NCBI RefSeq assembly: GCF_002608565.1
Contig: NZ_LIXM01000011.1
Coordinates: 62,001 to 126,000, forward strand
Length of the DNA: 64,000 nt
Direction: 5' to 3'
Source: Vibrio sp. PID17_43
Lineage (GTDB): Bacteria; Pseudomonadota; Gammaproteobacteria; Enterobacterales; Vibrionaceae
A program made the position numbers and the translations under genes. This document shows, piece by piece, positions 1-64,000 of the stretch. Positions within the stretch are counted from its first letter, which is position 1. Each line of letters begins with the position of its first letter. The notes below the pieces were generated by a model. That model was not told the DNA's origin. It was given only the letters and a program-made list of their open reading frames with translations, and did no database searches.

Positions 1-134
1 TCTTCTACCGCAATCTCGTCAAACGGATTCATGGACATCTTTACGTTATCAAGATCAACACCTGAGCCGTCTGACTTCACTCGCACCTTAACGTTGTGAT
101 CGACCACTCGTTTGATGGGAACCAGAATCTTCAT
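1..134 (-). CDS. etfB: Electron transfer flavoprotein beta subunit, N-terminal part (runs off the window)
   Basis: Only the first 44 or so codons are in the window. The translation begins [20 protein letters not shown] and continues to an [10 protein letters not shown] stretch, the recognisable start of EtfB. EtfB with EtfA forms the soluble FAD/AMP heterodimer that takes electrons from acyl-CoA dehydrogenases and passes them to ETF:quinone oxidoreductase. The start at 134 is preceded by a good GAGGGAG ribosome-binding site. A copy of the 18-bp operator motif of the steroid operons lies 123 bp upstream in the matching orientation, which suggests that this ETF serves the acyl-CoA dehydrogenases at 7484-9714. 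Whether etfA follows cannot be seen. Family call is confident; a dedicated role is inference. Confidence 0.85.
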
Positions 135-256
135 GTATTACTCCCTCATTTGTACATGGCACCGATCATTGCTTTTAGAATCTTACGTTTAGCAATCATC
201 GATTAACCGGGTTTTCCGTAAGTTTCACCAAGGTTAAGAAAAAGTAACGCGTTAAA

Positions 257-274
257 CATCGTCCATTGAGACTA
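257..274 (-). promoter_or_regulatory. Steroid-operon operator motif, copy 1 (before etfB)
   Basis: Read leftward the site is TAGTCT-CAAT-GGACGATG, matching the consensus TAGTCC-N4-GGACGATG found nine times in the window. Its orientation points toward etfB. The TCGTCC/GGACTA halves form an imperfect inverted repeat with a 4-bp spacer, typical in shape of a dimeric regulator site. The regulator is unknown. Confidence 0.65.
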
Positions 275-512
275 GCGATAACTGTTGGGAAACAGTGAAA
301 CACAAAAAACCAAGACAAGAAAAAGCGGCCATCTAAAATGCCAACACCTATCAGCCATCAACTGTTATTGGTACCAATACATTACTTGCGTACGAAAACA
401 TGGTTTCGTGCCATCGGTTTCGTCATTGATGAGATTAAGGGCTCATCAAGTTGATCAAAAAGGCTGCGAATGTCGCTCCCAGTGAGCAATGTCCAAAAAT
501 AAGGAGAACAAG
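275..512. other. Spacer between the etfB operator and the broken cytochrome gene
   Basis: No convincing gene. A 66-codon open frame (285-485) has no ribosome-binding site and no recognisable domain. Near 420-480 two different frames give short lysine-rich, protein-like stretches, so a decayed gene end is possible but cannot be named. Confidence 0.3.
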
Positions 513-1127
513 ATGACAATGACACGCCCTAGATTTTGCATGACCACAACGTTCAGCCCCTTTGCAGCGTTGGTTTTATTGACAAGCTATAGCGATCTCG
601 CCAGCGCTCAGTTACAACCCGCTTGTTGCGATGATAGATGGGATCCCGAATGGGCTCAGCGAGATATGTGGGGCCCAGGCATGATGAATCCTGGACAGCG
701 ACAACGAATGACAAGGCATTGGACATTTACGCACTCAAACATTCCACAAGAATATCTCAATGTAAAAAGCCATTTGCACAAAAGCCAGACGCGATTCGTG
801 AAGGTGGCAAACTGTATCAACAGAAGTGTGTACGCTGTCATGGCACACAGGAGGTGGGAGATGGAAAAATCGCCAACTCATTAAATCCCTCGCCCGCACT
901 TTTAGCGTATATGATCCAAATGCCTATGGCGGTGGATGGGTATTTACTTTGGTCAATCTCTGACGGGGAAATTGTTGGGCACAGGTATGCCTGCGTATAA
1001 AGGCCAGTTAACGCAGAATGATATGTGGAAAATCATTACTTATATTCGAGCAGGGTTCCCTCAGATACTCAAAGCGAGCAGAAATAATTCACCTGAATAC
1101 GGGATAAGGAAGCCTGTGAGCCAATAG
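513..1127 (+). pseudogene. Cytochrome c family protein, interrupted by two compensating frameshifts
   Basis: Three frame segments together read as one exported c-type cytochrome: an N-terminal signal peptide (MTMTRPRFCM start at 513 after an AAGGAG site), a middle part with the haem motif CVRCH, and a C-terminal part with the probable axial methionine in GTGMPAYKG. The frame slips by -1 at the A5 run 764-768 and returns at the G4 run 965-968. One more A and one fewer G would restore a single reading frame of about 200 codons (giving NVKKPFAQKPD and ISDGKLLGTGMP). As written the gene is not translatable as one protein. Either it is a true pseudogene or the two homopolymer runs are sequencing errors. 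If intact it would be a periplasmic electron carrier. It lies beside kshB but is transcribed toward it. Confidence 0.7.
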
Positions 1128-1200
1128 ATATCATTAACTTATGCTTTCTTGGTTGGTCGTGCTAATATTTCGATATCCAACGACGTAACACTATCCTTAG

Positions 1201-1238
1201 GTAACAAAAACGGGAAGCGCTCACTTCCCGTTTGTTAC
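1201..1238. terminator. Bidirectional hairpin terminator
   Basis: GTAACAAAAACGGGAAG pairs with CTTCCCGTTTGTTAC around a short CGCTCA loop. It sits between the convergent ends of the cytochrome gene and kshB and has A/T-rich flanks on both sides. Confidence 0.7.
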
Positions 1239-1256
1239 TGTTTACACGAAGTCTCT

Positions 1257-2291
1257 TTAAGTAAAGCGAATCTTAGCTACTTTAGAGTGTGGGATCGCTT
1301 GGCAACTCAAAATCAGCTTTTGCTTGATATCACGCTCATCTAACACCTCATTAACCAGCATGCTGACATCGCCTTCTACCACTTCACACATGCACGAGGC
1401 ACAAAGCCCGCTGCAACAAGAGTAAGGCAACTCGACCCCAGCTCGCTCGGCAGCGTTCAATAGCGTCTCGTCTGGCTGCCATGGGAATTGATGCGTTTCG
1501 CGTCCAATTTCCACCGTTGTGTCACAGATTGAGCTAAGCCCATCATCCGATGACATCTCAAGCACTGGCTTACTGTCAGCGGATGGCGCAACAAAGCGCT
1601 CTAGGTGAATCGCCGACTTTGGTATGTCAACGGTCGATAGCGCGTTTTCTACCGCGTCCATGAAAGGTGCCGGCCCACAAATGAAAACCTGAGCTGAAGA
1701 TGACATTGAACTCGCGAGCGATGTCAAAAAGGACTCACTCGGAATACCACTCAGGCTCTCCAGCAAGTGAATCACTTCTAAGCGCTGTGGGTAATCCGCC
1801 TGCAAACTTTTGAGCGTGTCTTTAAAAATCACCGACTGCTCATCTCGGTTGGCGTAAATAAGGCGAATGCGTGCATTGCCTTTAACCAATGCGCTTCTCA
1901 ATATCGAATAGACCGGGGTAATACCACTTCCCCCGGCAAACAGTAACAACTCATCATCAAAGCTTTTCGGCACAAATACGCCAGCAGGCGGCATTACGTC
2001 GAGCACATCACCTGGCTTTACGTTGTCACACAGGTAGTTAGAGACTCGACCTCCTGCCACACGTTTAACCGAAACTTGCAACTCCGTATCGAGTTCAGGT
2101 GAACTGGACATTGAGTAACAGCGGACCTGATCGCCTCCTTCCCACGGCACACGCAGAGTAAGGAATTGACCTGGCTTATATTGGTATAATGTGCGAACGG
2201 ACTCCGGCACTTCAAACTGCAACGAAATCGCCTCTTGGGTCTCTTGAACGACCTTCTTAACCACAAGCGCGTGATAATGAGCTGCCGACAT
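1257..2291 (-). CDS. kshB: 3-ketosteroid 9-alpha-hydroxylase reductase component (KshB-like)
   Basis: 344 aa. Ferredoxin-NAD(P)H reductase fold: an N-terminal FAD-binding barrel with RCYSMSSSP (about 58-66), an NAD-binding domain with GGSGITPVYS (about 120-129) and CGPAPFM, then a C-terminal plant-type [2Fe-2S] domain with C292-x4-C297-x2-C300-x29-C330. This domain order is that of KshB and the related PaaE/HpaC-type reductases. KshB passes electrons from NADH to the Rieske oxygenase KshA, whose 9-alpha-hydroxylation triggers opening of ring B. Start chosen after a GGAGG site. It follows hsaA by 27 bp in the same transcript, while its probable partner kshA is 47 kb away at 49155. A general phenol/phenylacetate-type reductase is the alternative, but context favours KshB. 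Confidence 0.8.
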   Translation of the reverse strand: MSAAHYHALVVKKVVQETQEAISLQFEVPESVRTLYQYKPGQFLTLRVPWEGGDQVRCYSMSSSPELDTELQVSVKRVAGGRVSNYLCDNVKPGDVLDVMPPAGVFVPKSFDDELLLFAGGSGITPVYSILRSALVKGNARIRLIYANRDEQSVIFKDTLKSLQADYPQRLEVIHLLESLSGIPSESFLTSLASSMSSSAQVFICGPAPFMDAVENALSTVDIPKSAIHLERFVAPSADSKPVLEMSSDDGLSSICDTTVEIGRETHQFPWQPDETLLNAAERAGVELPYSCCSGLCASCMCEVVEGDVSMLVNEVLDERDIKQKLILSCQAIPHSKVAKIRFT

Positions 2292-2318
2292 AGATTATCC
2301 TCCGATAACTGAGATTAA

Positions 2319-3539
2319 TTATACAAATGGGTCCATGTTTGGCATACCAAGCATGACAGCGCCATGTGCACGCATATAAGCATCTGTGTTGTTGGCAATG
2401 TGACCACGAGCTTGATGAATATCGCGGAAAATTCGTTCAATAGGATTAGCACGATACAAACCAGACGCAGCGCAAGCACGTAATAAGGCATCCACTTGCT
2501 CTGCACAAAGCTTAGGCACCGCTGATGACTGAGCACGCTGCAGTAAACGTTCATTTACGTCTAGAGTGCGTCCATCGCGAATGCTCTCTACAATGCGACT
2601 GTAGTTTCTAAATAGCACCAACTTTAGCTGATCACTGACCATCATCGCATCGCATACTGCAAATTGAGCATTCGGGTCTTCGGCAGTTTTGCTGCCGTGC
2701 TTACCGATATGCGCGCTTGCTCGCTCTCTAAACTCGTTGATAGCACCATCTAGCGCACCAATACACGCCGAAGAAACTGCACGTTGGAACACTTGAGTAA
2801 ATGGAATCTTATACAGCCAACTCGGGTTAGTCGCTCGACCTGGACAGCCCTCGTCACTGTGATTGTTTGTACGTTGAGTGCGATGCTCTGGCACAAACAC
2901 ACCTTCAACGACAATATCGTGACTGCCTGTTGCTCTTAGGCCATGAACATCCCAGTTTTTCTCTATGCGGAAGTCAGACTTAGGCAGAAGGAAAGTCGTG
3001 TGTTCTAGGTCACCACTGTCATCATTTTTTGGTAGCAGTGCACCAAGGAAGATCCACTCACAATGCTCACAGCCACTTGAATAGCCCCAACGACCCGAGA
3101 ACTGGTAACCACCTTCGACTTTTTCTGCTTTACCAACCGGCATATAGGTTGATGCAATTCGAGTGCTGCTATCGTTCTGCCACACATCTTGTTGAGCCTG
3201 TTCTGGGAACAACGGCAGTTGCCAATTGTGAACGCCAATCACGCCGTAAATCCAAGCGGTAGACATACAGCCTTTGGCCAGCGTCATTTGAATACGGTAG
3301 AAAACACGTGGGTCAAGTTCGTAACCGCCCCATCGTTTTGGTTGCAATACGCGGAAAAGACCCGCCGCTTCGATGTCAGCAACCGACTCGCTAGGCACCT
3401 TACCATCAAGATCGGCCTGTTGGGCGCGTGCTTTCAGTTTTGGGATTAAAGCCGTTGCTTTTTCAATAAGATCAAGCGCCTCTGGCGTGAGGTAGTCTTC
3501 GTTGACGGCGTGTGCGGTAATTTCTTCATAGATTGCCAT
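2319..3539 (-). CDS. hsaA: 3-hydroxy-9,10-secoandrostatriene-dione 4-monooxygenase, oxygenase component
   Basis: 406 aa from the MAIYEEI start, which has an AGGAG site; an upstream in-frame ATG at 3566 lacks one. The protein has the acyl-CoA-dehydrogenase fold of group D flavin monooxygenases and resembles HsaA/TesA2 along its length (KRWGGYELDPRVFYR, SSGCEHCEWIFLGAL, GLRATGSHDIVVEGVFVP, HIANNTDAYMRAHG). HsaA uses reduced flavin supplied by HsaB to hydroxylate the phenolic secosteroid 3-HSA to the catechol 3,4-DHSA. It is first in a two-gene unit with kshB and has its own operator at 3636-3653. That operator is identical over 18 bp to the one before hsaB, 37 kb away. Confidence 0.9.
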   Translation of the reverse strand: MAIYEEITAHAVNEDYLTPEALDLIEKATALIPKLKARAQQADLDGKVPSESVADIEAAGLFRVLQPKRWGGYELDPRVFYRIQMTLAKGCMSTAWIYGVIGVHNWQLPLFPEQAQQDVWQNDSSTRIASTYMPVGKAEKVEGGYQFSGRWGYSSGCEHCEWIFLGALLPKNDDSGDLEHTTFLLPKSDFRIEKNWDVHGLRATGSHDIVVEGVFVPEHRTQRTNNHSDEGCPGRATNPSWLYKIPFTQVFQRAVSSACIGALDGAINEFRERASAHIGKHGSKTAEDPNAQFAVCDAMMVSDQLKLVLFRNYSRIVESIRDGRTLDVNERLLQRAQSSAVPKLCAEQVDALLRACAASGLYRANPIERIFRDIHQARGHIANNTDAYMRAHGAVMLGMPNMDPFV

Positions 3540-3849
3540 GTTTATTCTCCTAAACACCCCCGCCAAATCTCGACGGTTTCGGCGTTACTCTCTTTGATTA
3601 GACGCTAAAAGATTTCCACACTTCCTGTAGGCTCTCATCGTCAATACGGACTAACTCCCTATTCGACACCAGGATTCATGACGGTAAAGCGATAAAACGA
3701 CACGACTTGTGACAAGCGCACATGATGAATCGCGGGAAGAGAGTAGAAATAGAGGATGAGAGCGGACAAACAGAGAGAAGGCTGCAACGCAGTGACTAAA
3801 AAGCAATCGTCAAAGTAATCGCGTCGCAAGCCGAATTTACGTAAAAGGT
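3540..3849. other. Promoter spacer between the amidase gene and hsaA
   Basis: 310 bp without a gene. It holds the hsaA operator at 3636-3653. No clear terminator for the upstream operon is visible, so read-through from the amidase gene into hsaA is possible. Confidence 0.5.
3636..3653 (-). promoter_or_regulatory. Steroid-operon operator motif, copy 2 (before hsaA)
   Basis: Read leftward: TAGTCC-GTAT-TGACGATG, 97 bp upstream of the hsaA start. Identical over all 18 bp to the copy at 41107-41124 before hsaB, whereas the other copies differ in the spacer. Confidence 0.7.
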
Positions 3850-5415
3850 TTAGATGGTGCTCGGCATACGATCATGCCAAGACAGTGCGGTTTCGAGCTG
3901 CGCGGCTAAAGAGAGCAGTAACGCCTCTTGACCGAATCCAGCCGCGAAGTGCATACCAATCGGTAGATTATCCGCATTCCAGTGTAGCGGGACCGACATG
4001 GCCGGTAAGCCCGTCATATTAAACAGCGCGGTAATTGGGGATGCTTTGATCACCTCACGGACAAATGCGTCATAAGGCTGATAGAGACTTAACTCACCAA
4101 TTTTAGGCGGAGGCCCTGCGGTGACCGGCGATAAGATCACATCATATTGATTGAAAAACTGATCAAATGCCTTACCGCCTTGGTCAAAGGCGCTACGTGC
4201 GTCATACACTTGTTGAGCTGTGAACGTTTTTGCACGTTGAATATGCTGCCAGACAATAGGAGAAAACTCTTCCTCAGTCGCCGCGCGGCCGAGGGAAGCT
4301 TCTCTGTCTCGAACGGCGTGTAAAACACCACTCGATGTTGCCACGCCCATCCCACTGAACATCGATTCGATTGGCAGTATAGGCGCCGCTCGCTCGACAT
4401 GGTGACCCAAAGAGGTCAATAAAGCGGCTGTTTTATTCACGCCATCCAAGCAATCTTGACTGATGGGCAATCCGAATGGATGTGAATCCATAATGGCGAT
4501 TTTCAAACGCTTAGGCGGACGTTTTACGGCTTCAAGATAATCGTGTTGCTGATGAGGTATGCGTGACCCTGCTTCTTGACCACTGGTCAAAGCCAGCAAT
4601 TTCGCCGTATCTCTCACCGTACGCGTGATCACGTTATGCACCGATAATCCCATCCAGCCTTCCATATGTTTCGGGCCCATCGGCACCAAACCACGACTTG
4701 GCTTTAAACCGAACACACCACAATGGGAAGCGGGAATACGAATGGAACCACCACCGTCACTGGCGTGCGCCGCAGGCAAAATGCGCGCAGCCACAGCAAC
4801 CGCGGAGCCACCGCTCGAACCACCGGAGGAGTAACGAGTATCCCAAGGGTTTAACGTATCGCCATGTAACTGGGATTCCGTCGTCGCGGTTTGACCAAAT
4901 TCAGGGCTGGTCAGCTTAGCCAATATGTTGAGCCCGGCCGCTTGATAACGCTCGGTCAACGTCGAGTTTTGAGTCGCACGTGCGTTTTTATAAAACACGC
5001 TGCCATTCGTAGTTACTGTATCTTTCAGCTGAATATGCAGATCTTTAAGCGCGAAAGGCACACCAAGTAATGGTGATTGCTGATAAAGAGCGTCACGCTC
5101 TTTGCTCGATTTAGCACTCAGTTCACTGGCACTCTCACGTGCCCGTTCGAAGTGGTTCACCGATAACAAATTGAACTGTTTGCGTTTTTCAAACCTTGCC
5201 GTTGCCGCATCAAATAGCTCTAAAGGGGTCACTTCACCTTTTCTGAGCAGCGAGGCCATGTCTGTTACATCCCACCCTTCATACTCAGGCAGAGGTAGCG
5301 TTGATCCAGAGATCGACGAGGCGTTTGCAGTAAAGCTAAGGCCAGAGGCGACTAGTGCCCCTGTCCCCAAACCACCTTTCAGTAACTGTCGACGACGGCG
5401 GTCTATATTTTCCAT
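3850..5415 (-). CDS. Tat-exported amidase-signature hydrolase; candidate bile-salt amidase
   Basis: 521 aa from MENIDRRRR, preceded by GGGGGAG. The twin-arginine signal (RRRRQLLKGG followed by a hydrophobic stretch ending near NASS) predicts folded export. The mature part has the amidase-signature triad: K124 (ALKDLH), cis-Ser S200 (SSGGSSGGS) and nucleophile S224 (DGGGSIRIP). Family members hydrolyse amide bonds. It is the last gene of the hsaC-ipd operon, starting 2 bp after the SDR stop. In a steroid operon an exported amidase could release glycine or taurine from conjugated bile salts; I recall amidase-family bile-salt amidases being reported from steroid-degrading Proteobacteria. The substrate is inference; a general amidase remains possible. 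Confidence 0.75.
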   Translation of the reverse strand: MENIDRRRRQLLKGGLGTGALVASGLSFTANASSISGSTLPLPEYEGWDVTDMASLLRKGEVTPLELFDAATARFEKRKQFNLLSVNHFERARESASELSAKSSKERDALYQQSPLLGVPFALKDLHIQLKDTVTTNGSVFYKNARATQNSTLTERYQAAGLNILAKLTSPEFGQTATTESQLHGDTLNPWDTRYSSGGSSGGSAVAVAARILPAAHASDGGGSIRIPASHCGVFGLKPSRGLVPMGPKHMEGWMGLSVHNVITRTVRDTAKLLALTSGQEAGSRIPHQQHDYLEAVKRPPKRLKIAIMDSHPFGLPISQDCLDGVNKTAALLTSLGHHVERAAPILPIESMFSGMGVATSSGVLHAVRDREASLGRAATEEEFSPIVWQHIQRAKTFTAQQVYDARSAFDQGGKAFDQFFNQYDVILSPVTAGPPPKIGELSLYQPYDAFVREVIKASPITALFNMTGLPAMSVPLHWNADNLPIGMHFAAGFGQEALLLSLAAQLETALSWHDRMPSTI

Positions 5416-5416
5416 A

Positions 5417-6295
5417 TTAACTCCCCCACACCTTTTGTGCAGGCTTGGCATCATTAAGTAATGAAGTGATGGCTGGGCCAACTTGGTCCATTTCCCACTT
5501 CGCGCCTTTATCTGCTGTTACGCCAGTGCGCCAACCGTCACCTAGCGAGATACGGCCACCCTGACTCTCGAAGATTTGACCAGTGACATGCGATGACTCC
5601 GTACTACCAAGCCATACCACAAGTGGTGCAACGTTTTCTGGTGCCCATAGATCAAAGCTGTCGTCTTCTGGCTTTTTCACCACGTCAGGCATCGCGCTTT
5701 CCGTCATATGAGTACGTGCTGCAGGTGCTAGTGCATTACTTGTAATACCGTAACGTCGTAATTCAGCGGCTTGAACAAGGGTTAAGCTCGCAACGCCACC
5801 CTTAGCTGCCGAGTAATTTGATTGACCGATCGAACCCTGTAAGCCCGCGCCTGAGGTCGTATTGATAATACGAGCGTCAACTGGCGTGCCTGCCTTGGCG
5901 AGATCACGCCAGCGACGCGCCAAGATATTCGCAAGACAGAAGTGACCTTTAAGGTGAACCTGCATCACTTTATCCCAGTCGGTTTCCGTCAGACTCACGA
6001 ACATTCTGTCGGCCAGAATACCCGCATTATTGACCAACACGTGTACTTCACCGAATGCCTCAAGTGCCGCATCGACAATGAGCTGTGCGCTTTCAAGCGA
6101 AGTAATGTCATTACTGTTTGCAATCGCTTTACCGCCCGCAGTGACAATCTCATCCACAACCGCTGCTGCCGCTTCATGGCGGATATCATTGACCACCACA
6201 TTGGCACCTTCTTTTGCAAATGCCAACGCGTACGCTTTACCAAGACCACCGCCTGCGCCTGTGATGATTACCGTGCGTCCATTACACCATTCCAT
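5417..6295 (-). CDS. Short-chain dehydrogenase, 17-beta-HSD type 4-like
   Basis: 292 aa, longer than the usual 250 aa SDR. Rossmann motif GAGGGLGKAYA near the N-terminus, NNAG, and the catalytic Ser/Tyr/Lys set in INTTSGAG and YSAAKGG. The sequence style (VVNDIR, LVNNAGILADRMF) is that of the hydroxyacyl-CoA dehydrogenase part of multifunctional enzyme 2. It probably oxidises a hydroxyacyl-CoA intermediate of the HIP (C/D-ring) pathway, as its place among fadA6, fadE and ipd genes suggests. Start has an AAGGAG site; 37 bp follow fadA6. The exact intermediate is not known from sequence. Confidence 0.75.
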   Translation of the reverse strand: MEWCNGRTVIITGAGGGLGKAYALAFAKEGANVVVNDIRHEAAAAVVDEIVTAGGKAIANSNDITSLESAQLIVDAALEAFGEVHVLVNNAGILADRMFVSLTETDWDKVMQVHLKGHFCLANILARRWRDLAKAGTPVDARIINTTSGAGLQGSIGQSNYSAAKGGVASLTLVQAAELRRYGITSNALAPAARTHMTESAMPDVVKKPEDDSFDLWAPENVAPLVVWLGSTESSHVTGQIFESQGGRISLGDGWRTGVTADKGAKWEMDQVGPAITSLLNDAKPAQKVWGS

Positions 6296-6332
6296 TGTCT
6301 CTCCTTAACTGGGTATCCCGTCTGTATTCTGT

Positions 6333-7484
6333 TTAAAGTCGTTCGATGATGGTGACATTGGCGACGCCGCCACCTTCACACATCGCTTGCAGACCATAGC
6401 GTCCACCACGACGCTCAAGCTCATGCAACATTCCTGTCATTAGCCTAGCGCCAGTTGCGCCAAGAGGGTGTCCCAGTGCAATCGCGCCGCCATTAACATT
6501 CATTCGATCGTAGTCACAGCCCGTTTCTTTCATCCAAGCCATCGCGACCGATGCAAACGCTTCATTCACTTCGGCGATGTCGATGTCACTCATTTCCAAA
6601 CCGGCTTTTTCTAACGCCACTTTGGTGGCAGGGATGGGTGCCGTTAAGTGCCAAATTGGGTCATCACCCAACACACTTAAATGATGAATTCGAGCACGTG
6701 GCGTCAGGTTGTAGCGATTCAACGCTGCTTCTGAAACGATCAACAGAGCAGCTGATGCGTCACAGGTTTGGCTTGATACAGCGGCGGTGATCGAGGGGTA
6801 ATCTTCACCAACAGGCTCCAACTCAGCCATTTTCTCAATCGATGTTTCTCTTGGCGTTTCATCGCGACTTAGCCCAGCGAATGGTACGATTTCTCGATCG
6901 AAGTAGCCCTCTTCTCGAGCGACTATCGCACGGCGGTGACTTTCCAGAGCAAACGCTTCCATCTCTGCGCGAGTAATTCCCCAATGGTCAGCGATGCGCT
7001 GAGCGGCATAGAATTGATCCACGGGGGCATCGCCAAAGCGGGCTTTCCATCCCTCACTCTCAGCAAATGGCGTGGTAAAACCAAGCGGTTGTCCAGCCAG
7101 CATGGCAGAAGAGATAGGTATTTGGGTCATGGTTTGTACGCCACCCACGGCGATCACATCTTGTGTGCCACTCATCACCGCTTGCGCGGCAAAATGGATA
7201 GCCTGCTGAGAAGAGCCACATTGGCGATCCACCGTGGTACCCGGTACATTCAGTGGTAAGCCCGCCGCCAACCAACTAGTTCGAGCAATATTGCCCGCTT
7301 GCGAACCAATGGTGTCCACACAACCAAAAATCACATCATCGTATTCTTGGGCAGGAATGTTGTTGCGTTCGACCAGTGCTTTTAGCACATGAGCGCCTAG
7401 GTCCATCGCGTGTACGTGAGCTAAGCTCCCTTTGCGTCGTCCCGTTGGCGTTCTTATTGCGTCTACTATGTATGCTTGTGCCAT
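6333..7484 (-). CDS. fadA6: Acetyl-CoA acetyltransferase of C/D-ring degradation (FadA6-like thiolase)
   Basis: 383 aa with the thiolase catalytic set: nucleophile C89 (DRQCGSSQQ), H339 ([15 protein letters not shown]) and C369 (CEGGGVANV). It matches the FadA6 type of actinobacterial cholesterol degraders, which thiolytically cleaves the last C/D-ring beta-ketoacyl-CoA. Start at 7484 chosen because it shares the A of a TAATG stop-start with the preceding acyl-CoA dehydrogenase and begins [13 protein letters not shown], the standard thiolase N-terminus; the frame stays open upstream but has no further homology. Translational coupling to its neighbour is likely. Confidence 0.85.
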
Positions 7485-8554
7485 TAGTCTCTCCCGAATG
7501 TAGATGCAGGGCCTGCAGTCTCTAATGCGTTGGCCAGAGAAGTATGTACGAAGTCGGTAACTCGCTGCTGATGGAACGCTTTTGAACCCCAGTAAGATTC
7601 CAGCGCCCATGTACGCTTCATGAACATCTGTAAATCCACTTCCCAGGTGTAACCCATCGCACCGTGAACCTGAATGCCGTGCTTTGCCGCTAAATGCGCC
7701 GCTTTGGAAGCAAACAGTTTTGCTTGAGAAACGTGGAACTCAACATCAGAGTGACCAGATTCCAACGAGTATGCTGCGCGGTACAAGACCGGACGTGCAA
7801 ATTCAATCTCTTTCGCCACATCCGCCAAGTGGTGCTTCAGCGCTTGGAAACTGCCAATCGCACGACCAAACTGTTTTCGTTGCGCTACATAATCAACCGA
7901 AAGATCGAGCATACGTTGCGCAAGTCCCAGCAGTTGCCCAGCGGTCGCTAATGTACCACGGTTAAATAGCTGGTTTTTTATCGCCTTACCTTGCTCATCG
8001 CCAACCAATTTGGTTTCAGCACTTGGGTGCCATGCCACTTTGGCTAAACGTCGAGAGGAGTCGATACTGTTGCAGGCTTCGATATCGACCTGATCACGCT
8101 TAACGGCATGAAGATCATCACCATCAAACATCAGTAACAAATCAGCCAGGTGCGCGTCAGCAACTAATGCGTTAACCGGATGCGAAACCGCAACGCGTAA
8201 CGCTCCAGATGCAATCTGCTCAAGCCACTCATCACGTTGGCCTGAGGTCGGTAACGCACTCAGTAAACCAACTGCGGTATAGCCGGTGTCAGCAATCACA
8301 TCCGGAATGCAGTAATAGCCGAGCTCTTGAGTCAATAAAGACCAAGCAACATCGCCCATACCAATGCCTCCGGCCTCTTCAGGAACCGAGACCGCAAGTA
8401 CCCCTTGCTCGGCAATGTTGGTCATCAATATCGGTGAGCGGCCTGAATCGGTCTCCCAAATCTCTCTTAACACTTCAGGGGCGGTTTCCGTCATCAGAAA
8501 ACGGCTTATCGCTTCCTGGAAGGCCAACTGATCATCTGTGAATGTAAAGTCCAT
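7484..8554 (-). CDS. Acyl-CoA dehydrogenase, small subunit-like (steroid C/D-ring pathway)
   Basis: 356 aa. Acyl-CoA dehydrogenase fold with a divergent N-terminal half and a recognisable C-terminal helical domain (YVAQRKQFGRAIGSFQALKH, GIQVHGAMGYTWEVDLQMF). It is 8 bp behind the 383-aa dehydrogenase at 8563. Steroid-pathway dehydrogenases are often alpha2-beta2 heterotetramers in which adjacent genes encode unequal subunits, only one of which carries a complete FAD and catalytic site. That arrangement is inferred here from the pairing and from the weaker conservation of this protein. Electrons would go to ETF (etfB at the left edge). Step in the pathway not assigned. Confidence 0.75.
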   Translation of the reverse strand: MDFTFTDDQLAFQEAISRFLMTETAPEVLREIWETDSGRSPILMTNIAEQGVLAVSVPEEAGGIGMGDVAWSLLTQELGYYCIPDVIADTGYTAVGLLSALPTSGQRDEWLEQIASGALRVAVSHPVNALVADAHLADLLLMFDGDDLHAVKRDQVDIEACNSIDSSRRLAKVAWHPSAETKLVGDEQGKAIKNQLFNRGTLATAGQLLGLAQRMLDLSVDYVAQRKQFGRAIGSFQALKHHLADVAKEIEFARPVLYRAAYSLESGHSDVEFHVSQAKLFASKAAHLAAKHGIQVHGAMGYTWEVDLQMFMKRTWALESYWGSKAFHQQRVTDFVHTSLANALETAGPASTFGRD

Positions 8555-8562
8555 TTCTCACC

Positions 8563-9714
8563 TCAACTTTTTGGTAGCGCAAGCATACGCTCGGCAATGA
8601 TGTTGCGTTGAATTTCGTTCGTTCCTGCGTAGATAGGACCCGCATGAGAAAAGAGGAAGCCTTCTAGCCATTTCGAACTTTGTTCTCCTATCAGTTCGCC
8701 TCTCGCACCGAGAATTTCCATCGCCAGCTCATGCATTTTTAAATCCAACTCTGACCAAAAGATTTTGTTTACGCTGGATTCGGCGCCGATTTTTTCGCCT
8801 TTACTGAGTCGCCCCACTGTGTAGTACGCCGATAAAGCGTAAGCTTGTGCATCCGACCACGCGTTGGCGACTTCCACGGCAAGTTGTGGATTTTGCTCAG
8901 CATGCTGCTTGTTTTCGTGAAACAATTTGATCAGCTCGCGAGCCGTCTGCTGGAATCGAGCGGGTGAACGCAGCAACAATCCACGTTCAAAGCCCGCGGT
9001 CGCCATCGCTACCTTCCAGCCTTGACCTTCGTCACCGATGCGGTTTTCAACCGGCACACGTACGTTGTCAAAAAAGATTTCCGCAAACGCCTCTTTGCCG
9101 TTCAGTGCCTTGATTGGACGGATAGTCACACCCGGCGTGTCCAATTTCACCATGATATAAGACAGGCCATGGTGGCGTGTCGAGTCTGGTTCACTGCGAA
9201 ACAGGCCAAAACACCAGTCGGCAAAAATGGCTCGAGTTGACCAGGTCTTCTGGCCATTAATAACGTATTCGTCACCGTCACGAACTGCTTTGCTGGTGAT
9301 GGCCGCCATATCAGAGCCTGCATTAGGCTCAGACCACGCTTGAGCCCACATGTCTTCGCTCGATGCCATGCGAGGCAGAAATTGCTGCTTTTGCGCTTCG
9401 GTGCCAAAATCAATCAACGTTGAGCCAAGCAGTAACTGGCCATTTTGGTTAACACGCATTGGCGCGCCTGCACCGTAATACTCCTCTTCGAATATCAGCC
9501 AATCAATCAGGTCACAACCGCGACCACCGAGCTCTTCAGGCCACATCACCATAGAAAGGCGCGCGTCAGACAGTTTTTTCTCCCACGCACGATGCTGTTC
9601 AAAGCCTTCTTTGGTGTCGTAGCTGGCTAATGGCTCACGAGGTACATTTTCAGCGAGCCACTGGCGTACTTCGTCGCGAAAAGCTCGTTGTTTATCATTA
9701 AAAATTAGTTCCAT
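8563..9714 (-). CDS. Acyl-CoA dehydrogenase, FadE30-like
   Basis: 383 aa with canonical motifs: WPEELGGRG, WAQAWSEPNAGSDMA (substrate/FAD region), ING-Q-KTWST, and the C-terminal YAGTNEIQRNIIAERML. It resembles FadE30 of the HIP degradation cluster, which dehydrogenates the propionate side chain of HIP-CoA. At the position where short-chain acyl-CoA dehydrogenases have YEGT with the catalytic Glu it has YAGT, as in families whose base lies elsewhere. Followed by the 356-aa dehydrogenase after 8 bp, so the two may form a complex. Confidence 0.75.
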   Translation of the reverse strand: MELIFNDKQRAFRDEVRQWLAENVPREPLASYDTKEGFEQHRAWEKKLSDARLSMVMWPEELGGRGCDLIDWLIFEEEYYGAGAPMRVNQNGQLLLGSTLIDFGTEAQKQQFLPRMASSEDMWAQAWSEPNAGSDMAAITSKAVRDGDEYVINGQKTWSTRAIFADWCFGLFRSEPDSTRHHGLSYIMVKLDTPGVTIRPIKALNGKEAFAEIFFDNVRVPVENRIGDEGQGWKVAMATAGFERGLLLRSPARFQQTARELIKLFHENKQHAEQNPQLAVEVANAWSDAQAYALSAYYTVGRLSKGEKIGAESSVNKIFWSELDLKMHELAMEILGARGELIGEQSSKWLEGFLFSHAGPIYAGTNEIQRNIIAERMLALPKS

Positions 9715-9732
9715 GGTGGTTTATGTCCTCCA

Positions 9733-10509
9733 TTACACATCGAAACGCGCTTCACGTTTTTCAACAAACGCGCGTCGTGTTTCTGCTGAATCTGGACGAG
9801 TGTAAGCTTCCAGTGTAAATCCTTGTTCCCAGCGGTATTTAGCTTCTAAATCACCATCTTCGATACCGTTCAGTGCCTCTTTTGCGATGCGTATCATCGC
9901 CGGGCTTTTCGCTGCGATCTTGCTTGCGATCTCTAACGCGGTTTCTCTTAACTGAGAATGAGGAACGATACGCTCAATAAAGCCATAACGATCCGCCTCT
10001 TGTGCGGTCACCGTTTCGCCAGTAAAGAACATGTAACGCACTTTTTGTACTGGGAATAGGCGTTGTAGATGCGCGCCACCGCCCATCGCACCGCGATCAA
10101 CTTCAGGCAGGGCAAAAGTGGCACATTCCGAAGCGATGACAATATCAGCCGCACCAGTAATACCAATGCCACCGCCAAGCACATAACCGTGCACCGCGAC
10201 GATCACCGGAACCGGGCTACGATGCACCGCTTTAAACGTGGCGTAGTTACCCGCATTCACTTGAACAATACGCTCTGGGTACTGATCCAGCTCCTTAATA
10301 TCAACACCGGCACAAAAACCACGTCCTTGTGATCGAATCACAATCACTTTAACCTGCTCCTCATTGCCAAGCTGGTCAATCGCTTGAGCTAACGCAAGCC
10401 ATTCATGGCTGTCCAGGGCATTCACTGGCGGCTTTTCAATAACAAGCTCTGCGATACCATTGTCGATAACGATGCTAAACGCATCGATTTGATTATTTCG
10501 TTGTGTCAT
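9733..10509 (-). CDS. echA20: EchA20-like ring D hydrolase (crotonase family)
   Basis: 258 aa. Crotonase fold with the oxyanion-hole segments GRGFCAGVDIKEL and GYVLGGGIGITG. It aligns by eye with M. tuberculosis EchA20 through most of its length: PPVNA, GFxAGVDIKE, GGGIG, ATFxLPEVxRGAxG, AKEALN and YRxEQGFT are shared. EchA20 hydrolytically opens ring D of the HIP-derived CoA ester, giving the substrate for IpdAB. The ATG follows the ipdC stop directly on the reverse strand (TAGATG), with GGAAGTGAG upstream. Adjacent ipdC and nearby ipdAB support the assignment. Confidence 0.88.
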   Translation of the reverse strand: MTQRNNQIDAFSIVIDNGIAELVIEKPPVNALDSHEWLALAQAIDQLGNEEQVKVIVIRSQGRGFCAGVDIKELDQYPERIVQVNAGNYATFKAVHRSPVPVIVAVHGYVLGGGIGITGAADIVIASECATFALPEVDRGAMGGGAHLQRLFPVQKVRYMFFTGETVTAQEADRYGFIERIVPHSQLRETALEIASKIAAKSPAMIRIAKEALNGIEDGDLEAKYRWEQGFTLEAYTRPDSAETRRAFVEKREARFDV

Positions 10510-11604
10510 CTAACTCACTTCCTTGTGCATATAGATAAAATGGTTGGCATTCTCCTGATACAAGCGGTTTAAACACTGCTCCGCTTCTTCAGCAATGCCG
10601 TGAATAAGCTGCTCAGCAGAAACCAGTTCATCAATCGCCGCGGCAACCTGCCCACTTGGTAAAATACCTTGATCAGGGTGACCATCAACCATCGAGTGTT
10701 GTAACAACACTGGCTGATTCGCCGCCATAACGGTTTGTGACAGCTCTGCTGGATCTTCTTTTAACGCTTTAAAAAACACACTCAGCATATGCAGGAATGT
10801 CATGTTGGTTTGCTTCTTCCATTCCCATGCACTTTTAAGGGCAATCAGAAGACGTCCCATTGCACTCGATTTTTCAAGCTTTCTAATCAGGGAAGTGGCA
10901 ATCATTCGGTGTCTAAGTCCGTCCACCGCAGTGGTGACTTGAATTTGTTGCGGGTCTCTGACGTTGAGATAACGCTCCAGCGTCGCACTCGGTGTTGGCG
11001 AGTCCGTGGTCATCAAAAAGCGGGTGCCCATCGCGATACCACAGGCGCCAGCACCCAGCGCCGATGCCAAACCACGCCCCGTAGAAAAACCGCCAGCAGC
11101 AATCACTGGCACATCAACCGCATCCAACACTTGAGGAAGCAAAATAGAAGATGGAACACCACCAGTATGACCGCCCCCTTCTGCGCCTTGAATGGTGATC
11201 ATATCGGCACCGAGTTTCACCGCGCTCACCGCATGTTTTACTGCACCGACGGTTGGGATACATAGCACCCCGGCAGCTTTCAAACGCGCAATGGTTTCTT
11301 TATCAGGACCACGACCGTAACTGATCGCTTTCAGTTGGTATTCAATGGCCAAGTCGACACATTGCGCAGCATTTTCCTGAAACATATGGAAATTGAGGCC
11401 AAAGTTTCGGCTGCCGGTGTGAGAGATGACACGCTTAATCTCATCTTCCAAGTCATCTGGGTTAATGGTTGCACCAGCCAGAAAGCCAAAGCCGCCTGCA
11501 TTTGTGGTGGCAATCACTAGGTTTGAATCCGACACCCATCCCATTGCCGTCTGCACAATTGGGTATCGACAACCGAGTTTTTGGGTGAGCTCTGTCTGTA
11601 ACAT
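10510..11604 (-). CDS. ipdC: IpdC-like flavin-dependent NAD(P)H reductase
   Basis: 364 aa, nitronate monooxygenase/IMPDH-like FMN barrel. Diagnostic stretches are YPIVQTAMGWVSDSN at the N-terminus, GAEGGGHTGG and AAGGFSTGRGLASALGAGA. The N-terminus closely follows IpdC, which is required for degradation of the HIP rings in Mycobacterium and Rhodococcus and acts on an unsaturated C/D-ring CoA intermediate. Gene order ipdA-ipdB-hydratase-ipdC-echA20 here resembles the actinobacterial ipd cluster with one inserted hydratase. Spacing to neighbours is 0-4 bp. Confidence 0.85.
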   Translation of the reverse strand: MLQTELTQKLGCRYPIVQTAMGWVSDSNLVIATTNAGGFGFLAGATINPDDLEDEIKRVISHTGSRNFGLNFHMFQENAAQCVDLAIEYQLKAISYGRGPDKETIARLKAAGVLCIPTVGAVKHAVSAVKLGADMITIQGAEGGGHTGGVPSSILLPQVLDAVDVPVIAAGGFSTGRGLASALGAGACGIAMGTRFLMTTDSPTPSATLERYLNVRDPQQIQVTTAVDGLRHRMIATSLIRKLEKSSAMGRLLIALKSAWEWKKQTNMTFLHMLSVFFKALKEDPAELSQTVMAANQPVLLQHSMVDGHPDQGILPSGQVAAAIDELVSAEQLIHGIAEEAEQCLNRLYQENANHFIYMHKEVS

Positions 11605-11608
11605 GCGC

Positions 11609-12493
11609 CTACCTCACTTTCTCAGATTCAGCGTGTTGCTGCTTGTTGGCTTTTGCCATCGCTTTTGCATCAAATCCCGACAGCTTGTCACCAGAAATCA
11701 ACTGGTTGTGAGCATGAGCAAAGTGGTGAAAACCAAACGCCATGTCCATCGAGGTGCGTTTGCCCATGATATCTTCAATGGTATTGACGACTTGCTTGGT
11801 CAGTTGCAGGCCAAGTCTTGGCATCTCGGCGATTTTTTCCGCCATTTTGAACGTTTCTGCTTCAAGGTCTTCTCTTGCAACAACGCGATTCACCATGCCA
11901 AGCTCATAAGCGCGCTGTGCGCTCATTCGCTCACCCAAGAACAGAAACTCTTTCGCGACACGTGGGTTCATCTCAAACACGTGAGCAAAATATTCCACGC
12001 CAGGAATCCCCATTCGTACCACAGGATCTTGAAAGAAACTGTCTTCCGAACAAACGATAAGGTCGCACACCCAGGCCAGCATCAAGCCGCCTGCAATACA
12101 GGCACCATTCACCATTGCAATGGTTGGCTTCGGCATTTCTCTCCAACGGCGGCACATGCCTAAATACGCTTCCTGCTCACGGGCGTATTGGAACTCGCCC
12201 CCAGGCTTATTGGTATGGTCATACCAAAGGCTTGTACGATCAAAGCTCTGATCCACATCGCGGCCCGGAGAGCCTATATCGTGACCGGCGGAAAAGTGCT
12301 TACCTGCGCCACACAGAACAATGGCTTTAACATCGTCGTCATCACAAGCACGCTTAAAAGCATTATCCAAGGCATAAGTCATTTGACCATTCTGCGCGTT
12401 GTTGTATTGCGGTCTTGCCATCGTGACGACCGCGATACCACTACGAACTTGGTATTCAACCACGTCGTCAATCAAAATTGTTTCTTCGCTCAT
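11609..12493 (-). CDS. Enoyl-CoA hydratase/isomerase family protein
   Basis: 294 aa crotonase-fold protein. The oxyanion-hole segments are GKHFSAGHDIGSPG and NGACIAGGLMLAW. It is about 35 residues longer than a typical enoyl-CoA hydratase, with an insertion after the first motif (RDVDQSFDRTSLWYDHTN) and a C-terminal lysine-rich tail. Its ATG overlaps the ipdB stop (ATGA), indicating coupled translation and a role in the same C/D-ring CoA pathway or in side-chain beta-oxidation. The specific reaction is not decided by sequence. Confidence 0.75.
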   Translation of the reverse strand: MSEETILIDDVVEYQVRSGIAVVTMARPQYNNAQNGQMTYALDNAFKRACDDDDVKAIVLCGAGKHFSAGHDIGSPGRDVDQSFDRTSLWYDHTNKPGGEFQYAREQEAYLGMCRRWREMPKPTIAMVNGACIAGGLMLAWVCDLIVCSEDSFFQDPVVRMGIPGVEYFAHVFEMNPRVAKEFLFLGERMSAQRAYELGMVNRVVAREDLEAETFKMAEKIAEMPRLGLQLTKQVVNTIEDIMGKRTSMDMAFGFHHFAHAHNQLISGDKLSGFDAKAMAKANKQQHAESEKVR

Positions 12494-13320
12494 ACCACGC
12501 TCTCCTTTTCAGCAGCCTCAGATACACGAACGCCAGGAGGATTGTCTTTTAATTGTCGAGCACGAATATTATGCGGATCTAACTGACGAATGATCTCCAG
12601 TTGCTCAATCGTTGGCGCAGGAGTCACACTGACAACATCCGGCACAAAGATCTCAAAGCCCGTGTTGGCAACCACGTCATCCACCGATACACCTGGGTGC
12701 ACACTGAGCACACGCAGCTGGTTGTTAGGTCCTTGCCAGTCCATTACGGCAAGGTTGGTGATAACCAAGCGCAGGTCGATATCATCCAGCGAGTAACCTT
12801 TAGGTAGTCGCGCTGGGTTTTTACCAATTGACGCCACCATGTCGCATTCACCGCTGACGAACACACGGCTATTGTGATCAGGAACGAAAAATGAGTTCGC
12901 ATGACAAATCGAGTTTCCTGGAAAGCCACGCACACCCAACATTTGCACTTTTGGACGCTGGTAATCGCTGCCCAATGCAGAAATATTCGCCTGACCAAAC
13001 TGGTCAATTTGGGTTGGCCCGACCATGGCGTGTCGCTTTTTGCTCCACACGTTGTCAAAAATGCGCGAAAATCCCATCCAAGTTTCATTTTTCTGGATAA
13101 ACTGCTCGCTGCGTTGACCAATTGGATTCGGCTCAGATAGCAGGAATGCCTCTGAGTCTGTCATCATCAAATCAGGGTTGCTTGTCTTCATTGCCAGGCT
13201 GGCAGCAAGACGCGGGATCACACCGATCCCGGTTGCGAGCACTTCTCCATCATGGCGAAAGGCTTCTGCACCGGCACAGATCATTAACTCGGCAAGGCTG
13301 TAGTCTTTTGCAACTGTCAT
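12490..13320 (-). CDS. ipdB: IpdB, beta subunit of the COCHEA-CoA ring C hydrolase
   Basis: 276 aa, class I CoA-transferase beta-like fold. Recognised by AELMICAGAEAFRHDGEVLATGIGVIP-type N-terminus and NPIGQRSEQ. In the steroid pathway IpdA and IpdB form a heterotetramer that does not transfer CoA but hydrolytically opens the last ring of COCHEA-CoA. Follows ipdA by 11 bp. The immediate company of ipdA, ipdC and echA20 separates it from ordinary glutaconate CoA-transferases. Confidence 0.87.
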   Translation of the reverse strand: MTVAKDYSLAELMICAGAEAFRHDGEVLATGIGVIPRLAASLAMKTSNPDLMMTDSEAFLLSEPNPIGQRSEQFIQKNETWMGFSRIFDNVWSKKRHAMVGPTQIDQFGQANISALGSDYQRPKVQMLGVRGFPGNSICHANSFFVPDHNSRVFVSGECDMVASIGKNPARLPKGYSLDDIDLRLVITNLAVMDWQGPNNQLRVLSVHPGVSVDDVVANTGFEIFVPDVVSVTPAPTIEQLEIIRQLDPHNIRARQLKDNPPGVRVSEAAEKESVV

Positions 13321-13331
13321 CGTATCATCCT

Positions 13332-14207
13332 CTAGTAAACAGGTAGTGCTAACTGTCGAATGGCATCCAAACCACCCACTTTTTCCTGATAGCCTTGCTC
13401 ATTTTGATGCTCAATAAACTTGGCGTAGTAGCCTTCGAATCCACCTTCACGGGCGAATCCGGCATACTCTTTAAAGTGCGCGGTATCAAAGCCGTACAAT
13501 GGCGCGCAAGACGTTGGATGAGCCCCTCCAGCCACCTCAACAACACCCGTGGTATGACAGCGCTCCCAAAGCACATAACGTGATTCTTCTGCGCTGTAGA
13601 ACGCGTCCGATTCAACGAGCGCTTCACAGCTGACAAATGTCTTATCTGCCGCACGAGCAAACCAATCATCCATGTAATGATCTGGTCCCTTGATTTGGCA
13701 AACACCTCGTCGATCGGCTTTGTCGACGTGCACGAGCGCAACATCCAGTTTCAGAGCCGGCATTGCCACCCACTCTTTGCCATCATAAGGGCTGTCAACG
13801 CGCTTCAAATCAGGGTTCACCGAAACCACATCGGTGCCTAAACCCAAGGCTGTTGGGATATAAGGGCACCCCCAAGCAGCAGCCCGTAACCCGAGCAACA
13901 TCATCCCTTCATCAATTTCCATCACTTCTAATTCACCTTTTTGGCGCGCTTGGCGGAAGAAAGGCTCAAGTGGGATGAAATCAAGAGAAACGAAGGCAAA
14001 AATGAGTTTTTTCACTTTCCCTGCAGCACACAACATGCCGACGTCCGCACCGCCATAAGCGACAACGGTAAGGTCTTTCACGTCTGAGTTTAAAATGGCG
14101 CGAATCAACGCCATTGGTTTACGGCGAGGCCCCCACCCCCCGATTCCGATCGTCATCCCATCTTCGAGGGAGTTCACCATCTGCTCAATGGTCATTTCCT
14201 TATTCAT
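13332..14207 (-). CDS. ipdA: IpdA, alpha subunit of the COCHEA-CoA ring C hydrolase
   Basis: 291 aa. CoA-transferase alpha-like protein with the glycine-rich GMTIGIGGWGPRRKPMALIR near the N-terminus and ALVHVDKADRRGVCQIKG. Start at 14207 chosen for its AGGAG site (the frame is open 35 codons further, overlapping hsaC). IpdA with IpdB opens the final carbocycle of the steroid nucleus. The start is 1 bp behind the hsaC stop, so ring A cleavage and ring C cleavage genes are in one transcript here. Confidence 0.87.
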   Translation of the reverse strand: MNKEMTIEQMVNSLEDGMTIGIGGWGPRRKPMALIRAILNSDVKDLTVVAYGGADVGMLCAAGKVKKLIFAFVSLDFIPLEPFFRQARQKGELEVMEIDEGMMLLGLRAAAWGCPYIPTALGLGTDVVSVNPDLKRVDSPYDGKEWVAMPALKLDVALVHVDKADRRGVCQIKGPDHYMDDWFARAADKTFVSCEALVESDAFYSAEESRYVLWERCHTTGVVEVAGGAHPTSCAPLYGFDTAHFKEYAGFAREGGFEGYYAKFIEHQNEQGYQEKVGGLDAIRQLALPVY

Positions 14208-14208
14208 C

Positions 14209-15099
14209 TTATTTCTCCTGTCCGACCGAAAAATCGTGTCCCCATAGGCTGACACGAGTAAATTCAAAGGCACTGTGATTATCCCAATCGACCTGTAGGC
14301 CGCCGTAGCCAAATTCCATATCGAAACCTGAAGGCGTCTGCATGTAAAAAGAGGTCATTTTGTCATTCAGATGCTGACCCAGCGTCGCTGATAGCTGGAC
14401 ACCATGTTCAATACGGCGGTCATTCGCTCGCCCCACTTCCGACATGGAATCCACTTCAACCATGGTGTGTACACAGCCCGATGGCACAGGAAACTCGCAG
14501 ATTGCAAGGCTGTGGTGACGAGGATTATTACAGTGCATAAAGTAAATGCGAGCACTTGGCGCGTCTTCTGCTGGACGGAAATTGAAAATATCGGAAAGTT
14601 GGAAACCCATCACTTCGGTTAAGAACTGGTGCGTTTCGTCAAAATTAGGAGCAGGAAGAACGGTATGGCCAAGCCCCATTTCATCGGTAAGAAAACGAGG
14701 GACGCCCTGAGGAGAAACAAGCGGTTCGCAACCTGATAGGAATCCCCAGTACACTTCATGAGTGTTGCCAGCAGGGTCGTTAAATGTCACTAGCTGTTGC
14801 ACACCACGTTGCGTACATTGCTCGTTGTCGGCTAGCTCCCATGGCACCTGATGCTCGGTGAGCTTTTCAAGGGCGGCATCGAATGCGCCTTTAGAAGCCA
14901 GCTCCCAACCTGAAGCGATATAACGATTCTCGCTTCCTTCAATAATGAGCATACGAAATGGACGCTCATCCATTTTTACGTATAGGCCGCCACTTGGGGC
15001 TGGGTGGGTAGACATGCCCAATACTTGCTCTGCATAGTGTTGCCACTTATTCAAGTCATCGGTCTGGGCTACAAAATACCCGAGCGCCTTGATATCCAT
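14209..15099 (-). CDS. hsaC: 3,4-DHSA extradiol dioxygenase (HsaC/TesB)
   Basis: 296 aa, two-domain type I extradiol dioxygenase of the vicinal-oxygen-chelate family, the usual length. Iron ligands visible as H145 (GLGHTVLPAP), H211 (CVHTMVEVDS) and E262 (GFDMEFGYGG), with the catalytic second-sphere H196 (RHHSLAICE). It cleaves the catechol ring A of 3,4-DHSA between C4 and C5, giving 4,9-DSHA for HsaD. First gene of the long leftward operon; the operator at 15157-15174 lies 58 bp upstream. Confidence 0.92.
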   Translation of the reverse strand: MDIKALGYFVAQTDDLNKWQHYAEQVLGMSTHPAPSGGLYVKMDERPFRMLIIEGSENRYIASGWELASKGAFDAALEKLTEHQVPWELADNEQCTQRGVQQLVTFNDPAGNTHEVYWGFLSGCEPLVSPQGVPRFLTDEMGLGHTVLPAPNFDETHQFLTEVMGFQLSDIFNFRPAEDAPSARIYFMHCNNPRHHSLAICEFPVPSGCVHTMVEVDSMSEVGRANDRRIEHGVQLSATLGQHLNDKMTSFYMQTPSGFDMEFGYGGLQVDWDNHSAFEFTRVSLWGHDFSVGQEK

Positions 15100-15156
15100 A
15101 TTCTCGTCCTCTGATTATTACACACTGGCAATTATCGAAAGGTTATGGAAATCTCT

Positions 15157-15174
15157 CATCGTCCATTAAGACTA
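15157..15174 (-). promoter_or_regulatory. Steroid-operon operator motif, copy 3 (before hsaC)
   Basis: Read leftward: TAGTCT-TAAT-GGACGATG. It lies in the divergent spacer between hsaC and the gene at 15291, and its orientation fits hsaC, not the rightward cassette. Confidence 0.7.
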
Positions 15175-15290
15175 AAGGTTGAATTGTTGTTTTGACTTGA
15201 GTTTTCGGGAACAAATGCAATAAGTAGACTACAATCACTCTGTTGTAGCTAAAAAATAAAGACTTCTGAGATTTCAAATCGGTGAAAGTT

Positions 15291-16085
15291 ATGGATAACA
15301 AAGAGAAACCAAAAACAATGCCAGATGGTGACAACATTACTAACATTCAACGGAGCGACGATCAAAATGCAGCTGCAACGTCGCGCTTTTCACGAAGACG
15401 ATTCATTCGTTCAGCTGCGGTTACTTCACCGATTTTATTATCCGTAAAAAGCCCTGTTGCTTGGGGAGGAGGCCTCTATAGCGATCAATGTAGTATCGTT
15501 TCGCAATTGTCCGGTAATGCTTCCCACCCCCATAACTGTCAGACTCAGGCCAAAAGCCCGTTATACTGGATTAACACCTTCATCGGTGACAATGAGATAG
15601 TAAATCAAGAACTGGAGAAGCAAGGATATTACGCCACTACTCCGTTTCATGAATTGTTCCCCCACAATCTCAGCTCCTATAAGATACAACCTCGGATGAG
15701 CAAAACCTGGCGCTACCGAGTGAACCCTGACACAGAAAACCCCGCATTATTGCAATGCCTAATGAGATCTGACACAAGCTTCTGGTTAGAGTTCGAGAAT
15801 ATTGAAAGTAAGCAGAAAGTAAATATTGATGTGCTCAATGGCGTTCCAAACTTCCATTGCTGCGTCACAGCTGGTTTTCTCAACGGTTTATTTCACCCTT
15901 CTCCGATAAACTACGTTGGCGATGAGACCTACGTTCAAAAAGTATTCAAAGAAGCGCTGTTTCGTTCCGTTAACACCATCCTTTGGGATATTGAAACAAA
16001 ACAATTACAGGAAACAAGTGGGACAAAATATTCGCAAGCGATGCTTGACGTAACGACTCGTCTTAATAGGTGGGATAACGTTTGA
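15291..16085 (+). CDS. Unknown protein with twin-arginine signal, first gene of an HPr-rel-A-type cassette
   Basis: 264 aa. Not recognised. Starts at the ATG 15291. After about 35 polar residues comes a Tat-like signal, FSRRRFIRSAAVTSPILLS, then a mature part of about 210 residues. The mature part has several cysteines near its start (DQCSIV, HNCQ) and a CC pair later (FHCCVTAG). No catalytic motif was seen. Its stop overlaps the TTG start of the next gene, so it belongs with the PqqD-like, kinase and nucleotidyltransferase genes behind it. It could be the exported product or target on which that cassette acts. Base composition is lower in GC than the steroid genes, suggesting a different origin. 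Confidence 0.6.
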   Translation: MDNKEKPKTMPDGDNITNIQRSDDQNAAATSRFSRRRFIRSAAVTSPILLSVKSPVAWGGGLYSDQCSIVSQLSGNASHPHNCQTQAKSPLYWINTFIGDNEIVNQELEKQGYYATTPFHELFPHNLSSYKIQPRMSKTWRYRVNPDTENPALLQCLMRSDTSFWLEFENIESKQKVNIDVLNGVPNFHCCVTAGFLNGLFHPSPINYVGDETYVQKVFKEALFRSVNTILWDIETKQLQETSGTKYSQAMLDVTTRLNRWDNV

Positions 16086-16372
16086 TAATAAATCATTTAC
16101 TTAAAAATTTACATCAAGCAGACAATATCGAAATAAATCCAGCGTTTTGCTTGAAAGATAGCGTGTTTACTAGCGAACATAACGTGGTGATTTTTAGTCC
16201 ATTCACATGTGAAACCTTATTATGTGAAAGAAAAGCACTCCGTTTGCTAGTAGATTTAGTACAGAAACAAAATAATCCATCTAAAGTTAAAATTAGCCAA
16301 CACGAAACTCAATGGATTAATGATATCATCGTAAAACTGATATCAATGAGGATAATTTTGCTCAAGGAGTGA
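16082..16372 (+). CDS. PqqD-like small protein of the HPr-rel-A system
   Basis: 96 aa. Start is probably TTG at 16082 overlapping the upstream TGA, as the frame has no earlier ATG. The layout matches the PqqD-related family associated with HprK-related kinase A (N-terminal segment leading to a FSPFTCETLLCERKALRLL core). PqqD-type domains usually bind a peptide and present it to a modifying enzyme. Company of the kinase and nucleotidyltransferase is the main evidence; similarity by eye is modest. Function unknown. Confidence 0.55.
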   Translation: MIINHLLKNLHQADNIEINPAFCLKDSVFTSEHNVVIFSPFTCETLLCERKALRLLVDLVQKQNNPSKVKISQHETQWINDIIVKLISMRIILLKE

Positions 16373-16380
16373 GTCCATTA

Positions 16381-17280
16381 ATGTTCCTTAAGAATCGATT
16401 ATACCTACTTCAAGTGGGGGAGTTTACTTTTCAGATTGAATCTAACGTTTCTACCATCCATGACTACCTTTGCACGCACTATCGCTCCAACTTAAAAGAG
16501 CCTTCTTCACAAACATATGTTGATTACTATATCGCAATCAAACATGGTTGTTGGTATCGTCGTTTTTTTAAACCACAAGTTGCGTTTTATTTTAATCATC
16601 TGGCTCCCTTTAAACCACTCCCCCTTTCTCAAGCCCACGCACTGCTTGAATGGGGAATGAACTGGGTTATTTCGACCCAAGCTCATCAACACTTGATCAT
16701 CCATGCAGCTTCATTAGAAAAGAACGGTAAAGGCATTATTATTTCAGCACCTTCTGGATCAGGGAAAAGTACCCTCTGTGCCTATTTAGCTTCCCAAGGT
16801 TGGCGTTTACTCTCGGATGAATTAGCATTAGTGCATACCGAAAGCTTGGCTATACACGCCCTTGCCAGACCCATCAGCCTAAAGAACCAATCCATTGACG
16901 TCATCAAACCCTATTTTAGTGATGACCATTTTAGTGACATTGCTGTTGATACACATAAAGGTTCCATTTGCTTAGTGAAGCCTCCTCTTTCAAGCTCAAT
17001 ACGGGCGCAAGAGACCGCGAAGCCAAGCTTAATTGTCATGGTGAATTTTAACCCAGATGAACCTTTATATATAGAACGTATGGACTCGGCAGTTGCATTA
17101 ACTGAACTAATCCAAAACTGTTTTAACTTCGGATTGTTGAATAACAATGGGTTTCAATGTGCAAAAAAACTTATCAACACCTGTGAAAATCTCTATGTAG
17201 AGTACAGTAATTTTCAAGATTGTGAGCAAGCACTAAGCCATTACTTGGAGGCAGAAAACCGTTGTGATAAAGCTAGTTGA
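16381..17280 (+). CDS. HprK-related kinase A
   Basis: 299 aa from ATG 16381 (AAGGAG upstream; a GTG at 16369 is an alternative). Contains a P-loop GAP-SGSGKST type segment (ISAPSGSGKSTLCAYL, about 122-137) followed by LLSDELALV, which matches the HPr kinase/phosphorylase C-terminal fold where an Asp pair follows the P-loop. The N-terminal half is unlike true HprK. Members of this family sit in small cassettes with a PqqD-like protein and a nucleotidyltransferase and have no established substrate. Its 3' end overlaps the next gene by 17 bp. Confidence 0.75.
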   Translation: MFLKNRLYLLQVGEFTFQIESNVSTIHDYLCTHYRSNLKEPSSQTYVDYYIAIKHGCWYRRFFKPQVAFYFNHLAPFKPLPLSQAHALLEWGMNWVISTQAHQHLIIHAASLEKNGKGIIISAPSGSGKSTLCAYLASQGWRLLSDELALVHTESLAIHALARPISLKNQSIDVIKPYFSDDHFSDIAVDTHKGSICLVKPPLSSSIRAQETAKPSLIVMVNFNPDEPLYIERMDSAVALTELIQNCFNFGLLNNNGFQCAKKLINTCENLYVEYSNFQDCEQALSHYLEAENRCDKAS

Positions 17281-18352
17281 TGTATTAGTTCAGCCTGAAC
17301 AGTTAATCGAAGTCTCGCCGGCAACATTATCGAATATCGTAGCTGAAGCTCGATATTTTAATATGTTGGGACAGCTTAAGTATCATTGTAATACACGTGG
17401 AGTATGGTCTCGTCTACCTAAAAAATTTCGCCAACAGCTCGATACTGCCACACTATTTTACGACAACCAGCGCAGAAAATTGGCGGTTGAAACTGACGAA
17501 ATTGCTCATGCGCTCTCTCCACTCAACATCAATTGGATCTATTTGAAAGGCAGCGCCTACCACTTAAATAACATGAGTAACTTCTCAGGAAGAATGATGA
17601 GCGATATTGATGTTCTTGTGCAGGAGGAAGACTTACCACAGGTCGAAGCCGCACTAAGATCTCATGGCTGGATGCCTGCTCCGGTGAATAGTTACGATGA
17701 AAAATTCTACCGCAATTGGTCGCAAGAGATCCCGCCATTACGACATATTTATCGCCAAGTAGAACTGGATGTACATTTCAATATCCTGCCGAAGACATTA
17801 AAAGAGTCCATTAATAATAAACATTTATTCGAACAATCACTTCCGTTTAGCGATGACCCCAATCAAAAAGTACTCACCCCACATGCAATGCTCGCCCATA
17901 GTGCCATTCATCTGTTCTACGAAAGTGAATATGCCAAAGGGCTAAGAGATCTTTACGACATTGCTCTGTTGATCAATCATTATTCTGTAGAAGCGTCATT
18001 TTGGGATGATCTCATCGAACTTGGTCGTACGATTGGTAACGAATCATCGATCTACTTAGCGTTACGTTACAGTCAGCAAATTTATTGCTCTCAAATTCCT
18101 ACCACGGTGATTGATCACTATGCTCAGTTCAGACCCAATTGGTTGTATCTCACTGTATTGGATTTCTGTTTCTTTGCCATTTTTACCCGCTCATTTCCAC
18201 CTCACAGAAAGTCAGGACATGGGTTGGCAGAAACATTCCTCTACCTAAGAGGGCATTTGAAAAGAATGCCACTGCGCTTACTCGTCCCGCATCTAACCAA
18301 AAAGTACTTCGACAAATTTAAAGTCAAACAACAAGCAGACGAACTGATTTAA
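17264..18352 (+). CDS. Nucleotidyltransferase family protein (PF14907-like)
   Basis: 362 aa, GTG start at 17264 with TTGGAGG upstream. The signature is INWIYLKGSAYHLN followed by GRMMSDIDVLV, that is a KG-S ... DID pair of metal-binding aspartates typical of the uncharacterised nucleotidyltransferase family, then LDVHFNILP. The C-terminal part is helical. Such proteins are frequent in peptide-modification and exosortase-type cassettes. It overlaps the kinase gene, and the unit ends at the hairpin 18379-18425. Substrate unknown. Confidence 0.72.
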   Translation: MIKLVDVLVQPEQLIEVSPATLSNIVAEARYFNMLGQLKYHCNTRGVWSRLPKKFRQQLDTATLFYDNQRRKLAVETDEIAHALSPLNINWIYLKGSAYHLNNMSNFSGRMMSDIDVLVQEEDLPQVEAALRSHGWMPAPVNSYDEKFYRNWSQEIPPLRHIYRQVELDVHFNILPKTLKESINNKHLFEQSLPFSDDPNQKVLTPHAMLAHSAIHLFYESEYAKGLRDLYDIALLINHYSVEASFWDDLIELGRTIGNESSIYLALRYSQQIYCSQIPTTVIDHYAQFRPNWLYLTVLDFCFFAIFTRSFPPHRKSGHGLAETFLYLRGHLKRMPLRLLVPHLTKKYFDKFKVKQQADELI

Positions 18353-18378
18353 TACTAACAACTATCTTCTTTTGCTAG

Positions 18379-18425
18379 CAACAGACAGCAAGCAGAGCTA
18401 AATACACTCTGCCTACTGTCTGTTG
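18379..18425. terminator. Bidirectional hairpin terminator
   Basis: CAACAGACAG pairs with CTGTCTGTTG, with an inner CAGAG/CTCTG pair. It separates the convergent nucleotidyltransferase and subtilase genes. Confidence 0.65.
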
Positions 18426-18447
18426 ACAATTCGAGTTGAAACGCTGA

Positions 18448-21348
18448 CTACTTAACGACGATATCGTCAATCAACAACACGGAATCGTACAGATCATCTT
18501 CACTGTCTGAAATATTGATTCGGTACTCACCTTGCCCTTGTGTCACCGGTATGGTTAAGCTGACGTTCTTAAACCCTATGTGCCCCACAGTGTCATCCCC
18601 TCCTGGAAAATCAATGCCGTCAATGAGCGTAAACTCAGAGTCATTCACACTATCACGGGCTAACTCTTGTTGCGTGCCATCGGGCAATGTCAATGTGATA
18701 AGCAATATGTCATCAAATGGAGAGCCTAAAAATTCCGGATACTCTTCGGTAAGGAAATTGTAAGTCAACTCAAGCGTTAACTCTGTAACGCCCGGCTGAA
18801 TAACAAATGACTTGAGCAAGGTTGTTTCCGCTTGATCTTCTTCTGGACCAGTACTCAACAACGCCATTCGATTCCCTGAAGGTGGACGTAGACTACCCAG
18901 TTCAGTAATGCTACTCGCGGTACCACTAGTTTCCCATTCAGCCAAGTCCCCAATCTCAAAACCACCATTAAACACCGCCTCAAAAAGGTCAACGCGACTT
19001 GTACCAATCAACAGTGCTGCGTCAACCGATTTACCAGACCTGAGCAACCGCTCCCTAATTTGCTTTGGTTCCCATTCAGGGTGTTGAGTCCATATCACCG
19101 CGGCAGAACCCGACACCAAAGGCGCAGCCATACTAGTGCCCGATTTTATCGACGTACCACCGCCAAGCTGAGTAGAACGCGCATTTTCGCCCGGTGCCGC
19201 AATATCAACCCATGTCCCAAAGTTACTTAAAGATGCTCTCTCATCAAGATCTGTTGCGTTTCCTACGCACAGTGTTTGTTCATAATAACAAGGGTACTTT
19301 CTCTTATTCGACGCATCATTACCGGCTGTGGATACGATTAAGGCCCCTTTATTCGACGCATAGTCAATCACGCGATTTAGCGAGACCGAATCGACATAAC
19401 CACCGCCACTAATATTTACTACTTTAGTGCCCCTGTCCGCAGAATAGCGAATCGCAGAGACCAGTGCCGCGTAACTTCCGCCTAGACCTCGAACTGCCAA
19501 AATTTTACTGTTCCAAGCAACACTAGCGATACCATCACTATTGTTTGATTCCGCCCCGATCAGTCCCGCAACGTGGGTGCCATGGCCATTTTCATCCATA
19601 GGATCATCATCACCGGAGACAGAATCGATTCCTTTAATAATTTTGCTGTCTAAATCGGCGTGTGTATAGTCAATGCCAGTATCCACCACACCAACAAGGG
19701 TGTCGCCAGAAGAGATATACCACGCCTTATCGGCACGTATTGTGGTCATATTGGATTGATTCAAAAACTCACTGTCATTCGGATAAGAATCAATGCTCGC
19801 AAGCACTGAGTATTCGACATAGTCCACTTCAGTGTATGTTTGAAGAGATTCAATCACTTGCTCTAAACGAGATAACGAATTATTGGTTTCAACTTGGAGT
19901 TGGTAAATCCCTAGACTCAATACCGTACCAACAATTGTACCGTTCTCTGACGCGACGATTTCCTGTATACGATCTTCGCTAGTTACATCTACAAACTTGA
20001 CCAACAATTCGTTACTAAAGATTTGGTTGCCACTCTCATCGGTAATAAGAGCACTGAAATCTGACGGAGCAACTGAAGTGGGTAATTGAGTAACACTAAG
20101 CGTATGAACTCCTGATTTGATCTCGCCATTGGTAACGCGGTAATAAAGTTCACCGATACTGTTTTTAGAAACGGTGTGCAAACCGGTGTAAACCAAATCC
20201 CTAGCCACAATGTCTGGTGCGATACCGTCATCACGCAGTGAGCCGAGCGTCGCAATAACGCCAGTCCCAGCCTCATCGACTTGTTCAAGTGTTAGAGTCT
20301 CTGGAGCAGTGGCGGTACGTGTTACTTTGGCACTGACAATCAGCTCTTCAGTTTGCCCGAGCGTAATGGCATCTTTATCAGTTCCAGGGGTACTTAACTT
20401 CATTGAGCTTCGAGACGCGGTATCAGTAACCGTAATTGGCAACGACAATGTCATTGTTTGTCCTGTTTCTACCAAATTCACCACACTGGTGAACGTATAC
20501 TCACCTGCGGTTACGGCATTCAATGTCACGTTGACGACCCATGAGTTATCTTCTGCGGCAAGCCATCCCCCATTAGGGTAGTTACTGGTATAGGAGACAC
20601 CGCTTGCCGGTGTGACCGATTGTTCCAGCTGCACGCCATACTCTGCGGCATTGCCATCAATAAACTTAACGACAAACGCGATGATTTTTTCATCACCTTC
20701 TAGCATCGAAATGCTCGAAAGCCCCTGTTCGATAGATACAAATGCGTCTTGCGGTTGAACAACCGTTACAGTTCGTGTAGCGGTCGCTTGGTTACCAGAT
20801 GAGTCCATCGCTTCGTAAGTCACGGAGTAATCACCCTTGATATTAGTATCGACATTCCCAATTGTTATTACGTCAACAGAGCCATCGACATCATCATCCG
20901 CTGTTGCGCCTGCGTCATTGTACGTTTGACCTTGGCTTATCTTCGTTGGGTTATCCCCCAGTACCGTGATCACCGGAGGTGTCGTATCTGACTTAGTGAC
21001 TGCCGCTTGTACTTTTACCGTTCTACTCGCAGAAGCTTCATTTCCAGCCGCATCTGTTGCCACATAAGTAATGGTATAAGTGCCCACTTTACTAGTATCA
21101 ACATCCCCTGTTGTTGTTACCGTAACTGAACCGTCAACGGCATCGTCAGCCGTAGCTCCTGCATCACTATAGGTTTCCCCTTGCTCTACCATCGCAGGAT
21201 TATCACCCATAACAGAGATCACTGGCGGTGTGGTATCCGAGCTCGACTGTACCTCCCCATCACCACCTCCCCCGCAACCAAAGAGAGAAAAGAATAACGC
21301 CGCCAGCGCCACTTTTTTTAGTGGTTCAAATACTTTGGTGTTTCCCAT
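18448..21348 (-). CDS. Secreted lipoprotein subtilisin-like serine protease (S8) with two Ig-like repeats
   Basis: 966 aa. Lipoprotein signal with lipobox LFGC (C25) then a GGGGDG linker. Two tandem DUF5011-type Ig repeats at about 38-114 and 119-198, near-copies of each other (DTTPPVIxVxGDNP ... YTxTYxAxDxxGN). A further beta-rich region follows to about 430. A propeptide-like segment is at 445-520. The S8 catalytic domain has D556 (GVVDTGIDY), H592 (NGHGTHVAG) and S739 (SGTSMAAP). A C-terminal jelly-roll-like domain follows (about 790-966). Predicted to be anchored in the outer membrane and to degrade proteins outside the cell. No operator motif upstream. No obvious link to steroid breakdown. 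Confidence 0.88.
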   Translation of the reverse strand: MGNTKVFEPLKKVALAALFFSLFGCGGGGDGEVQSSSDTTPPVISVMGDNPAMVEQGETYSDAGATADDAVDGSVTVTTTGDVDTSKVGTYTITYVATDAAGNEASASRTVKVQAAVTKSDTTPPVITVLGDNPTKISQGQTYNDAGATADDDVDGSVDVITIGNVDTNIKGDYSVTYEAMDSSGNQATATRTVTVVQPQDAFVSIEQGLSSISMLEGDEKIIAFVVKFIDGNAAEYGVQLEQSVTPASGVSYTSNYPNGGWLAAEDNSWVVNVTLNAVTAGEYTFTSVVNLVETGQTMTLSLPITVTDTASRSSMKLSTPGTDKDAITLGQTEELIVSAKVTRTATAPETLTLEQVDEAGTGVIATLGSLRDDGIAPDIVARDLVYTGLHTVSKNSIGELYYRVTNGEIKSGVHTLSVTQLPTSVAPSDFSALITDESGNQIFSNELLVKFVDVTSEDRIQEIVASENGTIVGTVLSLGIYQLQVETNNSLSRLEQVIESLQTYTEVDYVEYSVLASIDSYPNDSEFLNQSNMTTIRADKAWYISSGDTLVGVVDTGIDYTHADLDSKIIKGIDSVSGDDDPMDENGHGTHVAGLIGAESNNSDGIASVAWNSKILAVRGLGGSYAALVSAIRYSADRGTKVVNISGGGYVDSVSLNRVIDYASNKGALIVSTAGNDASNKRKYPCYYEQTLCVGNATDLDERASLSNFGTWVDIAAPGENARSTQLGGGTSIKSGTSMAAPLVSGSAAVIWTQHPEWEPKQIRERLLRSGKSVDAALLIGTSRVDLFEAVFNGGFEIGDLAEWETSGTASSITELGSLRPPSGNRMALLSTGPEEDQAETTLLKSFVIQPGVTELTLELTYNFLTEEYPEFLGSPFDDILLITLTLPDGTQQELARDSVNDSEFTLIDGIDFPGGDDTVGHIGFKNVSLTIPVTQGQGEYRINISDSEDDLYDSVLLIDDIVVK

Positions 21349-21652
21349 CTGATTTCCCCTTTCATGATCCCATCATGAATCGTGAGCCGTGACTCGAATC
21401 TCCTCCACCGTCGCTCACTCATAAATATCAATATGGCATTTTATTCCTTGCCTCGAAAAATGCTTGATTAAGCACCTAGATTAAACATAGCAAAAAAAAA
21501 TCAATCTCATATCAATAAGGCTGCATAAATAATATGTAACCACATCACTTAGCGCGACTTGTCTGTTCATGAACGACGTCCATCATCAAAAAGCAAAAGG
21601 GCCTGAATTTACATTCGGGCCCTTCTCTCTACTTCTAAATTTGTCGCTGCCA
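21349..21652. other. Spacer upstream of the subtilase gene
   Basis: 304 bp with no gene. AT-rich around 21420-21540, which should hold the subtilase promoter, and the terminator 21597-21624 of the side-chain operon. No operator motif was found. Confidence 0.5.
21597..21624 (-). terminator. Rho-independent terminator of the side-chain operon
   Basis: Inverted repeat AAGGGCCTGAAT / ATTCGGGCCCTT with a 4-nt loop. Read leftward it is followed by TTTTGCTTTTT, so it ends the unit 25718-21653. Confidence 0.8.
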
Positions 21653-22588
21653 CTAACGATAAATAATCACCAACTCGTTAATCACTGATGGGCGTTCATT
21701 ACCCACTACATGAGTCATCACTTCCAGCGTCAGCTGAGTGCCTTTTGGACTTTGAGTCGCAGACTTCACTCGCGCACGCGCATGCAACACGGAATCAACG
21801 GGCACCGGGGCAGGAAAACGTAAGCGATCAGAGCCGTAATTCATCATGGTGCTAAAACCGGTAATTTCATACGGAAGTGCTAAATCAAATCTTGACTGAA
21901 GTACTTGAACAAGTGCACCGTGAGCAATCGTAGAGCCAAATGGACTCTCTTTCTCCGCTCGCTCTGGATCGGTATGCAACCAATAATCATCACCCGATAG
22001 CTTAGCAAAATCATCAATAAGTGCTTGATCGACGGTAATCTGGTTACTCCAAGGCGTAAAGCCTAACGACGGTAATGCGCTGATCGCGGCGGTATTCTCG
22101 ACACCAATTTTCACCTGGCCACGATCGTTTTTACTTAAGCACTCAAGCGGGCTCTGGTAAGTGATCTTATCAAAGTCAACCTCCTTCGCCGTGAATTGCA
22201 GCAGCGTTGTGCCTTCTGCATCCACCTCTTCAAAAACGGGCTTTAACGGCATGCCAACGGCTAGATCCGCTTCTTCAACACCCACTATCGTTGTGTTGAT
22301 CTGTACACCTTCTTTGAGTTGAGCGACCGCCAGCACTTGCGGCTTATCGCTAGCAAACTCAGCCATGGTTGGCACTCGAGCGATGGTAAAGCTATACAAC
22401 GTCGCTTCTCCCGATACCTCTTTCCACTCCAACTGGTCACTAAGGCAGTGTGAACAATGGTGGCGTGGATAAAAGACCCAGCCTTGACAGTCTTGGCATT
22501 GTTGAATACGAACAACACCATCTTTTAGCGATTGCCAAAAAGGCGTTGAAATCGCCGTTGCTAACGGCATTGGTTTAGTATGATTCAT
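21653..22588 (-). CDS. DUF35 (zinc ribbon/OB-fold) fused to a MaoC-like hydratase domain
   Basis: 311 aa. The N-terminal half carries a DUF35 zinc ribbon with C31, C34, C45, C48 and the following OB-fold (to about 140). The C-terminal half, about 180-311, is a MaoC hot-dog hydratase with GDDYWLHTDPERA and FGSTIAHGA, including the D and H of the hydratase-2 motif. This is the layout of the ChsH2-type protein of steroid side-chain degradation. There the DUF35 part is needed by the partner aldolase Ltp2 and the MaoC part hydrates the enoyl-CoA. It follows the Ltp2-like gene by 4 bp, supporting a complex. Confidence 0.8.
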   Translation of the reverse strand: MNHTKPMPLATAISTPFWQSLKDGVVRIQQCQDCQGWVFYPRHHCSHCLSDQLEWKEVSGEATLYSFTIARVPTMAEFASDKPQVLAVAQLKEGVQINTTIVGVEEADLAVGMPLKPVFEEVDAEGTTLLQFTAKEVDFDKITYQSPLECLSKNDRGQVKIGVENTAAISALPSLGFTPWSNQITVDQALIDDFAKLSGDDYWLHTDPERAEKESPFGSTIAHGALVQVLQSRFDLALPYEITGFSTMMNYGSDRLRFPAPVPVDSVLHARARVKSATQSPKGTQLTLEVMTHVVGNERPSVINELVIIYR

Positions 22589-22592
22589 CGAT

Positions 22593-23804
22593 TTATGCTC
22601 CTTGCAAGATCAGGGCGCCCTGCTCACTCATCACGCCACCTGTGCCACTGACAAAAATTTGGTCACATTTCGCCAACTGCCTTTGATCTGCACGGCCAGC
22701 GATTTGGTGAAAGGCTTCTATCACTTGCGACATGCCACCGGCCGCCCCCGATTGACCGAAGCTTAACTGACCACCATGGGTGTTCAGCGGAAAATCACCT
22801 TTAAACGTCAAGTTATGTTCTTTAACAAACGACATCCCCTCCCCTTTGCCGCAGAACCCCGCGTCTTCTAGTGAGAGCAACGTGGTAATGGTGTAGCAGT
22901 CATAAAGCTGCGCCGCATTCATATCTTCTGGCTTCACGCCAGCCATGGTAAAGGCTTGTTTCGCGGCTCGCTCTAGCGGTGTCACTGTCATCTCTTCACT
23001 GTAAGAGGGGGATTTATAGGACAAGCGTTCACCAAAACCTTTCACAAACGCAGGGCGGTGTCGCGCACGTGTGGCCAACTCTTTCGATGTCACCAATACC
23101 GCAGCACCACCGGCAACTGGCATCACAATTTCAAGCACATGAAGCGGATCGGCGACCACTTTACTCGCTAGTACGTCTTCAGCAGTAAGCGTTTGTCCGT
23201 TGAAGATGGCATCTGGATGATACTGCGCGTTAAATCGTTGATCGACCGCGATTTTAGCCATCGCTTGCTTATCATAACCATATTTCGCGGCGTAACGTTG
23301 GGCGATCATTGCATAGCCGGTATTCTGGCCAACGTGGCCATAAGGCAGATCAAATTCCGCTTCAGGGGCACCAAACGCCGTCGAATGACCACCGTAGCGC
23401 ATCGCCTCGGCCATCCAGCTTAAATCTTCACCCGGAGCAAATGGTGCCATGCGAGCAGGAATAACACACAAAACCGCTTGGCATAGGCCCATTTCAATGG
23501 CCGCAGCGGCGCGCCAGATCATCCCAACCGAAGAACAGCCACCAAGATCCACCACTTCAGCAAAGTTAACTTCTACCCCGAGGTATTCTGCCGCCATCGC
23601 TGGTACAAAAATGGACGCTTCATGAAATTGCGGGCCATGTAGCACAAGGCCATCGACATCTTTCATACTCAGCCCAGCATCAAGCACCGCTCGACGGCTA
23701 AGATCAGCCACCTGCTCCAAGTGAAACATTTGCGGAGCAGTTTGATATTTCTCAGGCTTATACTGCGCCGCGCCAACGATTGCTGCGGTTCCTTTTAATC
23801 CCAT
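22593..23804 (-). CDS. Ltp2-like thiolase-fold protein, probable steroid side-chain aldolase
   Basis: 403 aa. SCP2-type thiolase fold (TAAIVGAAQYKPEKYQTA, LYDCYTITTLLSLEDAGFCG, NTHGGQLSFGQSGAAGG). In the side-chain pathway Ltp2 proteins are retro-aldolases working with a DUF35 partner, which is exactly the neighbour here. The segment DLGGCSSVGM keeps a Cys at about the thiolase nucleophile position, so a true thiolase is not excluded. An aldehyde dehydrogenase at 29121 would fit the aldolase route, which releases a steroid aldehyde or ketone. Confidence 0.7.
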   Translation of the reverse strand: MGLKGTAAIVGAAQYKPEKYQTAPQMFHLEQVADLSRRAVLDAGLSMKDVDGLVLHGPQFHEASIFVPAMAAEYLGVEVNFAEVVDLGGCSSVGMIWRAAAAIEMGLCQAVLCVIPARMAPFAPGEDLSWMAEAMRYGGHSTAFGAPEAEFDLPYGHVGQNTGYAMIAQRYAAKYGYDKQAMAKIAVDQRFNAQYHPDAIFNGQTLTAEDVLASKVVADPLHVLEIVMPVAGGAAVLVTSKELATRARHRPAFVKGFGERLSYKSPSYSEEMTVTPLERAAKQAFTMAGVKPEDMNAAQLYDCYTITTLLSLEDAGFCGKGEGMSFVKEHNLTFKGDFPLNTHGGQLSFGQSGAAGGMSQVIEAFHQIAGRADQRQLAKCDQIFVSGTGGVMSEQGALILQGA

Positions 23805-23816
23805 TGTTATACTTCC

Positions 23817-25718
23817 TTATCCCTGTTCAATTTGGTGAAATGGTGGATACCCCACTGCTTTAAGTACGTCGAGTGAGTACGGTTCATAAGTCGCCGTTTT
23901 CTCATTGCGCACATACAACGGGTCTTGACACTCCTCTGGGTCATAACCTTGTCGTTGCAGATCCACTTTACGCAGCTTAAATGTGGTGGTGATGTCTGCT
24001 GCCCCACAGACACGAACAAATTGTGGTGCCGCATAACGCGGTAATCGTTCCTCAGTGAGCTGATAAAATGCCGCTGGGTCAAAAATCGCCCCCTCTTGCA
24101 TTACTACCGCGGCCATACCTGCACGACCTTCATGATTTGGCACTTGTACACCATAGATATTGATCGTTTCAGCACCTTTAAAATCCGCCAGTTCAGTGGC
24201 AACTTCTTGGGTCGACACATTTTCACTTTTCCAGCGGAACGTATCGCCAATTCGGTCGACAAAATAGTAGTAGCCATCGTCATCATAACGAAGTAAGTCA
24301 CCCGAGCGCCAATAAGCATCATTATCTGCAAGCACATTTCGGACAATTTTTTGCTCCGTAGCCTCTGCAGACACATAACCTTCAAATCGCCCCGCACCAA
24401 TCTCTGGATGATTAATGATCATGCCGAGCGCTTCACCAACTTCTCCCGGCTCACATGGGATGCAAAATCCGTTGCTATCTTTAACGTATTGATCCGCTTC
24501 AACATCGTATTTCACCAACAAAAAGTTGGTTTTCGTATTATCCGGCACCCGTCCACATGAGCCAATATAGTTGTCTAAGTTGATCAGGTTCGTATTGGCT
24601 TCGGTTGAACCCCAGCCTTCGTAAATGTCCATTGAGCCAAATTTATCCAACCAACGTTGCCATGATTCAGCCGTCAATCCAGCCCCTAACATCGCGCGCA
24701 CTTTATGGTCACGATTGCCCAAAGCCTGATTGCTATTGTCATCGTAATTCAACAAATAACGACAGATTTCGCCAATATATTGAACAACGGTAACCTGATG
24801 TTGTTTTATGTCACACCAGAACGAGCTCGAACTGAATTTACGTCGTAATACAATCGCCGACCCAGCAGCTAGTGCGGTAGAAGTGACTGATGTAGCGGCA
24901 GCGCCGTGATAAAGAGGAAGAAAACAATAAAAAGTGTCATCTTCTTTGGCATCTAACGTCACTTGCATCACATCACCAGAGGTCATCCAACGCATGTGGC
25001 TGTAGATCGCCGCTTTAGGTAATCCCGTCGTTCCTGAGGTAAAAATCAGTAGTGATGGCGTTTCCGCCGTTACCGATGAACGAACTGCCTTATCAAACGG
25101 TTCTGCGCTAGCGGCCTGCAACGCATGGACAAAACCTAAATCAAATCGAGCATGAATGCGCTCATCAGCGGGTTTTTCTTGGTCCGGTAATAAATAAAGC
25201 GGTAGCTGGGCAAAATCAGCAAATTCATCCATGGTTTGGGCAAACAGTGGCGCGCACTCTTCTCCAACAATCACCATACTTGGTTGACACGCATCAATGG
25301 CATGCACCAATGGCATGCCATGAATTTGGGTATTAATGAAAGCAACGGTCACACCGATTTTGGCGAGACCAAGCCAAACAAAAAAGAATTCGGGACGGTT
25401 CTCAATGGCCATGGCACATACATCGCCAGCTTTTAACCCTTTTTCATGTGCAACATGTGCGATTTTGTTTGCCTGACGATCAACCTCGCGGTAGCTCCAT
25501 GAGTGATGGTCATAAATCAAGAATGGACGCTCAGCGATTTGGCTTACTTGTTGTTCAAACCGATCGGCCAACGTGTAATGATCAGACGGTTTTATTAACA
25601 TCGCCGCTTTCGCTCGACGATCCATTTTTGCCTGTGTCTCACTGCGAGGAACAGGTAAAATGACGTCTGCTACTTGGTCATAGGTGCCACTCACCTTCGG
25701 ACTCATTGTGTCTGTCAT
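23817..25718 (-). CDS. Acyl-CoA synthetase, probably for a steroid side-chain acid
   Basis: 633 aa from MTDTMSPKVSG (AGGAAG upstream; the open frame runs further without a ribosome site). AMP-forming ligase with the P-loop LLIFTSGTTGLPKAA, YEGWGSTEANTN, and RSGDLLRYDDDGYYYFVDR. The length and style fit the very-long-chain/FATP-like branch (FadD6, FadD17 type) and not FadD3. As first gene of the operon with the Ltp2-like and DUF35-MaoC genes, it probably activates the carboxylated side chain of bile acids or cholestenoate-like steroids. A long-chain fatty acid substrate is the alternative. Confidence 0.75.
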   Translation of the reverse strand: MTDTMSPKVSGTYDQVADVILPVPRSETQAKMDRRAKAAMLIKPSDHYTLADRFEQQVSQIAERPFLIYDHHSWSYREVDRQANKIAHVAHEKGLKAGDVCAMAIENRPEFFFVWLGLAKIGVTVAFINTQIHGMPLVHAIDACQPSMVIVGEECAPLFAQTMDEFADFAQLPLYLLPDQEKPADERIHARFDLGFVHALQAASAEPFDKAVRSSVTAETPSLLIFTSGTTGLPKAAIYSHMRWMTSGDVMQVTLDAKEDDTFYCFLPLYHGAAATSVTSTALAAGSAIVLRRKFSSSSFWCDIKQHQVTVVQYIGEICRYLLNYDDNSNQALGNRDHKVRAMLGAGLTAESWQRWLDKFGSMDIYEGWGSTEANTNLINLDNYIGSCGRVPDNTKTNFLLVKYDVEADQYVKDSNGFCIPCEPGEVGEALGMIINHPEIGAGRFEGYVSAEATEQKIVRNVLADNDAYWRSGDLLRYDDDGYYYFVDRIGDTFRWKSENVSTQEVATELADFKGAETINIYGVQVPNHEGRAGMAAVVMQEGAIFDPAAFYQLTEERLPRYAAPQFVRVCGAADITTTFKLRKVDLQRQGYDPEECQDPLYVRNEKTATYEPYSLDVLKAVGYPPFHQIEQG

Positions 25719-25913
25719 ATTACTTCCTGTTGTATTCAAAGGATTCATTCCATGAAATTGAGTGACGAGTCGGAGCAGTTGAATCATCAACCCTAGCAAA
25801 AACTGACGGTGTTTATTCTTATTAATTAATAGCGCCGACCTGCCATTCAATATCCCTCAATTTTTTATAAAAAATTGAACCAAGCCTATGTTGATAAATA
25901 TCTTATCTCTCAA

Positions 25914-25931
25914 CATCGTCCAACGGGACTA
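25914..25931 (-). promoter_or_regulatory. Steroid-operon operator motif, copy 4 (before the acyl-CoA synthetase)
   Basis: Read leftward: TAGTCC-CGTT-GGACGATG, a perfect consensus with a GTCC-N4-GGAC core. It faces the leftward side-chain operon. Confidence 0.7.
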
Positions 25932-25959
25932 ATCAGCGTCTATAGCGCAAAAGTCTATC

Positions 25960-25977
25960 TGGTCTAAACGGACGATG
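25960..25977 (+). promoter_or_regulatory. Steroid-operon operator motif, copy 5 (before hsaD)
   Basis: TGGTCT-AAAC-GGACGATG on the plus strand, facing hsaD, 81 bp before its start. A further GGACGATG half site lies at 25997-26004. Confidence 0.65.
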
Positions 25978-26057
25978 TAAAATCAGGCCAAACAAAGGAC
26001 GATGGCAAGATGACAGTCATTGCGACTGAAAGGCATAACAACAACAAGGAGAAAGCA

Positions 26058-26888
26058 ATGTCTAATTTGGAGCTAAATTTGCCTGAGCAGCATTATCTAA
26101 CATTGCAAAATGGACTCACGGTACACTACCTAGACGAAGGCGAAGGCGACGTGGTGATTTGGCTACATGGCAGTGGACCAGGCGCATCCGGATACAGTAA
26201 CTTTAAAGGCAACTATCCTGAATTTACCCAGCAGGGCTTTCGTAATATTGTCCTCGACCTTCCCGGTTTTGGTCGCTCAGATAAGCCTAGTGATGTGCAC
26301 TATAACCTCGACTTCTTTGTCAGCGTACTCAATGAAATCATCGAAACCTTACGTCTCTCGCCATGTACCTTATTAGGGAATTCTTTAGGCGGCGCGATCG
26401 CGCTTGGCCAAGCGTTACAGTACCCTTCAACGGTCAATAAACTGATCCTAATGGCGCCTGGTGGGGTGGAAGAGCGCGAAACGTATTTTGAGATGGAAGG
26501 CATCCAAAAAATGGTGGCCACATACAACCAAGGGCCAATGGGAATCCACGAAATGCGAGAAGTGATGAGCCTGCAACTTCATGACTCGTCACAACTGACA
26601 GACGACATTCTGCGCGAGCGTGTTGCTGTCGCTGTTACCCAACCAAGTCAACTGTTTTCAACCATGATGGTGCCAAACATGACAAAAGATCTGCACAAGT
26701 TGGCGTGTCCCGTACTTGGCTTTTGGGGTAGCAATGACCTCTTTAATCCGCCATCCGGTGTATTTAAGTTTCTCGACAATGTGCCTGAAGCAAAATTCAT
26801 TTTACTAAACCAATGCGGCCATTGGGTTCAAGTCGAGCACACTGCTCTGTTTAACCGCACCTGTTTAGATTTTCTTCACGGCTGTTAA
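26058..26888 (+). CDS. hsaD: 4,9-DSHA hydrolase (HsaD/TesD), alpha/beta hydrolase
   Basis: 276 aa from MSNLELN, preceded by AAGGAG (the frame also opens at 26010 without a ribosome site). Meta-cleavage-product hydrolase: nucleophile S109 in GNSLGG, D227 in WGSNDLF and H255 in NQCGHWVQVE, with the oxyanion LHGSGPGASGYSNF. It splits the HsaC product 4,9-DSHA into HIP (C/D rings) and 2-hydroxyhexa-2,4-dienoate. First of a three-gene rightward unit with its own operator. The usual partner genes hsaA and hsaC are in other operons here. Confidence 0.9.
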   Translation: MSNLELNLPEQHYLTLQNGLTVHYLDEGEGDVVIWLHGSGPGASGYSNFKGNYPEFTQQGFRNIVLDLPGFGRSDKPSDVHYNLDFFVSVLNEIIETLRLSPCTLLGNSLGGAIALGQALQYPSTVNKLILMAPGGVEERETYFEMEGIQKMVATYNQGPMGIHEMREVMSLQLHDSSQLTDDILRERVAVAVTQPSQLFSTMMVPNMTKDLHKLACPVLGFWGSNDLFNPPSGVFKFLDNVPEAKFILLNQCGHWVQVEHTALFNRTCLDFLHGC

Positions 26889-26906
26889 TCGAACAAGGAC
26901 AGTAAT

Positions 26907-29024
26907 ATGAGTAGCTATGAGCATCTTCTAAAACCCGGAAAGATCGGTTCAATGACGGTGCGCAATCGCATTGTATCTGCACCGATGGGAACAAATCTTG
27001 CTGAATCAGATGGCCATTGTGGTGAGCGTATTCAAGCTTATTACGAAGCACGAGCAAAAGGTGGCGCGGGATTGATCACCATGGGTGTGGGCGCAATAGC
27101 CTACCCCGCAGGCACTGCAGAACCTTATCAAGTCGGGCTTTCATCCGACGAATTTCTTCCCGGCCTAAAGCAGCTAACTGAACGCGTGCACAAGCACGGT
27201 GCAAAAGTCGCCATTCAGCTACAGCATGCTGGTAAAACCGCCGTTCGAGACATCGCCGAAGGGCGAGAACTTTGGGTGCCGTCGATACCACCTAAAGCAT
27301 CTATGGCCATGATGGCCGCGCTATCAAAAGAAGAACTGGCATCGTTTGTCCGCCCTAAAGGGGGCAATGTCAAAATTCGCGTCATGGATCATAAAGATAT
27401 TGAACAGATGATCACCTGGTTTGCTGACGCGGCGGATCGTGCGAAAAGAGCGGGATTTGACGGTGTAGAAATACACGCCGCACACAGCTATATCATCGCT
27501 GGCTTCTTATCTAGATATTACAATAAACGAACCGATGAATACGGCGGCAGTTTCGAGAATCGAACTCGCCTGTTACGCGAAATCATCGCCTCAGTTCGTC
27601 AAAGGGTTGGTAGTGATTACCCCGTTTGGTTACGCCTTGACGCATGCGAAATGCGAACGCCTGATGGCATCGATCTCAATGATTGCCTACGCGTTGCCAA
27701 ACTGTCAGAAAAACTTGGTGTGGACGCGGTCAGTATCTCTGCATATGCCACAACAACCAGTGGTGATGCCTTTACTGAAGCACCATTGGTCCATAAGCCT
27801 GCTGGATTTTTAGATTGGGCGACAGAGGTTGCGAAACAACTAGTGATTCCAGTCATCGCCGTCGGCCGTTTGGAGCCTGAAGTCGCCAACCGAGCGATTG
27901 AAAAGGGTCAGTGTGATTTTGTCGCAATGGGAAGAAAACTGCTCGCCGATCCAGAGCTGCCAAACAAGCTAATGGCGAATAATCCTCAGAGCATTCGTCC
28001 TTGTATCTACTGCTATACTTGTGTAAGCCAAATTTTTATTAATCAACGTGTTAAATGTGCTGTCAATCCAGCCATGGGGCAAGAAGAACACTACCCTCTT
28101 TCCATCCCTGAACGTCAGAAACACGTTGTTATTATTGGCGGTGGTCCGGGCGGAATGGAGGCGGCGAGCCAAATCGCCAGACGTGGCCACAAAGTCACCT
28201 TGCTTGAGCAAGAAAAACGTCTAGGCGGCACGCTATTTTTCGCCTCAATGGTGTACCCAGAGAACAACAAACTGCTTGATTACCTGTACCAGCAAATCGA
28301 CCACCCAATGATCACGGTTAAGCTCAATACCAAAGCGACGCCATCTGTATTAGCCGATCTAATGCCCGACGAAGTCGTGGTCGCGACCGGAGCATTGAGA
28401 GGTAAACCTGAGATAAAAGGCGTAGAACAAAAGCATGTCTGGAGTGGTGATGAGCTGCGTAAAGTGATGACCAGTGGTGGCAGTAATGTTGGAAAAGAGA
28501 AGTTCAATCTATTCCAAAGAACCCTGCTCAAAAGTGGTCAATTGAGTGGTATTACGGGCTCAGTTGAAGCCACAAGAAAGCTCTCCCATCTTTGGATGCC
28601 CCTAGCAGATAACGTTTGTATTATCGGTGGCGGTCTGGTTGGTCTGGAACTGGCGGAGTTTCTTGCTCAGAGAGGTCGAAAAGTAACGGTATTAGAGCCA
28701 GGTGAAACATTAGGCAGAGAGCTGTCAATTGTTCGCCGCTGGCGAGTGTTGCACGAAGTCGAGAAGCTTGGTGTGACAATGCACAACCAAGTTTCTATTC
28801 AAGAGATCACGTCCAATCAAGTCCACTTTTCATTTGCAGGCAATGAGGAAATCCAAACGTTGCCCGCAGGCTCTGTCATCCTCGCTTCAGGCGCAGAAAC
28901 CGACAGTACATTAGCAAACCATATTTCGGATACCTATACCGTCCATCAAATTGGTGACTGTGGATCTCTTGACTACATCGAAGGCGCGCTCTCCACGGCA
29001 TGGAAAGTGGCAGCAAAAATATAG
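26907..29024 (+). CDS. Old-Yellow-type enoate reductase with FeS and FAD domains (2,4-dienoyl-CoA reductase family)
   Basis: 705 aa. The N-terminal FMN barrel (about 1-360) has QLQHAGK and HAAHSYIIAGFLSRYYNKRTDEYGG split across 190-214. A [4Fe-4S] site follows with C366-x2-C369-x2-C372-x11-C384. Then comes an FAD/NAD(P)-binding module (GGGPGG at 411-416 and a second GGGLVGLELAEF). This is the FadH/BaiCD/BaiH architecture. Family members reduce conjugated double bonds in dienoyl-CoA or in 3-keto-delta4 steroids. Being between hsaD and an aldehyde dehydrogenase it probably acts on a steroid enone or a side-chain enoyl-CoA. The direction and substrate are not known. Confidence 0.8.
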   Translation: MSSYEHLLKPGKIGSMTVRNRIVSAPMGTNLAESDGHCGERIQAYYEARAKGGAGLITMGVGAIAYPAGTAEPYQVGLSSDEFLPGLKQLTERVHKHGAKVAIQLQHAGKTAVRDIAEGRELWVPSIPPKASMAMMAALSKEELASFVRPKGGNVKIRVMDHKDIEQMITWFADAADRAKRAGFDGVEIHAAHSYIIAGFLSRYYNKRTDEYGGSFENRTRLLREIIASVRQRVGSDYPVWLRLDACEMRTPDGIDLNDCLRVAKLSEKLGVDAVSISAYATTTSGDAFTEAPLVHKPAGFLDWATEVAKQLVIPVIAVGRLEPEVANRAIEKGQCDFVAMGRKLLADPELPNKLMANNPQSIRPCIYCYTCVSQIFINQRVKCAVNPAMGQEEHYPLSIPERQKHVVIIGGGPGGMEAASQIARRGHKVTLLEQEKRLGGTLFFASMVYPENNKLLDYLYQQIDHPMITVKLNTKATPSVLADLMPDEVVVATGALRGKPEIKGVEQKHVWSGDELRKVMTSGGSNVGKEKFNLFQRTLLKSGQLSGITGSVEATRKLSHLWMPLADNVCIIGGGLVGLELAEFLAQRGRKVTVLEPGETLGRELSIVRRWRVLHEVEKLGVTMHNQVSIQEITSNQVHFSFAGNEEIQTLPAGSVILASGAETDSTLANHISDTYTVHQIGDCGSLDYIEGALSTAWKVAAKI

Positions 29025-29046
29025 CGCTAACTCATAAATATAAAGG

Positions 29047-29094
29047 GCACATCGATAACATCGTCGTATCCAGTCTAACGATTTATCGATGTGC
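29047..29094. repeat. Perfect 12-bp inverted repeat between the reductase and aldehyde dehydrogenase genes
   Basis: GCACATCGATAA (29047-29058) and TTATCGATGTGC (29083-29094) around a 24-nt loop. No T-run follows. The loop begins with CATCGTC, the half sequence of the operator motif. It may be an attenuator, an RNA processing hairpin or a regulator site tuning the last gene. Confidence 0.6.
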
Positions 29095-29120
29095 TTAAGC
29101 AAAACATAAGGAAGAAATGG

Positions 29121-30542
29121 ATGTCAGACAATTTTGCTCACCTTAGCCGTACTTTCGAACAACAGGTATCGGCTTATAAAGCGTTCAAGACCAGTTCAGC
29201 TCAAGAGCGACGTGATATTATCCAGCAAGTCATTCAACTGCTCGTCGATCATTACCAACCACTCATAGAAGCGATGGAGGCTGATTTTGGTGGCCGCAGT
29301 CAAACCTTTTCTATGATGAATGATATTCTAGGTTCGCTTGGCTCTCTCAAGCATACAAGAGATAACCTAGAGCAATGGCTTAAGCCAGAACAAAGATCCA
29401 TGATTGCGCCATATGAACAGCTTGGCGCTCAGGCTGAAGTGCTCTATCAACCCAAAGGTGTAATTGGTATTATGGGTACTTGGAATGCCCCACTTTATAC
29501 CCTTCTTAGTCCATTAGCGTGTGCCGTTGGAGCGGGAAATCGTGTCATTCTTAAGCCATCAGAATTGACACCACGTACTGCTGAGGTGCTTGCAGAACTG
29601 CTCCAAACCAATATTGATCCTAATTGGGTTAGTGTGATCACCGGCGACAGCGAAGTCAGTAAAGCGTTTTGTGCCACGCCATTTGATCACATAGTTTTCA
29701 CAGGCTCTCCTAGCGTAGGTAAAAAAGTCATGGCTGCGGCAGCGGAAAACTTAACACCAGTGACACTCGAGTTGGGTGGTAAATCCCCAGCTATCATCAG
29801 CTCATCAGCGAACTTGAAAGAGGCTAGCCAGAAACTTGCCATCGCCAAAGGTACTAATGGGGGGCAAATATGTATCAGTCCTGATATTGTTTATGTGCCA
29901 TCTGATGCTTTAGATACGGTTGTTGCAGAAATTAAAGCCGAGTTCAAACGTTGCTATCCGACGGTGATTAACAACCCGGATTTGGTACCGATTATTAATG
30001 CCTCTCATTATGAACGCATTCACCACTATATTGAGCAAGCGTTAAGCCAAGGGGTTCAGATTGAGCTGAGCCATGATGAACGTGATGCTACTGGCCGAAG
30101 AATGCCATTAACGTTAGTGATCAACCCACCGTCTGACATTTTGATCATGAATGAAGAGATTTTTGGTTTAGCATTAGTTATCAAAACTTATGAAAACTTT
30201 AATGATGTTCTCACGGATATCAATTCACGCCCAAATCCACTTGCTCTATATTACTTTGGTGAGGATCAACAAGAGCAGAAGCAAGTTCTGGAAGATGTTC
30301 GCGCAGGTGGTGTAACCATCAATGATGCCTTAATGCATGCTGCATTGCATGATGCGCCGTTTGGTGGTACTGGTGAATCAGGTATGGGTCACTATCACGG
30401 TAAAGAAGGGTTTTTGGCATTTAGTCACCTAAAAACTGTTTTCTATGCACCGAATAATGATATTCGTAGAGAGTGGGGAATGTTACCTCCTTATTCCACT
30501 GACTTTCATACATTGATCAAATCTCAGATCACCTCAGAATAA
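29121..30542 (+). CDS. Aldehyde dehydrogenase (coniferyl-aldehyde dehydrogenase-like), candidate steroid aldehyde dehydrogenase
   Basis: 473 aa from ATG 29121 (AAGGAAG upstream; an earlier in-frame ATG at 29091 lies inside the inverted repeat). ALDH superfamily with N121 (GTWNAP), E217 (TLELGGKSP) and the nucleophile C251 (GGQICISPD). Closest in style to the CalB-type ALDH3-like group that uses hydrophobic aldehydes. A steroid side-chain aldolase would produce an aldehyde that needs such an enzyme, as reported for cholate degraders. It ends the hsaD unit. General aldehyde detoxification is the alternative. Confidence 0.78.
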   Translation: MSDNFAHLSRTFEQQVSAYKAFKTSSAQERRDIIQQVIQLLVDHYQPLIEAMEADFGGRSQTFSMMNDILGSLGSLKHTRDNLEQWLKPEQRSMIAPYEQLGAQAEVLYQPKGVIGIMGTWNAPLYTLLSPLACAVGAGNRVILKPSELTPRTAEVLAELLQTNIDPNWVSVITGDSEVSKAFCATPFDHIVFTGSPSVGKKVMAAAAENLTPVTLELGGKSPAIISSSANLKEASQKLAIAKGTNGGQICISPDIVYVPSDALDTVVAEIKAEFKRCYPTVINNPDLVPIINASHYERIHHYIEQALSQGVQIELSHDERDATGRRMPLTLVINPPSDILIMNEEIFGLALVIKTYENFNDVLTDINSRPNPLALYYFGEDQQEQKQVLEDVRAGGVTINDALMHAALHDAPFGGTGESGMGHYHGKEGFLAFSHLKTVFYAPNNDIRREWGMLPPYSTDFHTLIKSQITSE

Positions 30543-30550
30543 TTAAACTA

Positions 30551-30591
30551 CCTGTTAATGGTAGCAATTATCTATTGTTACTATTAACGGG
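30551..30591 (+). terminator. Hairpin terminator after the aldehyde dehydrogenase gene
   Basis: CCTGTTAATGGTAGCAA pairs with TTGTTACTATTAACGGG (three G-U or mismatch positions), followed by GATTTTATCC. Confidence 0.6.
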
Positions 30592-30870
30592 GATTTTATC
30601 CCATTCAAATCATCCTGTATCCCACCATAATAGACTTTAACAAATCAATTAGTACATAGGCTTAGGTTAGATTTCTAAATCCAATTAGCGTGCTTGTGAA
30701 GCCTTTTTAGTACGATCCTTTTCTTTAACACCGACATGTAATCTAGAGAGAAGCGGAACAATGCTTCAACATGAACGTCATTTATTCGGACTTTTCTTGT
30801 GATCAACAGTCTTATCGATGATCAGAGGGAGGTCTGTAGGAATCTAATAAAAATATAAATTGGTTGGTTC

Positions 30871-31174
30871 TGTGGATTAGTGTGTAAATCTTTGATTTTC
30901 CACTTATCCACAGACACTATAAAGATCTATTTTACCTATGAACACTATTATTACTATGAAAAATATAAGATCTATAGGCTTTGCAAGTTATTGATTTTAA
31001 ATGATTTAATCCCGCAACATGATCCTTTTTTAGGTGCTTAAGTGACATTATCTAGGTGTTTATGATCACTTGCTAGGTGTTTATGATCCTTTTTCAGGTG
31101 TTTAGCAGACAGCTTCTAGGTGTTTATGATCATTTATCAGGTTTTTAGGTAACAAGATCTAGGTATCTGCATCG
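30871..31174. other. Plasmid replication origin (oriV) with DnaA boxes and iterons
   Basis: A perfect DnaA box TTATCCACA at 30904-30912 and a near-match TGTGGATTA at 30871-30879 precede an A/T-rich stretch (30915-31020). Seven direct repeats follow, with their TAGGTG cores starting at 31031, 31053, 31074, 31095, 31117, 31138 and 31160. Spacing alternates 22 and 21 bp, about two helical turns. The best copies read TAGGTGTTTATGATC; the fourth, sixth and seventh diverge. Ten GATC (Dam) sites lie in 30714-31160, three of them within iterons. This is the standard layout of an iteron-controlled theta origin next to a Rep_3 initiator. Confidence 0.85.
31031..31174 (+). repeat. Seven 21-22 bp iterons
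   Basis: Consensus core TAGGTGTTTATGATC. Copies 2, 3 and 5 are the most alike; copy 1 has TAGGTGCTTAAG, copy 4 CAGGTGTTTAGC, copy 6 CAGGTTTTTAGG, copy 7 TAGGTATCTGC. Expected binding sites for the initiator encoded at 31363-32439. Confidence 0.85.
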
Positions 31175-31283
31175 CTCGCTTTGCCATTTGGAGTACATTA
31201 ACAATAGAAATGGAACCGATCTGCTTGAGATTTCTTCGACCGCTTGTTTTTTGTTCGTAAGTTCATTGTTGAGATGGTCAAAT

Positions 31284-31358
31284 ACCTAAAATGTGTCTTT
31301 TATCACAGGTAAACACCTAAAATCTGTCTCCTAAAGTTCTTAACACCTAAAATTTGTC
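31284..31358 (-). repeat. Three spaced 14-bp repeats in opposite orientation to the iterons
   Basis: ACCTAAAATNTGTC occurs at 31284-31297, 31315-31328 and 31345-31358, spaced 31 and 30 bp (three helical turns). Read on the minus strand each holds TTTTAGGT, the iteron core. They lie between the iterons and the end of rep, and could act in handcuffing or copy control. Confidence 0.7.
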
Positions 31359-31362
31359 ATGT

Positions 31363-32439
31363 TCAATAGTCTGGGTTATCGTTGATATCGAGTAATGTAT
31401 CGATTTTATCAAGTAAATCATCAATCTCTTGAGTTTGACTGGAAACATGTTGCTCTTTTTGTTCTCGGTGTCTTCTCGCGAGACTCTGCTCTACCTTTAG
31501 CGCATGCTCCTCTTTGCCTAAATTTCGGTAAGACATCGCTAAGATTTCTAATTCTGCATCGGTCAAACGTTCATTGCCATTGATACGTTTTAACTCTAAC
31601 TCTTTGATTTTTAGTAATGCATCGTGTTGGTTAAATTCATCAACGGTTGATAGCTTCAGCCAGCGGAAAAGAAATTTGATGCCGACGATGGTTTTTCCCT
31701 TCTTGATCAATTCGAAGCCTTTATCTCCTTTTTCGCTTTCGAGAAAAAGGAGCTCTTTGCTGATTTGAGGGTGTTCTGAGAGTTCTTTGATGCTTTCTCT
31801 GATACAACGTTTCATAAATACGCTGTTATTTTTAAATGAGCTTTTGTCTTTTTTTAGTTTACCAGCTTCATCTAGCAGCCCAAACACCCCTTTCAGTTCG
31901 TCTAATTTCTGGGTGTGCATCTCAAAGCCTTTATCTTTAAAGCGGCTTAACAATTCGTAAAGGCGTTTTGAGTACTCTTTTTTTACATTAAAAAAGTTAC
32001 GCGTATTGATGAGCGCAAACCCCTGATTATATTCTATATATTCAGGCTTCAGCATGTCGTTCGGGACCATGGTCAGCACACTATTTTTGTAGGCAATGTG
32101 CTTAAACAAGGGGCGATAATCAAATTCGGTATCACCCTTCTTATTTTCAACTTTGATGCCGACTTTTCGGCTGGCCAATCGATTGGCGACAGGGCTTAAG
32201 TTACTACCAATATGCTTTGACTCAACATTGAGCCATTCTGAAAGTTGATGCGAAGTAAACTCGTAATGAGGTGTACTTGTCTCCCAGTCATTCGGTCTCA
32301 TATGCGCAATCATTAGCGCAAACATGTCTGCTTCACGTGCAGACAAATCCTGGCGACTGAATACCAGTTGGTGCCCTTTTTTGATGTGTTTAGGTAAGTT
32401 ATCACTAACAACAGGGTAGTAATATGGCTCTTCGCTCAT
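31363..32439 (-). CDS. rep: Plasmid replication initiator, Rep_3 (RepB) superfamily
   Basis: 358 aa. Two winged-helix layout of Rep_3 initiators: an N-terminal domain opening with LVFSRQDLSAREADMFALMI and a second domain with KEYSKRLYELLSRFKDKGF, the YELL-type motif typical of RepB/RepE-like proteins. The C-terminal 70 residues are charged and probably coiled coil. It binds the adjacent iterons to open the origin. An extended inverted repeat with iteron cores at 32458-32522 covers its promoter, so autorepression is expected. It does not resemble RctB of Vibrio chromosome 2, which is nearly twice as long. Its presence makes this replicon a plasmid. Confidence 0.85.
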   Translation of the reverse strand: MSEEPYYYPVVSDNLPKHIKKGHQLVFSRQDLSAREADMFALMIAHMRPNDWETSTPHYEFTSHQLSEWLNVESKHIGSNLSPVANRLASRKVGIKVENKKGDTEFDYRPLFKHIAYKNSVLTMVPNDMLKPEYIEYNQGFALINTRNFFNVKKEYSKRLYELLSRFKDKGFEMHTQKLDELKGVFGLLDEAGKLKKDKSSFKNNSVFMKRCIRESIKELSEHPQISKELLFLESEKGDKGFELIKKGKTIVGIKFLFRWLKLSTVDEFNQHDALLKIKELELKRINGNERLTDAELEILAMSYRNLGKEEHALKVEQSLARRHREQKEQHVSSQTQEIDDLLDKIDTLLDINDNPDY

Positions 32440-32457
32440 GGTCTCTTACTTCATAAC

Positions 32458-32522
32458 TAACATAATTTAGGTATTCTGACATATTTTAGGTGTGGGATCA
32501 TTATTACACCTAAATTATGTTA
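32458..32522. promoter_or_regulatory. Rep autoregulatory operator
   Basis: TAACATAATTTAGGT (32458-32472) and its exact inverse ACCTAAATTATGTTA (32508-32522) flank a further TTTTAGGTGT. The iteron core appears in both orientations just upstream of rep. Rep_3 dimers commonly repress their gene at such inverted sites. Confidence 0.7.
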
Positions 32523-33416
32523 GCTATAAATGTGCTTTCTGTGATGTGTGCAATGCTGCTCGTTTCATGTGGCTTGAGTCTTCGCATTATCGTCGCTTAA
32601 CTGGTCGGCTTGACAATATTTGGCTATCAGTATTCAACCTCCCTACCTAGAAAAGGTATTTTATAAAGTGAAAGGTGATGCTATTTGATCTTTAACCTGC
32701 CAGTTGCCCCTTTTGTTTATATCTTGGTTTAAAATCAAACGTACTTTTCTCACGGTTAAGAACGGGGGGGAGCGCAGTCTTTACTTGATGGGATGGTGAC
32801 TGGCGTTTTTTATCGTTAAGGAGAAAAAAACTTGGATAAATTACGGAAAACCTGTACCTCCTTTGCTTTATGAAATCACGCTAAATCCGTACTTGTTCGC
32901 TGAATTGGCAGATTGACAACATGGTTGTTGATAAAAAGTACGGGCAAACGATCTTTCAATGATTCTAAATTCGTATTATGTGTTTTTTGGGGTTTAAGCG
33001 GATGATAGATGAGCATAAATGTGTACAACTGGATACGAAAAAGCGGTATTTTGAGTTTGATTCGAATTGTGTTTTACTCGATTTCGTCAAGGGCAGCTTT
33101 CCTAAATAAAAATATTTAAAAGGTTAGATATTTGCATCGGAAAATGGACTTAGTATTTGCTGTCTGAATTTTGTACTTTTTGGCTTGTTCTGTCATTCCG
33201 GTTGAGTGGACGTTGGCCCATGTTGTATTTCTCTTCGGCCTTAAACTCATGTGTTGCGTATAAGATTGTTTTTCGTCCAGGACATTTGACGATCTGTAAA
33301 GCATATTCATTAGATTGATATCATGAACCCAATGCCCATCGCTTGTCGTGTATAGCGGCGAGTTTGGGGTTGAGTGTGGTTCGGGGGAATGAAAAAATGA
33401 TGCTGCTTTTCAATGA
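32523..33416. other. Long non-coding stretch between rep and the parS candidate
   Basis: About 900 bp with no supported gene. Short open frames at 33002-33109 (35 codons) and 33116-33310 (minus, 64 codons) have no ribosome site or homology. No repeats beyond the ends of the region were noticed. Confidence 0.5.
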
Positions 33417-33453
33417 ATAATTGTCAATATTCAGGCTGAATATTGACAATTAT
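33417..33453. repeat. 37-bp perfect palindrome, candidate ParB-binding centromere (parS)
   Basis: Two 18-bp arms, ATAATTGTCAATATTCAG and its exact inverse, with a single G at the centre. A 26-bp stretch of the same sequence recurs inside parB at 46914-46939. Such a long perfect palindrome with no T-run, close to the origin and repeated in the partition gene, fits a parS site. It could also serve as a terminator for the SDR gene at 33501. Confidence 0.6.
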
Positions 33454-33500
33454 AAAGGTAGGTAGACTTCGTGGATGACCGTTGAATGACAGTGAGCGTG

Positions 33501-34256
33501 TTAACCTAAATACGCTTGTCCGCCATCTAAAGCAATGCTTTGGCCATTTAAGTAGCTGGCTTCATCACTGCACATTAACGCGACAAATTTTCCAATATCA
33601 TCGACACAATCACCGACACGTTGTAGTGGTATTTGTCTGATAAACTCGGCAGCTTCTTCTGGATTTTCGCCCATCCACCAATTAAGGCCGGGTGATTTAG
33701 CATGTGGTAAAATGACATTGGTGCGAATATTGTCTGGTCCCCATTCATTCGCCGCAGCGCGCGTCAACGAACGTATCGCTTCTTTGACTGCTGCGTAGCC
33801 ACCATAACCACTCATATCCCAACGTTTGCTTGCGCTACTAGCGAGATTGATAATACAGCCATCTCCTTTGAGGTATGGATAACACAGCTTCATCATGCGA
33901 AAGGTCGCTAAGGGCCCAGATTGCCAACCACGCTCAAGCTGTTCTTCGGAGAGATCTTGAAGACGTCCTAGAGGAGAGTCCTGTGCATTATTGACCAGAA
34001 TGTTGATGCCTCCAAAATGGCGAACCACGGCATCGATGCACTGGCTCGTGCTGTGGCTATCCGAAACATCAAGCGTAAATGGCTTAGATTCACCTCCGAA
34101 CTCTTGGATTAACTGGCACGTTTTTTCAAGTTTACTTTCGGTACGTCCCACTACCGCGATCTTCGCGCCATGCTCGGCAAGAGCGAGAGCGATGCCTTGG
34201 CCAACGCCCTGCCCTGATCCGGTAATGAGTGCGACTTTTCCTTCTAGTTTTTTCAT
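33501..34256 (-). CDS. Short-chain dehydrogenase/reductase
   Basis: 251 aa classical SDR. NAD(P) motif GSGQGVGQGIA, NNAQ in place of the usual NNAG, catalytic S (LASSAS) and Y-x3-K (YAAVKEA; the tyrosine lies in GGYAAVK). Last gene of the leftward unit 37723-33501 behind the RND transporter. Probably a hydroxysteroid dehydrogenase or a hydroxyacyl-CoA dehydrogenase given the surroundings. The position specificity (3, 7, 12 or 17) cannot be read from sequence. Confidence 0.7.
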   Translation of the reverse strand: MKKLEGKVALITGSGQGVGQGIALALAEHGAKIAVVGRTESKLEKTCQLIQEFGGESKPFTLDVSDSHSTSQCIDAVVRHFGGINILVNNAQDSPLGRLQDLSEEQLERGWQSGPLATFRMMKLCYPYLKGDGCIINLASSASKRWDMSGYGGYAAVKEAIRSLTRAAANEWGPDNIRTNVILPHAKSPGLNWWMGENPEEAAEFIRQIPLQRVGDCVDDIGKFVALMCSDEASYLNGQSIALDGGQAYLG

Positions 34257-34295
34257 CGTTATTCCTGTCTGTACTCGTTGAGATTATGGTCAGTG

Positions 34296-36695
34296 TTAAG
34301 ACTGCTGAGCCTCTCTGGCTTCAGGCTCTTTTTCTGGAGTGTGCTTAGGATTAAGTACGACCGCTTTTGCTCCTAATAAATAGGCAAGAGCAGGTAATAG
34401 CAGTATCGCGCCTAGCACATTTACTAGGAACATGAAGGCGAGAAGTAATCCCATGTCGGCCTGAAATTTCAACGAAGAGAATGCCCAGGTTGCCACGCTT
34501 ACCGACATCGTCACCGCAGTGAAAATTGCTGGGATGCCACGAGTTTGAATGGATTGGTAGAACGCTTCTCGTAGTGGGACGTCACGATTGAGAGCATGCT
34601 GCATTCGTTCATAAATGTAGATACCGTAATCGACCCCAACCCCAACCCCAAGCGCAATCACTGGTAAGGTGGCAACTTTTAGTCCAATGCCAAGTACGGC
34701 CATTAATGCATTACACATAATACAAACTAGCATTAGCGGTAGAATGACACACAGTGTGGCAATAAATGAACGGAAAGTGAGCCAACACAAAAAACCAATC
34801 GCAACGAAAATTGAGATCAGAATTTGAACTTCCGCTTTTTCTACCGCCTGATTGGTCGCGACAGCAACACCCGCGTTACCACCGAGTAGTCGAAATTCTG
34901 CATCGGTTAGGTTTGCATTTTGGATGAATGTCTGGATTTCAGAGATGACATGATTCAGCGTCGTACTTTGGTGATCATCGAGGTACACCATCATATTTAT
35001 GGTTTGACAACCATTGTCATTCAGACCAAGTTGTGGATGTGCGGCTTGAGCACCTGCACGTAATGCGACAGGATCACGCTGCAGAGTACGCCATAATGGG
35101 CTGCCTTCGTTATTACCGGAGACATATCGCTTAGCGTTGCCCGCCGTCGTGGCGACTGACTGAACACCATCGACGCCTCGCATATGAAAATCAAAACGCG
35201 AAACTGCATTCATGATTTCCCAGTTCAGGCAAGCTTCTTCTTGGTTCTTGGTCTCAAGGTAGACCGATAACACATCCATCCCAATGGAATAATCACTGAC
35301 GATTTTATCGTTGTCCAAATTGTAACGTGAGTCAGCATGTAACTCCGGAACTCCATTACCAATGTCGCCAGTCAATAAGCTACGCGATTGCCATGTCGCA
35401 CCCGCGAGCAAAATAAGCATTACGGCAACGGAGATTTTTGCTGGTTTTTCTGTTGCTAGCGAGGAGACTGCCCACCATAATGGACTGTGTTTGTTCTGCT
35501 CGGGAGTGTGACGAAGCGCCATACTTTCAAGGCTTAAATGCGAAAGTATGATCGGCATAAACATTTTATTGGTCATGATCATCATCGCAACGCCAAGGCA
35601 AGCGGTCACACCGAGCTCGTGGACGATTGGGATATCGATAACCATGATAACCATAAATCCAAGCGCGTTTGCGAGTAGCGCGACGGTGCCCGGAATTGCC
35701 AAGCGACGAAATGCATTCACGGCTGCTTCTTTACTATCAACCCCCGCCAAAACATCAAGTTTCCATGCGTTGGTCATTTGGACCGCGTGGGAGACACCAA
35801 TCGAAAAAATAAGGAAAGGGACTAATAAGGACATTGGATCAATACCGTAGCCAATGATGGGCAATGTCCCTAATAGCCAGATCACCGGCAGTAGTGCAAC
35901 CGCAACAATCAAGCCAGTCAGTTTAATTGACATGGTGTAGTGCCACAGTAAAAGCACAGTAACGACAAACGCAATAGAGAAAAACATCAAAACATTGGAT
36001 AAGCCATCCATGACATCGCCCATGACTTTTGCAAAGCCGATGATTTGGATTTCAACACCTGCACCGGAAAGCGCTTGGCGGATATTTTCTAGGTGCTTAG
36101 CTACGGCGGCATAGTCGGTTTTAAGTCCGGTTTCTGGATCGATATCGAGCAGTTCAGCTTGCACCATCGCCGATTTATGGTCGTTAGATACCAAGTTACC
36201 GATCTGACCTGATTTGGCCACATTACTTCTGACTTGCGCGAGGCTTGCTTTGTCTGCAGTGAAGCGAGATGGGATAACGACATCTCCCATAAAGCCAAAC
36301 TCGGTGACCTCAAGGTAGCGAACTTCGGGCGTAAAAAGAGATCGTACCGTGGCTCGGTTTACGCCCGGAGTGAAAAAAACACCATCGGTCGCTTTTCTTA
36401 AACGAGCGAGAAGCTCTGGGTTGTAAATATCCCCCTCCCCCTTCCAAGTTAAGCTGACCATGACACGGTTGGTACCAGTAAACTTATCGGCATGCTCTAG
36501 AAAGGCTTCCATATACTGGTGTTTGATTGGGATTAGTTTGGTAAAACCTGGATCAAATCGTGTTTTAGTCGCGGTGTAACTCAATAGAACGGTTAAAACT
36601 AAGAAAAACAGTGCTAGCGGAAAGCGCCAATGAATGATCAATCGACCTAACTTATCCACAAATAAATGACTACGTGTAAGGGCTTGTGTTGACAT
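34296..36695 (-). CDS. RND/MMPL-family transporter
   Basis: 799 aa from MSTQALTRSH (GGAG upstream; an ATG at 36716 overlaps the previous stop and has no site). Two repeats each of one transmembrane helix, a large periplasmic loop and a five-helix sterol-sensing-like bundle. The proton-relay region shows GVGVDYGIYIYERMQ in the second half and GIDPMSLLVPFLIFSIGVSHAV in the first. These hydrophobe exporter or importer proteins are regularly found next to DUF1302, DUF1329 and YCF48-like genes in proteobacterial steroid, alkane and terpene clusters, as here. Likely moves a steroid or its metabolite across the envelope. Direction unknown. Confidence 0.8.
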   Translation of the reverse strand: MSTQALTRSHLFVDKLGRLIIHWRFPLALFFLVLTVLLSYTATKTRFDPGFTKLIPIKHQYMEAFLEHADKFTGTNRVMVSLTWKGEGDIYNPELLARLRKATDGVFFTPGVNRATVRSLFTPEVRYLEVTEFGFMGDVVIPSRFTADKASLAQVRSNVAKSGQIGNLVSNDHKSAMVQAELLDIDPETGLKTDYAAVAKHLENIRQALSGAGVEIQIIGFAKVMGDVMDGLSNVLMFFSIAFVVTVLLLWHYTMSIKLTGLIVAVALLPVIWLLGTLPIIGYGIDPMSLLVPFLIFSIGVSHAVQMTNAWKLDVLAGVDSKEAAVNAFRRLAIPGTVALLANALGFMVIMVIDIPIVHELGVTACLGVAMMIMTNKMFMPIILSHLSLESMALRHTPEQNKHSPLWWAVSSLATEKPAKISVAVMLILLAGATWQSRSLLTGDIGNGVPELHADSRYNLDNDKIVSDYSIGMDVLSVYLETKNQEEACLNWEIMNAVSRFDFHMRGVDGVQSVATTAGNAKRYVSGNNEGSPLWRTLQRDPVALRAGAQAAHPQLGLNDNGCQTINMMVYLDDHQSTTLNHVISEIQTFIQNANLTDAEFRLLGGNAGVAVATNQAVEKAEVQILISIFVAIGFLCWLTFRSFIATLCVILPLMLVCIMCNALMAVLGIGLKVATLPVIALGVGVGVDYGIYIYERMQHALNRDVPLREAFYQSIQTRGIPAIFTAVTMSVSVATWAFSSLKFQADMGLLLAFMFLVNVLGAILLLPALAYLLGAKAVVLNPKHTPEKEPEAREAQQS

Positions 36696-36712
36696 GGTTA
36701 CTCCGAATTCAA

Positions 36713-37723
36713 TCACTTGTTGATAATGGTTGACTTATAAGCGATTTCTTTAGCATCAGACACAGGGAAATGAATCACACCTGCGTCTGAACCCAGTAGA
36801 AGGTCACCGCTGTCAAGTAGATGGATATCGGTGATGGTTTCGCGCCCACCGCGTCTAAGCAGGTTGAAACTCTCACCGTTATCGGTTGAGGACAGTAATA
36901 ACCCACCCTGCCCGCCCAGCATGATTTGGCCGTCGGGCAATTGAAGGTGTGCAAAAAGAGAAATAGGCAGGTTGAAATCGGCTTTTTGCCAGCTGATGCC
37001 GTCATCAAAGGAACGGAATATGTTGCCGCGCATGCCGTAAATTAGCCAAGACTGGTTACCAAGATGGATGCCGCCATAAAAAGAACCGTCGTAGAATGGC
37101 GTGATGCTTTGCCAGGATTGACCGTTGTCTTCTGATCTCAGTACTGTGCCCGCTTCGCCGGCAATCAATCGAGTCTTGCCTTCCTTTGGCACTATCATGG
37201 CATTGAGATGCCAATCCGTTTGTGCCGGAGGTGGCACATCCTGCCAAGTGTTTCCGTTATCATTCGATATTCTGGTCAGGCCATAAGCACCAATGGTGGC
37301 CCATTGATTCTTGGTGACCTGGCTGATGTTTAGCAGTGGTACGCTGTGCTCACTGCCGAAACTTACTTCATTCCAGTTCGCACCGCCATCTTGGGTTTGT
37401 AATATCCAACCTTCGTGCCCAATGGCTAGCCCATATGATTCAGTTTGAAACGTGAGATCGGTAATCAGCGCATGTCGCTGTGTGTTGATATTGGCTTTGT
37501 TCCACGTTTGACCATTATCTTGAGAGAGGAGAATATGACCTAGCTCTCCAGCGGCGATAAGTCCGAGCTTTGACTGAGCGACGCTAGTAATGATCATATT
37601 CTTGACAGGGATTTCGGTTGCCGCGAGAGGTTCAGTTATCCTTGGTGCAAAAGCTATGGTGCCAGCTGTGGCCATGATAAGTGACAAAGCGATTGCAATT
37701 GGCGTAGTTGCCATTTTTTTCAT
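36713..37723 (-). CDS. YCF48-like beta-propeller protein, exported
   Basis: 336 aa from MKKMATTPI (GAGGTGG upstream). N-terminal signal peptide, then repeated blades with the pattern LSQDNGQTWNKA, QTQDGGANWNEV, SNDNGNTWQDV, SEDNGQSWQSI, FDDGISWQKA, the BNR/sortilin-like or YCF48 repeat. Paired with an RND transporter here, as in many hydrophobic-substrate clusters, where its role is unproven; a periplasmic adaptor is a reasonable guess. First gene of its operon; an operator copy lies 101 bp upstream. Confidence 0.75.
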   Translation of the reverse strand: MKKMATTPIAIALSLIMATAGTIAFAPRITEPLAATEIPVKNMIITSVAQSKLGLIAAGELGHILLSQDNGQTWNKANINTQRHALITDLTFQTESYGLAIGHEGWILQTQDGGANWNEVSFGSEHSVPLLNISQVTKNQWATIGAYGLTRISNDNGNTWQDVPPPAQTDWHLNAMIVPKEGKTRLIAGEAGTVLRSEDNGQSWQSITPFYDGSFYGGIHLGNQSWLIYGMRGNIFRSFDDGISWQKADFNLPISLFAHLQLPDGQIMLGGQGGLLLSSTDNGESFNLLRRGGRETITDIHLLDSGDLLLGSDAGVIHFPVSDAKEIAYKSTIINK

Positions 37724-37824
37724 ATACCACCTCGTTTCAATGTTATTTGGCATCGTTCCTTAATGCGCATTTTTGTCGTGCATAACAGTAGACCCTAGTT
37801 ATAGTTGCACATACGGATCACTGG

Positions 37825-37842
37825 CATCGTCCAAACGGGCTA
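37825..37842 (-). promoter_or_regulatory. Steroid-operon operator motif, copy 6 (before the YCF48/RND unit)
   Basis: Read leftward: TAGCCC-GTTT-GGACGATG. One mismatch to the left half of the consensus. Confidence 0.6.
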
Positions 37843-37949
37843 GGTGGATATTTTTCAGTTTAAATGCGTCGGTGGTCGCCGATTAATTAGTGGGAAATGC
37901 AATGTGGTTGACGGAATTAAGGACAGACATTGACGTGACGTTGAATAAA

Positions 37950-37977
37950 AAAATGGAGGCGTTATCGCCTCCATTTT
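37950..37977 (-). terminator. Rho-independent terminator after the DUF1302 gene
   Basis: AAAATGGAGGCG pairs with CGCCTCCATTTT around TTAT. Read leftward it is followed by a T-run. It separates the DUF1329-DUF1302 unit from the YCF48-RND-SDR unit. Confidence 0.85.
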
Positions 37978-37984
37978 ATGCTCA

Positions 37985-39544
37985 TTAAAATGCGTATTTA
38001 GCGGTAAAAGAGATGTTGTCTCTATCACTTAAAGGACGTTCTTTAATTGGGTTACCAACATCTGGATTACCAAAGTATCCAGCATATTGAAGAGTTAATA
38101 GAATATTGGATTCGTTGTGAGTCAACTCAGCACCGACTCGTGCACGATGGTCGCCTTCACCGCCCACACCACCGGTAAGCGTGCGCCCTGAAATCTGGCC
38201 GGTATAACCGATAGGGATGGATAGCCCCCACCCTTCAGAGAAACTAGGGTAAGATAGGATCAGTGTTGCCGCAACTGCTAGGCTATGATCATCATAATAT
38301 ACTTTATCACTTTCAGGGTTTGGTAGGCTAGGCGGAATTCCGGCGATGTTGCGCTTATCTGCATCAAGAATATCAACGTAGGCGATTTCTGCCGTAAGGT
38401 TGACTGATTCCGCAATGGCGTTGCGACCAAAGTTAACAATGGTGTTTAAATTGGTTTGCAACACTTCGCCTCGAGACGCAAGGGGTACGGCGTTCCCAAA
38501 CAGAGCACCTTCAACGAACACAGGTGCGCCGTCTTTGTATGAAACTTCCGCCGCAATAGAGGCAATGCCCACATTGGTTGAATAGGTTAAACCGTATAGT
38601 TTAATATCATCAAAATAAATGATATTGTATTTCCCTGGAGTACCAGGAACAAGGCTATACTGAGTTTCAACGAGCGGGATACGGTCGGAATAGTTGAGGT
38701 AGTACAAGCCCACTTCTGATACATCGGTCACGCGATAACGAGTACCAATGCCCCACTGGTCGGTTTTACCTGGCTCGATATTAGCCCCGCGAGAGGCGAC
38801 AACACAAGGTTCGCCCGGAGGTTGGGTTAAACATGTTGCCCCCTCACCAACCGCTTGAGAGGTACTGAAAAAGGTACCTGGCTCAGGAACCAATGTTTCT
38901 TGCCAATTAAACTGCCATTGTGCAAGTAGAGACAATTCTGGGGTGACTTCTAGCTGCATCGAAACCTGGTCTTCAGGTAGAAGTATTTCCTTTACTTCTG
39001 TACCCGGAACGGAGGCTTTAATCGCATCGGTCGGTCCTTGCGCTAGCGAGATGCTAGGAAAAAATAATCCCTCACCCCATGCAACTACATGGCGACCTAC
39101 GCGAATATCCGCATAGCCGTATTCACCATATGGAAAAGAAGTGTAGCCATAAAAATCGAGTAGGCGGGTGTAACCACCGCTGTATTTCTGTGCATCGTGA
39201 GAAAATTTATCATTTTGATAAACATGATCGTAAAAAGTACTTGCAGAGGCAACAAAACCAAAGTTATCCCATCTCAAATGCCCTTCGAGTAACAGGTAAA
39301 GACCATTACCGATCATGTCGTACTGGTCAAAATTACTGTCGCCGACTGACCCTTTCCCTGTTTTTGGGTTATATGCCAATACTGGATCGGGCTCTTCTAA
39401 GCGCATACCAGCGGAATAAGTGATGGTTCCTTTCCAATCCAACGTGGCATCATTGCCTAGATTGATGGTTTCTCCAGCTTGCGAACTAGAAGCAAATAGT
39501 GCTAACCAGAGAGCAGATTTTTTATAATTGGTTGTCAGTTTCAC
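37985..39544 (-). CDS. DUF1302 family outer-membrane protein
   Basis: 519 aa. Signal peptide (MKLTTNYKKSALWLALFASSSQA), then an aromatic, beta-strand-rich sequence ending in NISFTAKYAF, the terminal aromatic residue typical of outer-membrane barrels. Conserved family stretches include WKGTITYSAGMRL, RVGRHVVAWGEGLFFP and GIGTRYRV. DUF1302 proteins are always close to DUF1329 proteins and are believed to be channels for hydrophobic compounds. Follows the DUF1329 gene by 15 bp. The function in steroid uptake is inference from location and co-regulation. Confidence 0.8.
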   Translation of the reverse strand: MKLTTNYKKSALWLALFASSSQAGETINLGNDATLDWKGTITYSAGMRLEEPDPVLAYNPKTGKGSVGDSNFDQYDMIGNGLYLLLEGHLRWDNFGFVASASTFYDHVYQNDKFSHDAQKYSGGYTRLLDFYGYTSFPYGEYGYADIRVGRHVVAWGEGLFFPSISLAQGPTDAIKASVPGTEVKEILLPEDQVSMQLEVTPELSLLAQWQFNWQETLVPEPGTFFSTSQAVGEGATCLTQPPGEPCVVASRGANIEPGKTDQWGIGTRYRVTDVSEVGLYYLNYSDRIPLVETQYSLVPGTPGKYNIIYFDDIKLYGLTYSTNVGIASIAAEVSYKDGAPVFVEGALFGNAVPLASRGEVLQTNLNTIVNFGRNAIAESVNLTAEIAYVDILDADKRNIAGIPPSLPNPESDKVYYDDHSLAVAATLILSYPSFSEGWGLSIPIGYTGQISGRTLTGGVGGEGDHRARVGAELTHNESNILLTLQYAGYFGNPDVGNPIKERPLSDRDNISFTAKYAF

Positions 39545-39559
39545 GTTTCTGCTCTCCTA

Positions 39560-40945
39560 TTAATGGCTCAGACGGCGCAGTGCGGCTGGCGTAAAGTTGT
39601 TAGCCGTGAAGTTACCTTTGTTTAGAATTGGTGCAATACCACGTTCTTGGAACAGGTTGTAACCTACATAACCTCCGCTTTTCAGATCGTGATAGAAGCT
39701 TGAACCTGCCTCATAAGCTTTGGCATCAAACGCGTAGTAGTAGTTGATGTAAGCGTATTGAACTAGTTCGCCACGGGTGTCATAAAAATCACTGGCAATG
39801 GCATGCCAAGTATCTTCGTCAATGTACATCACACGTTTTCCATATTTATGACGGTACTCGTCTTTAAGGTTGCCTTCTAACACCCAAACACGACGGAGCT
39901 CGTAGCGCATAAAATCAGGGTTTGCATGATTTTTCGTTAAAAGCGCATCATAGGTGACATCATCTTGGTGTACTCGGTAGGCGTTGGCCGGGATGTACAT
40001 TTCACGGCGCTCAAATGCTTTCCACTCATAGCGCTCAGGCGAGCCGTTCATTAGGCGATCCGAGTCAAGCGTTAGCTTGCCGGATGTGCCTGTTAATGGG
40101 GTATCGAAACCATACTCAGGCAGCTGACGAACACGACGAGTACCTGGGTTGTAAGTCCACGCTAGACGTTTACCACGGGCAAAGTTAACTGGCTCAGAAG
40201 TCACTGTTGCATTACCTTTTTGGCGTGTTGGCAAAATTGAGGACACAAAGCTGTAAGCCATTACACCTTCCATCGGCTTACCTACCTCATCCGGGTGGTT
40301 CGTCATGTCGAGGCCCTTATTGATGGTACGCGCCCAGGCAATTGATCCAGTAGAACTGACGTCAGCGACATCGCGAGTGGTGTTGTAAGTGTAAGGACGG
40401 TGTGGAAAAGTCTGATTCGCATAGATTTGCATTGGTTGGCTAAGATCAGGGATAGGGAATGGTGCGCCACCTTTGTAGCCGGAAAAACCAAAACCATCGT
40501 CGATCAGCTCAGCGTCAACGGCGTTTTTCTTAATCGCCACACAAACGTCATCTGGATAACGGAAATCGCGACGACCTGGGTAGATGGGCATTTTAAACGT
40601 ATCTGGGTACTGCTTGAACATCGCAATTTGTCCCTGAGACAATTTGTCCGCGTAGTCATTGAAGTTCTGGCCATCAATCACATAGAGCGGTTTATCATCT
40701 TTGTATGGGTCGACGAGTGGTTGACCCACGTTTAACTCATAATCGACATGCTCTGGCTTTCCTAGCCATTTGCCTGAATACGCTGGGATAGTCCCTGCTT
40801 CATTGCCAGCTGCAATTGCGCCGGTACAAGTTAATGCGTTGCCCAATTGGCTCGCTTCTTCTTGCGACACCTTAGCCAATACTGAGGTCGATGGTACCAG
40901 TAGCATACTGGCTAGTAGAGCGGGGAATCCTTTCTGGTATTTCAT
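39560..40945 (-). CDS. DUF1329 family periplasmic lipid-carrier-like protein
   Basis: 461 aa from MKYQKGFPALL (AAGGAGAG upstream; the frame opens earlier without a site). Signal peptide ending near STSVLAK. DUF1329 members have an outer-membrane lipoprotein-carrier-like fold (LolA/LolB-related), suited to hold one hydrophobic molecule. Recognised by AWTYNPGTRRVRQLPEYGFD and KRMYIDEDTW-like KRVMYIDEDTWHAI. First gene of its operon with an operator 117 bp upstream. A shuttle for steroids between the DUF1302 channel and the inner membrane is plausible. Confidence 0.8.
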   Translation of the reverse strand: MKYQKGFPALLASMLLVPSTSVLAKVSQEEASQLGNALTCTGAIAAGNEAGTIPAYSGKWLGKPEHVDYELNVGQPLVDPYKDDKPLYVIDGQNFNDYADKLSQGQIAMFKQYPDTFKMPIYPGRRDFRYPDDVCVAIKKNAVDAELIDDGFGFSGYKGGAPFPIPDLSQPMQIYANQTFPHRPYTYNTTRDVADVSSTGSIAWARTINKGLDMTNHPDEVGKPMEGVMAYSFVSSILPTRQKGNATVTSEPVNFARGKRLAWTYNPGTRRVRQLPEYGFDTPLTGTSGKLTLDSDRLMNGSPERYEWKAFERREMYIPANAYRVHQDDVTYDALLTKNHANPDFMRYELRRVWVLEGNLKDEYRHKYGKRVMYIDEDTWHAIASDFYDTRGELVQYAYINYYYAFDAKAYEAGSSFYHDLKSGGYVGYNLFQERGIAPILNKGNFTANNFTPAALRRLSH

Positions 40946-41061
40946 GCTTCTCTCCTTTGTTCCTTCACCTGTTATCCGTGCTTTATCACCGTTAATCAGT
41001 ACATCGAAGTGTTTTTGTTTGAGTATCACAGAATGATTATTTTCGAAGCACTACGGAACGG

Positions 41062-41079
41062 AATCGTCTATTGGGACTA
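41062..41079 (-). promoter_or_regulatory. Steroid-operon operator motif, copy 7 (before the DUF1329 unit)
   Basis: Read leftward: TAGTCC-CAAT-AGACGATT. Two mismatches in the right half. It lies 27 bp from the opposite-facing copy at 41107. Confidence 0.6.
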
Positions 41080-41106
41080 GGAGCTAAATCTATGCGTCAT
41101 AAACTG

Positions 41107-41124
41107 TAGTCCGTATTGACGATG
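41107..41124 (+). promoter_or_regulatory. Steroid-operon operator motif, copy 8 (before hsaB)
   Basis: TAGTCC-GTAT-TGACGATG, 69 bp before the hsaB start, identical over 18 bp to the hsaA copy at 3636-3653. Confidence 0.7.
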
Positions 41125-41193
41125 GAGGTCGCCACGTTCCTTTCAATAATGACAGGGTCAAAGACAACTCATTTTTGTAGAGAGGAAGAGCTG

Positions 41194-42162
41194 ATGCAGC
41201 AATCGAATATCGATCCTAAGGCGCTCCGTAACGCCTTAGGTACATTCACCACGGGCGTGACCATCATTACGACTCGAGATGGTGAAGGACAAGCGGTTGG
41301 CCTAACCGCAAACAGCTTCAATTCGGTTTCGCTTGATCCACCGTTGGTACTTTGGAGTCTGGCTAAAACTGCGCTGAGTGTACCGGCATTTACGTCAGCA
41401 ACACATTGGAACGTTCACGTGTTGTCGTCAGCTCAGCAAGAACTATCGAACCGATTTGCTTCGAAAGGTGAGGATAAGTTTTCAGGGCTAGAACTGGATA
41501 AAGGTGTCTCGGACGCACCGTTGCTTCAGCAGTGTACGGCGCGTTTTCAGTGTCGTACGGCGTTTACGCATGACGGCGGGGACCACATCATTTTTATCGG
41601 CGAAGTGATCGCTTTTGACCAACAAGACCTGCCTCCTCTGGCATTCCAGTCAGGCCAATATGCGGTTACTGCGAAAAAACCGTGGCAGGAGCTAAAACTT
41701 TCATCGGCGAGTGAGGCATTAGAATGCAGCTACAGTGAAGATTTACTGGGTTACCTTTTGGGGCGAGCTCATTTTCAAATGTTAGGTAGAATGCAAAAAA
41801 CCCTTAAAGAGCAAAGCATCACGGCGATGCACTTCTTTGCCTTATCGGTGTTGGCGATTCAGGACGATATTGGACTGAACGAAATTAATGCACATGTCGA
41901 TTATACCGGCCAAAAAATTGAAACTCAGCATATGGATGAGCTGGTCAAGCAGGGCGCGGTTCGAGAGATTGACGGCCGATACGTACTGACGGAAAACGGT
42001 CACCAAGCCGCATTGCTGCACATTTCCGAAGCCAAAGTGATTGAACAGGAAATGGTCGCACAACTAGGCGAAGGCGATGTGATGGCGTTGAAAGTCATTT
42101 TAAAACGCCTGATCCAGCAAACCGACCCCGGCCTACCAGATTTATGGGCGAACGCATCTTAA
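41194..42162 (+). CDS. hsaB: HsaB-type flavin reductase fused to a MarR-like winged-helix domain
   Basis: 322 aa from MQQSNIDPKAL (AGAGGAAGAG upstream). Residues about 1-165 are a flavin reductase domain (FTTGVTIITTRDGEGQAVGL, TANSFNSVSLDPPLVLWSL), supplying reduced FMN/FAD to HsaA. About residues 185-310 look like a MarR-type winged helix (QDDIGLNEINAHVDYTG, VREIDGRYVLTENGHQAA). Simple HsaB proteins are around 190 aa. The same two-part layout is known in C1-HpaH of Acinetobacter baumannii, where the MarR-like part is a ligand-sensing autoinhibitory domain. So the reductase activity here may be switched on by the phenolic steroid. First gene of the hsaB-E-G-F-hsdA unit. Confidence 0.85.
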   Translation: MQQSNIDPKALRNALGTFTTGVTIITTRDGEGQAVGLTANSFNSVSLDPPLVLWSLAKTALSVPAFTSATHWNVHVLSSAQQELSNRFASKGEDKFSGLELDKGVSDAPLLQQCTARFQCRTAFTHDGGDHIIFIGEVIAFDQQDLPPLAFQSGQYAVTAKKPWQELKLSSASEALECSYSEDLLGYLLGRAHFQMLGRMQKTLKEQSITAMHFFALSVLAIQDDIGLNEINAHVDYTGQKIETQHMDELVKQGAVREIDGRYVLTENGHQAALLHISEAKVIEQEMVAQLGEGDVMALKVILKRLIQQTDPGLPDLWANAS

Positions 42163-42172
42163 GGAATGGTTT

Positions 42173-42970
42173 ATGAGCAATATTGCAATAGAAAAATATG
42201 GCGAGCAATTATATCAAGCTTTACGCCAACGTAAGACCATCGCCCCTTTGGTATCTGGTGAGGAGAGTCACTTACTCACGATAGATGATGCGTACCAAAT
42301 CTCGCTGCATGCGTTAGAGAAGAGAGCCCAGGATGGTGAAGTCGTGATCGGGAAAAAAATCGGCGTTACCAGTAAAGCGGTGCAAGAGATGCTTAATGTT
42401 CATCAGCCAGATTTTGGGTTTCTTACTGATAGCATGCACTATCCAGATGGCAGTGAAATCAGTTTAGCGCAGGCTAAGTTGATTCAACCGCGCGCTGAAG
42501 GAGAAATTGCTTTTTGTCTCAAGCAGGATCTGATCGGCCCAGGTGTGACGGCAGAGCAAGTTATCGAGGCGACCGAATGGGTTGCACCTTGCTTTGAGAT
42601 TGTTGATTCTCGAATTGAAAATTGGCAGATCAGCATCATTGATACAGTGGCTGATAACGCATCTTGTGGTGTGTTTGTCATTGGCGAGTCACGCGTTGAT
42701 CCACGTACGGTCGACTTAGCGTTGGCCCAAATGAAGGTATACCACAATGGTGAGCTTGCGGTTCTCGGTTTAGGCAGTGCGGTTCAAGGTCATCCAGCGG
42801 AGGCCGTCGCTTGGTTGGCAAATACTTTAGGTGAATACGGCATTCCATTCAAAAAAGGCGAAATTATTCTTTCGGGTGCATTGGCACCATTAATTGATGC
42901 GAAAGTTGGTGATCGTTTTGATATGGAAATCGAAGGGTTAGGAAAAGCGAGCATCAGCTTTGCCGAGTAA
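42173..42970 (+). CDS. hsaE: 2-hydroxyhexa-2,4-dienoate hydratase (HsaE/TesE)
   Basis: 265 aa, the usual length for the MhpD/HsaE hydratase family of the fumarylacetoacetate-hydrolase fold. Shows GKKIGVTSKAVQEML, FGFLTDSMHY, PRAEGEIAFCL (metal-binding acidic residues) and GKASISF at the end. Adds water to 2-hydroxyhexa-2,4-dienoate, the small product of HsaD, giving 4-hydroxy-2-oxohexanoate. 10 bp behind hsaB, followed by hsaG and hsaF in pathway order. Confidence 0.9.
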   Translation: MSNIAIEKYGEQLYQALRQRKTIAPLVSGEESHLLTIDDAYQISLHALEKRAQDGEVVIGKKIGVTSKAVQEMLNVHQPDFGFLTDSMHYPDGSEISLAQAKLIQPRAEGEIAFCLKQDLIGPGVTAEQVIEATEWVAPCFEIVDSRIENWQISIIDTVADNASCGVFVIGESRVDPRTVDLALAQMKVYHNGELAVLGLGSAVQGHPAEAVAWLANTLGEYGIPFKKGEIILSGALAPLIDAKVGDRFDMEIEGLGKASISFAE

Positions 42971-43018
42971 GTCATTGCAATGGAAATTTCGAATTAGATA
43001 AAAATGAAGGATTAGTAA

Positions 43019-43921
43019 ATGAGTAAAATCAAATGTGCTCTGATCGGTTCAGGGAATATTGGCACAGATTTACTGTATAAATTGCAACGCAGTGGCGTGC
43101 TAGAACCAGTTTGGATGGTTGGTATTGATCCTGAGTCAGAGGGCCTAGCTCGCGCTCGTGATGCCGGGCTAAAAACTACGGCTCAAGGTGTCGATGGTTT
43201 GCTTCCTTATGTTAAAGAGGACGAGATCAAAATTGCTTTTGATGCCACGTCAGCTTATGTGCACGCAGAAAACTCTCGCAAACTAAATGAACTGGGTGTT
43301 GTGATGGTGGATCTCACGCCAGCGGCGATTGGTCCTTATTGTGTCCCGTCAGTGAATTTAAAGAAAATGGCCAGCTCGATCATGAATGTCAATATGGTGA
43401 CGTGTGGGGGCCAAGCGACCATTCCAATGGTTGCAGCGGTATCGCGAGTACAGGAAGTGGAATACGGTGAAATTGTTGCAACGGTTTCTTCCCGCTCAGT
43501 TGGTCCAGGTACACGTCAGAACGTTGATGAGTTTACTCGTACCACGGCGCGTGCCGTTGAAGAAGTCGGTGGGGCAAACACCGGTAAGGCGATCATCGTT
43601 ATTAACCCGGCCGAGCCTCCGCTCATTATGCGCGATACGATCCACTGCTTGACTAAGGAAGCGCCCGACCAAGCGGCGATCACTGAGTCTGTCCATGCGA
43701 TGATTACAGAAGTTCAGCGCTACGTACCAGGGTACACACTGAAGAACGGTCCAATCTTTGATGGCAACAAAGTGTCGATCTTCTTGGAAGTGGAAGGGTT
43801 AGGGGACTACTTGCCGAAATATGCCGGCAACCTTGACATTATGACCGCATCTGCAGCGAGAACGGCAGAAATGCTCGCTGTTGAACTGTTAGCGAACATT
43901 GAATCATCGGCTGTCGTATAA
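43019..43921 (+). CDS. hsaG: Acylating aldehyde dehydrogenase (HsaG/TesF)
   Basis: 300 aa. N-terminal NAD motif [15 protein letters not shown] and the catalytic thiol C129 in [13 protein letters not shown]. Converts the aldehyde released by HsaF (propanal in the steroid route) to the acyl-CoA with NAD and CoA. It forms a channelled complex with the aldolase encoded 10 bp downstream. Clear member of the BphJ/DmpF/HsaG family. Confidence 0.92.
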
Positions 43922-43931
43922 GGAGTGAACC

Positions 43932-44954
43932 ATGAATTTTGAAAATAGAGATGTCATTCTACACGAAATGTCACTTCGTGATGGCATGCATGCAAAACGT
44001 CATCAGATCACAGTTGATGAAATGGTTGCAGTGGCGACTAATTTAGATGAAGCGGGCGTACCTCTGATTGAAGTGACGCACGGCGATGGACTGGGTGGTG
44101 CGTCTTTGAACTATGGTTTTCCTGCGCACACAGATGAAGAGTACCTGACGGCGGTTATTCCAAAAATGAAGCAGGCCAAAGTATCCGCATTGCTATTGCC
44201 GGGTATTGGTACTGTTGATCACTTGCGTATGGCGCATGACCTTGGAGTGAGCACAATCCGTGTTGCGACCCACTGCACCGAAGCGGACGTATCACAGCAG
44301 CACATTGGTTTAGCGCGCGAACTGGGCATGGACACTGTCGGTTTCTTGATGATGGCTCACATGGCGTCACCGGAAAAGCTGTTAGAGCAGGCAAAATTAA
44401 TGGAGTCGTACGGTGCAAACTGCATCTATTGTACGGACTCAGCAGGCTACATGTTGCCAGAGGATGTCACTTCACGCATTGCGTTGCTAAGAGATTCACT
44501 CAACCCTGAAACGCAAATTGGTTTCCATGGCCACCACAACCTGGGGATGAGCATTCCAAACTCTCTTGCGGCAATCGAAGCCGGTGCGAAGCGTATTGAT
44601 GCCTCTGCTGCGGGCCTCGGTGCTGGCGCAGGTAACACGCCACTAGAAGTGATGGTTGCTGTCTTGAACCGCATGAACATTCGTCATGGTGTTGACCTGT
44701 ATAAAGTAATGGATGTGGCAGAAGATATTATTACGCCAATGATGGAGCAGCCGATCCGAATTGACCGTGATGCGCTGACGCTTGGCTATGCGGGCGTATA
44801 CTCGTCATTCCTACTGTTTGCTAAGCGTGCTGAAGCAAAATTCGGAGTGCCTGCCCGTGATATTTTGATGGAACTTGGGCGTCAGGGTACAGTAGGGGGT
44901 CAAGAAGATATGATTGACGACACCGCTATGACAATGGCAAAACAATCTGCGTAG
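43932..44954 (+). CDS. hsaF: 4-hydroxy-2-oxovalerate/oxohexanoate aldolase (HsaF/TesG)
   Basis: 340 aa TIM-barrel class II aldolase with the manganese and catalytic residues of the DmpG/BphI family: [12 protein letters not shown] near the N-terminus and [31 protein letters not shown] later. It splits 4-hydroxy-2-oxohexanoate into pyruvate and propanal, handing the aldehyde to HsaG. AGGAG sits right at the hsaG stop. Confidence 0.93.
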
Positions 44955-45013
44955 TCACACTCAAGCAATAGTTTATTTGGGTTGGAAAAATAACGATTAA
45001 CTAGGGAGCAGTT

Positions 45014-45793
45014 ATGGCCTCAATTGCAGTTACAGGTTCAGCATCAGGTATTGGTGCTGAGGTTTGCAAAATGTTGGCGTCTGAAGGGTATTCTATTATC
45101 GGTATCGATAGAAATACGGACGACAACTTTACAAAAATCGCAGCAGATTTAGCGACAATATCGGGTCGTCGATCAGCGGTTAATGAAATCACACGTCTAT
45201 GTGACGGTAAGCTTGATGGCATCATTTGCTGTGCCGGTGTTGGTGTTACTGCACCGTCGACGTCTTTAATTGTTGGCGTTAACTATTTTGGTGTTACTGA
45301 GTTGATTGAAGGACTAACGGAATCTTTGACAAAAGTCGGAAAAGCATCCGTGGTTGTGATCGGGTCAGTCGCGTCGACACATCAGCAACAAGAAACGGCA
45401 GAGCTTGCACAAGCGATGTTTGATTCTGATGAAGAGAAAGCGAACCACATTGCTGAAATGATGGGCTCAACCCATTTAGCTTACGCTGCATCAAAATATG
45501 CAGTGACTGCCTGGGCTCGTAAATGGTCGGTTTCTGTTGCGAACAAAGGTATCCGCGTCAACATTGTTGCGCCAGGTGCGGTTGAAACGCCACTGCATCA
45601 AGCATCAAAAGATGATCCTCGATTTGGCGAAGCGGTGAAAAACTTCGTCGCGCCGATGGGGCGCAATGGTCAACCGGAAGAAATTGCTAATGCTGTTTCG
45701 TTTTTGGTTTCTGAAAAGGCGAGTTTTGTGAATGGTAGCGTGCTATTTGTTGATGGCGGTATGGATGCCATGATGCGAGCTAAACAGTTTTAA
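45014..45793 (+). CDS. hsdA: 3-alpha-hydroxysteroid dehydrogenase/carbonyl reductase (HsdA-like)
   Basis: 259 aa SDR. Aligns by eye with the 257-aa 3-alpha-HSD/CR of Comamonas testosteroni: TGSASGIGAE, VNYFGVTELI, YAASKYAVT (Tyr and Lys), NIVAPGAVETPL and the C-terminus DGGMDAMMRAKQF are all matched. The lack of a four-helix segment after the active site is also shared in length. Oxidises 3-alpha-hydroxyl groups, as in bile acids and androsterone, to 3-ketones and so starts the route to KstD. Last gene of the hsaB unit, with AGGGAG upstream and a strong terminator after it. Confidence 0.87.
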   Translation: MASIAVTGSASGIGAEVCKMLASEGYSIIGIDRNTDDNFTKIAADLATISGRRSAVNEITRLCDGKLDGIICCAGVGVTAPSTSLIVGVNYFGVTELIEGLTESLTKVGKASVVVIGSVASTHQQQETAELAQAMFDSDEEKANHIAEMMGSTHLAYAASKYAVTAWARKWSVSVANKGIRVNIVAPGAVETPLHQASKDDPRFGEAVKNFVAPMGRNGQPEEIANAVSFLVSEKASFVNGSVLFVDGGMDAMMRAKQF

Positions 45794-45816
45794 CTTAAGC
45801 GAGCCTTAACGCTATC

Positions 45817-45867
45817 ACAAATAACAAGGCCGTCATTCATACTATGAATGACGGCCTTGTTATTTGT
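45817..45867. terminator. Strong bidirectional terminator after hsdA
   Basis: A perfect 25-bp inverted repeat, ACAAATAACAAGGCCGTCAT and on, with almost no loop. A-rich on the left and T-rich on the right. Confidence 0.85.
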
Positions 45868-46619
45868 TCAAACGAGTAAAATAGAAAATCTCAAGTACCA
45901 TACTCATAACAGATCTATGACGTTGTTCACTCCTAGAGCTGATGATTTATGCTCATGTGCACCAACAGGCGCTTCAAAGACAATGGCCAATATACATGCA
46001 GTCTGACTGATACACTCTCCTTGATGGACCGCTTTCGCTGGACCGTATGCGTACATTCCCATTTTTAGGCTGGTAGGGGCTTGCCCCTGATAAGTGACGT
46101 TAAGTTCGCTTGAAATTTAAACCATCCTCTCTGCTGATGTATCCCAATAGGCAGGTTTTTTTAGCCACTAGTAATTTTGACCTAGATATCGGCATTTGTT
46201 TTCCCCGGCTCACCATGCAGAACGGCTATTAGACATTCATCAGGAAAGAAAGGCGGGCAGCTTCCCCACTCGATGTCTTCATCGTCCATTGATGCCGATA
46301 TTGCTTGTTTTTTGGCATAACCCAACCAAGGCATGACCATAATGGTTGATATGATCAATCAAGTTAAAACGTTTTTTATCGTGACTCCTTACTTTGGGTA
46401 TCTTTCTGCTGACTCATACATTGTCAAAGGAGGGCTGATGACCATGAGACTACGCATGATGCTGTACTCACTCAATTTATGTGTAGCAAGTTATGCAGTT
46501 CGGTGACGTTGTGGAGACGGTGTCTATTTAGAGAGACGTTCTTTGCAGGCTTAAACGCGAATAAGTGAGCCATATAGATTAACTGGCATAGAAGATTGGC
46601 GATATACACACCAACAAAA
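45868..46619. other. Gene-free stretch between hsdA and parB
   Basis: About 750 bp with no open frame of note. It contains one GGACGATG operator half site (minus strand, 46280-46287) without a proper second half. No repeats, tRNA or remnants were recognised. Confidence 0.45.
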
Positions 46620-46641
46620 AGCCAGTCTTTTGGGACTGGCT
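46620..46641 (-). terminator. Rho-independent terminator of the parAB operon
   Basis: AGCCAGTC/GACTGGCT with a 6-nt loop. Read leftward it is followed by a T5 run. Confidence 0.88.
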
Positions 46642-46668
46642 CTGTGCTGTAGGGGGAGGGGAGGCTAT

Positions 46669-47745
46669 TTATCCCTGATGTTTTTCTAGAACTTGGGCAA
46701 TTGCATGATCAAGGTCATCCTGCAGCGACTTAGGTAGACGTGAAAACTCATAAGAGAAATTACGCCCTTTGACTCGCTTGCGAGCAAACATACTTTTGTT
46801 ACTGAACTGTGCCAGTGTCATCACTTCTGCCTTGTCTTTTTCTTGTTTTGCTTCTGTGATTTTAAGCTCAGCTTTGATAGCGGAAATGATCACGTCTTTC
46901 TGATCTTGAGTGGAATATTCAGCCTGAATATTGACAATTTTTTTGCCAATACGGCGGACAAATTCCGTTAAGTTTACATCATCACCACACGCTTTCATCA
47001 CCTTATCAAGTAAGGTGTAATCTGGGTGGGAGAGGGCATTTACCACAGGGAACAGTTTGACTAGGTTGTCATCAACACTCGCTGCTTTGATGGCTTTGCT
47101 CACACCAGCTTGACTGAGCCCAACCTGCGCAGCAATTTCTGCTTGGGTTATGCCCTCATTGGCTTGTTGAATGGCGACACACTGCTTACCAATCTCTCGT
47201 AGGTTGTGTTCTTTCGCGGTTTGTAGTTGCTTTGCTAACGCTTTAGCATCCGCAATCGAAATGTCGTCCTGAGTAACCAGAATGCGAAACTCTTTTACGC
47301 GACCCTCTTGGAGCAAAAACCACGCTCGGCGACGGGAACCATCTAAAATGTCAAGCTTGCCATCAATCTCACGACCCACTGCTGGGTAAAATTGCTGAAA
47401 CTCGAGCGAGTTAAGGTCTTGTAGTGATTCTTCAGTTAATAACGACTGATCTCGGCCATTGACATCAAAAGTAACGTAAGTATCGTCGCGAACCTGCTCA
47501 TACGAGAAGATCACTTCGTTGAAGTGCGCTGACTGACCAGAAGCCAGTTGCCACTGCATGCTTTGACCAACTGACTCAATGCCAAATTGTTTTTGTAAGT
47601 ACTCAGCTGCAGAGCGTCCACTTTTTTCCAACTCATTAGTCAGTTGATGAGTCAAAGAGGTTAGGTTTGATTCCGCTGCTGCTTGTTGCGCTTGAGCTGC
47701 GCCAACTGCATTACCAAGAGGGCTACCGCCACGTTTTTTCGCCAT
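46669..47745 (-). CDS. parB: Plasmid partition protein ParB
   Basis: 358 aa. ParB/Spo0J family: an N-terminal arm, a ParB-N domain with the RRAWFLL and VTQDDIS segments, and a helix-turn-helix with GITQAEIAAQVGLSQAGVSKA (positions about 200-220). It binds parS and stimulates the ATPase of ParA. Its ATG overlaps the parA stop (TAATG), with AGGAG inside parA, so the two are translationally coupled. The length and large partner place it with type Ia plasmid systems. The gene itself contains a 26-bp copy of the parS candidate at 46914-46939. Confidence 0.9.
   Translation of the reverse strand: MAKKRGGSPLGNAVGAAQAQQAAAESNLTSLTHQLTNELEKSGRSAAEYLQKQFGIESVGQSMQWQLASGQSAHFNEVIFSYEQVRDDTYVTFDVNGRDQSLLTEESLQDLNSLEFQQFYPAVGREIDGKLDILDGSRRRAWFLLQEGRVKEFRILVTQDDISIADAKALAKQLQTAKEHNLREIGKQCVAIQQANEGITQAEIAAQVGLSQAGVSKAIKAASVDDNLVKLFPVVNALSHPDYTLLDKVMKACGDDVNLTEFVRRIGKKIVNIQAEYSTQDQKDVIISAIKAELKITEAKQEKDKAEVMTLAQFSNKSMFARKRVKGRNFSYEFSRLPKSLQDDLDHAIAQVLEKHQG
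46914..46939 (-). repeat. Copy of the parS-candidate sequence inside parB
   Basis: Read on the minus strand: AATTGTCAATATTCAGG followed by CTGAATATT, identical over 26 bp to 33419-33444. One arm is shortened to 10 bp. Because it lies in coding sequence, its retention suggests a function or a recent copy event. Confidence 0.65.
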
Positions 47746-48944
47746 TACGCTTGCTCCTGTTCACGCCATACATTCACAATATCACGCAAGATTTGGCTTG
47801 TTACCTCGTAACTATTTTGCTGCGCTGATTGGAAAGTCGCCTTGCTTTTTGGGTATTCACTTTTTGACATGTCAAAAACGGTAGAGAGTAGTGAAGAAGC
47901 CTGACGAACCGCTTCACTGTGCTTAAATTCTTTTGAATAAATGTACGGTGCAAAGTTGTCATACAAGCTGTTCATCAACTCGGTTGTGGTTGAGCTATCA
48001 CGATGGTTCGTCAGCATGATTTTCATAAAGTCATAACCTTCGTGGTTGGCATTGGCCAATAGCGCCCATACTTGAGGGATGTAACTAAAGTAGGAACACG
48101 TCGCATCAATATCATTTTCTGTAATGGATAATGGGAACACCACACTGGTTGCTGCAAAGTAAGCATTGTAAGTGGCATAGCCAAGCGACGGTGGCGTATC
48201 GATAATGATGATGTCAAACTCATCGCGAACCGCATCAATGATATCGCTCAAAATAGAGTAAGGTGAAGCCAACTTGTGGCCGAACACCTGCTCGTGAAAC
48301 CAACCTTCGATCGCTCGGTCAGTTTGTGATGCGGGTAAAATACGCAGGTTTGGAATAGTGGTCGTAAGGAATGCGTCAGACACTGCTTGATCGAACGTTT
48401 CACCTTCATCCAACTCAAAATTGCGCATCATGAGATCGCCAACCGATAGATTGCCTTCCAGCTCGGCTTCCGGCGCATAATACATAGAGAGCGTTGCCTG
48501 ACCGTCCATATCGATAAGACCGATGCGATACTCTTGGTGAAACTCAGTCGCGAGGCCTGATGCGATGGTTGCGGCGGACACTGTTTTACCCACACCACCT
48601 TTTTGGTTTTGAATCACAATCACCTGAAGTTTTTGCACGTCGCTTCGGATGAATTTGCTTTCTTTACGCAACGCTTCTGGTAATAAATCACGCACACGAT
48701 ACATCTCCTCAATATCAATGTTCCATTGAGAGTCTTCATGACGGCGTGGATCAATATCGGCTGCAGCGACATACTTGTCTAAGGTTTTTGCGTCGATATC
48801 AAGGTATGTTGAGGCTTCTGCGCGAGTAAAGTTACGTAATTCTTTACGATGATTAGCCAAAAGGCGCAGGTTACGGCGCTTGATATAGGCGTCGGCGCCA
48901 TCTTTTAGCGATTGAAACGTTGTTGTTGTTTGTTGAGTGTCCAT
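47745..48944 (-). CDS. parA: Plasmid partition ATPase ParA (type Ia)
   Basis: 399 aa from MDTQQTTTT (GGAG six bases upstream; the ATG at 48956 overlaps that site). An N-terminal helix-turn-helix region of about 100 residues (FTRAEASTYLDIDAKTLDKY) is followed by the deviant Walker A NQKGGVGKTVSAAT and the Walker B IIIDTPPSLGYA. The long N-terminal domain marks a P1/F-type ParA that also represses its own operon. Together with parB it positions plasmid copies over the nucleoid. Confidence 0.92.
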   Translation of the reverse strand: MDTQQTTTTFQSLKDGADAYIKRRNLRLLANHRKELRNFTRAEASTYLDIDAKTLDKYVAAADIDPRRHEDSQWNIDIEEMYRVRDLLPEALRKESKFIRSDVQKLQVIVIQNQKGGVGKTVSAATIASGLATEFHQEYRIGLIDMDGQATLSMYYAPEAELEGNLSVGDLMMRNFELDEGETFDQAVSDAFLTTTIPNLRILPASQTDRAIEGWFHEQVFGHKLASPYSILSDIIDAVRDEFDIIIIDTPPSLGYATYNAYFAATSVVFPLSITENDIDATCSYFSYIPQVWALLANANHEGYDFMKIMLTNHRDSSTTTELMNSLYDNFAPYIYSKEFKHSEAVRQASSLLSTVFDMSKSEYPKSKATFQSAQQNSYEVTSQILRDIVNVWREQEQA

Positions 48945-48967
48945 ATCTTTCTCCACCTCGTAATGGC

Positions 48968-48986
48968 AATAAGTATATCCCTTATT
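48968..48986. promoter_or_regulatory. Small inverted repeat upstream of parA, possible ParA operator
   Basis: AATAAG and CTTATT separated by 7 bp, 24 bp upstream of the parA start. Weak; type Ia ParA proteins usually repress at an inverted repeat in this place. Confidence 0.3.
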
Positions 48987-49110
48987 TTTTGAGTGTGGTA
49001 GTTAAAATTGAGGTATAAATGAAAAAATGGGACGTAGATATGTTTGGTCTGTGAGAAAGGAAATTGGGGAGCAGAAAAAACGCAGTGAAGATAATGGCGG
49101 AGGGGGATCC

Positions 49111-49144
49111 CAATAGCCTTCATCTTGGTAGACAAAGGCTATTG
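49111..49144. terminator. Hairpin after kshA
   Basis: CAATAGCCTT pairs with AAGGCTATTG around a 14-nt loop, between kshA and parA. No T-run, so efficiency is uncertain. Confidence 0.5.
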
Positions 49145-49154
49145 TGAGGAGAGT

Positions 49155-50246
49155 TTACTCGCTGTATGGGGTTGCGCCTTTCGGCACATAAACACCTTCA
49201 CACTTATCTAAGAATTCTTGCTTACGTGCTTTAGGGTTATAGAACTGCTTATACCAGATACGTGCTTTCATGAACGGACCGTCACTTGGCAAGAATAGAC
49301 CATTCAGACATGCCGCCTTGTTTGTCCATACTTCAAAGTCTTGAGCAAATGCAAGCTTACTTGCTTCTTGGAATTGACGTGCAGAAATCACATCTTCCAC
49401 GCTTGCTTTCTCTTTACCGCTTGGCGATTTCACAAGTAGACCATGCCACACATGCACCTTACCGTCGTCAACCGGGGTATGGGCAATCATTAGCACCGAC
49501 TCGTAGTATCCCGTTAGATCAGAAAGCAACACACCTGGACCATGATAAGTTGTCGTGGTGTGCAGAATAGGGCTAACGCCATCTTCACCAACCAGCGTAC
49601 GGTGAGGACCACATTGACGCTGAATCGCTTTATAGCCTATAAACTCATTTTCGTATCGTTGTACGGTTGATCCATGAATCGGGCTAAGGTGACCATAATC
49701 ACAAATGTTATCGATGACTTCCTGAGGGTGCTGCTCTAGCTCGCCTAGGTCATCAAATTTCCATTGAACCCAAGATTCATCATCCCACTGAGGCAGAGAA
49801 GGGTGATCCCACTCTGGATCACCATTTTCAGGATCGTGCCAGACCCAGATGGCTCCCATGCTTTCAACCACTGGCCAAGACTTAACACACGCTGTTTTTG
49901 GGATCGGGCCGTCATGATAAGGAATATCGTCTACTTTACCATCTGGACCAAAGCGCCATGCGTGGTAAGGACAACGAATACCATCGCCATCGATGTTGGT
50001 ACCTCCACCATCGATAATTACGTATGACGTGTCATTCTCTGCCGCAAGGTGTGTTTTCATGTGCGGGCAGTAAGCGTCAAGTAGTACGACGCGACCCGTC
50101 GCACGACCACGATAGAGAGCGAAATCACGGCCAAAAAATCGAACCGCAAGGGGTTTCGGTTGGTTGATATCCTCAGAAGTCGCGATCATGAACCAGCCAC
50201 GTGGGAAGGTAAATTCCCCTAGGCGGTAGTCTTCGGTTTTAGCCAT
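49155..50246 (-). CDS. kshA: 3-ketosteroid 9-alpha-hydroxylase, Rieske oxygenase component (KshA)
   Basis: 363 aa. Rieske [2Fe-2S] site C60-x-H62 (YCPHMKTH) and C92-x2-H95 (RCPYHAW). Mononuclear iron site with D183, H186 and H191 in NICDYGHLSPIHGS. The sequence PRGWFM and the GGGTNIDGDGIRCPYHAWRF region follow KshA closely. Hydroxylates C9 of 1,4-androstadiene-3,17-dione-type steroids; ring B then opens spontaneously. Its start overlaps the MFS gene stop by 8 bp, and the GGAG site is inside that gene. The reductase partner is kshB at 1257. Confidence 0.88.
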   Translation of the reverse strand: MAKTEDYRLGEFTFPRGWFMIATSEDINQPKPLAVRFFGRDFALYRGRATGRVVLLDAYCPHMKTHLAAENDTSYVIIDGGGTNIDGDGIRCPYHAWRFGPDGKVDDIPYHDGPIPKTACVKSWPVVESMGAIWVWHDPENGDPEWDHPSLPQWDDESWVQWKFDDLGELEQHPQEVIDNICDYGHLSPIHGSTVQRYENEFIGYKAIQRQCGPHRTLVGEDGVSPILHTTTTYHGPGVLLSDLTGYYESVLMIAHTPVDDGKVHVWHGLLVKSPSGKEKASVEDVISARQFQEASKLAFAQDFEVWTNKAACLNGLFLPSDGPFMKARIWYKQFYNPKARKQEFLDKCEGVYVPKGATPYSE

Positions 50247-51627
50247 GATTTTCTCCTTGTTGATAATTAGGCTCAGTTAGATTCTGTTTTGTGTTAGGCG
50301 CACTTGTCGATGTGTGCATGTTGTCGTTCGTTGTCGTGCTGTCTTCGTCTACTGGTCGGTAATAAAAAGACGCGAGTAGATAAAAACAGGAAGAAATCAA
50401 GAACAAAGAAAACGTAATAAGAAGTGCGTCAGCCAACCCGTTGTCACCAAAGTAGTCGCTAAGACCACCAGTGATAAGTGGGCCTAGGCCGGCGCCAAAC
50501 AGAGTTAGGAATAAGTTAAGTAACGCAGCTGCACTCGCACGTTGTGTGGAACCAACAATTTGACTGACTGCCGCATAAGAGAGACTTGGCCACCATGAAT
50601 TAAAAAACGCAAACAACCCGATGAAGACGAAGCTTGGTGAGATCGCAAACCCCATCAATTCCATGCTCACGTCAGCTGGCCATAGGATCAGTGCGATGCC
50701 TGCTGGAAAGCTAAGTAAAATCCCGAGCATTGGGAATAGAATTTGCCAGCGGAAATGTTTTTGCACCAAGCGGTCACAAACGACGCCACTGAATATACTG
50801 CCGATACAGGCGCTTACACCACTAGCAATGCCGAATATCAAGCCGGCACTGGCTAAAGACATCTCTTGTGTACGTACCAAATAGGTTGGTGCCCAAATGA
50901 CATAGCCATAACCCGCCGTTCCGGCTAGTGCACAACCGATGGCTAGCATTAGGAAGCCAGGTGTTTTCACAATAGAGGACAATTGCGAACGCAGTGAATG
51001 ATGAGGTTGCGCAGTTGTCGGCTGCGATTCTATGTTGCGTTTAGGCTCGACACCGAAAAAGTAGAGTAAAACGGCGAGTAAAATACCTGGTGCACCAAAG
51101 ACAAAAAATACCGTTCGCCAGCCATATTCTTGTGCGATCCAACCGCCGATGATCATGGCTAATAGCAGACCAAGGTGTGGACCCATCATAAAGATGCTGA
51201 TCACCAATGAACGGCGATTTTTTGGGTACAGTTCTGAAAGCATTGAAATCGAAGGTGCCATACCTCCGGCTTCACCGACCGCGACGCCCATTCTAGCGAG
51301 TAATGCTGTCCAAAAACTTTGCACCGCGCCACACAGCACAGTGGCGATACTCCACAATCCACAGCAAATCGCGACCATGTTACGGCGGTTAACGCCTTTA
51401 TCAGCGAAATGACTAAGGGGGAGGCTAAGCAGTGAATAAACGGTGGCAAATGCGAGGCCAGAAAGTAGCCCCATCATGGTGTCTGATGCGCCAAATTCTT
51501 GTTTAATTGGCTCAATCAGGATCGCAATGACGTTACGGTCAATATAAGAAAATACATAAATCAGAGCGAGGAGCAATAACGTTGTATGGGTACGCCAGTT
51601 AACCGTACTCGTAGATGACGGAATCAT
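50239..51627 (-). CDS. MFS transporter
   Basis: 462 aa with twelve predicted membrane segments. MFS signature after helix 2 (LPLSHFADKGVNRRNM) and a second one, FSGVVCDRLVQKH. Cytoplasmic tail rich in Ser/Thr/Asn. Opens with YVFSYIDRNVIAIL as in the spinster/aromatic-acid and sugar-acid symporter groups. Co-transcribed with kshA and preceded by an operator, so uptake of a steroid or export of a metabolite is likely. Substrate cannot be fixed by sequence. Confidence 0.78.
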   Translation of the reverse strand: MIPSSTSTVNWRTHTTLLLLALIYVFSYIDRNVIAILIEPIKQEFGASDTMMGLLSGLAFATVYSLLSLPLSHFADKGVNRRNMVAICCGLWSIATVLCGAVQSFWTALLARMGVAVGEAGGMAPSISMLSELYPKNRRSLVISIFMMGPHLGLLLAMIIGGWIAQEYGWRTVFFVFGAPGILLAVLLYFFGVEPKRNIESQPTTAQPHHSLRSQLSSIVKTPGFLMLAIGCALAGTAGYGYVIWAPTYLVRTQEMSLASAGLIFGIASGVSACIGSIFSGVVCDRLVQKHFRWQILFPMLGILLSFPAGIALILWPADVSMELMGFAISPSFVFIGLFAFFNSWWPSLSYAAVSQIVGSTQRASAAALLNLFLTLFGAGLGPLITGGLSDYFGDNGLADALLITFSLFLISSCFYLLASFYYRPVDEDSTTTNDNMHTSTSAPNTKQNLTEPNYQQGENHG

Positions 51628-51784
51628 ACTTCTCTCCTATCAGTGAGAAAGCCATCGGGATGCTCCGGTGGCCCTTGTTTAAAACATCGTGCGTGACAAC
51701 TTACGCATTAAGTCAATGAGAACGAGCCTCATGACATTGAGTCTCTTTGTTGTAGATAGAAGATAGAGAGTTTGTAATTTTAAA

Positions 51785-51802
51785 CATCGTCCTTTTGGAC
51801 GT
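51785..51802 (-). promoter_or_regulatory. Steroid-operon operator motif, copy 9 (before the MFS-kshA unit)
   Basis: Read leftward: ACGTCC-AAAA-GGACGATG. The GTCC-N4-GGAC core is perfectly symmetric here. It lies between divergent units, 158 bp from the MFS start and 75 bp from the metallo-hydrolase start, so it might serve both. Confidence 0.6.
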
Positions 51803-51876
51803 ATTGCATTCTGCGTATTTTGTTTACATTTTGGTAACGTCTGTTTTTGGGATAAATAAGAGAGGGAGAATTTAGG

Positions 51877-52965
51877 GTGACAGTTGAACGTTCGGCTCCA
51901 GAACATACCAAGTCTCATGCGACTGAACTGAGCTATCCTATGGCTTCCCCATCTGTCGGTGAGCCAACTCTTATCGTACCTGGCGTTTATATAGTCCGTA
52001 TGCCGATGGATTTGGGGCTCGATCACATAAATATCTATTTGTTAGAAGATTTCGACGGCTGGTATGTCGTAGATACGGGGCTTGCGACCCCAATGGTCAA
52101 GAAAATTTGGCGGGAGATTGTCGATAAGTGGTTAGTTAAAAAGCCACTAAAAGGACTAATTTGTACCCACTTTCATTATGATCATGCCAGTTTGGCTAAG
52201 TGGATGATGGTAACCTTCGATATTCCTCTTTATATGTCTGCGGGAGAATATTTTTTGATGAGGACGCTAGCGGATTCGAAGAAAAAGCGCGTCAACACGC
52301 ACTTAAAACCGTTTTATCGTCAGCAAGGCGTACCAGAATCGCTCATTGATAATATCTTGTCCCTGATTGAAATGGATCCTCTATCCAGTCTTTATGCCCC
52401 AAACTATTGCCGCGTTCGCGAAGGTGATGTGTTTCAGATTGGGGGAAGAGAATGGCATGTTCTCATCGGAGAAGGCCACTCACCAGAACATGTCTGTCTT
52501 TATAATGCCACGGATGGTTTATTGATTGCTGGTGATCAACTGCTACCAGAAATCAGCAGTAGCGTATTCGTCAATGAAATTGAGCCCCAAGCTGACCCGT
52601 TGCGTGGCTGGTTGGCGTCATTAACGAAATTAAACGGTTTGCCTAGTGATACGATGGTGCTACCCGCTCACGGTGGTGTGTTTTTCGGTCTGCATCAGCG
52701 GACTAATGCGATATATGCCCTTCATCAGAGGCGGCTTAAACAAACGCTAGACGTCGTACAAAATAACGGCACATGCCATTTATATGAAATCATGCGTAGC
52801 TTGTTTACCAGAGAAATGAGCGCGATGAATACCATGCTCGCGTTAGGTGAGACAGCGGCACACGTGAACTATTTACAATTTGAACAAAAAATTGAAAAAC
52901 AATTTAGTACAGACGGGGGCGTGATCACATACCGTCCTTTTTATGCTATCGATTCGCTTACATAA
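51877..52965 (+). CDS. Metallo-beta-lactamase-fold hydrolase
   Basis: 362 aa with a GTG start (GAGGGAG upstream). Zinc motif HFHYDHA with H98, H100, D102, H103. Further ligands are in GEGHSPEHV, AGDQLLP and PAHGG. Family members hydrolyse thioesters, lactones and phosphoesters. As first gene of a unit with a CoA ligase, kstD and fadD3, it could be an acyl-CoA thioesterase or a steroid lactone hydrolase. That is inference; the substrate is unknown. Confidence 0.75.
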   Translation: MTVERSAPEHTKSHATELSYPMASPSVGEPTLIVPGVYIVRMPMDLGLDHINIYLLEDFDGWYVVDTGLATPMVKKIWREIVDKWLVKKPLKGLICTHFHYDHASLAKWMMVTFDIPLYMSAGEYFLMRTLADSKKKRVNTHLKPFYRQQGVPESLIDNILSLIEMDPLSSLYAPNYCRVREGDVFQIGGREWHVLIGEGHSPEHVCLYNATDGLLIAGDQLLPEISSSVFVNEIEPQADPLRGWLASLTKLNGLPSDTMVLPAHGGVFFGLHQRTNAIYALHQRRLKQTLDVVQNNGTCHLYEIMRSLFTREMSAMNTMLALGETAAHVNYLQFEQKIEKQFSTDGGVITYRPFYAIDSLT

Positions 52966-52978
52966 AGGAGATTGGTCT

Positions 52979-54700
52979 ATGGAACAGGATGTCCAAATTA
53001 GCCAGCTAGTGTCACAACTGACGGCACAAGAGAGCCCATTTGCGTTACAACAGGATAACAAAGGCTTGTTCTCTTATTGCAATGCACCGCAGAGCTTACC
53101 GCAGGTGATCGAAACAGCAAGGCGCGAGGATGACTCATGTTTTATGGTTTACCAACAGGACCGCTGGAGCTTCCAACGCTTTTTTGATGAACTCGATCGT
53201 CTGGCCAGTTGGATGTTACAACGTGGTATTAAACAGGGCTCGGTCGTCGCTATTGCCTGTCGAAACCGGCCGGAGTGGGCGGTCGCGTTTTGTGCAGCGG
53301 CACGTCTCGGAGCGATTCCTGCGCCGTTAAACAGTTTTGGTCGTAAGGAAGAGCTGCAAGCGGCTTTAGAAGATATTCAGCCAGCTGTCCTCGTTTGTGA
53401 CAAAGACAGATTCGCGCGATTAGACGGTGAGACGGCGGTTGATGACTGCGCGGTTATCGTGATTGATGACAGTGAAAAGCAATATGGTATGGCGATTGAT
53501 TATCAAGAACTGATTGCTCGAGAGCCTAAGCCACAAGCAGACTTACCAATGCCGTTAGTGGAGAGTGATGACTCTGCTTTGATTTTGTTTACTTCTGGGA
53601 CGACGAGCCGAGCAAAAGCGGTTGTCTCAAGTCAAAAAGCCGTGTGCCAATCGTTGTTCAATATTGATTTTATCTCGGCGTTATCGGCGATGAGTTCCCC
53701 GGATAAAGTAAAGCGGATTGTCGAAAAGGCGAAGCCTGCGGTTATTTTATCTGCCGTCCCTTTGTTCCACGTCAGCGGTTTGCACGCCCAATTTCTAACT
53801 GCTTTGCGAAATGGTACCCGTTTGGTATTCATGCATAAGTGGGATACTCAGGTAGCCTATGAGTTGATGAAAAAAGAGGAAGTAACACAATTCAATTGTG
53901 CTCCGTCAATGTTATTGCAGCTGTTTAGAGAGCCGCATCCAGATAAAGAAGCCATATTAGATCAACTATTCGGTTTGGGTTTTGGCGGTGCAGGCGTGCC
54001 CGAGTCCCTAATGGAGCATGTTTTTAACGTCATGCCGAATCAGATGATTGGTATTGGTTTCGGTATGACTGAAAGCAATGGCGTTGCATCGGCGGTGTCA
54101 GGTGATTTATTCCGTCTAAATCGTGATAGTTCTGGTGTTATTTCACCGATCATGCAGGTAAAAATCGTTGACCCGATTGGTCAAGAACTGCCAGATAACG
54201 AAGTTGGGGAAGTGTGGCTGAAAGGGGTATCGGTAATGAAAGAATACCTCGCCAACCCCCTAGGAACTGCTGAAGTGATGCATGACGGTTGGCTCGCTAC
54301 GGGTGACTTAGGTTACCGCAACGCAGACAACTTCTTATTTATCGTTGGCCGATTAAAAGAGTTGATTAACCGCAATGGCGAAAAAGTGTCTCCGCAAGAA
54401 GTGGAGTCTTGTCTCCAGCGTCATCACGCAGTTAAAGAAGCGGCGGTCTTTGGCATTGAAGATGACACCACAGGGGAAGCGGTGATTGCAGTCGTTTCTC
54501 TCGCCCCTTACGAACAGATCAGTGAAGCGCAGCTGAGGAGTTTTGTTGGTGAGCACCTTGCCAGCTACAAAGTGCCTTCCCAAATTCATATTTTGCAACG
54601 TGAATTGCCGCGAAGTCCGGCAGGCAAGCTATTGCGAAAAGAGATCAAGCGAGAATTCTCAGTGAAGACCGGTGCGCTTCTGGCAACAAACGAGTTTTGA
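52979..54700 (+). CDS. AMP-forming acyl-CoA synthetase
   Basis: 573 aa from MEQDVQIS (AAGGAG upstream). Adenylation motifs ALILFTSGTTSRAKA, GIGFGMTESNG, ATGDLGYRN and the C-terminal PRSPAGKLLRKEIK. Between kstD and the metallo-hydrolase, 13 bp behind the latter. It differs from the FadD3 homologue at 56520 and from the side-chain ligase at 23817, so the cluster holds three ligases. It may activate a differently shortened side chain such as a C22 acid. Substrate uncertain. Confidence 0.75.
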   Translation: MEQDVQISQLVSQLTAQESPFALQQDNKGLFSYCNAPQSLPQVIETARREDDSCFMVYQQDRWSFQRFFDELDRLASWMLQRGIKQGSVVAIACRNRPEWAVAFCAAARLGAIPAPLNSFGRKEELQAALEDIQPAVLVCDKDRFARLDGETAVDDCAVIVIDDSEKQYGMAIDYQELIAREPKPQADLPMPLVESDDSALILFTSGTTSRAKAVVSSQKAVCQSLFNIDFISALSAMSSPDKVKRIVEKAKPAVILSAVPLFHVSGLHAQFLTALRNGTRLVFMHKWDTQVAYELMKKEEVTQFNCAPSMLLQLFREPHPDKEAILDQLFGLGFGGAGVPESLMEHVFNVMPNQMIGIGFGMTESNGVASAVSGDLFRLNRDSSGVISPIMQVKIVDPIGQELPDNEVGEVWLKGVSVMKEYLANPLGTAEVMHDGWLATGDLGYRNADNFLFIVGRLKELINRNGEKVSPQEVESCLQRHHAVKEAAVFGIEDDTTGEAVIAVVSLAPYEQISEAQLRSFVGEHLASYKVPSQIHILQRELPRSPAGKLLRKEIKREFSVKTGALLATNEF

Positions 54701-54731
54701 TTTGGAAATCGGGTGACCAAAAGGATTACGG

Positions 54732-56489
54732 ATGAAACAGACACAACAAGCAGTATCACCACAGCAACGTTATGATGTGGTGGTGGTAGGCTCGGGGGCG
54801 GGCGCAATGTCGACGGCAATTGTTGCCGCAGATAAGGGATTGTCGGTGGTGATGATTGAGAAAACCGATCAATATGGCGGAACATCGGCATTATCAGGCG
54901 GGGGCATTTGGATCCCCAATAATGACCACTTTCATGCTAAAGGTGGCGGTGACAGTCGAGAGTTGGCGCTGAAATACTTGCAAGCGTCGACTCAAGGTGA
55001 GGTGGACATCAAAAAGCTTGATGCATATTTGGACAATGCCCCACAAATGATTCGTTACCTAGAGCAACATACGCCAGTACGTTATGCAGTAGCGGAAAAA
55101 TACCCGGATTATTATCCGCACCTCGCAGGCTCACTGCCAGGTGGTCGAACGCTGGATCCGGAGTTATTTGATACCTCTTGCTTAGGCGAAGAAATTCATC
55201 ACATGCGTAAAGCATCTCGCTCTACGTTGCTGATGGGAAAGATCGCTTGGACCGCTCGTGATGCGCATAAAGCAATGGCGCGAGAGCGAGGATGGCGACT
55301 GTTACTCCTACGTCGAATGATGCGTTATCAATTTGACTTCCGCCAACGTAAAAAGGGCAAGCGCGATCGTTTGGCAGGCTTAGGCAGTTCACTGATCGCA
55401 TCACTGCGAAAAGGCATGCTCGACCGCGATATTCCATTGCTGCTCAATACCGATTTTGAAGATCTCATCATCGAACACGGCCGCGTGACCGGTATCCAAG
55501 CGAAACAGTCTGGGCAGCCTACGACATTATGGGCGAATAAAGGCGTGGTATTAGCCAGCGGTGGCTTTGAGCAAAACCAAAAACTCAGAGAAAAGTATCT
55601 GGCCACCCCAACGCAAAAATCGTGGAGTGCAACGCCAAAAGACGCTAACTCTGGCGCAGCGTTAGAGGCGGGGATCCGGCACGGTGCCGCCACCGACTTG
55701 CTCGATTGGTGTTGGTGGTCTCCGACCTTCTCCGTCCCTCGTGAAGCGGAATCTCGTGGCGTGTTTGCTGAGCGAGCCTTCCCTGGAGCGATCGTGGTTA
55801 ACGGACTGGGTAAACGTTTTTATAACGAAGCGGCACCATATTTGGAATTTGGCCATGCGATGTATCAAAACAATCAGGAAACTAACGGCAAGACGATTCC
55901 TGCTTGGGTCATTTTTGACGCGAAGTTCCGATTCAATTATGCGATGGGCCCATTAATGCCCGGGCAAATCATGCCGGACAGCCGATTGCCAAAAGATTGG
56001 AATGAAGACCTGTACTGGAAAGCAGACACCCTCGACGAATTAGCGGCTTTGATCGGTATTGATGGGGATGGGTTAAAGGACACCGTCACCAGAATGAATG
56101 AATTTTCGCAGACTGGCGTCGATTCGGACTTTGGCCGAGGCGGCAATGTGTTTGACCGTTACTACGGTGACCTAAACATTAAACCAAATCCATGCTTGGC
56201 ATCCATCGACAAAGGCCCTTATTACGCCATGAAGCTTCAGGCCGGTGATATCGGCACCAAAGGTGGCTTGGTAACCGATGAGAAAGCGCGAGTGGTTCGC
56301 GAAGATCTGACCCATATTGAAGGTTTGTATGCAATAGGCAACTGTTCGGCGTCTGTGATGGGTAAAAGTTACCCAGGCGCAGGGTCAACGTTAGGGCCTG
56401 CGATGACATTTGGTTATATCGCGGCTCATGACATTGCCGAGTCAGTCGTCGTGACGAATCCAGTAGAAAACGAACGTACCGTGGCCTAA
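54732..56489 (+). CDS. kstD: 3-ketosteroid delta1-dehydrogenase
   Basis: 585 aa flavoprotein of the fumarate reductase/succinate dehydrogenase fold. FAD motif VVVVGSGAGAMSTAI at the N-terminus, GGTSALSGGGIWIPNN, GDIGTKGGLVTD, and KSYPGAGSTLGPAMTFGYIA at the C-terminus, where Y547 and G551 match the catalytic Tyr and Gly of Rhodococcus KstD. Introduces the C1-C2 double bond into 3-keto-4-ene steroids, the step needed with KshAB for ring B opening. A delta4(5-alpha) dehydrogenase is a weaker alternative. 31 bp behind the ligase. Confidence 0.87.
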   Translation: MKQTQQAVSPQQRYDVVVVGSGAGAMSTAIVAADKGLSVVMIEKTDQYGGTSALSGGGIWIPNNDHFHAKGGGDSRELALKYLQASTQGEVDIKKLDAYLDNAPQMIRYLEQHTPVRYAVAEKYPDYYPHLAGSLPGGRTLDPELFDTSCLGEEIHHMRKASRSTLLMGKIAWTARDAHKAMARERGWRLLLLRRMMRYQFDFRQRKKGKRDRLAGLGSSLIASLRKGMLDRDIPLLLNTDFEDLIIEHGRVTGIQAKQSGQPTTLWANKGVVLASGGFEQNQKLREKYLATPTQKSWSATPKDANSGAALEAGIRHGAATDLLDWCWWSPTFSVPREAESRGVFAERAFPGAIVVNGLGKRFYNEAAPYLEFGHAMYQNNQETNGKTIPAWVIFDAKFRFNYAMGPLMPGQIMPDSRLPKDWNEDLYWKADTLDELAALIGIDGDGLKDTVTRMNEFSQTGVDSDFGRGGNVFDRYYGDLNIKPNPCLASIDKGPYYAMKLQAGDIGTKGGLVTDEKARVVREDLTHIEGLYAIGNCSASVMGKSYPGAGSTLGPAMTFGYIAAHDIAESVVVTNPVENERTVA

Positions 56490-56519
56490 TAACAATCGCA
56501 TTGATGAAGGATAATTAAC

Positions 56520-58133
56520 ATGGATAAGTTATCACTTGCTCTTCAGCCAAATACTATTCCGAGCTTAGTGATCGAAGCCGCGGCGAAGTACTCTGATATC
56601 ACTGCCATTCGTGATGGTGAAGAGTCCATCTCATACGCGGAGTTACCGGAACGAGCTCTTGATGTGACCAAAGGGCTGTTAAACTTAGGAGTGCAGAAAG
56701 GCGACCGCGTCGCTGTCTGGGCACCTAATTCCGCACGTTGGATTTTAGCCGCGATCGGTTTGCAGATGGCAGGCGCGGTATTAGTGCCACTTAATACCAG
56801 AATGAAAGCCCATGAGGCGCAAGACATTCTCCATCGAAGCGGCGCGAAGGTGTTATTTAGTGTTGGAGACTTTCTTTCAAGTGACTATGCGGCAGAACTT
56901 GAGAAAGTGGCACCAAGTTGTCTGGAGAAGATTATCGTCCTGAGTGAAAGACAAGCAGAACCGAATGACAACATGCTCGAATGGGATGCGTTAATTCGCT
57001 TGGGCAACACGGTTTCGCAAGAGCGACTTTTCGAGCGCTTACTGTCACTGGAAAGCAACGACGCTTCCGATCTTATGTTTACCTCTGGTACCACAGGTAA
57101 ACCAAAAGGCGTGGTCAGTATCCACAGCGCCTGTGTTAACGCTTTCAGAGAGTATGTCCAAGTGTTGGCTCTCAAGCCTGGAGAGCGTTATTTAGTGATT
57201 AACCCTTTCTTTCACGCTTTTGGCTACAAAGCTGGCTGGGTCGCGAGTTTGATCGCCGGCGCCACCATTTTGCCTGAACAAGTGTTCGATGCCGAGACCG
57301 TGTTAAATAGGATTGAATCTGAACGGATTAACATCTTGCCTGGGCCGCCGACATTGTACTTATCTTTGCTTGCTCACCCGAAGCTAGACCGCTACGACCT
57401 ATCAAGTTTAAGAGTGGCCGTCACGGGCGCGTCGACGATACCTCCGGTTCTGATTGAGTCGATGAGAACCACACTCGGGATAGAAACCGTTACTACTGCG
57501 TATGGTCTAACCGAATGCGGCGGGCTAGCCACTATATGTGATCCACTCTCGCCATCAGAAGTGATCGCACAAACCAGTGGCAAAGCGATTGTAGGTACGG
57601 AAGTGGCAATTTTAAGCCAACAAGGTCAGGCGTTAGCCCAAGGAGAGGCAGGGGAAGTGTGTATTCGCGGCTTCCATGTCATGAAAGAATACTTTCAAGA
57701 CCCACACGCCACCGCAGAAACGATTGATGCCGATCAGTGGTTACATACAGGCGATCTTGGTGTGCTTGACCCTGAGGGCAACCTACAGATCACGGGTCGA
57801 ATCAAAGACATGTTTATTGTTGGTGGTTTTAACTGCTATCCAGCAGAAATTGAAGCAGCGTTGGCAGAGAATCATCAGATAGCCCAGTCTGCCGTCATTG
57901 GTGTACCCGATGAGCGAATGGGGGAAGTGGGTTGTGCCTTCATTGTTGTTAAAACAGGATGTGAACTCGACGAAGCTGAACTCATTCGTTGGTCTAGAGA
58001 AAGAATGTCGAATTACAAAGTACCTCGTTATGTGCGCTTTGTTGACAGCTTACCGGTCAATGCTTCGAATAAAGTCTTAAAAAACGAACTTGCTCAGCAG
58101 TTCAAATCCGAAGTGGCGTTAGGCACTGAATAA
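56520..58133 (+). CDS. fadD3: HIP-CoA synthetase (FadD3)
   Basis: 537 aa. Adenylate-forming ligase that follows mycobacterial FadD3 closely: GVQKGDRVAVWAPNS, VPLNTRMKAHEAQDIL, INPFFHAFGYKAGW, ILPGPPTLYLSLLAHP, TAYGLTECGGLATIC and GGFNCYPAEIEAAL. FadD3 activates HIP, the C/D-ring propionate left after HsaD, to HIP-CoA for the fadE/echA20/ipd pathway in the operon 3850-15099. AAGG sits before the ATG. Last gene of its unit before a 130-bp gap. Confidence 0.88.
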   Translation: MDKLSLALQPNTIPSLVIEAAAKYSDITAIRDGEESISYAELPERALDVTKGLLNLGVQKGDRVAVWAPNSARWILAAIGLQMAGAVLVPLNTRMKAHEAQDILHRSGAKVLFSVGDFLSSDYAAELEKVAPSCLEKIIVLSERQAEPNDNMLEWDALIRLGNTVSQERLFERLLSLESNDASDLMFTSGTTGKPKGVVSIHSACVNAFREYVQVLALKPGERYLVINPFFHAFGYKAGWVASLIAGATILPEQVFDAETVLNRIESERINILPGPPTLYLSLLAHPKLDRYDLSSLRVAVTGASTIPPVLIESMRTTLGIETVTTAYGLTECGGLATICDPLSPSEVIAQTSGKAIVGTEVAILSQQGQALAQGEAGEVCIRGFHVMKEYFQDPHATAETIDADQWLHTGDLGVLDPEGNLQITGRIKDMFIVGGFNCYPAEIEAALAENHQIAQSAVIGVPDERMGEVGCAFIVVKTGCELDEAELIRWSRERMSNYKVPRYVRFVDSLPVNASNKVLKNELAQQFKSEVALGTE

Positions 58134-58263
58134 TCTCGACACCTTGCATATTCAAACGTAATGCGTGCTATTCCAATAGGATGAGCCCTGCTTCTTGACA
58201 CTCTACACCTGGGTTTATCCTCTTTTTCTATATAAATAATCACCTTATGGGTGAGGAGGAACT

Positions 58264-59046
58264 ATGACATATGCGGATCAACCACGACTTAGTGGCAAAG
58301 TGGCTTTTATTACTGGTGGTGGTAGTGGTATTGGCGCCGCTACGGCTGAGTATTTTGCTCAACAAGGGGCAAAAGTGATCATTTGTGGGCGTACGCCTGA
58401 GTCATTGAATGAGGTTGCCGAGCGCATTCAAAAAACAGGCGGGGTTGCAGAGGCGCGAACCTGTGACGTCAGCTGTGAAGCGTCGCTTATTCAGACACTG
58501 GAAAGCATACAGAAAGATTATGGTCAGTTAGATATCTTAGTTAATAACGCCATGGCATTTACCTGGGGCGCAATCGAAGAGATGACGACAGAGGATTGGC
58601 ATGCAAACTTTGCCACATCCGTTGATGGTACTTTTTGGGCAACGCGCTGCGCTATGCGACTGATGAAAGAGAGAGGCGGTGCCATCATTAACCTTTCTTC
58701 CATCTGTGGAGAACTCGGAACGGCTTATATGTCGGGCTACAGTGCATCAAAAGCGGCGGTGATCAACTTCTCTCGAGCTGCCGCTGTTGAGGGTGCGCCG
58801 TTTGGAATCAGAGTCAACTGCGTGATGCCATCGGTGGTTGAAACCCCGGCAACACAGGGCATGCTATCGGATGAAGAAGCAAAGCAAAAAACAGAAAGAC
58901 TGATCCCGATGGGGCGTGTCGGGCAGCCACATGAATTGGCTGCTGCGATTGCGTTTCTCGCCAGTGATGAGGCAAGTTACATCACCGGAGTGAACTTACC
59001 TGTCGACGGTGGTCGCGCGGCCACGTTAATTACCGCGTTAGATTAG
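58264..59046 (+). CDS. Short-chain dehydrogenase, candidate hydroxysteroid dehydrogenase
   Basis: 260 aa classical SDR: GGGSGIGAATA, NNAMAF (in place of NNAG), catalytic S in NLSSICG and YSASKAA. Start after GAGGAGGA. First of a four-gene unit with an OYE-type reductase, another SDR and a SnoaL-like protein. The company suggests processing of ring substituents (for instance 7- or 12-hydroxyls of bile acids). The specificity is inference. Confidence 0.7.
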   Translation: MTYADQPRLSGKVAFITGGGSGIGAATAEYFAQQGAKVIICGRTPESLNEVAERIQKTGGVAEARTCDVSCEASLIQTLESIQKDYGQLDILVNNAMAFTWGAIEEMTTEDWHANFATSVDGTFWATRCAMRLMKERGGAIINLSSICGELGTAYMSGYSASKAAVINFSRAAAVEGAPFGIRVNCVMPSVVETPATQGMLSDEEAKQKTERLIPMGRVGQPHELAAAIAFLASDEASYITGVNLPVDGGRAATLITALD

Positions 59047-59055
59047 GGACCAACA

Positions 59056-60180
59056 ATGAATAGCCATTTAAAAGACGACGTCATCGAGCGTTCTCCTGAT
59101 TCTGTCGCCCCATTCTTATTCGAACCGTTATCACTCGGAGAGATTACGCTAAACAACCGTATTGTTATGGCTCCGATGACGCGCAATCGTGCCAACCCGG
59201 ACGGTTCACCCAGTTCGTTGATGGTTCAGCATTATGCAGAGCGTGCGTCGGCTGGGCTTATTATTGCCGAGGGTACGTGGCCTAGCGTGACTGGACAGGC
59301 CTATTGTCGTCAGCCAGGTATCGAAACCGATGCTCATATCGAGGCATGGCGTAAGGTGACGGATGCGGTTCACCAAAAAGGTGGCAAAATCGTTTTGCAA
59401 ATTATGCATGCAGGACGTATCGGAAGCCGCTATATCAAACCGCCTAAAGTCGAAACGGTTGCACCTTCTGCCATACAAGCGAAAGGGGAAGTGTATACCG
59501 ATGCGGCTGGAATGCAGCCATTTGATATGCCAAGAGCGTTATCAACGCAGGAAGTCAAATCTGTGGTTGAAGAGCATCGCCAAGCGGCCATCAATGCCAA
59601 GAAAGCGGGTTTTGATGGTGTAGAGCTACACTGTACCAGCGGTTATTTACCTATGCAGTTTTTGTGTAGTGGCACTAACCTCAGAACGGATGAATATGGT
59701 GGTACGGCTGAGAATCGTGCTCGTTTTGCTTTTGAATGCTTGCAAGCGATGAGCGATGTATTTGGTCATAGAGTTGGGTTAAGAATCAATCCCGGCAACC
59801 AATTCAACGATACGCAGGATCAAGACCCCATTGCCAGCCATAATGCACTATTAAAAGCGTGTCGTAGTTTGAATTTAGCTTACGTGCATGTTATGCGAGC
59901 GCCAACGACGAGCATTGACGCATTTACTCTGGTAAAAGCGTATTTTTCCGGTGCAGTGATCCTCAATGATGGCTTTAATGCAGAATCTGCCAATCAGGCG
60001 ATCAAAAATGAGTTGGGCGATGCCGTCTCCTTCGCTCGTCACTTTATTGCTAATCCGGACTTGGTCGAGCGTATTGAGCACAATCAACCGCTGGCCAAGT
60101 TTGATCGAGCAACGTTGTACACCGTGGGCGGTGAAGGGTATATAGACTACCCGCCCGTCACGCTAAAAACAGCAAATTAA
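59056..60180 (+). CDS. Old Yellow Enzyme family NAD(P)H:flavin oxidoreductase
   Basis: 374 aa single-domain FMN barrel (NemA/OPR type). Shows NNRIVMAPMTRNRA, IMHAGRIG and LHCTSGYLPMQFLCSGTNLR, RTDEYGG. In classical OYEs the pair that binds the substrate carbonyl is H-x2-N or H-x2-H; here it is H-C-T-S, so one position is changed, which could alter specificity. Reduces enone double bonds; a 3-keto-delta steroid enone is the likely target in this unit. Oxidation in the reverse direction cannot be excluded. Confidence 0.78.
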   Translation: MNSHLKDDVIERSPDSVAPFLFEPLSLGEITLNNRIVMAPMTRNRANPDGSPSSLMVQHYAERASAGLIIAEGTWPSVTGQAYCRQPGIETDAHIEAWRKVTDAVHQKGGKIVLQIMHAGRIGSRYIKPPKVETVAPSAIQAKGEVYTDAAGMQPFDMPRALSTQEVKSVVEEHRQAAINAKKAGFDGVELHCTSGYLPMQFLCSGTNLRTDEYGGTAENRARFAFECLQAMSDVFGHRVGLRINPGNQFNDTQDQDPIASHNALLKACRSLNLAYVHVMRAPTTSIDAFTLVKAYFSGAVILNDGFNAESANQAIKNELGDAVSFARHFIANPDLVERIEHNQPLAKFDRATLYTVGGEGYIDYPPVTLKTAN

Positions 60181-60192
60181 GGGAGTATAAAC

Positions 60193-60924
60193 ATGAAACA
60201 TCAAGGACAGGTTGTATGGGTAACAGGTGCAGGGCAAGGTATCGGTCAAGCCGTGGCTAAGCAGTTTGCACAGCAAGGTGCCAAAGTTGCGGCCATTGAT
60301 ATTAACGCTTCGGCTGCGCAAGCGGCAGCGGACGCATTGGGTGATAAGGCCATCGGCATCGCGTGTGACGTTTCTGACAGTGGTTCGGTCAGAGACGCGA
60401 TGGCTATCGTCAAGCAGCAATTAGGCCCGGTTAACGTCGTGATCAACTGCGCCGGCGTTGGCTCCGTTGATGGCTTTGTTGATACCCCTGATGAAAATTG
60501 GCAAAAAGTTATCGCGGTTAACTTGACCGGAACCTTCGTCTGCTGCCGAGAGGGGGCGAAAGCGATGTTGGAACAAGGGGGTGGCAGCATCATTAACATA
60601 TCGAGCACGGCGGCTATGACGGGGGAGGGCCCAAGCCATTACTGCGCTTCTAAAGCTGGAGTCATGGGCTTAACACGCAGTATCGCCAGAGAGCTTGCGC
60701 CAAGCGGTATTCGTGTCAATACCATTGTCCCAGGGCCAACCAATACACCGATGATGGCTGACATTCCAGAAGAGTGGACACAACAGATGATCAATGCGAT
60801 TCCGCTTGGTCGCATGGGAGAAAGCGAAGACATTGCCAAAGTAGCTAGTTTTCTCGCGAGCGACGACGCTGAATTTGTCACCGGACAAAACATTGCCGTC
60901 AATGGTGGCATGGCATTTTTGTAA
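60193..60924 (+). CDS. Short-chain dehydrogenase, FabG-like
   Basis: 243 aa. GAGQGIGQAVA, NCAGVG, catalytic S in ISSTAA and YCASKAG; C-terminal AVNGGMAFL. Tight spacing on both sides, with AAGGAG of the next gene overlapping its stop. Probably a hydroxysteroid dehydrogenase acting with its SnoaL-like and OYE neighbours; a 3-oxoacyl reductase role is the alternative. Confidence 0.7.
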   Translation: MKHQGQVVWVTGAGQGIGQAVAKQFAQQGAKVAAIDINASAAQAAADALGDKAIGIACDVSDSGSVRDAMAIVKQQLGPVNVVINCAGVGSVDGFVDTPDENWQKVIAVNLTGTFVCCREGAKAMLEQGGGSIINISSTAAMTGEGPSHYCASKAGVMGLTRSIARELAPSGIRVNTIVPGPTNTPMMADIPEEWTQQMINAIPLGRMGESEDIAKVASFLASDDAEFVTGQNIAVNGGMAFL

Positions 60925-60934
60925 GGAGACTAAG

Positions 60935-61570
60935 ATGGCCTTTTCAGATACAACATTGACTCAGCGAGTTGATCGACTTGAGTCAACAGAGGCGATACGC
61001 CAACTCGCCGGAAAGTATGCGTTATCTCTCGACATGCGCGATCTTGACGCGCATGTCGGTTTATTCGCAGAAGACATCAGAGTTGGTAAAGAAAAAGTGG
61101 GCCGCGCTCACCTAAAAGCGTGGGTTGACAAAACACTGCGCGAGCAATTTACCGGGACGTCGCATCATATCGGCCAACATATCATTGAATTTGTCGATGA
61201 TAATCATGCTATTGGCGTGGTGTATTCGAAAAATGAACATGAGACAGGTGCAGAATGGGTGACCATGCAGATGTTATATTGGGATGACTACGAGCGCATT
61301 AATGGCGAGTGGTTCTTCCGTCGTCGGTTGCCTTGCTACTGGTACGCCAGTGATCTAAACCACCCACCTATCGGGGATATGAAAATGCGTTGGCCAGGCC
61401 GTGCACCATACCATGGCACTTTTCATGATTTGTTTCCTTCTTGGGAAATGTTCTGGCGTAACCGACCAAAAGAAGGCGATTTTCCACAAGTTGCATCACC
61501 AGCACCTCTTGATCAGTTTTTGCTGACCATGAGACGCGATGCACCCACGCCACGAATTCGGGTTCGCTAA
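60935..61570 (+). CDS. SnoaL-like (NTF2-fold) protein, candidate steroid dehydratase
   Basis: 211 aa from MAFSDTTL (AAGGAG upstream). The first 140 residues have the SnoaL-like cone fold pattern (IRQLAGKYALSLDMRDLDAHVGLFAED with D and Y/H candidates), then a 70-residue Pro/Trp-rich extension (RLPCYWYASDLNHPPIGD). Bile-acid 7-alpha-dehydratase BaiE and the Hsh2-type 7-alpha-hydroxysteroid dehydratases belong to this superfamily, as do ketosteroid isomerases. In a unit with two SDRs and an OYE, dehydration of a 7-hydroxysteroid is an attractive guess. No direct evidence for the exact reaction. Confidence 0.6.
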   Translation: MAFSDTTLTQRVDRLESTEAIRQLAGKYALSLDMRDLDAHVGLFAEDIRVGKEKVGRAHLKAWVDKTLREQFTGTSHHIGQHIIEFVDDNHAIGVVYSKNEHETGAEWVTMQMLYWDDYERINGEWFFRRRLPCYWYASDLNHPPIGDMKMRWPGRAPYHGTFHDLFPSWEMFWRNRPKEGDFPQVASPAPLDQFLLTMRRDAPTPRIRVR

Positions 61571-61614
61571 TCCGCTATACTTCCCAGATGTTTTCTTGCT
61601 TCAGGAAGGTTAAA

Positions 61615-61657
61615 CAACTGACGTTTCGCGTTGACTTTAAACGTGAAACATCAGTTG
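61615..61657. terminator. Hairpin terminator after the SDR-OYE-SnoaL unit
   Basis: CAACTGACGTTTCGCGTT pairs with AACGTGAAACATCAGTTG (16 of 18 positions), followed by GATGCTTTTC. Right boundary of the steroid genes. Confidence 0.7.
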
Positions 61658-61828
61658 ATGCTTTTCAGATTGACTCAGGGTTCGTGCTAGGTAAGCTGCT
61701 CTAATTGGGGCGTCATCGCTTGTAGCATATCCAATTCATGAGATACACAGGTCAACACCCCCTTTAATTTTTGAGTAGTGGTATTAGATTTTAGGTATCA
61801 TGCACAATTGATTAAATTGTAGATACCT

Positions 61829-62116
61829 ATGAATATACCAATTAATGACACGCTTGCCTCCAAAGTCTCCTGCTCGAATTGCAAAGCGTGCTGCTGCCGC
61901 CTTGAAGTGATGATCATCTCTGACACCGGTGTTCCTGAAGAATTTATCGCTCGTGACAGTTATGGTGGTGAGACGATGAAAAGATTAGCGGATGGCTGGT
62001 GTGCCGCTTTAGACAGAGAAACGTATCTGTGTACTATCTATGAAAACAGACCGTGGATATGTCGTGAATTTGAAATGGGCTCTTACGAGTGCGTTGAAGA
62101 ATGGATAAAATCATAA
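61829..62116 (+). CDS. YkgJ-family cysteine-cluster protein
   Basis: 95 aa. CSNCKACCCRLEVMI near the N-terminus and C-x-IYENRPWICREFE later, the CxxCxxCC ... C signature of the YkgJ/zinc- or iron-chelating family. Function not established. Single-gene unit with no clear ribosome site but a strong family pattern. Confidence 0.75.
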   Translation: MNIPINDTLASKVSCSNCKACCCRLEVMIISDTGVPEEFIARDSYGGETMKRLADGWCAALDRETYLCTIYENRPWICREFEMGSYECVEEWIKS

Positions 62117-62239
62117 CAAATCCAGCAGATTACTTTTTTGTGAGAATTATATGGTAAGCGTGCCAAGGTAGTTATAATCAGGACAACGTTTTTACCGATA
62201 TAAAGTAAGCTTGATGTTCCAAGGAAAAGGAAAGTAAGA

Positions 62240-62590
62240 ATGTTATGGATAGTGGTCAAATATCTGACAACGGCGGCAATTGTCGTCGCCATTTCTGAAG
62301 TTGCGAAACGTAGTGACAAAGTGGGCGCATTAGTCGCAGCATTACCCACTGTGACCATATTGGCGCTCATTTGGATGTATATCGAAGGTCAAGAAACCGA
62401 ACAGCTTTCCAATCATGCGCTTTTTACCTTTTGGTACGTATTGCCAACCTTACCGATGTTTTTGCTTTTTCCATATCTACTGAGCAAATATTCGTTTTGG
62501 CTCACTATGCTGATTAGTTGCGTGGTGTCGATTGCGTGCTTTGCGATCACACATTATGCAGCGAAACAATTCGGGATCAATTTGCTGTAA
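62240..62590 (+). CDS. DUF3147 family small membrane protein
   Basis: 116 aa with four hydrophobic segments (about 4-20, 30-47, 62-80, 84-105). Family pattern SDKVGALVAALPTVTIL. Start after AAGGAAAG. Role unknown; common in marine gammaproteobacteria. Confidence 0.72.
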   Translation: MLWIVVKYLTTAAIVVAISEVAKRSDKVGALVAALPTVTILALIWMYIEGQETEQLSNHALFTFWYVLPTLPMFLLFPYLLSKYSFWLTMLISCVVSIACFAITHYAAKQFGINLL

Positions 62591-63117
62591 CTAAGCTTTT
62601 TTAAGTGCAACATTCCTCAACAAAGAGTAAGACGCTTTATCGAGGGGATCTCGCTCGATACTCTTCGCATGCCGTTTGTGGTGCCGTTCTTCACGTTATA
62701 GGCTGAATCAAGCAGCTCAAAAGGTTAATATGCGCTACAAGTGACTCAAACTGAGTGATAGACCTCGCTAGCATGAGTGGCTTATATCAAGACCTTCCCG
62801 AAAGACTTAAATCCAACCCTAGAGTTTGTTGACCTCATTCGGCTGTTTTTGCTTTGCAATGTTTTGTTCGCGGCGGACGGCTAGTCGCAATTGTAATAAT
62901 AAGCGACGAAGTATGCGAATAAAAAGCGTGAGCACAATTCGCATTCGGATCTCACGGGTGACATCAAAATATAGTGTCAGATATCTTTACGGTATGAGTA
63001 AAATGTCAGCTTAAGTGGTTGGATTTATTAACAAAAAAACATGGCCTAATTATTGCTTTGTGTGGAGTGAATGCCAAGGTGTTTTAATTTTTATTTAGCA
63101 ATTAGAAAGGAATTTGA
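62591..63117. other. Gene-free stretch before the PEP-CTERM gene
   Basis: 527 bp. A 62-codon arginine-rich frame at 62826-63014 has no ribosome site or homology. The A/T-rich 63020-63110 segment should carry the promoter of the next gene. Confidence 0.45.
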
Positions 63118-63834
63118 ATGCAAAAATATACATGTTTACTGTCCATCTTAGCCGTTTTATTTACTTTAACCTCCTCGAACGTTTATGCCGGTTTTATCCT
63201 CGATAAGATTAAAAATGGCGATTCACTCTCTTCGCTGAGTAGTGTTGTCGATACCACTTTTGATAATGCCAGCGTCGATTCAAATAATATATATGGCTGG
63301 ACCGGGGCCAATTTATTCTTCGATGATAACAACGAGGGAACTTATAACTTTTCATTTACCTACTTGGGTTCAGAGTCTAACTATCAAACTAATAAATTTT
63401 TTGAATTGCAAAACCCGATATTAGGGGGGACTCTGTTGAGCGAAAAAGATGCGGTGGGGACAACCGTGGACTTTGAATTCAACCACCAAGAGGAGTCAGC
63501 AGTACCATTTGGTTTTTCTCGCTGTACCGGACTTCATTGCTCAAATATAGCCTTAAATGGTTTTAACGATGATGGTGAGCCAAATTTCTTCTTTGGTTTT
63601 GCAGGCATCGATGAAAGCAGCTTAGATTTTTCGACCGCCTATTTATTTTACAATGACGGCGGAGGCAATGCTGACGCAGACTTCGATGATTTCGTATTGT
63701 CGATGACGGTTGGCCAAGAGAGTGCACCATTCGGTGTTGTTCCCACTGGCGTCGTGCCAGAGCCATCTTCATTAGCAGTCTTTGGTTTAGGGCTATTTGG
63801 GGTTGGCTTGTTGCGTCGCCGTCAGGCAAAGTAA
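63118..63834 (+). CDS. PEP-CTERM-sorted secreted protein
   Basis: 238 aa. Signal peptide (MQKYTCLLSILAVLFTLTSS, cut near VYAG). A central beta-rich region has acidic, calcium-type stretches (DDNNEGTYNF, GGGNADADFDDF). The C-terminal sorting tag has VVPEPSSLAVFGLG, a hydrophobic segment and RRRQAK. The tag is recognised by an exosortase in the inner membrane, after which the protein is usually exported to the biofilm matrix. No exosortase gene is in the window, so one must lie elsewhere. AAAGGAA precedes the ATG. Confidence 0.88.
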   Translation: MQKYTCLLSILAVLFTLTSSNVYAGFILDKIKNGDSLSSLSSVVDTTFDNASVDSNNIYGWTGANLFFDDNNEGTYNFSFTYLGSESNYQTNKFFELQNPILGGTLLSEKDAVGTTVDFEFNHQEESAVPFGFSRCTGLHCSNIALNGFNDDGEPNFFFGFAGIDESSLDFSTAYLFYNDGGGNADADFDDFVLSMTVGQESAPFGVVPTGVVPEPSSLAVFGLGLFGVGLLRRRQAK

Positions 63835-64000
63835 CGTCTCGCTCATACGAGCAAAGAACCCGTGGCGAGACCGCAGTTTTGAGTCAATGGTTCATTCCCC
63901 CAACAGTTAAGTGATGATTGGTAAAGGTCTAGTGAGATTGCTAGGCCTCTTATCCACTCATCCATTCATACTTCTATGAAACGAGCTTGTTTATGTTGTG
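63835..64000. other. Right edge of the window
   Basis: 166 bp without a gene. A short hairpin, GTCTCGC/GCGAGAC at 63836-63871 with a 22-nt loop, may end the PEP-CTERM gene. Confidence 0.35.

Follow-up and report, generated by a model that had tools for sequence, protein, structure and literature searches.

We have identified, in a stretch of 64,000 nt of DNA from Vibrio sp. PID17_43 (hereafter, the window), a compact four-gene cassette on the plus strand (15291-18352), which we interpret, with a probability of roughly 65%, as a RiPP-like protein modification system that exports a modified Tat-signal protein to the exosortase-linked matrix. Before export, the products of the other three genes would put a phosphate (probably) and a further group (perhaps) on the Tat protein. 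The cassette recurs across proteobacteria with an exosortase-linked slime layer. The analysis shows which genes the cassette contains, their families, their co-occurrence, the conserved serines, the fold of the RiPP recognition element (RRE), the link with exosortase and a promoter present in many relatives. The four overlapping genes described in the initial annotation were found where it placed them, with overlaps of 4, 4 and 17 nt. The features are as follows.

15291..16085, plus strand: Tat-signal protein, the proposed substrate (264 aa); RR in 94/94 homologues
15393..15407, plus strand: twin-arginine motif RRRFI, residues 35-39 of the Tat protein, from family alignments
15510..15524, plus strand: SGNAS, residues 74-78 of the Tat protein, candidate modification site; near-invariant serines after the predicted signal peptide
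16082..16372, plus strand: PqqD-like RRE (96 aa, TTG start), from position, alignments, homologues and model fold
16369..17280, plus strand: HprK-related kinase A (303 aa, GTG start); TIGR04352, 302.8 bits, cut-off 200
16756..16773, plus strand: P-loop GSGKST, kinase residues 130-135, from alignment
17264..18352, plus strand: PF14907 (NTP_transf_5) nucleotidyltransferase (362 aa); 140.8 bits, cut-off 31.2
17603..17611, plus strand: DxD motif of the nucleotidyltransferase (D114, D116), from alignment
18379-18425, no strand assigned: hairpin between convergent genes, no T-run; -26.9 kcal/mol, z -3.6

Both flanking genes lie on the opposite strand: a VOC-family gene (14209-15099) and a gene for a subtilisin-like protease (18448-21348). 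The lower GC content reported earlier for the cassette is borne out (40.8% against 46.9% for the window; the lowest 5-6% among equal windows), and it comes close to the 37.8-41.5% of the exosortase cluster that the contig also carries. The claim that the unit has its own terminator is a weak one: the hairpin behind the last gene is strong, but it has no T-run, and a terminator scan found no canonical terminator at the 3′ end of the cassette. Within the cassette, ordinary sigma-70 promoters and also terminators did not rise above the level of shuffled sequence, and a window-wide search for a repeated steroid operator found no palindrome common to several intergenic regions.

Profile searches confirm the identities proposed earlier for the two enzymes, both above the cut-off. 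The TIGR04352 alignment of the kinase covers profile positions 3-278 of 280. The protein has the HprK-type core, i.e., a His ahead of the P-loop, GxxGxGKST and an acidic pair behind it, with H112, G130, G132, K133, S134, T135, D150 and E151 invariant in 32 sequences, and the kinase profile matches the HPrK structure 1jb1 (E 0.0018). In the nucleotidyltransferase, G96, D114, D116 and D169 are invariant in 30 sequences; D114, D116 and D169 are the three catalytic carboxylates. The cassette resembles the HPr-rel-A system (TIGR04352, TIGR04353) in that the window kinase scores above the cut-off, PqqD homologues from the cassettes match TIGR04353 and a nucleotidyltransferase adjoins; those models, however, name proteins without a substrate, and the Tat family and the PEP-CTERM promoter are added here. 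In the literature searched, we found no mention of the TIGR04352/TIGR04353 HPr-rel-A set or of PF14907.

The PqqD-like assignment of the 96-aa protein stands on its relatives and its fold: the protein has no match of its own to the TIGR04353 (PqqD_rel_X) profile at E <= 1, but 11 of its 29 positional homologues do match (best 4e-17). Its AlphaFold model (pLDDT 86.7) consists of three beta-strands and then helices, as in an RRE, and VIA-align matches it to TbiB1 (5v1v, Z 7.3), PbtF (8t19, 6.8), a lasso B1 protein (6jx3, 6.8) and PqqD (5sxy, 6.3); the rows above Z 4.5 are mostly RRE-bearing proteins, and among the matches are lasso RREs whose structures contain a bound leader peptide. Foldseek E-values are weak taken alone (best 0.18). 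The sole profile match of the protein, a weak one (E 0.013-0.029), would make it a fragment of a CCA-adding enzyme, a reading we dropped because position, homologues and fold indicate an RRE.

The first gene product had been called a Tat protein of unknown type; indeed, the window's protein matches no profile, its family has no counterpart in Pfam, and NCBIfam gives generic Tat-signal matches only, across the homologues (TIGR01409 matches 7 of 32). Judged by its sequence, it has the marks of a Tat substrate, namely a twin-arginine signal, a hydrophobic stretch and a basic c-region: among the 94 homologues, 88 have F/L two residues past RR and 72 have K/R in the c-region. Mean column identity in the family is 11%. 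Plasmids of Vibrio alfacsensis carry an orthologue that is 41% identical, and a single-sequence search of the named genomes with the window's protein gave no matches, because the family is too diverse. The predicted model (pLDDT 74.6) has a well-predicted core (residues 88-260). Neither a new nor a known fold can be claimed for it: the Foldseek search of the PDB gave no convincing match (best E 0.41, TM ~0.14), and the RNA polymerase chains that VIA-align ranked best (Z 5.6) were rejected as within the chance range.

Most of the conserved positions in the otherwise variable mature protein are serines. Directly past the predicted signal peptide lies the motif S-x3-S-G-N-x-S, and, in the 94-sequence alignment, S74 is conserved in 93 sequences, S70 in 89 and S78 in 87, along with N198 in 91. 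S74 is kept in 62 of 63 sequences once the set is thinned to <40% identity, and S-x3-S-x3-S occurs in 77 of the 94 proteins against 6.4 in shuffles. The SGNAS region is modelled with low confidence and is probably flexible. Two cysteines, C67 and C83 (kept in ~85%), flank the conserved serines, which could be structural instead; for the tail serine as the acceptor residue, we see the odds as evenly balanced. The kinase might also target another residue of the Tat protein, e.g., a C-terminal serine, with the SGNxS tail as a recognition or structural element. Lasso kinases do act on a C-terminal serine (PMC9266682), and alphaproteobacterial cassettes have different Tat proteins, whose strongest serine motif is C-terminal (near-invariant SCWxSF). 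We hold this to be distinctly improbable: the beta/gamma type, which includes the window's protein, has no conserved serine near the C terminus in the 94-sequence alignment, and LppK phosphorylates an N-terminal serine of the core, S3 (PMC13381572).

The Tat gene and the other cassette genes occur together. The initial annotation had named a failure of the Tat gene to accompany the other three in other genomes as grounds for refutation, and its proposal survived this check. In a survey of 395 genomes of the order, the Tat family is present in 33 of the 33 kinase-positive genomes and in 7 of the 362 others, which have the mature domain only, with no leader region; among 79 named loci of beta- and gammaproteobacteria, 77 carry the Tat gene within the kinase locus and both exceptions have a Tat match elsewhere in the genome, counts that are inflated by shared ancestry. 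In a sample of the phylum, 4 of 29 inspected kinase loci have no Tat gene inside 1.5 kb. The place of the gene varies: it can be upstream, downstream on the opposite strand (loci L085 and L108), downstream (L118), present in two copies (L098) or, in Vibrio hannami, unlinked to the other cassette genes. The linkage has therefore been kept through rearrangement. Vibrio cassettes share a plasmid-like replicon with the entire XrtA cluster, as might be expected if the Tat gene were not functionally coupled and the arrangement merely reflected frozen synteny, or a selfish block moving with exosortase loci; yet the Tat gene stays with the other genes although their order and orientation vary, and a genome in which it is unlinked still has it. 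We give this explanation very little credence.

The exosortase setting that the initial annotation suggested for such cassettes, pointing to a PEP-CTERM protein at 63118, is well founded: that protein is real, and an exosortase occurs in all 33 kinase-positive genomes against 83 of the 395 genomes overall. The host genome has one exosortase, on the same contig and 43 kb from the cassette, and PrsK lies inside 10 kb of the cassette in 23 of 79 loci. The link is strengthened by the PEP-CTERM (PrsR/sigma-54) promoter, in which a TTTACA box lies 40-100 bp ahead of a -24/-12 site and which precedes 57 of 102 Tat genes against 12 of 1045 control ORFs (11 of these 12 being PEP-CTERM genes); it is absent before the Tat genes of the window and of V. 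alfacsensis.

The same observations would fit a cassette whose kinase, RRE and nucleotidyltransferase act on a different molecule, be it a precursor of exopolysaccharide, a PEP-CTERM protein or some small peptide, with the Tat protein as a co-regulated partner, e.g., an enzyme or binding protein of the periplasm that works on the same product: exosortase accompanies every kinase, the promoter is shared with PEP-CTERM genes, and the mature Tat domain stands without leader or kinase in seven genomes and may therefore have a function of its own. Nevertheless, the presence of an RRE implies that the substrate is a peptide or protein, and the one partner that essentially all cassettes share is the Tat protein; no other small ORF recurs. 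A conserved enzyme would not vary as much as the mature Tat sequence does, whereas leader and serine tail have been retained. We thus consider another target unlikely and the Tat protein the likely substrate. Co-occurrence supports the earlier proposal of a protein-modification cassette in an exosortase context with the first gene product as a possible target, and we infer its chemistry as follows.

In the cytoplasm, the RRE would bind the precursor, most likely via the conserved leader, and deliver it to the HprK-related kinase, which would phosphorylate one or more serines of the flexible S-x3-S-G-N-x-S tail. The nucleotidyltransferase might then put a nucleotide or a sugar on the phosphoserine, a step we propose only tentatively. 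The Tat pathway would export the modified product, signal peptidase would cut off the leader, and the protein would enter the exosortase (XrtA)/PEP-CTERM exopolysaccharide layer, a destination that we judge could go either way. ATP-dependent modification is confined to the cytoplasm and the Tat pathway transports proteins already folded; hence, the pairing of a kinase with Tat makes sense, as finished, folded proteins are exported.

The cassette would work like the phospho-RiPP systems of paeninodin and of the linear polyphosphorylated peptides (LPPs) and is a member of neither. With the paeninodin and pseudomycoidin lasso peptides (PadeK, ThcoK, PsmK, PsmN) it shares an RRE (B1), an HprK-like kinase, a nucleotidyltransferase and a ribosomal precursor; PadeK and PsmK phosphorylate serine, and PsmN is required for hexoses on the phosphoserine (PMC9266682). 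In contrast, neither the cassette nor its neighbours encode a macrolactam cyclase (C) or a B2 leader peptidase, a protein takes the place of the 40-50 aa precursor peptide, and the conserved serine is in an N-terminal tail instead of at the C terminus. The LPPs of Bacillota (Popov et al. 2026, PMC13381572) are made by a set in which the RRE is likewise a discrete protein beside an HprK-like kinase and an NTP transferase; in a heterologous host, no effect of the NTP transferase on the product could be detected. Like the Tat proteins, their precursors have a conserved N-terminal region and a variable C terminus, with the phosphorylated serine (here a candidate) soon past the leader, and polysaccharide loci are nearby. 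However, the SipW-like signal peptidase and MsbA-like exporter of the LPPs are absent from the four-gene unit, its neighbours and the orthologous locus, and their YxxP leader motif has no conserved counterpart ([YW]xxP) in the 94-sequence Tat alignment; the cassette precursor is a folded protein of 160-300 aa with a Tat leader, in Pseudomonadota with exosortase. The exosortase/PEP-CTERM system, as far as the available part of Haft et al. 2006 (PMC1569441) describes it, has in common with the cassette the genomes, the sigma-54/TTTACA promoter (in many relatives) and an exported product; that part names PEP-CTERM, EpsH, PrsK, PrsR and PrsT and no cassette of kinase, RRE and nucleotidyltransferase. 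The Tat protein differs in its export route and in lacking a PEP-CTERM tail (PEP motif, hydrophobic helix, basic tail): it ends ...TTRLNRWDNV, and no member of the family has such a tail.

The exported Tat protein and its tie to the exosortase-linked layer appear to be undescribed. To our knowledge, nobody has assigned a function to the HprK-related kinase A family; our reading would provide a candidate protein substrate and a physiological setting for a kinase family named in databases, and the residue motif S-x3-S-G-N-x-S is directly testable. RRE-guided HprK-type phosphorylation would be extended from small Gram-positive peptides to folded, Tat-exported Gram-negative proteins, and phospho-RiPP chemistry would be tied to the exosortase/exopolysaccharide system, the attachment chemistry of which is, as far as we know, a long-standing question. 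It is a long shot that the kinase and the nucleotidyltransferase equip the Tat protein with a phosphodiester-linked group that anchors it to the exosortase-linked exopolysaccharide; if true, RiPP-type enzymes acting on a folded protein would here make protein-polysaccharide conjugates of a new class.

The cassette consists of genes for a Tat-signal protein, a PqqD-like RRE protein, an HprK-related kinase A and a nucleotidyltransferase:

15291-18352, plus strand: four-gene cassette, consecutive genes overlapping

The kinase is, as the initial annotation had proposed, an HprK-related kinase A; it is full-length and scores 302.8 bits against TIGR04352 in a profile search (cut-off 200); the last gene encodes a nucleotidyltransferase (PF14907, 140.8 bits; cut-off 31.2). 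The first product (264 aa), with a twin-arginine signal RRRFI at residues 35-39, matched no model in Pfam or NCBIfam. The second product (96 aa) had been called PqqD-like. It had no match of its own to any PqqD model, and the assignment is upheld instead by 11 of 29 homologues in the same position, which match TIGR04353, and by its AlphaFold model (pLDDT 86.7). The latter aligns with RRE domains, namely those of TbiB1 in complex with its leader peptide (Z 7.3), of PbtF and a lasso B1 (both 6.8) and of PqqD (6.3). Taken singly, these values are modest; what makes the list of matches convincing is that RRE-bearing RiPP enzymes fill most of the rows above Z 4.5. In GC content (40.8%), the cassette resembles the XrtA exosortase cluster, unlike the steroid genes. 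Convergent to it (18448-21348, minus strand) lies a gene for a lipoprotein-like, subtilisin-type protease of 966 aa with repeated immunoglobulin-like domains.

The proposal hinged on the Tat gene occurring together with the other three, and this proved to be the case. Of 395 sampled genomes of the order, 33 have the kinase, and the Tat family profile (A5, an alignment of 94 sequences) matches all 33 plus seven others (nominal Fisher p 1e-41, blind to shared ancestry and descriptive only). These seven matches begin only at around position 74-78, i.e., they cover the mature domain, lacking the leader and the serine motif. The window's cassette aside, 29 were retrieved from the order, and in every one the trio follows an ORF whose signal is of the RRx[FL] type. 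Scanning named genomes with an alignment of the kinase yielded 79 loci, their hosts being beta- and gammaproteobacteria and one Malonomonas. The Tat family is matched in 77 of them (in L042, merely by a fragment at a contig end), while for the two others, in a Nitrosospira MAG and in Vibrio hannami, a match lies elsewhere in the genome. The Tat gene usually lies upstream, but it is downstream in loci L118, L085 and L108, in the last two also inverted; L098 has two copies and L069 two divergent cassettes. Across the phylum, the kinase is present in 57 of 329 sampled genomes, and a Tat-signal ORF is directly upstream in 25 of 29 inspected loci. In V. hannami, the nucleotidyltransferase gene is broken into two frames and the Tat gene is complete but unlinked (L041 10884-11977; G427:C3:718112-718795), a state reflecting either decay or sequencing error; a PrsR-like gene stands immediately ahead of its RRE gene.

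The Tat proteins are highly divergent (mean column identity 11%) and have no Pfam family; NCBIfam returned generic Tat-signal models and one stray match. Conserved are the leader (RR in 94/94), a short stretch past it with cysteines on its flanks (S74 in 93, S70 in 89 and S78 in 87 of the 94 sequences) and, more distally, N198 (91/94) and an SPGYWK-like motif. Of the 94 tails, 77 contain the pattern S-x3-S-x3-S, versus 6.4 in shuffles; S74, at a median of 11 residues past the predicted signal peptidase site, is retained in 62 of 63 sequences after thinning to under 40% identity. The window's protein carries S71, S74 and S78. In its AlphaFold model, the serine tail is of low confidence (pLDDT ~45-50) and residues 88-260 are well predicted, the picture expected if a folded domain bears a flexible tail. 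The mature SPGYWK-like domain also occurs without a Tat leader in kinase-less genomes (G052, G207, G249, G347, G356, G374 and G401), and thus exists beyond the cassette. Elsewhere in the phylum, in hosts that are probably Alphaproteobacteria, HprK-related kinase A cassettes carry a second, shorter Tat protein type, so that the acceptor site may not be the same in all branches:

Loci L155-L168, L172-L176, L179-L181: Tat proteins of 160-230 aa, serine soon past the leader, C-terminal SCWxSF

To judge from sequence, the promoter ahead of many Tat genes is that of PEP-CTERM genes, given by Haft et al. as TTTACA, a spacer of ~63 and a sigma-54 motif (PMC1569441). A sigma-54 site, counted when 9 or more of 11 positions agree, lies upstream of 63 of 102 Tat genes versus 82 of 1045 control ORFs. 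In an unbiased 6-mer count, TTTACA is the most enriched word (45/83; 3.5 expected), its distances falling in steps of ~11-12 bp. The pair precedes 57 of 102 Tat genes versus 12 of 1045 controls, 11 of these 12 being PEP-CTERM genes, an internal positive control. The copies in V. alfacsensis, V. hannami and the window lack it; in the window's genome, a TTTACA box stands ahead of another PEP-CTERM gene (L038). Of the 79 loci, 23 have PrsK homologues at a distance of 10 kb or less. At the PEP-CTERM gene at 63118, a sigma-54-like site, TGGCCTAATTATTGCT (window 63042-63057), is joined by a TTTACG upstream, a variant of the known PEP-CTERM promoter.

The exosortase context suggested for the cassette is borne out: exosortase (PF09721) occurs in 33 of 33 kinase genomes versus 83 of 395 overall (nominal p 1e-25, ignoring shared ancestry and descriptive only). 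The single exosortase of the window's genome lies 43 kb before the cassette on the same contig, in an XrtA cluster of the usual kind that includes PrsK- and PrsR-like genes, assigned by likeness to an annotated cluster and by phmmer. Vibrio alfacsensis plasmids share the arrangement of XrtA cluster, PEP-CTERM gene, steroid-type catabolic genes and cassette, by which the window's contig is probably plasmid-like; identities are 41% (Tat protein), 66% (kinase), 62% (nucleotidyltransferase) and 67-68% (exosortase). Like those plasmids (L033, L150), the contig (G000:C3; L037-L040) carries a whole XrtA/PEP-CTERM exopolysaccharide cluster; the sampled Vibrio members otherwise have no exosortase. Beside the exosortase clusters, two genes conserved between the contig and V. 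alfacsensis encode enzymes that may decorate polysaccharide:

G000:C3 44272-48691 (L038); L150 22969-28634: phosphocholine cytidylyltransferase-like gene and large PEP-utilizing enzyme gene

RRE domains carry ribosomal precursors to modifying enzymes. In the paeninodin and pseudomycoidin systems, a precursor serine is phosphorylated by an HprK-like kinase that is accompanied by an RRE and a nucleotidyltransferase, and hexoses on the phosphoserine of pseudomycoidin require the nucleotidyltransferase PsmN (PMC9266682); in the linear polyphosphorylated peptides (LPPs) of Bacillota, LppK phosphorylates core serine 3 (PMC13381572). By analogy, the Tat protein would be the precursor, probably bound by the RRE through its leader and probably modified at its conserved serine tail. 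Export by Tat would suit this model, since the modifying step depends on ATP in the cytoplasm and Tat transports proteins that are already folded. Without a dedicated peptidase, exporter or YxxP, the cassette is not an LPP system; without a cyclase or B2, it is not a lasso system, and its Tat protein is no PEP-CTERM protein. The open-access literature searched held no mention of the kinase family name or the SPGYWK-like motif, absence there being no proof of absence. Judged by its likeness to these systems, the cassette probably represents a new form of RRE-guided modification by an HprK-type kinase, and the regulon and genome co-occurrence suggest that its Tat protein would be destined for the exosortase-linked matrix.
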